DNA of 36,802 bases. It comes from a virus. Of this stretch, positions 1 through 36,802 are shown piece by piece. The notes below the pieces were generated by a model, which was given only the letters and a program-made list of their open reading frames with translations, made no database searches and was not told the DNA's origin. The DNA is taken from the IMG/VR virus record IMGVR_UViG_3300021959_000159, positions 1 to 36,802 of that record, one strand, 5' to 3'. How positions within the stretch are numbered: the first letter of the stretch is position 1; each line of letters opens with the position of its first letter. A program made the translations under genes and the position numbers.

Positions 1-36
1 TACTTCCTCTCCTGAGGATAGTCTAATTAATTTCAT
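1..36 (-). CDS. N-terminal fragment of a small Sm-like-type protein, cut by the window edge
   Basis: Only the first 12 codons are inside the window, reading MKLIRLSSGEEV. The ATG at 34-36 follows GGAG with about 6 bases of spacing, the same leader pattern seen before gp45, and an early promoter lies at 59-87. An in-frame ATG at 46-48 would add four residues, but the SD sequence overlaps it, so the ATG at 36 is preferred. The LxxGEE(V/I) start resembles that of the Sm-like protein encoded at 14496-14885, so this may be a related small beta-barrel protein. That link rests on a few residues and is an inference. Confidence 0.5.
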   Translation of the reverse strand, partial: MKLIRLSSGEEV

Positions 37-58
37 ATTTTTCTCCATATGTATATCT

Positions 59-87
59 ATTATACCATAGTTCTGGCATAATGTAAA
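59..87 (-). promoter_or_regulatory. Early sigma70-type promoter for the left-edge gene
   Basis: On the minus strand TTTACA (82-87) and TATAAT (59-64) are separated by 17 bp, with TG one base before the -10 box. The predicted start is about 16 bases before the ATG at 36, leaving room for the GGAG ribosome-binding site. Confidence 0.8.
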
Positions 88-104
88 GGTTTATTTTCAT
101 TATT

Positions 105-2636
105 TTATCCAAAGAAATCTTCCAATGATGCGACTTCTTTAGATGTCCAACCCACAGCATCCAAGATCGGATCAATCGGATCGAGGAATGTTTTTTGAAA
201 TTGTAATTCGTAATCAATATATTTCCTTAAGCCAAATTCTTCTGGCAGATAGTCTGGAAACGATATCACATTTTCGTGTATTGAATTTGGTTGACGAAGA
301 TATAAGAACTTAATCTTTTCTCCATTTTGAATTGGTTCGTATTTCTTTTTAAGACTCATGTCTTCGACAAGTTTATTGTATAAGATCGATCCACGAACAT
401 GAATAGGAGTACCCTTCTTATAAAGAGTATTTCTATCCTGCCATTTCTTGACTTGAGTTACTCCACGAGGAAATGCAATCTCATCTGGATCAAGAGTTTT
501 AAAATAGTTCTTAAATTGTTCGATTGCAGCTTGTACTGATTGTTCATCCTCTTTCATAATAACATTAAACATTTCTTTAAGAGCTTTACGACAAGGAGCT
601 GGAGTAGAAGATTTAATTGCTTCAATACCCATGATTTTCATCTTAGGTTCAGCATATCTTACGCCTTCGTTGTCATGCACATTCATTATGTAACGTTTCT
701 TAGCAGTCCAAAGAGCACGATCAGCGATTGCTTCACGTTTCATAACCATACGATTATCTACACCACCAAGAATACTATAAAGATCTGCATAAGACTTTTC
801 TAAAGCTGGTTCAAGAGCTTCCTGACTGAGCTTATCCATAAAGTCAATTGGATTTATAGGTTTAAATTTCTTTACAACATCGTCGAGAGTTACGTAAAGC
901 GAATCAGTATCGATTGCTACGATATAGTCTTTCCATGTTGTATTCTGCATTGCTTTATTAAGATATTGATTTAACGCATATTCAGCCCAACGAATTGTAA
1001 GCTGTCCTGTAAGAGTAATAGCTTCAGCAATTCTTTGGTCAAAGAATCTAAAGTAACGATTACCCATTGCACCATAAAGCGAGTTAAGCAGAATCTTAAT
1101 AGACATTTGTTTGTTTTCAGCGATTGCAATATCTCTTTCGATACGATACATTTCTTGTTTGTCTTCTTTGTCTACCTTCTGCATTTCTTTTTGAGCATCA
1201 ATCATTTCTTGTTTGATCGTTACACGTTCATTATACATCTCATCGATGATAAATGGAACAATGCCTGGTTTATCAGTTCGAAAGAATTGGCCATTAGCTG
1301 CAAGAGCTTTGCCACGATTGTCTGGTCTTGTCGATTTACTTAGAACGCTTTCAATATCGAACTGAGTAATCTCACCACTTGCAATTGTCTCAGGAGACAT
1401 GTTGTATTGCATAATGATAGAAGGATAAAGCGAGTTTAAGTCAAACGATACTACGTTATCGTGAATTCCTACATGAGGATCTTTTACAAAACCACCTGGA
1501 TAAGATGACTTTGCTTTATCTTCGATAAATGGTACAATAATATTGTTTGCAAAGAGTTTACGATAAATGATCGTATCCCATATCAAAGTAGTACCAAAGG
1601 TATCATTATAGTTAACGCCGCCTTTATAAGCCATCGTCATGCAGAGAGTAATAAGACCAAGCTTGTCTTCGATACGATCTACTAGCTCAACGTCTTTGAT
1701 ATTATAGTCAATAAATTTTTGATGGTTATGTTTATATAAAGTATGTAGATTTGAATACTCTTCGTAAGAAAGTTTCTTTTCTCCTAGGACAACATTAGCA
1801 ATATGGTCTAGTTTATATGTCTCTTGAGGACCATACGAATAACCAAACTTTTTAAATAAGTCTAAGTAATCAAGTTGAGATATACCTTTTAGCTCATAAG
1901 CAGTTTGAGTCCTACCCATTTTAGTTACTTCTTGTCGATCGACTAATCCCCAAGGACTAAGTCTTTTGACATAGCTTTCGCCAAGCATACGATTGATTCT
2001 ATTGACAAGGTATGGAATATCAAAGAAACGACTGTTCCAACCTGTGATAACGTCTGGACAATATTGTTGAGATGACCAGTGAGTAATAAAGTTAATGAGT
2101 AAGTCGTCTTCACGATCGAACTTACGATAGATGACCATATTGTTTTTCATATACGATTTTTCTACATCATAATCGCCAAGTCCCCATACGTAATATGTCT
2201 CTCCAATATTACTTTTCATACAGATTGCTGTTACTTTATGGTCAGCTTTTTCAGGCTCAGGAAATCCATCATCGGATTGAACTTCGATATCGATTGTTGT
2301 TACATTGATTTTATTACGATCAAATCCTACATTGCCTGGATAATAGTCATTGATAAACGCAGGGATGTATTTAGTATTACCATATATGGTCTTTCCAGCT
2401 ACGCCTTTGTTTGCTGTTACGTATTCGTTTGCAGTCCTCATAGACTCGAATCTCTTTCCGGCGTTTGCTACACCGACAGGAGTTCCATCAAGAGCAACAT
2501 ACGACGTTTTAAGATTAGTCGATGTAAATAAGATTGGTTCGTATTTGATTTTCTTTTCAATTCTTCGTCCATGATCATATCCTCTTAAAAGAATTTGATT
2601 GCCATAGCGAGAAACATTAGTGTAAAATTGTAGCAT
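105..2636 (-). CDS. 43: T4-like DNA polymerase gp43 (family B)
   Basis: Replicative DNA polymerase with 3'-5' proofreading exonuclease, 843 residues (T4 gp43 is about 900). Exonuclease motifs are visible: DIE at residues 116-118, GWNSRFFDIP near 199-208, and YNIKDVELVD near 311-320. Polymerase motif A is DLNSLYPSII (399-408), motif B is KILLNSLYG (about 514-522), motif C is DTDS (576-579), and KKRY follows. The C-terminus SLEDFFG looks like the clamp-binding peptide that would dock on gp45. The N-terminus aligns with the T4-like start, so the ATG at 2636 is favoured. No Shine-Dalgarno sequence precedes it, and the -10 box of its promoter (2642-2670) ends only 6 bases upstream, so the mRNA may be leaderless. 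It works with gp44/62 and gp45, encoded just upstream in transcription order. Confidence 0.98.
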   Translation of the reverse strand: MLQFYTNVSRYGNQILLRGYDHGRRIEKKIKYEPILFTSTNLKTSYVALDGTPVGVANAGKRFESMRTANEYVTANKGVAGKTIYGNTKYIPAFINDYYPGNVGFDRNKINVTTIDIEVQSDDGFPEPEKADHKVTAICMKSNIGETYYVWGLGDYDVEKSYMKNNMVIYRKFDREDDLLINFITHWSSQQYCPDVITGWNSRFFDIPYLVNRINRMLGESYVKRLSPWGLVDRQEVTKMGRTQTAYELKGISQLDYLDLFKKFGYSYGPQETYKLDHIANVVLGEKKLSYEEYSNLHTLYKHNHQKFIDYNIKDVELVDRIEDKLGLITLCMTMAYKGGVNYNDTFGTTLIWDTIIYRKLFANNIIVPFIEDKAKSSYPGGFVKDPHVGIHDNVVSFDLNSLYPSIIMQYNMSPETIASGEITQFDIESVLSKSTRPDNRGKALAANGQFFRTDKPGIVPFIIDEMYNERVTIKQEMIDAQKEMQKVDKEDKQEMYRIERDIAIAENKQMSIKILLNSLYGAMGNRYFRFFDQRIAEAITLTGQLTIRWAEYALNQYLNKAMQNTTWKDYIVAIDTDSLYVTLDDVVKKFKPINPIDFMDKLSQEALEPALEKSYADLYSILGGVDNRMVMKREAIADRALWTAKKRYIMNVHDNEGVRYAEPKMKIMGIEAIKSSTPAPCRKALKEMFNVIMKEDEQSVQAAIEQFKNYFKTLDPDEIAFPRGVTQVKKWQDRNTLYKKGTPIHVRGSILYNKLVEDMSLKKKYEPIQNGEKIKFLYLRQPNSIHENVISFPDYLPEEFGLRKYIDYELQFQKTFLDPIDPILDAVGWTSKEVASLEDFFG

Positions 2637-2641
2637 AGGTA

Positions 2642-2670
2642 TATTATACCATAGTTTGGTTGTTTTGTAA
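2642..2670 (-). promoter_or_regulatory. Early sigma70-type promoter of gp43
   Basis: TTTACA (2665-2670), 17 bp, TATAAT (2642-2647) on the minus strand, with TGG before the -10 box. The -10 box ends 6 bases before the gp43 ATG, which places the expected transcription start on or next to the start codon. Confidence 0.85.
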
Positions 2671-2702
2671 ACGTATTTTTGTGATTATTTTCAATAAAGG
2701 TT

Positions 2703-2722
2703 GGGGCTAATTTCTTAGCCCC
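2703..2722 (-). terminator. Hairpin terminator between the hsp20 unit and gp43
   Basis: On the minus strand GGGGCTAA and TTAGCCCC form a perfect 8-bp stem closed by a GAAA tetraloop. It is followed by a moderately T-rich AACCTTTATTG. It lies after the 39-residue ORF and just before the gp43 promoter, so it would insulate polymerase expression from the upstream unit. The T tract is short, so termination may be partial. Confidence 0.65.
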
Positions 2723-2744
2723 GCATGATTATCAATGATCTTAA

Positions 2745-2864
2745 CTATAATGATAACAGGACTGTTATCGGCGCAATGCCAATGCATGTCATTCCAATTA
2801 TCAATGCGGTTAAGGTCTCATTAATGTCGTCATATTTTTCCATGTAATGGATTATATGTTTCAT
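2745..2864 (-). CDS. 39-residue predicted membrane microprotein
   Basis: Unrecognised small protein downstream of hsp20. The ATG at 2864 has a good ribosome-binding site (GGAG, then 6 bases), matching other genes of this phage. Residues 1-16 are polar (MKHIIHYMEKYDDINE); residues 18-39 form one hydrophobic, membrane-spanning-like stretch that runs to the C-terminus. It ends shortly before the hairpin at 2703-2722, so it is the last gene of the hsp20 transcript. Size and shape fit a single-pass inner-membrane protein, perhaps acting late in infection, but no function can be assigned. Confidence 0.6.
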   Translation of the reverse strand: MKHIIHYMEKYDDINETLTALIIGMTCIGIAPITVLLSL

Positions 2865-2911
2865 TATTTTCTCCAGTAGAAATTAAATATTACTACTGAG
2901 ATTCGCCGTCA

Positions 2912-3364
2912 TCAGCCTTTTAAAAAGGCTTTTTTCTTTGACCCAGTAGACCCTAATTCGATCTTCCTAGGACGCTTCTCTTCTGGGAGTTCAACTCTAG
3001 CATAAACTACGAGTATACCATCTTCAAGATCAGCACCATCTATTACGACAAATTCTGAGAGGCGGAAGCTCTTCTCAAATTTGCGAGATGAAATGCCTTT
3101 ATATGCATACTCACGTTCTGTTGGTTCCACTTCACCTTTGATTTTAAGAATGCCGTCCTTTAACTCTATGTCAATATCAGACTTCTTAAATCCTGCAATC
3201 GCTAGCTCAATCAAGAATTTCTCTTCATCGATCTTTACGACGTTGTGTGGTGGATAGTTATCATTACCAGATCTAGCACTTGCATGAATTCTTTCTAAGT
3301 CTTCAAACAATGTATCAAATCCGACGAATAATGAACGTGGTACGTTCAAAGTATTTCTTACCAT
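2912..3364 (-). CDS. hsp20: Small heat-shock protein of the Hsp20/IbpA family
   Basis: ATP-independent holdase chaperone, 150 residues. The alpha-crystallin domain spans roughly residues 40-140. It has the typical AGFKKSDIDIEL segment, the GISSRKFEKSF segment around the dimerisation strand, and the closing LEDGILVVYARVELPEEKRPRKIEL. The ATG at 3364 follows a strong AGGAGG with 8 bases of spacing. Hsp20 is a hallmark accessory gene of marine T4-like phages, usually placed beside gp43 as here. A late-type box (TATAAATA) lies 62 bases upstream, suggesting expression during virion assembly, where it might protect structural proteins; that role is inferred. Confidence 0.95.
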   Translation of the reverse strand: MVRNTLNVPRSLFVGFDTLFEDLERIHASARSGNDNYPPHNVVKIDEEKFLIELAIAGFKKSDIDIELKDGILKIKGEVEPTEREYAYKGISSRKFEKSFRLSEFVVIDGADLEDGILVVYARVELPEEKRPRKIELGSTGSKKKAFLKG

Positions 3365-3425
3365 TTTAATTTCCTCCTATAATAGCAAGGTTAATATATG
3401 GACCCGATAATTCGGCATCCACTTT

Positions 3426-3433
3426 TATTTATA
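3426..3433 (-). promoter_or_regulatory. T4-type late promoter upstream of hsp20
   Basis: TATAAATA on the minus strand, in the gap between the 43-residue ORF and hsp20 and slightly overlapping the gap's upstream end. It lies 62 bases before the hsp20 ATG, leaving a leader with AGGAGG. It matches the late box recognised by gp55 in T4. Confidence 0.6.
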
Positions 3434-3438
3434 ACGGT

Positions 3439-3570
3439 TTATAGTCCCGTTACCAATATTCCTAAATATATTCCTAATCCAAACGTGAAGAGATATCCAG
3501 CAAGTGTTAGCTGATCTTCGAGTTGTTTTGTTTTAGGAATCAGTTTCATTCTTTTTAACTGTTTTGTCAT
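3439..3570 (-). CDS. 43-residue predicted membrane microprotein
   Basis: Unrecognised small protein whose ATG overlaps the regA stop codon (ATGA), so translation is probably coupled to regA. The first 20 residues are basic and polar (MTKQLKRMKLIPKTKQLEDQ). Residues 21-43 form a single hydrophobic segment rich in Gly and Leu reaching the C-terminus. It resembles a single-pass membrane protein with a cytoplasmic basic N-terminus. It is the last gene of the gp45-regA unit before the late box of hsp20. Function unknown. Confidence 0.6.
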   Translation of the reverse strand: MTKQLKRMKLIPKTKQLEDQLTLAGYLFTFGLGIYLGILVTGL

Positions 3571-3995
3571 TCCTTATTTTGCGTGTTCCCAATGTTGTAT
3601 TTTGGACAGAGCTCCCATTGTGATTTTTCCTTAAAGGGGATCACCTTGATTTGTCTTAATGGAGCAATACCTTTTGCTTTCTCGGGATTAACTATTGATA
3701 CTAGTCCCCAATCTGCAAGTAATGTCGTTATAGTATTTCTACGTTCTATATCGTTTTCTAATAAATTAGATGGCTTACCATCTAATAGAAAGAGCTCTTT
3801 AAAATGTACTATAAAGTACCTGCCTTGCTTATGTAATATATGGCAAGACTGAAAAAGTTTTTGGTCTTTTCTTGATGCGACTCCTATTCGAGTAAGAGTT
3901 TCTCTTATCTTTAAAAAGTCGTCTGGTTCGTTTAGACTGACTTCTAGCATATGGCTAGGCGTCCAGTCGGTTATTTGAATGTTATCGTTTTCCAC
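3567..3995 (-). CDS. regA: RegA translational repressor
   Basis: RegA binds early phage mRNAs near their start codons and blocks translation initiation; in T4 it controls the clamp and clamp-loader genes as well as itself. The protein is 142 residues against 122 in T4, with the conserved core visible (LEVSLNEPDDFLKIRETLTRIGVAS, then LHKQGRYFIVHFKELFLLDGK and RRNTITTLLADWGLV). The start is GTG at 3995, inside the last codons of gp62 (14-base overlap), with a weak GAGG/AAGG upstream. The non-ATG start and overlap suggest translation coupled to gp62. The order gp45-44-62-regA-43 is the classical T4 replication cluster. Confidence 0.93.
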   Translation of the reverse strand: MENDNIQITDWTPSHMLEVSLNEPDDFLKIRETLTRIGVASRKDQKLFQSCHILHKQGRYFIVHFKELFLLDGKPSNLLENDIERRNTITTLLADWGLVSIVNPEKAKGIAPLRQIKVIPFKEKSQWELCPKYNIGNTQNKE

Positions 3996-4359
3996 CCTTA
4001 TAAATCCTCAATTTCAATTGTTCAATTTGTTCATTACTCATTAACGTTAATGCAGATTTAGCTTTCTCATTACTATATCCATAATATTCTTTGATGAGTT
4101 CGAGATTAGCAACTTCATCTGCTTTAATCCATTTAGACCATCTCTTTTTCTTCCTTATTATATTTATAAGAAAATCAAACTGAAGACGATGGTCTAGGGT
4201 GTGGTTCTTATTCATTTCATTTGCATACAATACTGTGTCTTTAAAGTATGATAAACCTTTATTGATTATAAAAGGATTATATTCTTTTTCAGATAAGTCA
4301 TCAACCATGATATCTTTCTTAGATTCATTGATTGCTTTTAAGTATTCAAATGGGTTCAT
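3982..4359 (-). CDS. 62: Clamp loader small subunit gp62
   Basis: Small subunit of the clamp loader, which with four gp44 subunits opens gp45 and loads it on primer-template DNA. It is 125 residues, clearly shorter than T4 gp62 (187), as is usual in marine T4-likes. Identification rests on the N-terminus MNPFEYLKAINESKKDIM, the KGLSYFKDTVLYANEMN segment, the LDHRLQFDFLINIIRKKKRWSKW segment, and position between gp44 and regA. The ATG at 4359 overlaps the stop of the 56-residue ORF upstream (ATGA), so expression is coupled. Confidence 0.88.
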   Translation of the reverse strand: MNPFEYLKAINESKKDIMVDDLSEKEYNPFIINKGLSYFKDTVLYANEMNKNHTLDHRLQFDFLINIIRKKKRWSKWIKADEVANLELIKEYYGYSNEKAKSALTLMSNEQIEQLKLRIYKGGKR

Positions 4360-4526
4360 ATGCCAAGTGCTTGTTTAGTTTTTCTTTCGAGGAGATACTT
4401 TTCAGCATCAAGTTCAGTGTGAAAAACTCGTTCTCTAGAAATAATACCTGATTCATCTATACCCACGACTCGAAACATTACGTCTTCGCCATCAGCATAA
4501 TAAACTTTAACTATACTCCAATTCAT
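4356..4526 (-). CDS. 56-residue conserved-looking protein between gp44 and gp62
   Basis: A small gene filling the gap between the two clamp-loader genes. It begins MNWSIVKVYYADGEDVMFRV and ends ERKTKQALGI. Its ATG overlaps the gp44 stop and its stop overlaps the gp62 start, both as ATGA, which is strong evidence that it is translated and stoichiometrically linked to the loader. The first half looks like alternating beta strands and the second half a helix (TELDAEKYLLERKTKQ). No domain was recognised. It could be a loader-associated factor or a regulator of clamp loading, but this is only positional inference. Confidence 0.75.
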   Translation of the reverse strand: MNWSIVKVYYADGEDVMFRVVGIDESGIISRERVFHTELDAEKYLLERKTKQALGI

Positions 4527-5458
4527 TTGAATTTAACTCCTGCCATAACTTCAGTTAAGCATGCGACCATATTTAATTCATGATCAGCAACAAAACTGTT
4601 TTTATATTGATAATCAGCCAAGATAAGTACCAATTGAGGTATTGATTGTGGCTCTACGAATTCGCCCATGTTATCATATATCTTACGAAACATAGCAGCT
4701 GGTTCAGTGTCAATGTTATCTGCAACCCATTGTCTCATTTGCTTAAAGTTTTTAAGTTTAAGAGAGTTCATTAGAGTATCAAGACTGATATCAGTTGCGT
4801 TAACTAATATACCACTGTCAATTTTACCAAAGTTTGAATATCGTTGTAACTCATTAAGTGTTCTACGAAAATCAGGGAAGTATTTAATTATTAGCTCAGC
4901 AAGTACTGCTGGATCTGAATTAATACTTTCTACTTGTAAGATTTGCTGTACTCTTTGCATGAACTGACCAGCTAAAGCATCTCTTTCTTTCTTTGGCATA
5001 GCAAATTCAATGACACTACATCTTGAATGCAGTGGTTCGATTACACGATTTTTAAAGTTACATGTAAGGATAAACCTACAATTGTTACTAAACTCTTCAA
5101 TGAATCCGCGTAAAGCTGGTTGAGTGGATTGTGGATTAAGGTAATCCGCTTCGTCAAGGATGACTACTTTGTAGCCACCAGATAAGGAAACTGACGAAGC
5201 GAATTGTTTGATTTTGTTTCTTAGAGTATCAATGCCTGATTCTTCTGAACCATTGATGACAATATAGTCTAAATCCAATTCGTTGCAAAGTGCTCTGGCA
5301 ACAGTGGTCTTTCCTGTACCTGCTGTCCCAGTGAACATCATATTCTGAAGTTCGCCTTTGGTTATAATGTTTGAGAAGATCTTACTTAGATCTTGAGAGA
5401 GGACACATTCCTCTACTTTCTTTGGTCGATATTTTTCAACCCATAGGAATTCATCCAT
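4523..5458 (-). CDS. 44: Clamp loader large subunit gp44 (AAA+ ATPase)
   Basis: ATPase subunit of the sliding-clamp loader, 311 residues (T4 gp44 is 319). Walker A is GTAGTGKTT (44-52), Walker B with the RFC-type DEAD box is VVILDEADYL (98-107), and the SRC arginine-finger motif is at 145-147. The N-terminal LWVEKYRPKKVEECVL segment is typical of RFC/gp44 proteins. The ATG at 5458 lies inside the 3' end of the SH3-like gene (8-base overlap). It acts with gp62 to load gp45 for gp43, and in T4 also supports gp55-dependent late transcription through the loaded clamp. Confidence 0.97.
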   Translation of the reverse strand: MDEFLWVEKYRPKKVEECVLSQDLSKIFSNIITKGELQNMMFTGTAGTGKTTVARALCNELDLDYIVINGSEESGIDTLRNKIKQFASSVSLSGGYKVVILDEADYLNPQSTQPALRGFIEEFSNNCRFILTCNFKNRVIEPLHSRCSVIEFAMPKKERDALAGQFMQRVQQILQVESINSDPAVLAELIIKYFPDFRRTLNELQRYSNFGKIDSGILVNATDISLDTLMNSLKLKNFKQMRQWVADNIDTEPAAMFRKIYDNMGEFVEPQSIPQLVLILADYQYKNSFVADHELNMVACLTEVMAGVKFK

Positions 5459-5714
5459 TGATGACCTCCCATGATTCTACCGTATCTAATCGAAATGAGC
5501 GCCATGCTGATTTGTCTAACGACCAAACAGGAAAAGCTTCCATTGAGTTCGATGAATAGTTAATAGTAGTTTCAATTCCATTCTCTTTAAGAATGTCTTT
5601 GTTAAGCGTACAAGGCATTACTCTTAGTTCGCCTGTATCAATTTTAGTAAATGATACTGTTACTTGCCCTTTTTGTAAAGCCTCGAGCAGATTGGCTTTG
5701 TCATTTGTTGTCAT
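5451..5714 (-). CDS. SH3-fold-type hypothetical protein (DUF2693-like)
   Basis: 87-residue protein that looks like the small SH3-like family (DUF2693) common beside gp44 in marine T4-like phages. Diagnostic parts are LLEALQKGQVTVSFTKIDTGELRVMPCTLN at the start and PVWSLDKSAWRSFRLDTV near the end. The ATG at 5714 sits 43 bases after the stop of the 85-residue gene, and the 3' end overlaps gp44. The consistent linkage with the clamp-loader genes suggests a replication-related or regulatory role, but no biochemical function is established to my knowledge. Family assignment is from memory of the sequence pattern. Confidence 0.75.
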   Translation of the reverse strand: MTTNDKANLLEALQKGQVTVSFTKIDTGELRVMPCTLNKDILKENGIETTINYSSNSMEAFPVWSLDKSAWRSFRLDTVESWEVING

Positions 5715-5756
5715 AATATATCCTTAAATTGTGAGAGGACTTTCACCTCTCTGTTG

Positions 5757-6014
5757 TTATTCTTCTGAAGCTGGTTCTTCAACAGGTACCTGTCCTTCAG
5801 GAGCTTCATCAGCTCCTTTTGATGCAGCGTTAAGGAAAGTAACAACTCTGTTACGTAGTCCTCCAACTGATTCAAGCTCTGGTCCTTCAAATCCACCTCT
5901 TTTAGAACAAATATCGATAATTTGTACCATTGTAGCGATGTCTTGTAAAGAAAGCTGAACTTGCTCTGGCATTTCTGTTGTTTCAGTTTCAGTGGTATTC
6001 ACTTCTTCTGTCAT
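5757..6014 (-). CDS. Conserved hypothetical protein of marine T4-like phages
   Basis: 85-residue protein with acidic, Thr/Glu-rich ends and a helical centre that includes LQDIATMVQIIDICSKRGGF and then a GLRNRVVTFLNAA segment. I recognise this central pattern from proteins encoded next to gp45 in marine T4-likes, but no function is known. The ATG at 6014 has AGGAG with 8 bases of spacing; the SD overlaps the stop of a possible 16-residue ORF. It lies in the gp45-to-regA transcription unit. Confidence 0.8.
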   Translation of the reverse strand: MTEEVNTTETETTEMPEQVQLSLQDIATMVQIIDICSKRGGFEGPELESVGGLRNRVVTFLNAASKGADEAPEGQVPVEEPASEE

Positions 6015-6023
6015 AATTTTCTC

Positions 6024-6074
6024 CTATGCATAGTTACGAAAATAAGAAGACCCGCCCCATGCAGCATCTTCCAT
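6024..6074 (-). CDS. Possible 16-residue leader peptide between gp45 and the 85-residue gene
   Basis: ATG at 6074 encodes MEDAAWGGSSYFRNYA and stops at a TAG that forms part of the TAGGAG ribosome-binding site for the next gene. AGGA abuts the ATG directly, so its own initiation signal is poor. The placement would suit a translational-coupling peptide, but an ORF this short may be chance. Confidence 0.25.
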   Translation of the reverse strand: MEDAAWGGSSYFRNYA

Positions 6075-6084
6075 TCCTACAATA

Positions 6085-6092
6085 TATTTATA
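6085..6092 (-). promoter_or_regulatory. Candidate late promoter at the end of gp45
   Basis: TATAAATA on the minus strand overlaps the gp45 stop codon and lies about 75 bases before the 85-residue gene. It could provide late transcription of the gp44-62-regA segment. Because the box includes the stop codon in AT-rich DNA, chance is a real possibility. Confidence 0.4.
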
Positions 6093-6765
6093 CATTGTAG
6101 CTTGAGTTTTTCTCAAGAGCAATAAAATAATCCACTGGGTAATTGCTATTAGTCCAGTTAGAGATTAGCTTTGAGCTGATGCTTACAAAGTAATCGCCTG
6201 GTAGTAGCTTTAAGTTTGGAATACTTACTACGAATTGAAACTCATTCTTACATGAGTTGTCTTTATCTAATTCAAGCTCAAATACATTTGAAGTTGAATC
6301 TTTAGTATCTAAGACCGATGCTGTGATCAATCCATTGTTACCTGTTAATGATAATTCAGTATGACCAAGAACTGCTGCAGCTTTACGAATCTGATTTAGT
6401 TTATCTTCTTCGATGTTTACTCCAAGTTCTGGATCAGGCATTTGAATATCTTTTTGCGGTGTTGTAAGAATATCAGCTTCAGAAAAGTAGTATCTAATCT
6501 GTTGAGATGAATTACCGCCTTTGATTAATACTGACTTAGCTTCAAATTGTAATGTTGGCTGATCAATAAGACTAAGTACTGACAAGAATTCGTTTAAGTC
6601 ATAGACTCCAAACTCTTGTGGGAAGTCTTCTACAATCGTTGCTGATGCTAAGATAGTTTTAGACTCTGAAATAGTTTTAAGTTTCAAGCCTGGTTTGAAT
6701 ACCAAGTTTGGATTAATTGTTGCAAAGTTTTTTAACACATTCAAGGTGTCATTTGATAGGTTCAT
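6088..6765 (-). CDS. 45: Sliding clamp gp45
   Basis: Trimeric ring that tethers DNA polymerase gp43 to DNA and, in T4, activates gp55-dependent late promoters. It is 225 residues, as in T4 (228). The N-terminus MNLSNDTLNVLKNFATINPN and the strand-rich remainder (for example FEAKSVLIKGGNSSQQIRYYF) fit the family. The ATG at 6765 is preceded by GGAG with 5 bases of spacing and an early promoter at 6785-6813. The gene heads a unit running through the 85-residue gene, the SH3-like gene, gp44, the 56-residue gene, gp62, regA and the 43-residue ORF. Confidence 0.93.
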   Translation of the reverse strand: MNLSNDTLNVLKNFATINPNLVFKPGLKLKTISESKTILASATIVEDFPQEFGVYDLNEFLSVLSLIDQPTLQFEAKSVLIKGGNSSQQIRYYFSEADILTTPQKDIQMPDPELGVNIEEDKLNQIRKAAAVLGHTELSLTGNNGLITASVLDTKDSTSNVFELELDKDNSCKNEFQFVVSIPNLKLLPGDYFVSISSKLISNWTNSNYPVDYFIALEKNSSYNV

Positions 6766-6784
6766 ATTTTCTCCATTATATTAT

Positions 6785-6813
6785 ATTATACCATAGTTTA
6801 CGCATTATGTAAA
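6785..6813 (-). promoter_or_regulatory. Early sigma70-type promoter of the gp45-regA unit
   Basis: TTTACA (6808-6813), 17 bp, TATAAT (6785-6790) on the minus strand, preceded by TGG. Upstream of the -35 box lies the TGAAAA-AATAATCG stretch shared with several other early promoters here. The leader to gp45 is only about 12 bases but contains GGAG. Confidence 0.85.
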
Positions 6814-6816
6814 CGA

Positions 6817-7122
6817 TTATTTTTCATTCATTTTGTCATGACAGTTAAGTGCAATGATACTATAGTGGAGAATCTTTAAAAGATCTGCTCTATTGTGTCC
6901 TTCTTTCTTGCCATATCTTTGAGCGTACTTAAGTACATTGCCCAAAGCGAATCCCATACCATGACCACAATCAATGATAAATTCAGTTGATTGAAACTGA
7001 TTCTTCGAATAATGGCCTCCATAAGTTTTGTCGATATAAGTCTGAAGCTCTGTAATCAGAGCTTTTTCATTAAACTTATAATCGATATGTTTAATTTGTG
7101 GTTTTTTACTGAACATCGTCAA
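6817..7122 (-). CDS. DUF3310 (SaV-like) family protein
   Basis: 101-residue protein with the central GHGMGFALGNVLKYAQRYGKKEGHN segment and the following DLLKILHYSIIAL helix, the pattern of the DUF3310/SaV-like family found in many phages. Function is not established. The likely start is TTG at 7122, giving GGAG with 6 bases of spacing, the usual spacing here; the ATG at 7116 would put the SD 12 bases away. It overlaps the 3' end of the CobS-like gene by 17 bases and is probably coupled to it. It ends just before the gp45 promoter. Confidence 0.75.
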   Translation of the reverse strand: MTMFSKKPQIKHIDYKFNEKALITELQTYIDKTYGGHYSKNQFQSTEFIIDCGHGMGFALGNVLKYAQRYGKKEGHNRADLLKILHYSIIALNCHDKMNEK

Positions 7123-8275
7123 TTGTGTCTCCTACTTCGTCGTACTCAACAAATTCATCTGTTTCAGAAACTATTTGATCTGCATCTACTTTCGTATAGA
7201 GATCAAGAAATGCTTCTTTAGTATCTTCATCGAATCTTGAGATACATAAGTCAATTGCTTTGTCTCTCTTTTCGAAGATAGAAAATGTTTGTACAATATG
7301 ACAAAGTCTTCTTGTTGAGACTACTTCATCAACACCATCGTCGTAAAATGTTTTACGTATAATGTCAGCCCATGTTACGAGCTTATCAGCGAAGTCGATG
7401 TCTACACAGTTAAATTTCTCCATGTGTTTTAATACAATCTTTTTCTCTGTTGCAAGCGATGGGAACTGCTGATCTACTGAAATAGTAAATCTTTCTAAGA
7501 ATGCTTCATCAATGATAGAAGCTGCAGTAAATCTGCCGTCTTCAGAGCCTTGCCCTTTTGTATTTGCTGTTGCAATAACATTGAAACCTTGTTTAGGTTC
7601 TACGATTTCGCCAGTCTTTTTAACTAGGACTGGTTTGCCTTCAAGGATACCTTGTAAGCACATGATTTTGTTTGTTGCTCTATCAATCTCGTCTAAGAGA
7701 AGGATTGCGCCATTTTCCATTGCTTTAAGAACTGGTCCTTTAGCAAAAACTGTTTCGCCATCGATCAGTCTGAATCCACCTAACAAATCATCTTCGTCTG
7801 TTTCAGGATTGATTTGAACTCTGATAAACTCTTTGCCTACTTTGGCGCAAGCTTGTTCTACCATGAATGTTTTACCATTGCCTGAGAGACCAGAGATATA
7901 TGTTGGGTAGAACATATCTGATTTGACAATCTTTACGATGTCAGTAAATGCTCCCCAAGGTATGAAGGTAGGATCAGTTTTTGCAAACGTCTTTTCTTCA
8001 TTAACGATTGACTGCATTTGAGCAGCCATTTTTGGAATTGAGTTAACAACTGTATTGCTAACTACTTCTCTAAGAGGTTCAATAAGACCTGCCAAAGAAT
8101 ATGTGCCTATTTTGACACGGTTGTCTTTTGTCATAAGTGGGTCCCAGTCTTTTCCTGAGTAGCCAAATGACTCTCCAACCTCAACGATGAGGTTTTTTCT
8201 GAAATCAGTTTGATCAGGATATCTGGTAGCCAGTTCCTTCAAGATAATTTCGGTTGATTTTTTCAAGTTATTCAT
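7106..8275 (-). CDS. cobS: CobS/MoxR-type AAA+ ATPase
   Basis: 389-residue AAA+ ATPase of the type annotated as CobS in marine T4-like phages. Walker A is GLSGNGKT (129-136), Walker B is ILLLDEID (191-198), sensor 1 is ATANTKGQG (235-243), and the LERF arginine-finger region is at 260-263. Bacterial CobS, with CobT, powers cobalt insertion by CobN in aerobic B12 synthesis, while MoxR relatives with VWA partners act as chaperones or activators. The partner with VWA domain is encoded directly upstream (8387-10615), but no CobN is in the window. The ATG at 8275 has AAGGAG about 11 bases upstream, and its own early promoter lies at 8310-8338. Confidence 0.92.
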   Translation of the reverse strand: MNNLKKSTEIILKELATRYPDQTDFRKNLIVEVGESFGYSGKDWDPLMTKDNRVKIGTYSLAGLIEPLREVVSNTVVNSIPKMAAQMQSIVNEEKTFAKTDPTFIPWGAFTDIVKIVKSDMFYPTYISGLSGNGKTFMVEQACAKVGKEFIRVQINPETDEDDLLGGFRLIDGETVFAKGPVLKAMENGAILLLDEIDRATNKIMCLQGILEGKPVLVKKTGEIVEPKQGFNVIATANTKGQGSEDGRFTAASIIDEAFLERFTISVDQQFPSLATEKKIVLKHMEKFNCVDIDFADKLVTWADIIRKTFYDDGVDEVVSTRRLCHIVQTFSIFEKRDKAIDLCISRFDEDTKEAFLDLYTKVDADQIVSETDEFVEYDEVGDTIDDVQ

Positions 8276-8309
8276 AATATAGTTTTCTCCTTATCCTTAT
8301 TATTGTTAT

Positions 8310-8338
8310 ATTATACCACAGTTTCAGCGTAATGTAAA
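8310..8338 (-). promoter_or_regulatory. Early sigma70-type promoter of the CobS-like gene
   Basis: TTTACA (8333-8338), 17 bp, TATAAT (8310-8315) on the minus strand with TGG before the -10 box. It lies in a 76-bp block that aligns without gaps to the block before the CobT-like gene. Confidence 0.85.
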
Positions 8339-8385
8339 CGATTATTTTCACTTTTATTGAAAATAATTGACAGAAAAGTGTTGAT
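8310..8385 (-). repeat. Promoter cassette repeat, copy 1 (pairs with 10650-10725)
   Basis: This 76-bp intergenic block aligns end to end, without gaps, to 10650-10725. Its upstream 30 bp (8356-8385) are identical to 10696-10725; the promoter half is similar but diverged. The identical part lies some 18 bp upstream of the -35 box. Confidence 0.85.
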
Positions 8386-8386
8386 G

Positions 8387-10615
8387 TTATTCAGCAACGA
8401 CTTTTCCAAAGTTAGTTAACAATGCTTTGTTAACTTTTTTAGACTTGCTAAACTTCTTAAAGGCTGTGGTAATTTGACCTTTTGAAGCTTCTACATCTGG
8501 AGCAAATTCTAGACTCTCAGTTGCAAGTTGTTTACCAGACTTTACAATATAGAATTCACTATATCCTAAAGCATCTTTAAATCTTACACATTTGTTTTTA
8601 CTGTATTCTCTATTGTACTTCTTGACTTCGTCATCCCAGTACGCGTCTCTATCACAGTCATAGATTTTTCTTTTAAAGTTGTGGCCACTATCTGCGATAA
8701 AAAATCCGATAGTAGTAACTCCAAATTTCTTTTGCAGATTTTTAAGTAGAGATTCTGTGCCGTCTTTTCCATTTGATTCAAGCATAACATTTTTGTTCAT
8801 AATGTTAATATATGTTTTACCATATCTGTTAACACTAGTGTATTCTCTGTTTGGATTTTTAACTACGTCTATTGAATTAGTATCTCCATCAGAGATAACA
8901 ACTAGATTCATATTATCAATGTTGTTTGCTCTTTTAAATGAATCAACCATTCTGTGAGCTGCAATAAGAGTTTGGTTAAGTGGTGTTGAACCATAGTCTT
9001 CATTAGGAGAAAGAATATATCTCTCTCTGTATGAGTAACTATCTTTTGCAAGTTGAGCTCTTAGATAAATATGTTTTAACGCTTCATCATAGTCTTTCTT
9101 TTTAAGTGTAGATGTAATAAGTTGTGGTAGCGAAAGCCCAGCGTGAGATATTTCAGATTCTTTTGAATCAACTGTTTTGATTGTAGCAGGATCTGTATCA
9201 TATCTCCATTGAGCTAGATTAGTATTAGTGTTAGTAAATCCATAAACATCAAATGGTATGTTGACTGCTTTACAGAAAACTGCTAAGTGTAAAAGCTGAT
9301 CCATTACTTCTGGAATAGTATCATTCATAGAACCAGAGAAATCGATAAACATCATCATTCCATGATTTTTAGCATCTGCTAGTCTAGTAACTCTTGCAAA
9401 AATATCATCGTTAGTTTTATAAGACCATAATCTATTTACATCGATAGAACCAGTTTTAGCTGTCTGAGCTCTGGTATATCTATAACCAGCTTTTCTCATT
9501 TCAAATTCTTTTACAGCAAAGTTTACATTCTTTTTAACTTGCTTAAGATACGCTGGATATTTTTCGTTTATTTCATCCCAAGATTTTGACTTATAGCTAG
9601 ATGATATGTCATCTAACATGTTAAAGTTAGCTTCCATTCTTTCTTTTCTTTCTTTAGCTAATACTTTGTAAGGAGTAACTAACTCTTTACGAACTTCTTT
9701 TGAGAATTCATTTCCTACTAAAGGCTGAGTTCCATTTTCTTCTTTTTCAAGTAGTTTATGTTCTGATCTTCTAAAATTTTCATCTGAGATAGATACATCT
9801 TCGTCTTGCTTAGGATTACCTTTATCTACTTTTTCATCGTCATCATCAGCTTTTGGAGCATCTTGTTGTTGAGGAGTGCTTTGAGATGGCTTTTCTTCTT
9901 CAGCTTCGAGATCAGGAGCTGAGTCATGATCTTCTTGTGAATCTTGTTGTTCTCCTTCGAAGTCATCATGGCCACTTGGTCCTGGTCCATCCATTTCTTG
10001 CTCATCATTACCACCTTCCATTTCTTTAGGAGCTGGTGGTGGAGTTAAAAGATCTTCTTGAAATTCTTTAGTATAAGCAAGAACATCTCTTACTAGTTGT
10101 AATACTTCATCAAAAGTATTTGTGTTCATTGATCTTTCGTAGAATACCATTTCTTCATCGTTCATAGGAACATCTAAATGTCTACCAATTTTAGCTTTAA
10201 GATTAAGCTTATCAATAAGTTTTACTTCGTCCCAATCAACATCGATAAAGTCTTCACCAAAAAATCCTTGATTATATAGTTTTGTATATCCTCTAGCCAT
10301 TGGACCAACGAGACCTGCATATGCATCTTTGATTTTTCTTTCAATACGTGCATCTTCAAGTACGTTGATATATGTGCGAGGGCAGCCTTCTAGCTTTTCA
10401 GGGCTATCATGCCAACCTTCGTATGGAGTAAATAATGCGTGTCCTACTTCATGACCTATAAAAAGATCTGAAACGTCTTGTCCCATATCTTTCCACATTG
10501 GTATACCAAGAACTCTGTTCTTAATGTCAAACCATGCAGTTTGATAGTTCCCATATTGAACATGTATATTTTCTTTGGCTAGTAGTTTAGCGAGAGTGCT
10601 TTTGTGTTTGATCAT
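8387..10615 (-). CDS. CobT-like protein: zincin motif plus VWA domain
   Basis: 742 residues in three parts. Residues 1-180 carry HEVGH at 55-59 and NVLEDARIE at 84-92, the arrangement of an HExxH metallopeptidase with a downstream Glu ligand. Residues about 190-290 are an acidic, Gln/Pro-rich linker. Residues about 415-700 form a von Willebrand A domain with MIDAS motif DFSGS (425-429) and a later ISDGDTNS. This matches phage proteins labelled CobT or VWA peptidase; bacterial CobT shares the acidic linker and VWA domain. It likely partners with the AAA+ protein at 7106-8275. It has its own promoter (10650-10678) and ATG at 10615 preceded by AAGGAG. Whether it is a protease, a chelatase subunit or a chaperone adaptor is open. 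Confidence 0.88.
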   Translation of the reverse strand: MIKHKSTLAKLLAKENIHVQYGNYQTAWFDIKNRVLGIPMWKDMGQDVSDLFIGHEVGHALFTPYEGWHDSPEKLEGCPRTYINVLEDARIERKIKDAYAGLVGPMARGYTKLYNQGFFGEDFIDVDWDEVKLIDKLNLKAKIGRHLDVPMNDEEMVFYERSMNTNTFDEVLQLVRDVLAYTKEFQEDLLTPPPAPKEMEGGNDEQEMDGPGPSGHDDFEGEQQDSQEDHDSAPDLEAEEEKPSQSTPQQQDAPKADDDDEKVDKGNPKQDEDVSISDENFRRSEHKLLEKEENGTQPLVGNEFSKEVRKELVTPYKVLAKERKERMEANFNMLDDISSSYKSKSWDEINEKYPAYLKQVKKNVNFAVKEFEMRKAGYRYTRAQTAKTGSIDVNRLWSYKTNDDIFARVTRLADAKNHGMMMFIDFSGSMNDTIPEVMDQLLHLAVFCKAVNIPFDVYGFTNTNTNLAQWRYDTDPATIKTVDSKESEISHAGLSLPQLITSTLKKKDYDEALKHIYLRAQLAKDSYSYRERYILSPNEDYGSTPLNQTLIAAHRMVDSFKRANNIDNMNLVVISDGDTNSIDVVKNPNREYTSVNRYGKTYINIMNKNVMLESNGKDGTESLLKNLQKKFGVTTIGFFIADSGHNFKRKIYDCDRDAYWDDEVKKYNREYSKNKCVRFKDALGYSEFYIVKSGKQLATESLEFAPDVEASKGQITTAFKKFSKSKKVNKALLTNFGKVVAE

Positions 10616-10649
10616 TAAAACTCCTTATAATTTTTGATCTGATATGTAT

Positions 10650-10678
10650 ATTATATCACAGTTTGGCTGCGTTGTAAA
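10650..10678 (-). promoter_or_regulatory. Early sigma70-type promoter of the CobT-like gene
   Basis: TTTACA (10673-10678), 17 bp, TATAAT (10650-10655) on the minus strand with TGA before the -10 box. Confidence 0.85.
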
Positions 10679-10725
10679 CGACTTTAAGTGAAATAATTGA
10701 AAATAATTGACAGAAAAGTGTTGAT
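10650..10725 (-). repeat. Promoter cassette repeat, copy 2 (pairs with 8310-8385)
   Basis: Same length and register as the first copy; the 30 bp at 10696-10725 are identical to 8356-8385. An extra AAATAATTGA unit is tandemly repeated at 10691-10710. Confidence 0.85.
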
Positions 10726-10737
10726 CTTCAGAAAAAG

Positions 10738-10813
10738 TGGTGCTGGTTGCCGGAATCGAACTGGCCACCTACTGATTACAAATCAGTTGCTCTACCGAAT
10801 GAGCTAAACCAGC
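10738..10813 (-). tRNA. tRNA-Thr (anticodon UGU) with encoded CCA
   Basis: Read on the minus strand, GCTGGTT pairs fully with AACCAGC to form the acceptor stem. The D arm is GCTC/GAGC with GG in the loop, and the anticodon stem ACTGA/TCAGT encloses TTTGTAA, giving anticodon TGT (Thr, ACA codons). The T arm is GCCAG-TTCGATT-CCGGC with one A-C mismatch at 52:62. The discriminator A is followed by a genomically encoded CCA (10738-10740). It lies directly after the gp46 stop, so it probably rides on the gp55-47-46 transcript. Confidence 0.93.
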
Positions 10814-10814
10814 A

Positions 10815-12530
10815 TTATTTAATCTTTGAGAAATTTCTTTCTTTGAAGAATTCAATCTTGCTTCTAAACTTATTCTCTAATACATCGCCTTTATGAGATA
10901 TAATAAACACGTTGCTTCCATCGTCAAGAGTATCTAGAATCTTTGTTAAGTTATCTACTCCATCAACATCTAAGCTTGAATCGAATGTCTCATCTAAGAT
11001 AAGTAGATTCGAAGCTGCGCTATTCTTCATCTTGGCTATTTGTCTCCAAGTAAAGAGCAATGCTAAATCGATTCTTTGTTTCTCTCCTTCAGAGAAAGAA
11101 GCATAGTTAAACGAATCACGATGTCTTGATCTAATAGTTTCATTAAAGTTTTCATCTAAATGAAACGATACAAAGAAGTCTAATATTTGTAAGTATTGAT
11201 TAATCAGTCTGTTCATGACTGGAAGATATTGCTTAATGACTTTAGTTTTAATTCCTGTATCTTTAAGCATTTCTCCTATAACTTCATTATAGGTTCTTTC
11301 TTCTACATACTCAAGTTTCTTCTCTGTTGACGTATCTTTATTCTTTCGTAATGATCGCAATTCAGTTTTTGCTTTTGAGACGTCTCCAGTTTGACCTTGT
11401 AGACCATCAATCTCTTTTTGAACCTTATTGACTTCTTTCTGTAGAAGAGCAATTGCATCATTATTACTATTTATCTTTTGTTGTTTCTGACGAAGCTTAT
11501 TAAGACTATTAGAAACTTCTTGTTGTTCAACTCTCATATCGCCAATGTTTTTAGCGAGGTCATCTTTAGCTGTTTGAATTTCTTTTGCTTTGTCTTTGAT
11601 ATAAGAAAGCTTTTCAAGTTTCTTTTCTTCTTCTATATCCTGATCACATGTTGGACATTGATCGTTATCTTCATAGAATCTGCTTTCATCAACGAGACCT
11701 TTAATTTTATCGTTAAATTGCATATCATAAGAATCAAGTTGAGACATCTTCTTGACAAGTTGTCCACTATGTTTTTCTTCAGCTGAAATAGATGCTGAAA
11801 GGTTTTCACCTAATGTTTTACTTTCAGCAAAAAGCTTATCGATTTCTTCTTTATGAACCTGTATGCTAGATCTCTTCTTATCGATTTGATCATCATTTAA
11901 CTCTTGTAAGTCTTTAATGTATTTACTTTGTGAGTCCATCTTTGTTTTAAAGATGTCAATTTGATGTGTAATATCAGTAAGCTCGTCTTTAATCTTAGAG
12001 TTTCTTTCCTTTAATAGCATATTCATTTTAGAAAAAATATTAATATCTAATAGATCTTCAATAATATTTCTTCTTGACCAAACGGGCAATTGCATAAATG
12101 GTATAAAAGAAGATGAGCCAAGTACTACTACCTGGTGAAAAGACTTATGATTAAGCTTTAGGATATTTTGTTCTAAGAACTTTTGATAATCTCTTGCATT
12201 TGAAGATTGATTAATTAAGTTATTGTTTTGGTATATCTCAAATTTACCAGGTTTAATTCCTCTTATAATCTTAAAGTCATGACTTCCTATAGTCATTTCA
12301 ACTGTAACTAATGTACCTTTCTTATTGATACTATTGATCATTTGATCTTTCTTAATGTCTCTATGTGGTTTACCAAAAAGAGCAAAGGATAATGCATCAA
12401 GTAAAGTTGATTTACCTGCGCCGTTTTGACCAACGATTAACGTTGATGGTGTTTTGTCTAACAAGATTTTTATTGGATCGCTTCCAGTGGATAAGAAATT
12501 CTTCCACTCACATGATTTAAAATGTATCAT
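10815..12530 (-). CDS. 46: Recombination nuclease ATPase subunit gp46 (Rad50-like)
   Basis: SMC-like ATPase that with gp47 resects DNA ends for recombination-dependent replication. It is 571 residues (T4 gp46 is 560). Walker A is GQNGAGKS (34-41), a coiled-coil region spans about 170-420 with zinc hook CPTC at 292-295, the ABC signature FSEGEKQR is at 479-486, and Walker B is LLILDETFD (509-517). The ATG at 12530 overlaps the gp47 stop by 4 bases. The gene is followed immediately by the tRNA. Confidence 0.96.
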   Translation of the reverse strand: MIHFKSCEWKNFLSTGSDPIKILLDKTPSTLIVGQNGAGKSTLLDALSFALFGKPHRDIKKDQMINSINKKGTLVTVEMTIGSHDFKIIRGIKPGKFEIYQNNNLINQSSNARDYQKFLEQNILKLNHKSFHQVVVLGSSSFIPFMQLPVWSRRNIIEDLLDINIFSKMNMLLKERNSKIKDELTDITHQIDIFKTKMDSQSKYIKDLQELNDDQIDKKRSSIQVHKEEIDKLFAESKTLGENLSASISAEEKHSGQLVKKMSQLDSYDMQFNDKIKGLVDESRFYEDNDQCPTCDQDIEEEKKLEKLSYIKDKAKEIQTAKDDLAKNIGDMRVEQQEVSNSLNKLRQKQQKINSNNDAIALLQKEVNKVQKEIDGLQGQTGDVSKAKTELRSLRKNKDTSTEKKLEYVEERTYNEVIGEMLKDTGIKTKVIKQYLPVMNRLINQYLQILDFFVSFHLDENFNETIRSRHRDSFNYASFSEGEKQRIDLALLFTWRQIAKMKNSAASNLLILDETFDSSLDVDGVDNLTKILDTLDDGSNVFIISHKGDVLENKFRSKIEFFKERNFSKIK

Positions 12531-13588
12531 ACTACCTCTAGGTTTTGTGCCTCCGTATATAGTTTACGTAACTCGACTTTTAGATGTTCTTTATCTAAGT
12601 CGGTATCTACTGCTTCAACATAAGAATCCAAAAGGTTGTTGGTATCTTCTAGGGATATTTTCTCGTCTTCTACGCTTTCTCCCAGATACTCTTCGAAGCT
12701 TTCAGCTATCTTAAGTTCATGTGTTTGAATATTCTGTAATCTATCTACAAACTTATCAAACATATACAAGTTATTTTTATTTATGACAATCAGTTTAATG
12801 AACTTCTTCTCAAACTCTGATATGTCTATTTTATCGTAATCTGTTTTAGTATCATCGTATACGACTTTCTTAAACATTGTTATTGGATTACGAACTGGTG
12901 TTATCTCTCTTGTTTCTGTATCGAGAACATGAAAGAATTTTGGATCATCAACATCTGCCCAAGTGAATTCCATTTGTGAACCAAGATACGTTACGTTACC
13001 TTGAGTTGACTTTGTATGAAAATGACCACTAAGAACCATTTCAAATCTTGAAAATACATCAGCGCTCATACCATGTGGATTAGGCATTCCTGCCATCATA
13101 TCAAATCCTTTTAACTCTAAATGAGCTCCAAGGATTGGTGCGCCACATTTTTGTGCAAATTCTGTATACTCTTTATAGTTTCCATTGTTAATCCAAGGTA
13201 TAACTGCAACTCCAAGTCCATCATAATCAAGCACTGTTGGCTTCATAATAATATTGACATTAGAAGTAAAGTAACCGAGAAGTTCTTTTAAACTACAAAG
13301 TTCGTTAGTATTCTTAAAGTAAACATCATGGTTGCCTGGAATAATGTCCATTGTCATACCAAAGTCTCTTAGTGGTTCTAAGAAATGTTTACGATTTGCT
13401 TGAAGAGCTTTAAAGTTGACAAACTTACGATGCTCATAATAATCTCCTAAATGGAGTACGTTCTTTATTCCATGTTCTTCACAATATGGAAAGAATATTT
13501 CTGAATAAAATCGATCTTGATACTCTAAGAAAATATCACTACTATTTCTGACACCACAATGAGTATCATTTAATATTGCTACTTTCAT
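12527..13588 (-). CDS. 47: Recombination endonuclease gp47 (Mre11-like)
   Basis: Mn-dependent nuclease subunit of the gp46/47 complex, 353 residues (T4 gp47 is 339). Calcineurin-type metallophosphoesterase motifs are in order: NDTH (7-10), LGDYYEHR (47-54), GNHD (85-88), GAHLE (154-158) and GHFH (188-191). The ATG at 13588 overlaps the stop of the 60-residue basic gene, and its own stop overlaps the gp46 ATG, so all three are translationally coupled. Confidence 0.96.
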   Translation of the reverse strand: MKVAILNDTHCGVRNSSDIFLEYQDRFYSEIFFPYCEEHGIKNVLHLGDYYEHRKFVNFKALQANRKHFLEPLRDFGMTMDIIPGNHDVYFKNTNELCSLKELLGYFTSNVNIIMKPTVLDYDGLGVAVIPWINNGNYKEYTEFAQKCGAPILGAHLELKGFDMMAGMPNPHGMSADVFSRFEMVLSGHFHTKSTQGNVTYLGSQMEFTWADVDDPKFFHVLDTETREITPVRNPITMFKKVVYDDTKTDYDKIDISEFEKKFIKLIVINKNNLYMFDKFVDRLQNIQTHELKIAESFEEYLGESVEDEKISLEDTNNLLDSYVEAVDTDLDKEHLKVELRKLYTEAQNLEVV

Positions 13589-13767
13589 CTTTTAGCGAGA
13601 CTCATCATACGCTTTTGGGCTTTCATAATACGCCTTCCTGCTAGCTTAAGCTTAGTCATCTTAACTATAATATTAGCTCTATGAATCTTTCTTTTATCTT
13701 CTCTTAAGGTTCTTCTTTTCATTGTACGCACGTGTCTGCGTCTTTGCTTTTCACTTACTTTTTTCAT
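13585..13767 (-). CDS. 60-residue extremely basic protein between gp55 and gp47
   Basis: About 25 of 60 residues are Lys or Arg, and only three are acidic; it starts MKKVSEKQRRRHVRTMKRRT and is likely one or two helices. Both ends use ATGA overlaps (with gp55 upstream and gp47 downstream), which is strong evidence for a real, coupled gene. The charge suggests binding to DNA, RNA or RNA polymerase. The position beside the late sigma factor invites comparison with T4 transcription accessory proteins such as gp33, but that is a small acidic-hydrophobic protein and no similarity is visible. Function unknown. Confidence 0.75.
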   Translation of the reverse strand: MKKVSEKQRRRHVRTMKRRTLREDKRKIHRANIIVKMTKLKLAGRRIMKAQKRMMSLAKR

Positions 13768-14360
13768 GACATAAACAGCTCAAGTTTTTCTTTCTCTCGC
13801 TTTTTCTCCTCTTTTGCAAATTGTTTAATAGCGTTATCTTTAGTACGAATAGTTCCAATCCTTTGTCTTAATGTATCTACATAAGCCATTGTTTCTTCAG
13901 CACCTTCGTTATCCATACCCATTGCAACAAAATCTTCAATACCCATCTTTTCGATGAACTTAAACTTGATATCTTGTTGTTTCTTTTCTTTGGTAATTCT
14001 GCGAATAAATGCAAAGTAACAAATTTGAGTAAAGTAACTAAATGCGTTTGGCTTTCCAGTCCTTGTAGCAGTTTCAATGTTATAGTTGCTGATTGCTCTT
14101 AAGCAATTTTCAACAGCATCCATAACCATTTCTTCTCTATAAGTATACCGAACAAAGTTCGGTCTGTGAGACAGCCCTTCTGAAATTCTGATAAAACATT
14201 TTGCAATGTAATCCGGAACTGTAGGAACTTTGATTTCTTTTTGTTTACAATCACGTGCTTCAATCGCATATTTCATGACTGCTTCAGAGAAGTCTCTATT
14301 GTTAACGTAATGTGGTTTTTCTTTAGGTTTCACTTTAACCATTGTTTTATTTTTCTCCAT
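13764..14360 (-). CDS. 55: Late-transcription sigma factor gp55
   Basis: Directs host RNA polymerase to TATAAATA late promoters, working with the sliding clamp gp45. It is 198 residues (T4 gp55 is 185). The conserved KPKEKPHYVNNRDFSEA start, the YTYREEMVMDAVENCLRAI segment and the NAFSYFTQICYFAFIRRITKEKKQ segment (sigma region 2-like) are visible. The start is uncertain: the first ATG (14360) lies only 8 bases from the -10 box, whereas the ATG at codon 7 (14342) has GGAG 12 bases upstream. It heads the unit gp55, basic 60-mer, gp47, gp46, tRNA. Confidence 0.93.
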   Translation of the reverse strand: MEKNKTMVKVKPKEKPHYVNNRDFSEAVMKYAIEARDCKQKEIKVPTVPDYIAKCFIRISEGLSHRPNFVRYTYREEMVMDAVENCLRAISNYNIETATRTGKPNAFSYFTQICYFAFIRRITKEKKQQDIKFKFIEKMGIEDFVAMGMDNEGAEETMAYVDTLRQRIGTIRTKDNAIKQFAKEEKKREKEKLELFMS

Positions 14361-14368
14361 AATGTATT

Positions 14369-14397
14369 ATTATATCATAGTTTTAGTTGAATGTAAA
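14369..14397 (-). promoter_or_regulatory. Early sigma70-type promoter of the gp55-47-46 unit
   Basis: TTTACA (14392-14397), 17 bp, TATAAT (14369-14374) on the minus strand with TGA before the -10 box. It is back to back with a plus-strand promoter at 14433-14461. Confidence 0.85.
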
Positions 14398-14432
14398 CGA
14401 TTAATTTATTTTAATTATTTTCACTAAAGTCG

Positions 14433-14461
14433 TTTACATTTGACTGAAAGTATGGTATAAT
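14433..14461 (+). promoter_or_regulatory. Plus-strand early-type promoter, divergent from the gp55 promoter
   Basis: TTTACA (14433-14438), 17 bp, TATAAT (14456-14461) with TGG before the -10 box, identical in layout to the seven minus-strand early promoters. No plus-strand gene lies downstream; transcription starting near 14468 would run antisense into the Sm-like gene and uvsW. Confidence 0.8.
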
Positions 14462-14495
14462 ATATTAACACCCGGAGCGGTAGAGGTATACTTAA

Positions 14496-14885
14496 TTAAT
14501 GTAGTATTCTATCTTTAGCGCTATCTTCGGGCATATCATCAGCATGATCAGTATTCAAAGATCGCTCGTACTCATCAAAGAGTTCTTCATCAGTCTTAGT
14601 CTGCGGCATGCTAATTGGTTGGTCCATCTTAAGAGCAAAGTTAACATATGTATCTTTAATAGATTCTGCTATTGGCACATGTTGAATAATTGCTGTCTTA
14701 AGTACTTTAAATTGTTTACTCTCACTGAATGGAAACCAAGATGAAAATTGAGTACCACCCAATAAACTCGGGTTCAATCTTACTGGTCTCTCTATTATGA
14801 GGTTGTCTTCGTTCGAATGAGCTAGGAGACCGATGATCTCTTCGCCATTCATAAGTTTAAAATGTCTTATATTTAATTGTTCCAT
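14496..14885 (-). CDS. Small Sm-like-type protein downstream of uvsW
   Basis: 129 residues. The first part, RHFKLMNGEEIIGLL followed by LIIERPVRL and then FSSWFPFSESKQFKVLKTAII, resembles the five-stranded Sm/LSM-like small proteins of marine T4-like phages; the C-terminal 35 residues are acidic. An RNA-binding role would follow from that fold, but both fold and role are inferred. A late box TATAAATA (14891-14898) ends 5 bases before the ATG, with no Shine-Dalgarno sequence, so a leaderless late mRNA is possible. It is also the last gene of the uvsY-uvsW unit. Confidence 0.75.
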   Translation of the reverse strand: MEQLNIRHFKLMNGEEIIGLLAHSNEDNLIIERPVRLNPSLLGGTQFSSWFPFSESKQFKVLKTAIIQHVPIAESIKDTYVNFALKMDQPISMPQTKTDEELFDEYERSLNTDHADDMPEDSAKDRILH

Positions 14886-14890
14886 ACTAT

Positions 14891-14898
14891 TATTTATA
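14891..14898 (-). promoter_or_regulatory. Late promoter of the Sm-like gene
   Basis: TATAAATA on the minus strand, ending 5 bases before the ATG at 14885; same geometry as the late box of the gp3-like gene. Confidence 0.55.
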
Positions 14899-16390
14899 TG
14901 TTTATATCGTACATCTTATAGTTAAACTTCTCTTTAGAATATATTTTAATTCTTTCAGCTGCATGCTGTAGAGTATAGTTCTTATTTGTTTTGTGGTGCA
15001 AATCATCTGCAATATCATATATCTTTGTGGGTCTTCCATCTTCACTCTTTCTTAGACCTCGTCCTATCGATTGAAGCACTCTAATTTGCGATTTACTTGG
15101 TGAAGCAAAGATGATATTGTGTAAATTCCTAATGTTAATACCAGTAGAAAAAGTCCCAATACTTGCAACGATAATTGCGTTCTTCTCTTTCTCGGTAATC
15201 TCCCTGACTGATTCTCTTGTGTCGACATCTGTTTCTCCTGATACATAAAAGAGTTTTCTATCTTCCTTTATCTTTGTCTTTAATAATGTATGCAATGGTT
15301 TACCATGTTTATCTACATAATTAAATAATACTAGTGTATTTCCTTCTTGGTCTAAAGCTAGGTTTGATATAAAGTTATTTCGTTGTTCGTATCTTACGAT
15401 AAAATCTAACTCTTCTTGGTATTTCATTTTCGAAACTTGCTTACATAACTCTTCTTGGTACTTCAATATGAGTATGCTTATTTCTAACTGAGCTAAATCG
15501 TTATTATCCATTAACTCTTTTGTAGTAATTACTTTGTATACTGGTCCAAATAATCCTTCTAATACAAGCTGATGAGTTTGACTTCCATCTAATGTTCCAG
15601 TAGTACCAATACGATATTTTGCTTCAGTACATTTCTCTAATATAGATGTAAGAGATTTAGCTTTAAAATTATGTGCTTCATCTCCAATTACCATACCAAA
15701 TCCTGAGTACCAGCTTGCTGGCAACTTATATATTGATTGCCATGTAGATATAATAACTCTTTGAGTTACACCTATTTTTTCTCGGCCTGAATATATTCTA
15801 TGACAGTTTTCTTCATGAGACCATGTATCCTTACCAGAATAGTCTCCAAAATCAGAGTACATTTGCTCTACTAATGATGTCGTAGGTACTATAAGCAAAA
15901 CACTACCATCAAAAACATCAAGGAAATATCTTATTGCCAAATATATGATTAAACTCTTTCCAGAAGCAGTAGGTGATAGTAATAAGGATTTCTCTTTCGA
16001 AAGCGTGTGCGAGAGTCCCTCTAATTGATATCCCCTAGGTGTTATATCAGCTCCATTCACAGAAAGGGCCATTTGTGATAATAGGCCTTCTATGTTAGGC
16101 TCTAGGGATGATTCGAGTGCACCATATTGTGGCGAATCTATCACTTCTAACTTATAATCCCTCACATCACAAAACTCACGCAAATATTTGTGCAATCCTG
16201 TGTATAATGTTTTCTTTCGACTATCAAATAATCTAATTTTACCATCCCACATACGATTACGATATGCTGGCATAAATTTATATCCAGGTACAAAGAATTG
16301 GAAATGTTCAGAGAGTTCCATCTCTATTCCCGCATCAGTTTGTATGTTTAAGAAGACTTCGTTCTTCTTTTGAATAGTAATCGTATCCAT
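14894..16390 (-). CDS. uvsW: DNA/RNA helicase UvsW
   Basis: Superfamily 2 helicase that in T4 unwinds R-loops and branched recombination intermediates, shutting off origin replication in favour of recombination-dependent replication. It is 498 residues, near the T4 length. Motif I is PTASGKS (140-146), motif II is DEAH (237-240), motif III is TGT (264-266), and motif VI is QSIGRGLR (440-447). The small N-terminal domain (residues 1-100) has the conserved MWDGKIRLFD. The ATG shares a base with the uvsY stop (TAATG), so the two are coupled. Confidence 0.96.
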   Translation of the reverse strand: MDTITIQKKNEVFLNIQTDAGIEMELSEHFQFFVPGYKFMPAYRNRMWDGKIRLFDSRKKTLYTGLHKYLREFCDVRDYKLEVIDSPQYGALESSLEPNIEGLLSQMALSVNGADITPRGYQLEGLSHTLSKEKSLLLSPTASGKSLIIYLAIRYFLDVFDGSVLLIVPTTSLVEQMYSDFGDYSGKDTWSHEENCHRIYSGREKIGVTQRVIISTWQSIYKLPASWYSGFGMVIGDEAHNFKAKSLTSILEKCTEAKYRIGTTGTLDGSQTHQLVLEGLFGPVYKVITTKELMDNNDLAQLEISILILKYQEELCKQVSKMKYQEELDFIVRYEQRNNFISNLALDQEGNTLVLFNYVDKHGKPLHTLLKTKIKEDRKLFYVSGETDVDTRESVREITEKEKNAIIVASIGTFSTGINIRNLHNIIFASPSKSQIRVLQSIGRGLRKSEDGRPTKIYDIADDLHHKTNKNYTLQHAAERIKIYSKEKFNYKMYDINI

Positions 16391-16836
16391 TAAATTCCGC
16401 TAGTAAACTTTCTCCACTCAATCATGTTCTTTATATTTTGATGTCTCCACTTGATATTCTCTAATATCTCTTTAAGAGTAGAACAGAGTTCTTCAAGGTA
16501 TTGGATTTTTGCTTGCCATTCTTGTATTAATGGATCTGAGTCATAGTATCTATCCATGTCTCCTTTAAGTACAGTTAAACCACCTAAAGGATCGTAGTCC
16601 CAGCCTCTTGCATCAATATCTTCTTTTGGCATCTTGCCATTGTAATGTAGCCACTTATCTCTAAGTACTACTTTAAAGTCTAACTCAGCTTTTTTCAGTT
16701 TCATTCTATTAACTGAAAGAAGTTCTAAGTATTTGCCATGTAATTTCGCGGAATCTCTACTGGTTTCATCGAGATTAACTTCATCGATAATTCCATCTTT
16801 TTTCCACATTTCTAAGATTTGTTGTAAATTATTCAT
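16390..16836 (-). CDS. uvsY: Recombination mediator UvsY
   Basis: Loads the UvsX recombinase onto single-stranded DNA covered by gp32. It is 148 residues (T4 UvsY is 137). Supporting features are the N-terminal LQQILEMWKKDGIID segment, a helical KYLELLSVNRMKLKKAEL region, and the C-terminal IKWRHQNIKNMIEWRKFTSGI, typical of the family. The ATG at 16836 lies only 6 bases after the -10 box of an early promoter (16843-16871) and lacks an SD sequence, so a leaderless message is likely. It is followed by uvsW with a one-base overlap. Confidence 0.9.
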   Translation of the reverse strand: MNNLQQILEMWKKDGIIDEVNLDETSRDSAKLHGKYLELLSVNRMKLKKAELDFKVVLRDKWLHYNGKMPKEDIDARGWDYDPLGGLTVLKGDMDRYYDSDPLIQEWQAKIQYLEELCSTLKEILENIKWRHQNIKNMIEWRKFTSGI

Positions 16837-16842
16837 ATATCT

Positions 16843-16871
16843 ATTATATCATATTATTGCCGATTTGTAAA
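16843..16871 (-). promoter_or_regulatory. Early sigma70-type promoter of uvsY-uvsW
   Basis: TTTACA (16866-16871), 17 bp, TATAAT (16843-16848) on the minus strand with TGA before the -10 box. The -35 box lies in one arm of a small inverted repeat, AAACGTA/TACGTTT (16869-16886), that reaches the end of the gp3-like gene. Confidence 0.8.
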
Positions 16872-16885
16872 CGTATTTTTACGTT

Positions 16886-17356
16886 TTAAACAAATTCAAA
16901 GTTGGTGTAAGCAAAAGTTATATCCATTTGGACATAATCAATACTTTCAGCCTGAGCATCAAATTCAATAGGTGTCATGCTCGTTGGAAACACTCCTTTA
17001 AACTTTATCTCTTTATTAACATTATTATGTGATGTTAATATTAAGAGAGTAGCGTCTACTTTTAGGTCTTCAGCATTATTTGTTTGTGCTAAGTTGTGTA
17101 ACCAATTGAATGTTTCAATATAGTTATCTAAGTCTTCAGTTACGTTGATACGTAAGGTAAGATCATCAAACGCGAGTCTATCACCTGTAAATGCTAAATT
17201 GACTCCACGATAACTCTGTTCTGCAGCAGTGATGCTGAGTCCAGGTAAAGTAGCTCCAACAGCAAAATATTCTAAGTTAGGATATTCTGTACTGCTTATT
17301 TTAAATTGAAAGCCTACTGGGCTTAAAAAGTTTTTGTTCGTAGTTAATGTTGCCAT
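16886..17356 (-). CDS. 3: Tail completion/terminator protein, gp3-like (tail-tube fold)
   Basis: 156-residue protein that looks like a tail-tube-fold relative (YPNLEYFAVGATLPGLSI, then GDRLAFDDLTLRINVTEDLDNY, and a strand-rich end). In marine T4-likes the gene between gp23 and uvsY is gp3, which caps the tail tube and stabilises the sheath. It shares layout with the gp19 tube protein at 22610-23137, so a tube paralogue is the main alternative. Its late box (17362-17369) ends 5 bases before the ATG and no SD is visible. It lies downstream of the gp23 terminator, so it must be transcribed independently. Confidence 0.7.
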   Translation of the reverse strand: MATLTTNKNFLSPVGFQFKISSTEYPNLEYFAVGATLPGLSITAAEQSYRGVNLAFTGDRLAFDDLTLRINVTEDLDNYIETFNWLHNLAQTNNAEDLKVDATLLILTSHNNVNKEIKFKGVFPTSMTPIEFDAQAESIDYVQMDITFAYTNFEFV

Positions 17357-17361
17357 ACTAC

Positions 17362-17369
17362 TATTTATA
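17362..17369 (-). promoter_or_regulatory. Late promoter of the gp3-like gene
   Basis: TATAAATA on the minus strand, 5 bases before the ATG, just downstream of the gp23 terminator. Confidence 0.65.
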
Positions 17370-17389
17370 CACGTTTATATGTCACTCAT

Positions 17390-17419
17390 AAAAAAAGGGA
17401 CCCAAAATGAGTCCCTTTT
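17390..17419 (-). terminator. Intrinsic terminator after gp23
   Basis: On the minus strand AAAAGGGAC pairs with GTCCCTTTT (9 bp, 9-base loop), continuing into a run of T. It begins 23 bases after the major capsid stop codon, as expected for the most highly expressed late gene. Confidence 0.88.
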
Positions 17420-17442
17420 AAAAAGTCTATTAACTTTGTGGC

Positions 17443-18768
17443 TTACACCATAATGTCGTCAACTCTGAAGATTCTAAAGTACTGGTTAGCACGGTTAGTA
17501 CCTGTGCCATCAGCAGCTACGAATGGATTTGCAACCATACCGTATCTTGTTTTGAATCCCATTCTTGGTTGGAAATCGTTCTCACCGACCGCTTTAACCA
17601 TAGTTAAAGGAACGTAAGGACAATAGAACATACCAGCGTCATACGGGTTTGTTCCTCTATAACCAACACAACAGAAGTCAACAGTTGCATATGGATCAAT
17701 GTAAACTTTAACTCTTCCGTTAAGAACACCAGCAAATGTATTACCAGTATCATCGACGTTTAAGTTAGCTGATAATGCAGGAGTATAGTCCAACATTCCA
17801 GCAGCTGCTAGAGCAGAAGCAACATCAGAAGAAACGATAACAAAGTTACCTTTTCCACGTCTTGTTTCTTTAGCAATAACGTTACATTCTCTTTCGATTT
17901 GCATGATAAGACCTTTAAATCTTTCTACCATCCATCTTCCGTCGGAGTCTGTGTTTACATCAAAAACACCACTTAGTGCTGTTGAAGTTTGAAGTGCGCC
18001 AATTTTAGCTTTTTGTAAAATTGTTCTTACAACTTCTCTGTTGATTTCAGCAAGAATTTCTGCTGATAGGATGTTAGCAAGTTCGCCTTCAGCGTCTAGT
18101 CCGTGGACTGCTTTAAGGTCTTGTGCTAATTCCATTGTGTACTCAGCTTTTAGAGCTCTTGACTTAGCTGTGACAGTTGATTTCTCAATTGAAAAAGCCA
18201 TTTCGCCGAAAGATCCGTCGCCAGATTCTCCAACGCCAAGTCTTTCTGCAGCTGATGTAGCTGAACCTGCGCCGAATGTTGAAACTGTATCAGATTCGTC
18301 TGCGATTGTACCATCGGTGTCAGCATCGACAACACCACCTAAACCTGTTGGTTCAGCTTGATGTGTTCCTGCTCCAGAGAAGTCAGTATCAGCTTCATCG
18401 AATAAAGCTTCAGTACCACCCTGAGTTGAGTATTTTGATTTCATTGCAAAGATAAGTCCTGTAGGACCACTCATTGGCTGAACGCCAGCGATATCATAAG
18501 CGATGAGGTTAGGCATTGCTCTACGAACTAAAGAGATTAATACTGGATCAAATGTTCCAATACTTCCACCGCCAATGTTATTGGCAGCTGCTGCTTCAGA
18601 AATATAATTTCCTTGTGCTTGAGCTCTTTCTTCTTGTAGGGCAACTTCTTGGTTTTCTAACAATCTAGCTGTTACAGCTTTCTTGTAGTTGTCTTGGATA
18701 GCTGGAGCTGATTCGTGTTCTAGAACAGGACCCCATTTTTCCATTAAGTTTTTATCTGCGTTAAACAT
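17443..18768 (-). CDS. 23: Major capsid protein precursor gp23
   Basis: Forms the hexamers of the capsid; 441 residues, shorter than T4 gp23 (521), as in other marine T4-likes. The conserved block FDPVLISLVRRAMPNLIAYDIAGVQPM follows the propeptide, and the end NQYFRIFRVDDIMV is typical. A likely prohead-protease site fitting the (L/I)xE rule is YISE|AAAA, after Glu58. The ATG at 18768 is preceded by AAGGGG. No late box is in the short gap to gp22, so it is probably read from the promoter at 21020-21027. A strong terminator follows. Confidence 0.96.
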   Translation of the reverse strand: MFNADKNLMEKWGPVLEHESAPAIQDNYKKAVTARLLENQEVALQEERAQAQGNYISEAAAANNIGGGSIGTFDPVLISLVRRAMPNLIAYDIAGVQPMSGPTGLIFAMKSKYSTQGGTEALFDEADTDFSGAGTHQAEPTGLGGVVDADTDGTIADESDTVSTFGAGSATSAAERLGVGESGDGSFGEMAFSIEKSTVTAKSRALKAEYTMELAQDLKAVHGLDAEGELANILSAEILAEINREVVRTILQKAKIGALQTSTALSGVFDVNTDSDGRWMVERFKGLIMQIERECNVIAKETRRGKGNFVIVSSDVASALAAAGMLDYTPALSANLNVDDTGNTFAGVLNGRVKVYIDPYATVDFCCVGYRGTNPYDAGMFYCPYVPLTMVKAVGENDFQPRMGFKTRYGMVANPFVAADGTGTNRANQYFRIFRVDDIMV

Positions 18769-18783
18769 TTCTGTTTTCCCCTT

Positions 18784-19929
18784 TTATTTAGTGAAATTTG
18801 TTATAGCTTGTGTATATTTAGCCATTGACTCAGATACAGTTTCGTTAGAAACGTTCTCTTCGCCTAATAGACTATCAACTTCGTCCGCTGCTTCTTCAAC
18901 ATCTGATTTGAAGTATGATTCTTTAACAGTTTTTACTTTCATTTCGAAAGTTTCTTTGTTATCGAACTCGATATCTTCAACTAAAGATGCTAATTTCTCA
19001 GCTTCAGTTTCTGCAAGCCCTGAAGATTGTTCTCTTACTACTTCACTCTTTTCAAATGCTTGAACTTTGTTGTGTAGATCGATATTATCTTCTGTGGTTT
19101 TATTTAAAGTCTCTTCTAGCTCAGTGACTTGTTCGTTGAGGTCATCAACTAAGTCTTCTTTACCTTCAGGTACTTCGATATAGTGTTCTTTGAACACTGA
19201 CTGTAGAGAAGTCATGAACTCTTCAGCAATTTCAGTCCTAAGACCTTGTGTTACTGCAAGTTCGTTATCTTTCACCCAACCTTCTACTACGTAGTTAAGA
19301 TAGGAATCTACCTTTTCTACTAGAGATGATTGTACTTCTGATACTTCTTCTTCTAAATTTTGCGCATATTCTGCTTCAAGTCTATCAATTTCTTGGCTTA
19401 ACTTACTTGTAAGTACTGCTTCGAAAATGGCAGATGCTTTTCCACGGAATCCGTCTGAAAGTGTAGCTTCTTCTTTGATGATTGCGTCGATATCTTCATC
19501 AAAATCAATTGCCTCAACCTTAGCTTTCGCTTTAGGTTCTGGCATTTTGCCTTTAACAGCGTTAGCTGCGTCATCGCCTGATTTTACTGAATCTTCTTCA
19601 CCATCAATAGTTACTAACTTTGCAAACATTTTTTGCGCGTCTTCTTTTTTTGCTTTTTTAAGCATTTCGACTGCTGCTTGAATAACTCCAGCTTTAGTTT
19701 TCGGTGTCTCAACTTTAGGAGCAGATTCTTTCATCTCCTCTTCATCGTCTTCGTCAACCTCTTCCTCGTCACTTTCGTTTTTCTTAGATGCTTCGTCTAG
19801 AGTCTCTTCTGTTTCCTCGTCTAAAATTGTTTCATTTTCAACGAGCTCTTCAGATGATTCTTCTGAGACTAGCTCTTCTTCAACAGTTTCAACTACTTCT
19901 TCAGCGTTGTTTAAAACGTCGTCTGACAT
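18784..19929 (-). CDS. 22: Prohead core scaffold protein gp22
   Basis: Internal scaffold that shapes the prohead and is degraded by the gp21 protease. It is 381 residues, much longer than T4 gp22 (269). The first 65 residues are extremely acidic (runs of Glu and Asp). The rest is mostly predicted helix and coiled coil with many Glu/Lys/Leu repeats, for example LNEQVTELEETLNKTTEDNI. The ATG at 19929 has AGGAG with 5-6 bases of spacing. Position between gp21 and gp23 supports the call, since scaffold proteins diverge rapidly. Confidence 0.88.
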   Translation of the reverse strand: MSDDVLNNAEEVVETVEEELVSEESSEELVENETILDEETEETLDEASKKNESDEEEVDEDDEEEMKESAPKVETPKTKAGVIQAAVEMLKKAKKEDAQKMFAKLVTIDGEEDSVKSGDDAANAVKGKMPEPKAKAKVEAIDFDEDIDAIIKEEATLSDGFRGKASAIFEAVLTSKLSQEIDRLEAEYAQNLEEEVSEVQSSLVEKVDSYLNYVVEGWVKDNELAVTQGLRTEIAEEFMTSLQSVFKEHYIEVPEGKEDLVDDLNEQVTELEETLNKTTEDNIDLHNKVQAFEKSEVVREQSSGLAETEAEKLASLVEDIEFDNKETFEMKVKTVKESYFKSDVEEAADEVDSLLGEENVSNETVSESMAKYTQAITNFTK

Positions 19930-19938
19930 AGTATTCTC

Positions 19939-20598
19939 CTATGATTTTAGATTTAACTTAGAGAGGAAATTTTTAAAAGCTCGTATTTCTACATCCTGCA
20001 AATCCTTGCGAGGAGCACTTTTAATTTCAGTCTCAATTATTTCAATATCTTGCTGACGAATTAGCCCATTATCCCATACCCATTCAACACCTTCCATAAC
20101 TCCGTTGACAAATGCCGACGGGGCTGAAGGGTCTTGAACAATATCTACAGTTGATAACATAAAGTCATCTCCCACATACTGAGCGCCATTCTTCGATACA
20201 AGACTTCCCATACCACGACTTGATACTCCTAACTTAACTCCACCTTCGAGTAGTCCTTCGACTATTTGTCCCATAGGTGTCTTCAAGATAGAAGCCTTTC
20301 CTACAACATCATTTCCCTGCCAATGGAGGTCAGTGATTTTGTGCGAAACTTTATCAAGGTTTACTGTTGGTCCTTCTGGATGATTTAACTCTCCAACAGC
20401 TCTCCCTGTTTTAACTTGTTCGGTAACATACTTTTCTACGGCTTTTTCCATAGTTTTCTTTTCGTATATTCTACCGTTTCTGTTCTTTTTGTTTGATTGC
20501 ATGAAGACTCCTTCGATAAAATAGTTCTTAGAACCATCTTTCTTTGCTTCACAAATCATTTCTAAATTGTTTTCTACGTATTCTGTAATTAATCTCAT
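19939..20598 (-). CDS. 21: Prohead core protease gp21
   Basis: Serine protease that processes gp23 and the core proteins during head maturation, 219 residues (T4 gp21 is 212). The likely catalytic His is H73 in GELNHPEGP and the likely Ser is S126 or S127 in LGVSSRGMG, matching the family. The N-terminal YFIEGVFMQSNKKNRNGRIY is also characteristic. It overlaps nothing but is spaced only 2 bases from the gp68-like gene upstream. It lies in the late unit gp67-68-21-22-23. Confidence 0.95.
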   Translation of the reverse strand: MRLITEYVENNLEMICEAKKDGSKNYFIEGVFMQSNKKNRNGRIYEKKTMEKAVEKYVTEQVKTGRAVGELNHPEGPTVNLDKVSHKITDLHWQGNDVVGKASILKTPMGQIVEGLLEGGVKLGVSSRGMGSLVSKNGAQYVGDDFMLSTVDIVQDPSAPSAFVNGVMEGVEWVWDNGLIRQQDIEIIETEIKSAPRKDLQDVEIRAFKNFLSKLNLKS

Positions 20599-20600
20599 TG

Positions 20601-20825
20601 CTATATACCTAGTAATTTTAGCATATCATCTGCAGCTTTTTGAGCTTCTTTTTCATTTTTGTAGTTGTTGTCGAGTAATTCGCCATCTACATACACTGAA
20701 AATTTATTGCCTTTTTTGCCTAGGATAATTTCTTTATCCTTACGCTTACCAGCTTTATAAGACTTAATCTGTTTTTCTCCAGATGCAAGTTTTACTTTTT
20801 CTCTAAGCTCTACAAATGATAGCAT
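20601..20825 (-). CDS. 68: Small prohead core protein, gp68-like by position
   Basis: 74 residues, Lys-rich, with a basic N-terminal half (KSYKAGKRKDKEIILGKKG) and a C-terminal helix (EKEAQKAADDMLKLLGI). It occupies the gp68 slot of the T4 order 20-67-68-21-22-23. T4 gp68 is longer (141 residues), so the assignment rests mainly on synteny. The ATG has GAGGA about 9 bases upstream. It probably helps form or initiate the scaffold core. Confidence 0.65.
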   Translation of the reverse strand: MLSFVELREKVKLASGEKQIKSYKAGKRKDKEIILGKKGNKFSVYVDGELLDNNYKNEKEAQKAADDMLKLLGI

Positions 20826-20829
20826 GGAT

Positions 20830-21000
20830 TTAATCCTCTGTTGTTTCTTCAGCTTTACGCTGAACCATTCCTGACGCTATTTCTATCTTTTTAGCATCAA
20901 GAGCTGCGGCCATTTTGTCTGCCATTACAGTGTTAAACTGTTTACCTGCATTCACATTATCGCCGTCATTTAAATTTTTTATCAATTCATTTACGTTCAT
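20830..21000 (-). CDS. 67: Prohead core protein gp67-like
   Basis: 56-residue protein beginning MNVNELIKNLNDGDNVNAGK and ending QRKAEETTED. The pattern, a short helix, then AGKQFNTVMADKMAAALDAKKIEIA, then an acidic tail, resembles the start of T4 gp67 (80 residues), whose acidic tail is longer. Position directly after the portal gene supports it. The ATG at 21000 has AAGGA upstream with 7 bases of spacing, and a late box lies at 21020-21027. Confidence 0.75.
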   Translation of the reverse strand: MNVNELIKNLNDGDNVNAGKQFNTVMADKMAAALDAKKIEIASGMVQRKAEETTED

Positions 21001-21019
21001 TTATTCATCCTTGTTATAG

Positions 21020-21027
21020 TATTTATA
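21020..21027 (-). promoter_or_regulatory. Late promoter of the gp67-68-21-22-23 unit
   Basis: TATAAATA on the minus strand, in the gap between the portal stop (21043) and the gp67 ATG (21000); the short leader contains AAGGA. The unit would end at the terminator at 17390-17419. Confidence 0.7.
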
Positions 21028-21042
21028 AAAACTTCTGTCCCA

Positions 21043-22548
21043 TTAACTATCCCAACGAGGATCGTCAGGATCTGGTACATCATTTTCGCCATCTTTGTTT
21101 TCTTGGTCGATTTGTTTTTGAATCTCTTCGACCTCATCATCGTTAAATCGTAATACATTTTTACGTATCCATTCATTGGATATATATTTACCAACGTATT
21201 CATCTAATGATGATAACATATCAAATCTTTCTCTTAGCATCTCTGATTGTTTTAACTCTGAAAAATAGTTGTCTTCAATAAAATTAAAGGCAATGCTTTC
21301 TTTCCAAGTCTTCCAATCTTCTTTAGTAATGATACCTTTAAGTAAGAGTTGAGTTTTTAATAGTTGCATAAACAAATCTGAGAATCTTTTTCTTAATCTG
21401 TCTATGAACTTCTTAAACTTGACTTCGTCTCTTGTAATCTCGGATGTTCTACCAAGACTATATTGAGCTTCTTGTTCTAATCTATTAACTGGTACATTTA
21501 AAGACTTATATAATTTCTTTTGGAAGTATATAATATCATCAATTTGTCCTAGGTTTTCACCACCAGGTAATGTTGTAATTTCTGTTCCTCTTCCACCTTC
21601 TCTTCGAGGTAAGAAGAAATCTTCTAACATAGACATATGTTTCTTATCATCTTTGATATTACCAGTATTTGCGTCATAAACTAATTTGTTACGATACTGA
21701 TTCATAATACCTCTGAGATATTCTTCGGCTTTACCTTTAGGTAAGTTACCTACATCAATATAAAAGATTCGTCTTTCTGGAGCTCTTGATATCCTATAGA
21801 TTACCAATGAGTCTTCCATCATTCTTAATTGGTTAACTGGTTTTAAGGCCTTATGTAGATAAGATAAGATTCTTTTTCTACCTGGGTCCATAATACCAGA
21901 TGTGCAATAAGCAATTGCTTCAGGATATATCTTAATTCCTTGCTCGTTGCCTACTAATTGTTTGTCTTCAAATACAAAAAACTCTTCTTGACGTGTAATA
22001 ATCTTAGCACCAGTCTTAGGGTCAGTTTTTTCTTCGATCTCTTTCACCTTCTTTAATTTGGTAGGATCGATATAACGTAACTCTTGTATACCTTTTTTAG
22101 GATTCTTATTGTCTATAATAATATGATATGGCAATCTACCGTCTACATACCATTTTCTAAATATATCATGAGCATATGCATTAAAGTTTAAGATTTTTAA
22201 TATCTCATCAAACTCAAACTTCACAGCTTCTTTCATTTTATCTGAAATTTCTAATTCATCTAATATAATGTCTACTGGAGCATCGTCGTGATCTCCAACA
22301 ATTGATTCATTTATAATATCTTCAATAGCAGCATCGCACTCTGGCTGAGCTGATATATCTCTATACTTATAAATTTGTTCAATTTCATTCTTAACTTTGT
22401 CGCCATCCATATCGATGTACGCGCCAAAGTGACCACCCGCTTGAACAACGCCGGCGCCATCCTCGTCAGTCTTAGGTACAAAGGAAGGTAGTAAATCCTT
22501 ACTCTTTGCTGCTTTTCTATTGATTTCAAAACCAAATAATTCGGCCAT
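21043..22548 (-). CDS. 20: Portal vertex protein gp20
   Basis: Dodecameric portal through which DNA is packaged and to which the neck attaches. It is 501 residues (T4 gp20 is 524). Conserved blocks include YIDPTKLKKVKEIEE, LVIYRISRAPERRIFYIDVGNLPKGKAEEYL, and LNVPVNRLEQEAQYSLGRTSEITRDEVKF, all typical of T4-like portals. The ATG at 22548 is preceded by GAGGA. Its leader of about 45 bases contains a stable hairpin near the 5' end. Confidence 0.97.
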   Translation of the reverse strand: MAELFGFEINRKAAKSKDLLPSFVPKTDEDGAGVVQAGGHFGAYIDMDGDKVKNEIEQIYKYRDISAQPECDAAIEDIINESIVGDHDDAPVDIILDELEISDKMKEAVKFEFDEILKILNFNAYAHDIFRKWYVDGRLPYHIIIDNKNPKKGIQELRYIDPTKLKKVKEIEEKTDPKTGAKIITRQEEFFVFEDKQLVGNEQGIKIYPEAIAYCTSGIMDPGRKRILSYLHKALKPVNQLRMMEDSLVIYRISRAPERRIFYIDVGNLPKGKAEEYLRGIMNQYRNKLVYDANTGNIKDDKKHMSMLEDFFLPRREGGRGTEITTLPGGENLGQIDDIIYFQKKLYKSLNVPVNRLEQEAQYSLGRTSEITRDEVKFKKFIDRLRKRFSDLFMQLLKTQLLLKGIITKEDWKTWKESIAFNFIEDNYFSELKQSEMLRERFDMLSSLDEYVGKYISNEWIRKNVLRFNDDEVEEIQKQIDQENKDGENDVPDPDDPRWDS

Positions 22549-22567
22549 TGTTTTTCCTCACATTATC

Positions 22568-22590
22568 AGAGGGGACGTTATATCCCCTCT
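22568..22590 (-). other. Hairpin in the gp20 mRNA leader
   Basis: AGAGGGGA and TCCCCTCT form a perfect 8-bp stem with a 7-base loop, starting about 3 bases after the expected late transcription start. It is not followed by a T tract on the minus strand, so it looks more like a 5' stability or translation-control element than a terminator. Confidence 0.6.
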
Positions 22591-22598
22591 TCTAATAT

Positions 22599-22606
22599 TA
22601 TTTATA
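22599..22606 (-). promoter_or_regulatory. Late promoter of gp20
   Basis: TATAAATA on the minus strand in the 61-bp gap between gp19 and gp20. Confidence 0.65.
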
Positions 22607-22609
22607 TGT

Positions 22610-23137
22610 CTACGAAGTAGTGTCAGATTCCCAGTATTGTACCTGGAATTCTACTGTGAACTCTTCAATAGTATTTTCTGAATCATAACTTACTTCTATC
22701 TCAGAAACGTTAGTTGGAAATAAACCTCTAAAGTCATATTTCTTTGTAACATCTCCAGCTTTATTCAATTGTTCAACAATTGCATCTGCTTGATAGTCAG
22801 TAGGATTAGATAATCCTGTGTTTTCGTTATTATTATTAATACCATTCATCCAACGTTCCATAGCATTACGAACCTCAAAACCAGTGTCATTAATGACAGT
22901 GATTGTCCAAGGATCAAATGTTCTGTCACCAGCTATTTGCAATGTTCTACCTCTGAATAATACAGGGATAGGTGCAATAATTGATGCAGGCATTTGAGCT
23001 GTTTTACACATGAATGATGTAAGTTCTACATCACCTTGTGCATAACCTGGATAGTTCATAGTTACCTTGAAAAGGTTGGATCTTGCTCCACCGCCTACTA
23101 GTTTAGATTTAAAATCATCTACGCCTAAAATTGCCAT
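22610..23137 (-). CDS. 19: Tail tube protein gp19
   Basis: Forms the inner tail tube, 175 residues (T4 gp19 is 163). Typical features are the N-terminal RSNLFKVTMNYPGYAQG, the CKTAQMPASIIAPIPVLFRGR segment, and the C-terminal FRGLFPTNVSEIEVSYDSENTIEEFTVEFQVQYW. The ATG has AGGAG upstream and the gene lies 10 bases downstream of gp18, so the two are cotranscribed. Confidence 0.95.
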   Translation of the reverse strand: MAILGVDDFKSKLVGGGARSNLFKVTMNYPGYAQGDVELTSFMCKTAQMPASIIAPIPVLFRGRTLQIAGDRTFDPWTITVINDTGFEVRNAMERWMNGINNNNENTGLSNPTDYQADAIVEQLNKAGDVTKKYDFRGLFPTNVSEIEVSYDSENTIEEFTVEFQVQYWESDTTS

Positions 23138-23147
23138 GTGTTATCTC

Positions 23148-24833
23148 CTATGAACCTGAGATTTCAGAGAATTCAACCCCTGATCTCGTTGCTACAAAGT
23201 TAAGTGTAATGAAGTTAATAGATCTGTTTGGCTTGATATAGATATCTGCCACAAATTTATTACCATCAATAACTTGACTTGTGTTGTTAGTGTTGTCACA
23301 GATTACTGAAAAATCTGTTAATCCACGTCTTCCTTTGACGTCTCTTAAGAACGGTTCAACTAAATTTCTGAACTGTGCTCTTGTAAATTCGTCGTTAAAT
23401 TCGAATAGTTGCGCTTTAGCTGCTGTGCTAACCGCTTTTTCTAATGCGATAAATAGTCTTCTTACATTAATTCTGTCGAATGCTGAAGGTCTGCTTAATA
23501 AAGTTTTGTCACCAAACAATATTGTACCTTGTCCAGGTAGTGATACTATTGGGTTGACTCTAGATTTATATAAAGTGTCTCTGTCTGCTTTCTTAGGGTT
23601 ATATGCAAGTTTAGTTACTCCAAGTAACTGACCTCTGTTTACGCCTGCTGGTGAGAACCATGCATCTGCTACTGAATCAGTATTAGCACATAATCCTGCG
23701 TGATGTCCTGCAGCGCCTATCCATCTGTATACATCATTATATTTGTCGTATACGTATAGTGCTGTTGAATCGCAAGAAGCGTAAGAAGTTGAAGTTAATC
23801 CATCAGCAAATGCTTTCACATCTGTTGCTGGTGTTGAAGTACCGACTGAATCTTCGATCGGTGGAGATATAAATGCCATACAATCTTTTCTTGCATTTAC
23901 TATAGATATTAAATCTTCTGCTATTGTCTCAGCGCCATTGGCGTCTGGAGTAGCAAATAATAGATTTACATCTACAGTGTCTGCATCTTCTAAAAGATCA
24001 TATCCTGTTGCAATTTCTCCTACTGTCGGAGCGTTATCGTCTGAGCCACCACTAAGTGAGTGCTCGATTGCTGCTGTGTTTACTGTAAAAGTTGTGTTGG
24101 AAGCAATTGTTTCGCCAGCATCAGTTAAACTTGTGTCATGATCTGCCCACCAAATATACTCGGATGTAGAATTAATTACATCTTTGTAGAAATTAGTAGT
24201 ACCATCACTATTCTTAGCATCTGAACCTTGCGATACAAATGCGAATGTTTCTAATACTGTTCCTGGTGTACCTGAAATAGCTCCATCCTCATCAACGACT
24301 GCAACATGCACCTCATCTTTTGCGGCTGTTTTGCCCTGGTCGATCGCATATTGCGAAGTTCCTGGAGCAGCATCAAAATTAGCAGCATAAGTCCAACCAC
24401 TAAAACTAGTGATTCCTTCTGTTACCATTGATACTTTTAAGCTATTACCTAATTCACCTGGATATTTTGCTACCCAATTACCCTTACTTAGACTTCCATC
24501 AGCATAATTATTCACATAGTCATCATTATTCTTTATCAGCTGTCCTGAACCATCTGCAGTCGCGTTGTCGTGACCGGATGCTACTCGAACTACTTTTAGT
24601 GCGTTTCCATACTTTAAGAATGACGCTGCTACTAGAAAGTATTTAGCTGTATTGTTGTCAGGTGAGCCAAATTTCTCAGCAAGTTCATTTTCAGAACTTA
24701 CAGTTAAAACTTCTCCCACTGGACCCCAGTTGAACGAGCCTGCGAATCCACCAATGCTGGTTGATACTGCTGGGACTACATTCGTAGCGTCGATCTCATT
24801 GACCTGAACGCCTGGTGATACTTGAAATGCCAT
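23148..24833 (-). CDS. 18: Tail sheath protein gp18
   Basis: Contractile sheath subunit, 561 residues (T4 gp18 is 659). The N-terminus FQVSPGVQVNEIDATNVVPAVSTSIGGFAG and the C-terminal domain with VNPIVSLPGQGTILFGDKTLL, FDRINVRRLFIALEKAV and RNLVEPFLRDVKGRRGLTDFSVICD are diagnostic. The middle domain (about residues 100-330) is the variable, surface-exposed part. A late box lies 62 bases before the ATG. Confidence 0.97.
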   Translation of the reverse strand: MAFQVSPGVQVNEIDATNVVPAVSTSIGGFAGSFNWGPVGEVLTVSSENELAEKFGSPDNNTAKYFLVAASFLKYGNALKVVRVASGHDNATADGSGQLIKNNDDYVNNYADGSLSKGNWVAKYPGELGNSLKVSMVTEGITSFSGWTYAANFDAAPGTSQYAIDQGKTAAKDEVHVAVVDEDGAISGTPGTVLETFAFVSQGSDAKNSDGTTNFYKDVINSTSEYIWWADHDTSLTDAGETIASNTTFTVNTAAIEHSLSGGSDDNAPTVGEIATGYDLLEDADTVDVNLLFATPDANGAETIAEDLISIVNARKDCMAFISPPIEDSVGTSTPATDVKAFADGLTSTSYASCDSTALYVYDKYNDVYRWIGAAGHHAGLCANTDSVADAWFSPAGVNRGQLLGVTKLAYNPKKADRDTLYKSRVNPIVSLPGQGTILFGDKTLLSRPSAFDRINVRRLFIALEKAVSTAAKAQLFEFNDEFTRAQFRNLVEPFLRDVKGRRGLTDFSVICDNTNNTSQVIDGNKFVADIYIKPNRSINFITLNFVATRSGVEFSEISGS

Positions 24834-24894
24834 CGCTTTGTCCTCTATGTTTGAGTTAGTTAATAAGTTTCATAATACGGATATTCAATACTAT

Positions 24895-24902
24895 TATTTA
24901 TA
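24895..24902 (-). promoter_or_regulatory. Late promoter of gp18-gp19
   Basis: TATAAATA on the minus strand in the 85-bp gap between the ATP-grasp gene and gp18. Confidence 0.65.
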
Positions 24903-24918
24903 ACAATTGTTCTTTCAT

Positions 24919-25923
24919 CTACCAAATGTCTTTATCTTTAAATAATTCAATAAATTGCTTAGTTACTCCACCCACATACCTTTCGATACCCTGTAAACCA
25001 GGATTTGAGTTGACTTCTAAACAATATGGTAGTTCTTTTTCTCTATTATCAGCAGGTAATAAGTCAATTCCTGCTAATCTTGTGCCAAAGATATTTGCTA
25101 TTCTTATAGATTCTTCAGCTTCTTTGTCTGTTAATTCAATTTCAGATGCATCAGCACCAAGTGATACATTACTTCTTCCATCTCCAGAGATTACTTCTCT
25201 TTTCATTGCTCCTAATATCTTTCCCTCACAAACTAATACTCTTATATCATAATCAATTGGAACAAATTCTTGTATAATTAAAGGTAAATTCTTATTATAT
25301 AATAATATCATTTGAACTAGTGCTCTTAAAGATCTCATACTTTCTACAATAACAACACCTACGCCTGTCTGAGTACCAGTAGATGATTTAAGTACGACAG
25401 GAAATTTAGTTTTTAGTTTAGACATTGCTTCTTCAACTTCTGAAGAATGAGTTACTGGAACAGTTTTTGGAGTACGTATTTTATTCTTTACCATTTTAAG
25501 ATAACTTAAATATTTACTGCTACATAAATCAAATGATTCAGTATCGTTAATAAGCGTATAACCAAACATCTCTAAGTTTTTCATCTCATCATACCAATTG
25601 CGATTACCTGTAAATCCTATGGTACCTAAGCCTCTTGGCATAATTAAAGTATTTTCTGGTGTTATAAGTATTGGCTTTTGTTTTTCTTTATTACCTTTAT
25701 CATCTGGTACTTTTACAAGTCCATCTTTATCAAAAGCATATGATGTAAGTAAATGCCCACCTTGTGTCTTGGTAATTTCTAATCCTGGAAAGTCTACTGT
25801 GTGAACTTTAATTCCTTGTTTTGCAGCTTGATTCACAAACAACAATTGATTACCTGAATCTTTAGAGTCAGTATCTCTTACATGCGCTTGCGAATGTGTT
25901 AATATTACTATTTCATATTTCAT
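24919..25923 (-). CDS. RimK-like ATP-grasp ligase
   Basis: 334 residues. The C-terminal two thirds look like an ATP-grasp ligase of the RimK/glutathione synthetase type: FPVVLKSSTGTQTGVGVVI (174-192) for nucleotide binding, EFVPIDYDIRVLV (219-231), AGIDLLP (284-290), and the metal-binding CLEVNSNPG (301-309, with E303 and N305). RimK ligates Glu to the C-terminus of ribosomal protein S6; other relatives make peptides. The start overlaps the gp17 stop by 4 bases (ATGA), so it is coupled to the terminase. The substrate is unknown; late expression would point to modification of a virion or host protein. Confidence 0.88.
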   Translation of the reverse strand: MKYEIVILTHSQAHVRDTDSKDSGNQLLFVNQAAKQGIKVHTVDFPGLEITKTQGGHLLTSYAFDKDGLVKVPDDKGNKEKQKPILITPENTLIMPRGLGTIGFTGNRNWYDEMKNLEMFGYTLINDTESFDLCSSKYLSYLKMVKNKIRTPKTVPVTHSSEVEEAMSKLKTKFPVVLKSSTGTQTGVGVVIVESMRSLRALVQMILLYNKNLPLIIQEFVPIDYDIRVLVCEGKILGAMKREVISGDGRSNVSLGADASEIELTDKEAEESIRIANIFGTRLAGIDLLPADNREKELPYCLEVNSNPGLQGIERYVGGVTKQFIELFKDKDIW

Positions 25924-27536
25924 ACGTTACGTCCTGTCCAACTTTCTACTTCGAACCAAATGTTACCATCATCGTCTTTACTATATTTATCTTTTTCATA
26001 ATTTCCACTTTCTACAAATCCGAACGGTAACATATCGTCTTGTATAGCAGCTAATCTTTCTCTATATAACATGTCTTTCATATCAATATTAGTTAAAGCT
26101 TCAAAGACATCTGTTGTTGTAAACCAAGCAAATAATACTAAATTCATCATGAGATCATCATGATTTGGAGCAACTGCTTGATAACTATTTCCTTTTGCTA
26201 CGAAAGTACTTAATTCTACAATAGTTTGAGCATCTTTTATGTTAAGCTTTTTCTGTTCTATTAAATCCTTTATAGTAGAACATCCAATACGTTTAACTCT
26301 TCTTGTCATTGTAGCCCCAAGAGCATTTGCTTTAATACTTGACTCTACAAACATGTTTTCATATTCTAAATCGTAATATAAACCATTACAAACAACTGCA
26401 CCTTGATCGTTACTTTCTACTACAACATAAGCTTCATTATATAGATTAGCATACTTATAAACTATATCTGGTAATAACATTGGAGATATATTATTATCTC
26501 TAAATGTACATACTTGCTCAAATGGTTGCATGCTTACATTAATAATAGTAAATGTACTATAATCTTGCTGTCTTCCTTTCGCAACATCCACACACATTAC
26601 ATATTCAGCTCCTTTTAGTGGTAGCTCATATATGAATACATTTTCTTTTATAAGCTCAGGTTCAATACTTTTTTGAGCTAGTAAATGATTTGCACTTATT
26701 AAAGTATTACCTCTTCCATGAAAAGTATTACCAAATTCTTGTTCAAACTGTAATTCCGAAGTATTCGCTACTGTTTGTTCTTTCCAATTTTCGTCTCTTC
26801 CTGGAACGTCCCACCAATCTACTCTAAATGATTTAAATTCGTTTGTCTTTTGTACTGCGCCTTCCCATAACTTATGATATACATTACCAATACCGTTTGC
26901 AGTAGAAGTTATAATAATCTGTGTATCTTTACCTGCTGATACTACTGGATAAGTTGATGTATAAAATTGTGCATCGTTTTCTACAAATGCAAACTCATCT
27001 AAAAACAATAAGTTAATTGATAAACCACGAATAGAACTACCAGAAGTAGCTGCAGCTATTATCTTAGAGTTATTACTAAATTCAATACTTCCTTTATTTA
27101 AAGCTTTACACCCTGGCTGTAAAAAGAACGGTAAGTTTTCTAAAGCAAGCGTAATCCTTGCTAACATCTCTCTTGCAACTGCACCTTTATTTGCTAATAT
27201 CGCAATTGTTTTTTCTGGATGAAAAACTGCAAACCATAAAAGATATACAACTGAAGATATTGATTTACCACTTTGTCGACATGCCAGAACAATACTGAAT
27301 CTATTTTCTTGGAAATGTTTAAACATTCCTTCTTGATACGGATATAAATCGAAAGGAACTAAGCCTTCATCAAGTGATATAATCTTTACATATTTAACAG
27401 CAAAATAAGCTGGATCTTGCATACATTTCTGATATTCTACAATCTCTTGCTTAGTAAATGAAGTTTGAACTCCATCTCTTTTGACATTTGGATTACCTAG
27501 GTAACCAAACTCATTATTCTTTAACGTCTGTTGCAT
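25920..27536 (-). CDS. 17: Terminase large subunit gp17
   Basis: DNA packaging motor with ATPase and headful nuclease, 538 residues (T4 gp17 is 610). Walker A is CRQSGKS (86-92), Walker B is LLFLDE (176-181), coupling motif is TSTANG (210-215). The RNase H-like nuclease has D317 in CVDVAKG, E374 in VVESNDQG, and D460/D461 in HDD. The start lies 23 bases inside gp16. Confidence 0.97.
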   Translation of the reverse strand: MQQTLKNNEFGYLGNPNVKRDGVQTSFTKQEIVEYQKCMQDPAYFAVKYVKIISLDEGLVPFDLYPYQEGMFKHFQENRFSIVLACRQSGKSISSVVYLLWFAVFHPEKTIAILANKGAVAREMLARITLALENLPFFLQPGCKALNKGSIEFSNNSKIIAAATSGSSIRGLSINLLFLDEFAFVENDAQFYTSTYPVVSAGKDTQIIITSTANGIGNVYHKLWEGAVQKTNEFKSFRVDWWDVPGRDENWKEQTVANTSELQFEQEFGNTFHGRGNTLISANHLLAQKSIEPELIKENVFIYELPLKGAEYVMCVDVAKGRQQDYSTFTIINVSMQPFEQVCTFRDNNISPMLLPDIVYKYANLYNEAYVVVESNDQGAVVCNGLYYDLEYENMFVESSIKANALGATMTRRVKRIGCSTIKDLIEQKKLNIKDAQTIVELSTFVAKGNSYQAVAPNHDDLMMNLVLFAWFTTTDVFEALTNIDMKDMLYRERLAAIQDDMLPFGFVESGNYEKDKYSKDDDGNIWFEVESWTGRNV

Positions 27537-27927
27537 CGATTACATTATCCTTGTCTAATAACATTCTTTGTAAATCAGTCGTACTACCTACAAACACATT
27601 ATTATTTGTCACTTTCTTTGCTTCTTCTCTCTCTTCTTGAGTTAAATCTTTCTTGGCCTTTTGAAGATCCATTAGATTTTTAGTTACATCACTAATGTTT
27701 TTTATTGTTTGTGATAAGACTTCAAATGCTCTTGGATGTTCTGATTCTATTGCAAGCTCAGATAATACATCCATTGATCTTGTTCCGCTATAGATAAGAT
27801 CTTTATATGTTTTACGAGAAAACTCATAATCGTCTTTAACATCTTTATCTAATGTAATAGGTCTATTACTTTGTATGGCAGGTAGATTTTTCTCTAAGCT
27901 AGCTGCAATCTTTTCTTTTTTGTCCAT
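27514..27927 (-). CDS. 16: Terminase small subunit gp16
   Basis: DNA-recognition subunit of the packaging machine, 137 residues (T4 gp16 is 164). Mostly helical, with the conserved KTYKDLIYSGTRSMDVLSELAIESEHPRAFEVLSQTIKNISDV core and a charged C-terminal tail. It shares a base with the gp15 stop (TAATG) and overlaps gp17, in the canonical neck-terminase order. Confidence 0.93.
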   Translation of the reverse strand: MDKKEKIAASLEKNLPAIQSNRPITLDKDVKDDYEFSRKTYKDLIYSGTRSMDVLSELAIESEHPRAFEVLSQTIKNISDVTKNLMDLQKAKKDLTQEEREEAKKVTNNNVFVGSTTDLQRMLLDKDNVIDATDVKE

Positions 27928-28682
27928 TATTCAGTACCATCTTGTGTTATGGTTTCAGTTACAGTAAAGCTATCAGCTGTATCTGATGCTCCAACAGTAA
28001 AGTCCATTTCTTCAAATATCGCTGTTGTATTTACTTTATCGTGAAAATCTAAATTAACTTCACGTATAATTGCTTGATCAGTTGTTGGTCCAAAGAACTT
28101 CATTTTCATTGTAAAGTCAAGTTGATATATTAATACTCTTCTTTCAGTAAAATCGCCTTCATATTGGTCCTCTATTTGAACACCACCTAGTATAACTGAA
28201 ACATCTTGTTTATAGTTAAATCCTGAGACTGGAGTAATTGTTACGCTATATTCTGGTTGAAAATACGGAAGAATCTGTTCGACTATTTGAAGTCCATCAT
28301 CTTGATTTTTTACTAGTATATATAATGACATACCTATATCATATGAAGTATAGTGTTTAATTGTTTTCTTTTTACCTACGTCAGATGCATGTGTTTCAGC
28401 AACTTGATTTCTTTTATTTAATTTTTGAGTTGTATCTAAAGTAATCCCTGTAATTTCAAAAGCCATTCTAGGTAATTTAATTGACATTGTCGCATCACGA
28501 CCAGTTTCTTGATCAAGACGAGCTAAAAACTTTTGTTTAGGTCCATAGGCAAGAGGAACTCTTACTTGATTTATAGAACTTCCATCTGATTTCTTTCTTA
28601 CAACTTTTAAGTTGTTAAAGAGCGTGCCAAAAACGGCCACTGATTTTCTCATAGTGGCATGATAAAAATGATCACCAAACAT
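27927..28682 (-). CDS. 15: Tail sheath terminator/neck protein gp15
   Basis: Caps the tail and joins it to the head; 251 residues (T4 gp15 is 272). The N-terminal MFGDHFYHATMRKSVAVFGTLFNN and the PLAYGPKQKFLARLD segment are typical of the family. It overlaps gp14 and gp16 by one base at each end (TAATG), consistent with coupled translation of the neck genes. Confidence 0.94.
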   Translation of the reverse strand: MFGDHFYHATMRKSVAVFGTLFNNLKVVRKKSDGSSINQVRVPLAYGPKQKFLARLDQETGRDATMSIKLPRMAFEITGITLDTTQKLNKRNQVAETHASDVGKKKTIKHYTSYDIGMSLYILVKNQDDGLQIVEQILPYFQPEYSVTITPVSGFNYKQDVSVILGGVQIEDQYEGDFTERRVLIYQLDFTMKMKFFGPTTDQAIIREVNLDFHDKVNTTAIFEEMDFTVGASDTADSFTVTETITQDGTE

Positions 28683-29950
28683 TAGTAAGTCTCCGATGGA
28701 TCGCCAAATGGATTTGATTCTGAAAAATCAATAAATCCATCAGCATCTAATTCAAAATCAATATTCTGCGCTGTTTCATCTGTAGACCAAGATTGCCCAG
28801 TAGTATCTGTTAAGTCACTATAAATTACTGCTATAGTACCAGTGTAAGTACTAGTAGTACCCGTGATAGTGCCACCAACTGAAAAATCTTTCACAAGCGT
28901 TGTTCCAGAAGATCCAATGTTAGATACCCATATTTTAGATAAAATATCTGAAGATTTTGTTCTTTGTTGAACTTCTCCAAACACTTTAACTGGAGATAAA
29001 TAGCTTGATGTTAATTTAGATGTTGAACCCATTCCACTATGATTTGGACAATAATAATATAATACTGGTGTTGAGGCTGATACCACTATTACAGTTTTCG
29101 CACCAGCTTGGCCAGGAGTACCAGTTACAGTTACACCTGTTGTATATTCTGAACCACTTGCATGTGTGCCATTTGCTGTTGTGCTAAATTTAAATGGATG
29201 CCCGCTATTAGAAGCATTTGATTGGTCAAAGGTAATAGTTGCACCTATTGGTAAAGTTAAAGCTGGATACTGTGTAGTATTTAAATAGAAAGCACCACTA
29301 GAGACTGTAACTGCAACATTAACAGCAGAGGTATCAGAACTTATTATTTGTTCTATCTGTTCTCCAATTTGAAAATGATTACCACCTGTAATTGTAATAT
29401 CCATTGGAATTTGATAAGCAACTTTAGCTGTAGCTTCATCTATGCTTTCAATACCTGTTTCAAAATCCTCATCATTATATTCAAACAATGTGCATTGCAT
29501 TTTATATACAGGTAAGTTTGAGAGTTGATAGAATGGAGAATCGTCTTCTACAAAAGATATTTCAAAGAAAGAATTCGTCATAGGTAAGAAGATTAAATCT
29601 CCTTCTTGTGGTCTTGGGTCTATAGTATTATCATCAAAGATTCCTACTCGTGATTCCCATCTTCTTCTAGATACTATGAATGTAGCATCGTCTCTTATTT
29701 CTAAGCCAAACTTAGAATAAAGATCTCCAGAACCTTCAAACCCTTCAGTATTTTCAATATACATCTCAAGTAAATACGCATCATCAAAACTTGAAGCTGG
29801 ATCTTCGTTTAAAACATTATCTCTGTTTATAAGCGTGCGTGGAATGTAATAGACGTCTTGTCCATATATTCCTAGTGATTCTATTATCAGGTCTTCGTAT
29901 AAGTGTTGTTCACTTTTAACGGCCTGAGAAAAGTATACATTTCTCGGCAT
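28682..29950 (-). CDS. 14: Neck protein gp14 with an inserted cupredoxin-like domain
   Basis: Head completion/neck protein, 422 residues against 256 in T4. Family signatures occupy the two ends: residues 1-180 (for example YYIPRTLINRDNVLNEDPASSF) and the C-terminal NIDFELDADGFIDFSESNPFGDP. The extra material includes residues about 205-315, which look like a plastocyanin-type beta barrel with GHPFKF (H251) and YYYCPNHSGMG (C301, H304, M307), the four-ligand pattern of type 1 copper sites. A Gly/Thr-rich repeat (FSVGGTITGTTS) follows. Copper binding is untested; similar domains decorate many marine phage structural proteins. Confidence 0.9.
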   Translation of the reverse strand: MPRNVYFSQAVKSEQHLYEDLIIESLGIYGQDVYYIPRTLINRDNVLNEDPASSFDDAYLLEMYIENTEGFEGSGDLYSKFGLEIRDDATFIVSRRRWESRVGIFDDNTIDPRPQEGDLIFLPMTNSFFEISFVEDDSPFYQLSNLPVYKMQCTLFEYNDEDFETGIESIDEATAKVAYQIPMDITITGGNHFQIGEQIEQIISSDTSAVNVAVTVSSGAFYLNTTQYPALTLPIGATITFDQSNASNSGHPFKFSTTANGTHASGSEYTTGVTVTGTPGQAGAKTVIVVSASTPVLYYYCPNHSGMGSTSKLTSSYLSPVKVFGEVQQRTKSSDILSKIWVSNIGSSGTTLVKDFSVGGTITGTTSTYTGTIAVIYSDLTDTTGQSWSTDETAQNIDFELDADGFIDFSESNPFGDPSETY

Positions 29951-29953
29951 GGT

Positions 29954-30916
29954 TTATCCTGTCATGAAGTCGACTGGCTCTTCCCAGTTAAGTCTAGCCT
30001 CTTCTTCTAATTTTAATATTTCTTCGTTGGCGTCATCAAACATTTGACGACCATTAAATGTTACGCCACCTGGCATAACCATTCCTTCAAACTTAATAAG
30101 GTTACTTCCCCATTGTCTTTTAATTAATGCTGTTGCATATCTCTTTAAGAAGTAATCATTATAAACAGCTGTATAAGTATCAGGATCTATAATGCGGTAA
30201 CATTCAATAACTAAGTAATCATCAATTGCAACTTCTACATCCCAATCCATATCTATTCTTAATTGGCTTTTATGCTTATCCCAGCTATGTTGTTTGTTGT
30301 CATTATCTATAATTTCATCAAGTAATGAAAGAAACTGTCTACTCATAACATAGTCTGTTAAACTACCCATGAATCCAACTGAATGTAAATCATTTAAATG
30401 TATTTGATATCTAATATCGAACATATCAACTGAGGTTACGGCATCTCTTATAGGCATAACTCTTACAACATCTGTAATTAAAGAATTTGTATCTAGATAT
30501 CCATTTTCAATATTACCTTTTGATATTCCTGATACTACTGCACTTGTGCCAGTTGTACCACCTGTAATTGTTTCATTTTGAAAAGGAGTATTACTATTTA
30601 TTAGTGCGCTATATGTAATTTTATTACCCGTAGCAGTCTTAATAACAGCTTTACCGCCTGATGTTGACCCTGTAATTGTTTCTCCTACTGTAAAATTTCC
30701 TGCGACTGCTGCAGTCAATGTAAGACTTGATCCAGTAACTTTGTGTTTTAAGTAAAACTTCTCAATAGAATCTGAATGATATGTTTGATAGAATTGTAGA
30801 GCTTCGTCTATTCTATCATCGATTTGATCATCATCAACATTTATTTCAATCACTGGTGCACCAAGTGATCTTAAACAATAATCTATAAGGGTTACTTTGC
30901 TATTTGGTTGTGCCAT
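29954..30916 (-). CDS. 13: Neck protein gp13 with a repeat insertion
   Basis: Head completion protein that joins the portal to gp14, 320 residues (T4 gp13 is 309). Conserved parts include LIDYCLRSLGAPVIEINVDDDQIDDRIDEALQFY at the start and DYFLKRYATALIKRQWGSNL and MPGGVTFNGRQ later. Residues about 60-135 are an inserted Thr/Gly-rich stretch with two copies of a xxETITGxTxG motif, like the one in gp14. The ATG at 30916 has AGGA upstream, and the late box at 30937-30944 would drive the neck-terminase-ATP-grasp unit. Confidence 0.93.
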   Translation of the reverse strand: MAQPNSKVTLIDYCLRSLGAPVIEINVDDDQIDDRIDEALQFYQTYHSDSIEKFYLKHKVTGSSLTLTAAVAGNFTVGETITGSTSGGKAVIKTATGNKITYSALINSNTPFQNETITGGTTGTSAVVSGISKGNIENGYLDTNSLITDVVRVMPIRDAVTSVDMFDIRYQIHLNDLHSVGFMGSLTDYVMSRQFLSLLDEIIDNDNKQHSWDKHKSQLRIDMDWDVEVAIDDYLVIECYRIIDPDTYTAVYNDYFLKRYATALIKRQWGSNLIKFEGMVMPGGVTFNGRQMFDDANEEILKLEEEARLNWEEPVDFMTG

Positions 30917-30936
30917 AATTAATTCCTATTATATTC

Positions 30937-30944
30937 TATTTATA
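30937..30944 (-). promoter_or_regulatory. Late promoter of the gp13-to-gp17 unit
   Basis: TATAAATA on the minus strand in the 44-bp gap between the 105-residue gene and gp13, 21 bases before the ATG. Confidence 0.65.
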
Positions 30945-30960
30945 ATAGTTTATCCTTCAA

Positions 30961-31278
30961 TTAGCTAACCTCATCCCATTGTTGATCTGTTTCATTCCAG
31001 TTATATGTTTTACCATCGTCTGGATATGTTACTGGCGCATCCCATGCACAAGTTGTTTCATTTAATGTCCAAGACGGATATGGTTTTTTCGGAATAAATG
31101 CATCTCTTGTAGCATCATATGTAAAACCTATACCTGCGTGATTCTTTCTTATAGAGCCATCCATTTTAGTTTCAATCCAAGTACCTGCTGTATCGTCAAC
31201 AAATGTGTCAAAGAAGTCAGGATCTGCAACTATTACTTTTGTTACAATATTATTTTCTATTTTTGCAAAATACCTCAT
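30961..31278 (-). CDS. Small fibre-associated hypothetical protein
   Basis: 105 residues. N-terminal MRYFAKIENNIVTKVIVADPDF and C-terminal FIPKKPYPSW, then DAPVTYPDDGKTYNWNE are a pattern seen in many marine phage proteins next to tail-fibre genes, with conserved Trp, Pro and Tyr. Function is unknown; a small virion or fibre component is likely. The ATG overlaps the stop of the glycine-rich gene (ATGA). Confidence 0.75.
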   Translation of the reverse strand: MRYFAKIENNIVTKVIVADPDFFDTFVDDTAGTWIETKMDGSIRKNHAGIGFTYDATRDAFIPKKPYPSWTLNETTCAWDAPVTYPDDGKTYNWNETDQQWDEVS

Positions 31279-32342
31279 GTTGTTAAGTACCTCAATATAA
31301 CTATTCCAGAGCCACCAGCTCCTGATGAGTCTGCGTTTCCTCTACCAGCACCACCACCGCCTCCAGTATTAGCTCCACCTGCACCAGCATTTCCATCACT
31401 GCTTCCACCAGTTCCGCCTGCATTTCTACCAGCTCCACCAGCTCCGCCTGAGCCACTATAGGTTGTGCCACCACCACCTCCACCAGCTCCGCCAGTACCA
31501 CCATCACCATTCGGATAACTAGCACCACCGCCACCACCTGCATAATAGTAATTAGTGCCATCAATGTCTGATTGTGTTCCAGTACCGCCATTACCACCTT
31601 TAGTTGTAGAAGCAGTACCTACACTGGTTGAACCACCGCCACCACCGCCTCTATTACTTCCACCAGCTCCACCAGCATTTCCTTGTCCTGAAGTTCCTGA
31701 ACCAGCTGTACCGCCTTGATTAGCACCACCACCTGATCCACCATCTCTACCATTAACAGAGCCATCACTAGCACCTCCACCTCCACCTATAGAAGTTATG
31801 CTTGAAAATGTAGAATCGTTACCATCATTACCAACTGCTTGTCCTGCTGTTGCTGCACCACCTGCCCCAACTGTAACTGTATATGCTTGTCCTGTTACAC
31901 TAAATCCTGTTCCAGTTCTAAACCCACCAGCTCCTCCGCCACCTGCGTTTTGTGCTCCGCCTGAACCACCACCGCCAACTACTAAGTATTCAATAGTTCC
32001 TGAAGTATTTGGAGTAAATGTTCCGGATGTTGTGAAGGTATGTATGGTATAACCGCCGGCAGTTGTAATTGTTCCACCTGTAGCAGTAAAACCTACTGAG
32101 CCTGTTCCATCTCCAACATTAGTCCAAAAATTTGCATTGCTTGTTGCATCAGTACATACATAAACTTCACCACTTGTAGAATTAATCCAAAGAGAACCAA
32201 CTCCAGATGATGGATTTGTAGTTTTTGTTGGATCAGATGAATTAACAGTTGCATTGCTTAGATCATTTATGCCTAAAGCATTAGCAGCGATTTGTGCTGC
32301 ACCAACAGCATCATTGCCAATTAATTTTACTTTTGTTGTCAT
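31275..32342 (-). CDS. Glycine-rich tail-fibre/adhesin protein
   Basis: 355 residues. Residues 1-115 resemble a fibre N-terminus with a VGSLWINSTSGEVYVCTDA segment. From about residue 125 to the end the sequence is dominated by runs of Gly (GGGGSGG, GGGGGG), ending GSGIVILRYLTT, a typical end for glycine-rich phage fibre domains. Such domains can fold into stacked polyglycine-II helices, as in the receptor-binding adhesin of phage S16, so a host-recognition tip is plausible. The region is locally GC-richer because of Gly codons. It lies 4 bases downstream of the S74 fibre gene. Confidence 0.8.
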   Translation of the reverse strand: MTTKVKLIGNDAVGAAQIAANALGINDLSNATVNSSDPTKTTNPSSGVGSLWINSTSGEVYVCTDATSNANFWTNVGDGTGSVGFTATGGTITTAGGYTIHTFTTSGTFTPNTSGTIEYLVVGGGGSGGAQNAGGGGAGGFRTGTGFSVTGQAYTVTVGAGGAATAGQAVGNDGNDSTFSSITSIGGGGGASDGSVNGRDGGSGGGANQGGTAGSGTSGQGNAGGAGGSNRGGGGGGSTSVGTASTTKGGNGGTGTQSDIDGTNYYYAGGGGGASYPNGDGGTGGAGGGGGGTTYSGSGGAGGAGRNAGGTGGSSDGNAGAGGANTGGGGGAGRGNADSSGAGGSGIVILRYLTT

Positions 32343-32346
32343 TTAA

Positions 32347-33930
32347 TTATCCTTCCAATGTTGTTATTCTTGCTTCGAGTTCTTGTATTGTTTTCACTAA
32401 TAGTGGTACGAGTTTTGCATGGTCCATTACTTGTTCTTTAATTGAAGTTCCAGCCATTGCATTTCCATCACTGTCTAAAAAGGCTTCTTTTGTTGCGTCC
32501 TTTTCTCCAGTTACAGCATTTGGTACTACTTCTGCAGCTTCGTGAGCTAAGAAACCATCAATTGCTGTATTCGTATCATCTGCTATCCAATTAAATCTAC
32601 AAGGTTTCAATTGCTTAAGTCTTGTAGTTGCATCCCAATCATAAACAACGTTTTCTTTTAAACGATAGTCTGATGATGTATTAAACGATGTAGCTGAATA
32701 AGTCATTGTCACAGAACCACAAGCACCACCACCACCATTAAACATTAGTAAAGCATCATCTGTAGAAGTTGTACTAGTGGCTTGAAATGAAATTCCTCTT
32801 TGTGAACCAGATGTCATTTTAACCCACATAACTGAATACTTAGGTGTTCCATATGAAGTTGTTGTATTAAACAACGTAGAACCTGCTGAATCACATCTAA
32901 ATGTTTCTGCATTTTTTACTCTGAATTGTATGCCCGATGCTGTACCACCCCAAGCATTATCATCAGCTTTTAATTTTAATGCATAAGAATCTGCTGTTAT
33001 ATATGTTGGTGAATTAGTACTGTTAGCCATTGTTATTTGATTAATGCCAGTATTGGTTTGTACCGTTAATGCATTTTGGTCTGCGCTGTATACATGAAGT
33101 TCTGTTGATGGGCTTGTAGTACCAATTCCAATATTGCCATTGGAAGTAATTCTCATTCTATCATCTGTCCCATTTGTTCTAAAGGACATATAATCACCAT
33201 CATGTACATATTTAATTACACCTGCATTATTTCCTGCTTGTGCATCTGTAAATAAAACCCAACCTATGCCGTCAGAACGACATGCTATAGAAATGTCTGC
33301 ATCGCCACCCGCATCGGTTTTTTCTACCTTAATTCTTTGATGACCAGCTCCTTTTACATGAATTGGAAAGTCTGGAGCAGTCGTTCCAATTCCTAATCTA
33401 TTATTTGTCGCATCAGTATAAATCGTTGAAGTATTGAGATAAGTCTCTACATCTGAATCTGTGTAACCTGCAGGAGCATCTTCCCACGCAATACCACTTC
33501 CAGTTGAAGTAAGTACTTGTCCATCAGAACCTTGTGCGCCATTTACTTTAAAATTATCTGCATCTACAATAGCATTGACGGTTAAGTTGCCTGTCATTGT
33601 TCCACCAGCTAATGGTAATTTTGTTGCAATACTATTTGTTACAGTAGTACTGAAGTTTGCGTCGTCTCCTAAAGCCGCAGCTAATTCATTTAATGTATTT
33701 AATGTACTTGGTGCAGAGTCTGCTAGGTTTGCAATTGCTGTTGATACGAATGCAGTACTTGCGGCTGTCGTATCATTATCACCAGCTGTTGCTGTTGCAA
33801 CTGTAACTGCTTTACCTGTAAGATCTAAGGTTGTATGTAATTTATCAGCAGTAATACTTGTATTTGTAATTGCTGAAGCTGTAATTGCGCCATCTGCTAT
33901 AATTGCTGATGTAATTTTTGTTAATGCCAT
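32347..33930 (-). CDS. Tail fibre with C-terminal S74 intramolecular chaperone
   Basis: 527 residues. The N-terminus has alternating ITSAIIADGAITASAIT repeats and an LTSTGSG-AWEDAPAG segment (139-155) also found in the fibre at 34204-36426. A middle beta-rich region contains LGIGTTAP and IGIGTTSP turns. The C-terminal domain from SDYRLKEN (S420, K425) is a Peptidase S74 domain that helps trimerise the fibre and usually cuts itself off. The family ending KLVPLLVKTIQELEARITTLE is a coiled coil. Confidence 0.88.
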   Translation of the reverse strand: MALTKITSAIIADGAITASAITNTSITADKLHTTLDLTGKAVTVATATAGDNDTTAASTAFVSTAIANLADSAPSTLNTLNELAAALGDDANFSTTVTNSIATKLPLAGGTMTGNLTVNAIVDADNFKVNGAQGSDGQVLTSTGSGIAWEDAPAGYTDSDVETYLNTSTIYTDATNNRLGIGTTAPDFPIHVKGAGHQRIKVEKTDAGGDADISIACRSDGIGWVLFTDAQAGNNAGVIKYVHDGDYMSFRTNGTDDRMRITSNGNIGIGTTSPSTELHVYSADQNALTVQTNTGINQITMANSTNSPTYITADSYALKLKADDNAWGGTASGIQFRVKNAETFRCDSAGSTLFNTTTSYGTPKYSVMWVKMTSGSQRGISFQATSTTSTDDALLMFNGGGGACGSVTMTYSATSFNTSSDYRLKENVVYDWDATTRLKQLKPCRFNWIADDTNTAIDGFLAHEAAEVVPNAVTGEKDATKEAFLDSDGNAMAGTSIKEQVMDHAKLVPLLVKTIQELEARITTLEG

Positions 33931-34211
33931 TATGTGTTATCCGTTATGTATTGTTTGCCTGTTGCAATTGCTGTTGTGTAACTTGATTTATCTACTGCTG
34001 AACTTGCTACATCAGGTGTAGGATCCTCATCATCCATTGGTGACATAGCTAATACAATTTCTAAATAGTCTACATTTTCTTGTACTCTACGATTTACAAT
34101 TTGTTGTGTGCGGCCTTCCATGAAATATGAAAAGTCGCCATCATTAATTTGATTAATTAAAGTTACAGAATCATCTGCACCTGTAAGTACTTGTTCAACT
34201 GTTTTAGCCAT
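33930..34211 (-). CDS. Small hypothetical protein between two fibre genes
   Basis: 93 residues, unrecognised by name but similar in style to small proteins found between fibre genes in marine T4-likes (KTVEQVLTGADDSVTLINQIN, then TQQIVNRRVQENVDYLEIVLAM). It overlaps both neighbours (8 bases with the upstream fibre, one base with the downstream fibre), so it is coupled to them. It may be a fibre chaperone or connector; this is inferred from position. Confidence 0.7.
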   Translation of the reverse strand: MAKTVEQVLTGADDSVTLINQINDGDFSYFMEGRTQQIVNRRVQENVDYLEIVLAMSPMDDEDPTPDVASSAVDKSSYTTAIATGKQYITDNT

Positions 34212-36426
34212 TTTGTAATTCCTCTACTTTAGCCGAAAGTTCTTGTACAGCTTTTACTAACATAGGTATTAATTCATTGGGTGTTAATGCCTGTGTTCCA
34301 TCTTCCTGTTGTTCCCATATATGTGATATGACTTCTGGATGATTATCCAGTGCTTCTTTAACATCTTGTGCAATAAATCCAATTTTTCCTATTGGATTAT
34401 CTTTCTCATACCTTTCGTCTGAGTCAGATTTATGATTTGATAATTCAGCATCAATGTCTTTTTTCTTTCTCCAATCAAAATTAACTGGTTTTAAATCATT
34501 TATAAACGCAAGTCCTGCTTCACTGGGTCGTATATTTTCTTTCAACCTTTCGTCTGAACTTCCGCTCCAACCTGTTGCTCCTAAAGAAATCCAAGATTTG
34601 CTACCACCATAACCAAGAGTTGCGTATGTGCCTGCTGCTCCGGATGTTGCTCCGTACCCAATTGTTATACCACCATTGCTTGCGCCACTTACTGAAGCAC
34701 CTGCACCAACAACGGTATTGTATGCACCTGTATTGCTACTTCCTGCACCTGAGCCAAAAAAAGCATTTGCAAAACCGCCACAACTTCTTCCTGCCTTATA
34801 CCCTACCATAGTATTAGCATATCCAGTCGTAAGAGCACTATCAGCAGCTCTATCTCCAATGATTACATTTGTATAACCAGTTGTAACTAAGTAGCCTGCA
34901 CGATTCCCTATAAAGACTGAATCATCTGTGCTTGTTCCTGTGTAAAAAGCTTCATTACCCACAACAACTGTTCTACCAGTTGTCATGTTATAAGCTGCAT
35001 GATTTCCTACGACTACAGCATCATCTCCTGATGAGTGTAATCTTTTTGCATTATATCCAATTGCAACATTACCTTCACCTGTTTGAAAACTACGCATTGC
35101 ATGAGTTCCCATAACAGTATTAAGAGAGCCTGATGTAATTCCAGTAAAATTATTACCACCCACTGCAGTATTAGAATGACCAGTACATACTCCAGATTCT
35201 GCTGTTGAAGCTCCAATAAAACAGTTTTGATTTCCTGTAGTATTTTCTGCTCCTGCTAAGAACCCTATAAAAGTATTTGAACTACCAGTTGAATCTTGAC
35301 CTGCTCTATAACCAAGTGCTGTTACTTGTGTTGCTGTGGTTGTAGTACTTAACGCGGCCCAACCAACAGCTGTATTAGAAGCTGCAGTATTTAATCCTAA
35401 AGCAGAATCACCAATAGCAGTATTCCCACTAGCAGTTGTATTAGCATCTAAAGCTCCGCGACCTATAGCCACATTTTCAGAACCTGTGCTGTTTAATAAT
35501 AAGGCACCCTGGCCAATAGCAACATTTCTATCGCCTTCATTATTAGTTGTTAAAGAACTTTCTCCAAGTGCGGTATTACTATGCCCACCAACATTTGCAT
35601 CAAGTGAGTTCCTTCCAACTGCGGCATTATCGTAACCTGTGGTGTTTGCTCCTAAAGCATCAGTTCCTACTGCTGTATTGTTAGAAGCAGTAGTATTAGC
35701 ATCTAATGCACCTTGACCTATAGCAACATTAGTTCCACCTGTTGTGTTTGTTGCTAAAGCATTTTGCCCCATCGCTACATTACCTGTACCAGTGGTATTT
35801 AATGTCATTGCATCTAACCCAATAGCAGTATTGTTTGAAGCTGTAGTGTTTGCTGCTAAAGCATCTTTACCCATAGCTACATTATTAGCACCTGTGGTGT
35901 TTAGATTTAAAGCTAGGTAACCCATTGAGGTGTTATTTGCACCTGTTGTAATTTGCGACCCTGCCGCAACACCTACCGCAGTATTGCCATCTGCTGTTGT
36001 AACATTTTCTAATGCAGTTCTTCCTACCGCAGTATTATAACTTCCTGTTGTATTCGCATACAAAGCCCTGTAACCAAGGGCAGAGTTTCTATCACCAGTC
36101 GTTAAAGCTGCAAAAACATCTACACCCACTCCAGTATTTTGGTCTGCTGCATCAATCGTGCCTGTGGCGTTGTCTCCAATCATTATGGAGGACGTGCCAA
36201 AAGCTTTAAATGTAGGACCACCTGCAGGGGCATCTTCCCAAGCCACTCCGCTTCCAGTAGATGTTAGAAGTTGCCCGTCTGAGCCTTGACCACCGTTAAT
36301 CTTAAAATTCTGTCCATCTACTAATGGGCTTGTAACTGATGTAGCAATCGTAACAGCGTTTTCTATCTTTGAACCTGTTACTGCATCATCTGCTATTTGT
36401 TCGGATTGTATTTGAGTATTTGCCAT
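34204..36426 (-). CDS. Large repeat tail fibre with S74 chaperone domain
   Basis: 740 residues. Residues 1-70 resemble the other fibre, including LTSTGSG-AWEDAPAG. Residues about 85-440 consist of a degenerate repeat of about 23 residues (NTAIGxxALxxNTTGxxNVAMG), like the left-handed beta-roll head of YadA-type adhesins. More diverged units continue to about 610. The C-terminal 117 residues from SDERLKEN (624) form a Peptidase S74 self-cleaving chaperone ending in a coiled coil. It is likely a trimeric, shaft-like receptor-binding fibre. Confidence 0.9.
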   Translation of the reverse strand: MANTQIQSEQIADDAVTGSKIENAVTIATSVTSPLVDGQNFKINGGQGSDGQLLTSTGSGVAWEDAPAGGPTFKAFGTSSIMIGDNATGTIDAADQNTGVGVDVFAALTTGDRNSALGYRALYANTTGSYNTAVGRTALENVTTADGNTAVGVAAGSQITTGANNTSMGYLALNLNTTGANNVAMGKDALAANTTASNNTAIGLDAMTLNTTGTGNVAMGQNALATNTTGGTNVAIGQGALDANTTASNNTAVGTDALGANTTGYDNAAVGRNSLDANVGGHSNTALGESSLTTNNEGDRNVAIGQGALLLNSTGSENVAIGRGALDANTTASGNTAIGDSALGLNTAASNTAVGWAALSTTTTATQVTALGYRAGQDSTGSSNTFIGFLAGAENTTGNQNCFIGASTAESGVCTGHSNTAVGGNNFTGITSGSLNTVMGTHAMRSFQTGEGNVAIGYNAKRLHSSGDDAVVVGNHAAYNMTTGRTVVVGNEAFYTGTSTDDSVFIGNRAGYLVTTGYTNVIIGDRAADSALTTGYANTMVGYKAGRSCGGFANAFFGSGAGSSNTGAYNTVVGAGASVSGASNGGITIGYGATSGAAGTYATLGYGGSKSWISLGATGWSGSSDERLKENIRPSEAGLAFINDLKPVNFDWRKKKDIDAELSNHKSDSDERYEKDNPIGKIGFIAQDVKEALDNHPEVISHIWEQQEDGTQALTPNELIPMLVKAVQELSAKVEELQNG

Positions 36427-36432
36427 CTTATA

Positions 36433-36741
36433 TTAGCCTATATTTTTAGTATTCTTTTTAGCTTCTATATAACCAGCTATTTTTCTTTCCTGGTTATTTC
36501 TTTCGTCTGCATTCATTAGCCAACCTAGAACTACATCTATGTCTAAAGAATCTAGAGAAGTAAAGCTTCCTGTATTATTAAAATCCACTGACCAGGATTG
36601 TTCTTCAAATTCGCTGTATGAACCTTCTGTTCCTACACATTTCCATCTTATGGTGTGTATAACATCTGTAAACGCATCATCGCCTATTGTTACTGTTGGC
36701 GTTACAATTACATCTTCTATTGTCCATGTATAATTAATCAT
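36433..36741 (-). CDS. Hypothetical protein, DUF7936-like, upstream of the fibre genes
   Basis: 102 residues. It starts MINYTWTIEDVIVTPTV, has an IRWKCVGTEGSYSE segment, and ends in a helix (VLGWLMNADERNNQERKIAGYI). This matches small proteins (DUF7936-like) encoded near fibre genes in many marine phages; function unknown. The ATG overlaps the stop of the next gene upstream (ATGA). Confidence 0.7.
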   Translation of the reverse strand: MINYTWTIEDVIVTPTVTIGDDAFTDVIHTIRWKCVGTEGSYSEFEEQSWSVDFNNTGSFTSLDSLDIDVVLGWLMNADERNNQERKIAGYIEAKKNTKNIG

Positions 36742-36802
36742 GAGTCGTTAAATCCTCCTGTTATTTCACTATAAAGTAGTGTTAAAGCTACAGATTCATT
36801 TG
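36738..36802 (-). CDS. C-terminal end of a gene cut by the window edge
   Basis: The last 20 codons of a minus-strand frame, ending GGFNDS and a TGA that overlaps the ATG of the DUF7936-like gene. The ATGA overlap is the junction used throughout this genome, which supports a real gene. Too little is present to name it; a fibre or structural protein is likely from context. Confidence 0.6.
   Translation of the reverse strand, partial: NESVALTLLYSEITGGFNDS

Follow-up and report, generated by a model that had tools for sequence, protein, structure and literature searches.

An early-type antisense promoter conserved at the Sm-like 3' end beside uvsW in T4-like phages of the Kyanoviridae

A T4-like phage fragment of 36,802 nucleotides (IMG/VR record IMGVR_UViG_3300021959_000159; its whole length is referred to as the window), the main genes of which all lie on the minus strand, carries at the end of its Sm-like gene a plus-strand promoter that, judged by its boxes, is an early promoter of the host sigma70 type without a plus-strand gene. 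A comparable promoter is kept by nearly all relatives; its most probable role is to drive early transcription, antisense and convergent, into Sm-like and uvsW. The proposal as a whole (early antisense RNA into Sm-like/uvsW, repression early in infection, release at the late switch, and a hairpin tuning the start) is tentative and is given a probability of roughly 0.4; we infer transcription, timing and function of the promoter from the sequence arrangement described below.

The antisense promoter (14433-14461, plus strand) possesses canonical boxes, -35 TTTACA (14433-14438) and -10 TATAAT (14456-14461), separated by a 17-bp spacer with TG extension; according to the usual -10 spacing, transcription is predicted to start 5-8 bases past the -10 box (14466-14469), at a site where a GT dinucleotide is common in relatives. 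It lies on the strand opposite to the Sm-like gene and reads into that gene, i.e. in a cis-antisense arrangement of the CfrI kind. Eight positions of the window match the early promoter TTTACA-N14-TGNTATAAT with zero mismatches, seven on the minus strand and only this one on the plus strand, in agreement with the sequence-only reading, which had described the plus-strand copy as unique and equal in quality. Re-scanning also returned the boxes and coordinates reported there, TGn included, for both this promoter and the gp55 early promoter (14369-14397, minus strand; TTTACA-17-TATAAT with TGn). The two promoters indeed stand back to back as an inverted pair; the distance between their -35 hexamers, previously counted as 34 bp, is 35 bp (14398-14432).

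Viral contigs were scanned seven times, each time with another gp55 protein, which yielded 358 distinct loci in which Sm-like is located upstream of gp55. A plus-strand sigma70-type promoter past the Sm-like stop codon was present in 350 of these (98%), its predicted start positioned at a median of 26 bp from the Sm-like stop codon (interquartile range 22-29). The check for loss of the boxes in close relatives, which the sequence-only reading had named in advance as evidence against it, hence did not refute it. A comparable promoter arose by chance in 96 of 927 dinucleotide-shuffled stretches (approximately 10%), score thresholds of 10 and 9.5 being applied in this comparison. The antisense promoter might be regarded as a by-product of the gp55 promoter, or as chance AT-rich sequence, without function of its own: the promoters are arranged back to back, and in several cyanophages their -35 boxes are nearly adjacent or overlapping. 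Both the excess of conservation over shuffled sequence and the persistence of the promoter away from gp55 disfavor this explanation, which is considered highly improbable. In 60 loci, the Sm-like stop codon is more than 250 bp distant from gp55, and in all 60 the promoter is found at the Sm-like end. According to these comparisons, the antisense promoter is tied to the 3' end of Sm-like and not to gp55; an effect on read-through towards gp55 is therefore not the conserved property, and the emphasis of the sequence-only reading on the pair with the gp55 promoter is not supported.

Extra genes encoding, among others, small unknown proteins and a nucleotidyltransferase-like protein (GFTCSAFDLLHAGH) were observed between Sm-like and gp55 in 60 loci (e.g. 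L339, L353, L523, L564); without exception, they stand between the antisense promoter and gp55. In Syn9 (L257, approximately 23,690-23,730) and ACG-2014b (L583), the divergent promoters share a 16-bp palindrome, TTGACAAGTTTGTCAA; each -35 box thus lies inside the other promoter, and mutual exclusion would be expected. Across the gp55 promoter region of Melnitz-3 (L090:3429-3524, minus strand), a 31-residue hypothetical protein is annotated on the opposite strand that looks spurious.

The promoter was also recognized in the isolates Syn1, Syn9, S-PM2, P-HM1, S-SKS1, ACG-2014b/f, C48C1 and HTVC008M; Melnitz revealed a weaker match only (TTGCTT-17-TATATT). Within the clade of the window, seven contigs of 38-113 kb contained 62 pattern matches in the gp55 sense and six in the opposite direction (one mismatch or fewer allowed); five of these six were the antisense promoter, which in most contigs of the clade is the sole opposite-direction promoter of its type. 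It was not annotated in any isolate record examined, and no published description of the element was found in the papers searched, although the papers on Syn9 expression or on the discovery of CfrI may contain a prior mention. Megablast against the phage collection returned no close DNA relatives of the window.

Downstream of Sm-like in the gene order lies the late sigma factor gp55 (13764-14360, minus strand; phrog_234, E 4e-49); the predicted antisense transcript would run through Sm-like (14496-14885, minus strand; phrog_527/471) and next into the helicase gene uvsW (14894-16390, minus strand; PF21241 UvsW_N, phrog_16), followed by uvsY (16390-16836, minus strand; PF11056) and the early promoter of uvsY-uvsW (16843-16871, minus strand), with which the antisense promoter is convergent. 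The order gp23, gp19, uvsY, uvsW, Sm-like, gp55, gp47 is common to the Kyanoviridae isolates C48C1, HTVC008M, Melnitz, Syn1 and S-PM2, interrupted by some small extra genes. For the Sm-like protein, an Sm barrel was predicted with good confidence (AlphaFold mean pLDDT 86.6). The best Foldseek match and nearest solved structure is 3BY7, which stems from a marine metagenome and has been described as resembling Sm/LSm proteins. At the C-terminus (14499-14501, minus strand), 195 of 205 non-cyanophage sequences carry His, frequently within TIH or ILH, and cyanophages mostly Ser; this pattern suggests a C-terminal peptide motif.

A late-promoter sequence, TATAAATA, is located 13 bases before the Sm-like ATG (14891-14898, minus strand), and within the window's clade, 59 of 66 loci carry a late-like [TAC]ATAAATA ahead of Sm-like. 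In consequence, Sm-like would be a late gene there, and together with the early promoter of uvsY in the window this sets early antisense against late sense transcription; such a placement behind a late gene would be consistent with Sm-like and uvsW being repressed early. In cyanophages and most HTVC-type phages, the search for a late promoter ahead of Sm-like gave none, and the early-versus-late logic is accordingly backed by sequence for the window's clade only. The same TATAAATA occurs 13 bases before the ATG of gp19 (tail tube; 17362-17369, minus strand); at this distance both genes would have almost no leader, and their late messages are possibly leaderless. According to the preferred reading, host RNA polymerase would produce, early in infection, an antisense RNA running into Sm-like and uvsW; its transcription would collide with sense transcripts from the uvsY early promoter, or the RNA would pair to them, and in the window's clade transcripts from the Sm-like late promoter would be met likewise. 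Sm-like and uvsW might thereby be kept low until the polymerase moves to late promoters, whereupon the repression would be lifted; a hairpin near the start may adjust how the start site opens, or the 5' end of the transcript.

The same convergent arrangement could act as a roadblock at which transcripts of uvsY-uvsW-Sm-like stop, so that the gene behind is insulated, an explanation close to the transcription interference considered in the sequence-only reading, yet not specific for gp55. The promoter is indeed locked to the 3' end of the operon whatever comes next, and scanning found no intrinsic terminator at the Sm-like end in the window; a roadblock would not need the start-proximal hairpin, and this explanation appears quite unlikely. 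It should be added that the need for a start-centered hairpin is not obvious in simple antisense interference either.

The plus strand offers neither a gene nor a defined 3' end to the predicted RNA. As stated in the sequence-only reading, no plus-strand gene follows: in the window, the ATG that overlaps the end of Sm-like runs straight into a stop codon (ATG-TAG), cyanophages have no start codon at this site, and family-wide open reading frame lengths equal chance, for which reason a small plus-strand protein, or its 5' untranslated region, was rejected. The Sm-like C-terminal His codon as a disguised plus-strand start was discarded as well (frames not exceeding chance length; Ser at the end in cyanophages). 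The earlier observation that no clear plus-strand terminator occurs in the first 200 bases can be extended: no terminator-like site was detected on the plus strand of the window between 14468 and 18667 (scanned to 20000), and terminators within 400 nt of the start were present in 6 of 73, 10 of 67 and 8 of 82 loci (4.8, 4.2 and 6.0 expected), scattered and without clear enrichment. Since no terminator is kept at a conserved distance from the start, an intrinsically terminated small RNA was not accepted as a candidate. Conservation is confined to approximately the first 45 nt of the predicted RNA; within Sm-like, elevated synonymous constraint is limited to some subgroups and to roughly the last 3-6 codons, and is not sustained. 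Constraint that stops within the last Sm-like codons, with no reading frame kept, is what one would predict if transcription as such, or simple complementarity, is what matters.

Directly after the -10 box, members of four subgroups (HTVC, Melnitz, cyanophage, C48C1) possess a stem of 4-6 bp, and its loop mostly contains TGT, the expected start point (e.g. AGACT-ATGT-AGTCT, GGTCT-ATGT-AGACC, AACGG-TGT-CCGTT, AGGGG-TGTT-CCCCT, ACCC-ATGT-GGGT, AACCT-TGTAG-AGGTT). In the window's subgroup, the hairpin is located about 8 bases further on, within the predicted RNA; it is weak in the window itself (14472-14480, plus strand; CCG-GAG-CGG, 3 bp), with the counterpart stems AACC-GGGA-GGTT, ATCC-GGGG-GGAT, TGGC-AGGG-GCCA and TGTC-GGGG-GACA in relatives. 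Pairing was assessed by a swap test, in which the 3' parts were exchanged among phages and the loss of pairing was scored, after thinning. In the four subgroups, the test gave z values of 3.9, 5.2, 5.6 and 3.0 directly after the -10 box, where the signal was strongest (a few other positions reached z 2-3.5); for the window's subgroup it gave a weaker z of approximately 2.6. Covariation in a fixed register amounted to 0.414 compared with 0.188 ± 0.043 in shuffles, none of 500 reaching 0.414, for sequences hand-picked to span the stem types, so that this count leans towards structure; the neighboring register (+1) scored nearly as high because loop length varies. For the same reason, RNAalifold returned no consensus structure for the window's clade, and the swap test was used instead; the fold of the window region was no better than usual (z -1.9). 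Judged by these comparisons, start-proximal pairing is kept by compensatory change in the four subgroups; support for the hairpin in the window's subgroup is weak. The arms comprise 62 distinct pairs around loops of 3-7 nt; given this variety and the variable half-site spacing, a DNA palindrome serving as dimer operator was rejected.

Little hairpin signal was seen at other promoters of Syn9, HTVC008M and the window. Weaker hairpin signals follow the gp55-side promoter too, with a swap-test z of 3.9 directly after the -10 box in cyanophages and of 4.8 ten bases later in the Melnitz/HTVC-type subgroup; the similar, weaker signal in cyanophages implies that the hairpin is maybe not wholly unique to the antisense promoter. 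That the start-centered hairpin works as a single-stranded element of the non-template DNA or, given an unusual start, as an RNA hairpin at the 5' terminus, and turns the antisense promoter into a family-wide control or an R-loop priming site beside uvsW, is a doubtful proposition. We know of no phage precedent for a promoter-embedded structure of such kind.

The hairpin and the bases behind it bear on two further explanations. A conserved purine-rich patch, AGCGGTAGAGGTATAC, covers 14476-14491 (plus strand), approximately positions +10 to +25 counted from the predicted start; purines make up 70-86% of positions +10 to +20 in all five subgroups compared with approximately 40% further downstream. 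A short structured RNA of approximately 45-60 nt, acting in trans or with the neighboring Sm-like protein while its antisense overlap is incidental, would account for this patch, for the extent of conservation, for the retained pairing and for the constant position of the element beside an Sm-fold protein gene. It would still lack a conserved terminator or other 3' end, and both the fold score of the window and the RNAalifold result argue against it; Rfam covariance models matched nothing but a tRNA in the window (L235 gave a sub-threshold chance match). Moreover, at standard start spacing the 5' arm, i.e. half of the hairpin, lies outside the RNA in the four subgroups. A short RNA is considered unlikely.

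Alternatively, transcription might prime replication from an R-loop, helped by the non-template hairpin and the purine-rich RNA, and UvsW encoded next door would remove the R-loop; T4 has R-loops at its origins which begin at promoters and which UvsW unwinds (PMC3016281). An RNA-DNA hybrid is favored over the duplex at +10 to +20 in all five subgroups, and the non-Watson-Crick exceptions in the stems, read in the plus sense, fit the non-template strand (13 G.T versus 0 A.C), with many of the G.T sharing cyanophage ancestry. On the other hand, no switch in GC skew was detected at the locus, in HTVC008M or in Syn9 (T4-like skew being dominated by the coding strand), the promoter is of the -35/-10 type and not a MotA middle promoter, and no marked A+T-rich unwinding element is present beyond +30 (low GC at +20 to +30 occurs in some subgroups only). 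Such an origin is regarded as improbable. Early antisense transcription into Sm-like and uvsW remains the preferred reading.

Kyanoviridae belong to the most common phages of the sea, yet little is known about their control circuits. One antisense promoter kept in 98% of the sampled loci, sitting at the end of a gene for an RNA-binding protein and pointing into the gene of an R-loop helicase, would be a cheaply testable handle on the timing of UvsW and Sm-like; should the start-site hairpin function in the form of single-stranded DNA, the promoter element would be an unusual one.

Among known systems, T4 anti-late RNA, a bulk class known from hybridization, resembles the proposal in that late genes are transcribed antisense, and differs in that it is not known to be driven by one dedicated promoter carrying a hairpin at its start. 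T4 oriF/oriG are comparable in being promoters, in a phage that encodes UvsY and UvsW, from which the RNA may remain hybridized to the DNA; they depend on MotA middle promoters and an A+T-rich unwinding element, whereas here no MotA promoter, no marked unwinding element beyond +30 and no skew signal were found. The STAXI motif likewise is a short structure suspected to act as single-stranded DNA near DNA-handling genes (PMC2864571), but consists of tandem pseudoknots, occurs in other hosts and is not start-centered. Strand counts for P-HM2 infection exist (PMC5082946). CfrI of cyanophage S-PM2 is, like the RNA proposed here, an antisense RNA of a Kyanoviridae phage directed against late-infection genes; it is located at psbA and a homing endonuclease, has been seen as an RNA of approximately 225 nt and is not family-wide, whereas the present promoter, known from its sequence, is placed at Sm-like/uvsW in nearly all relatives.
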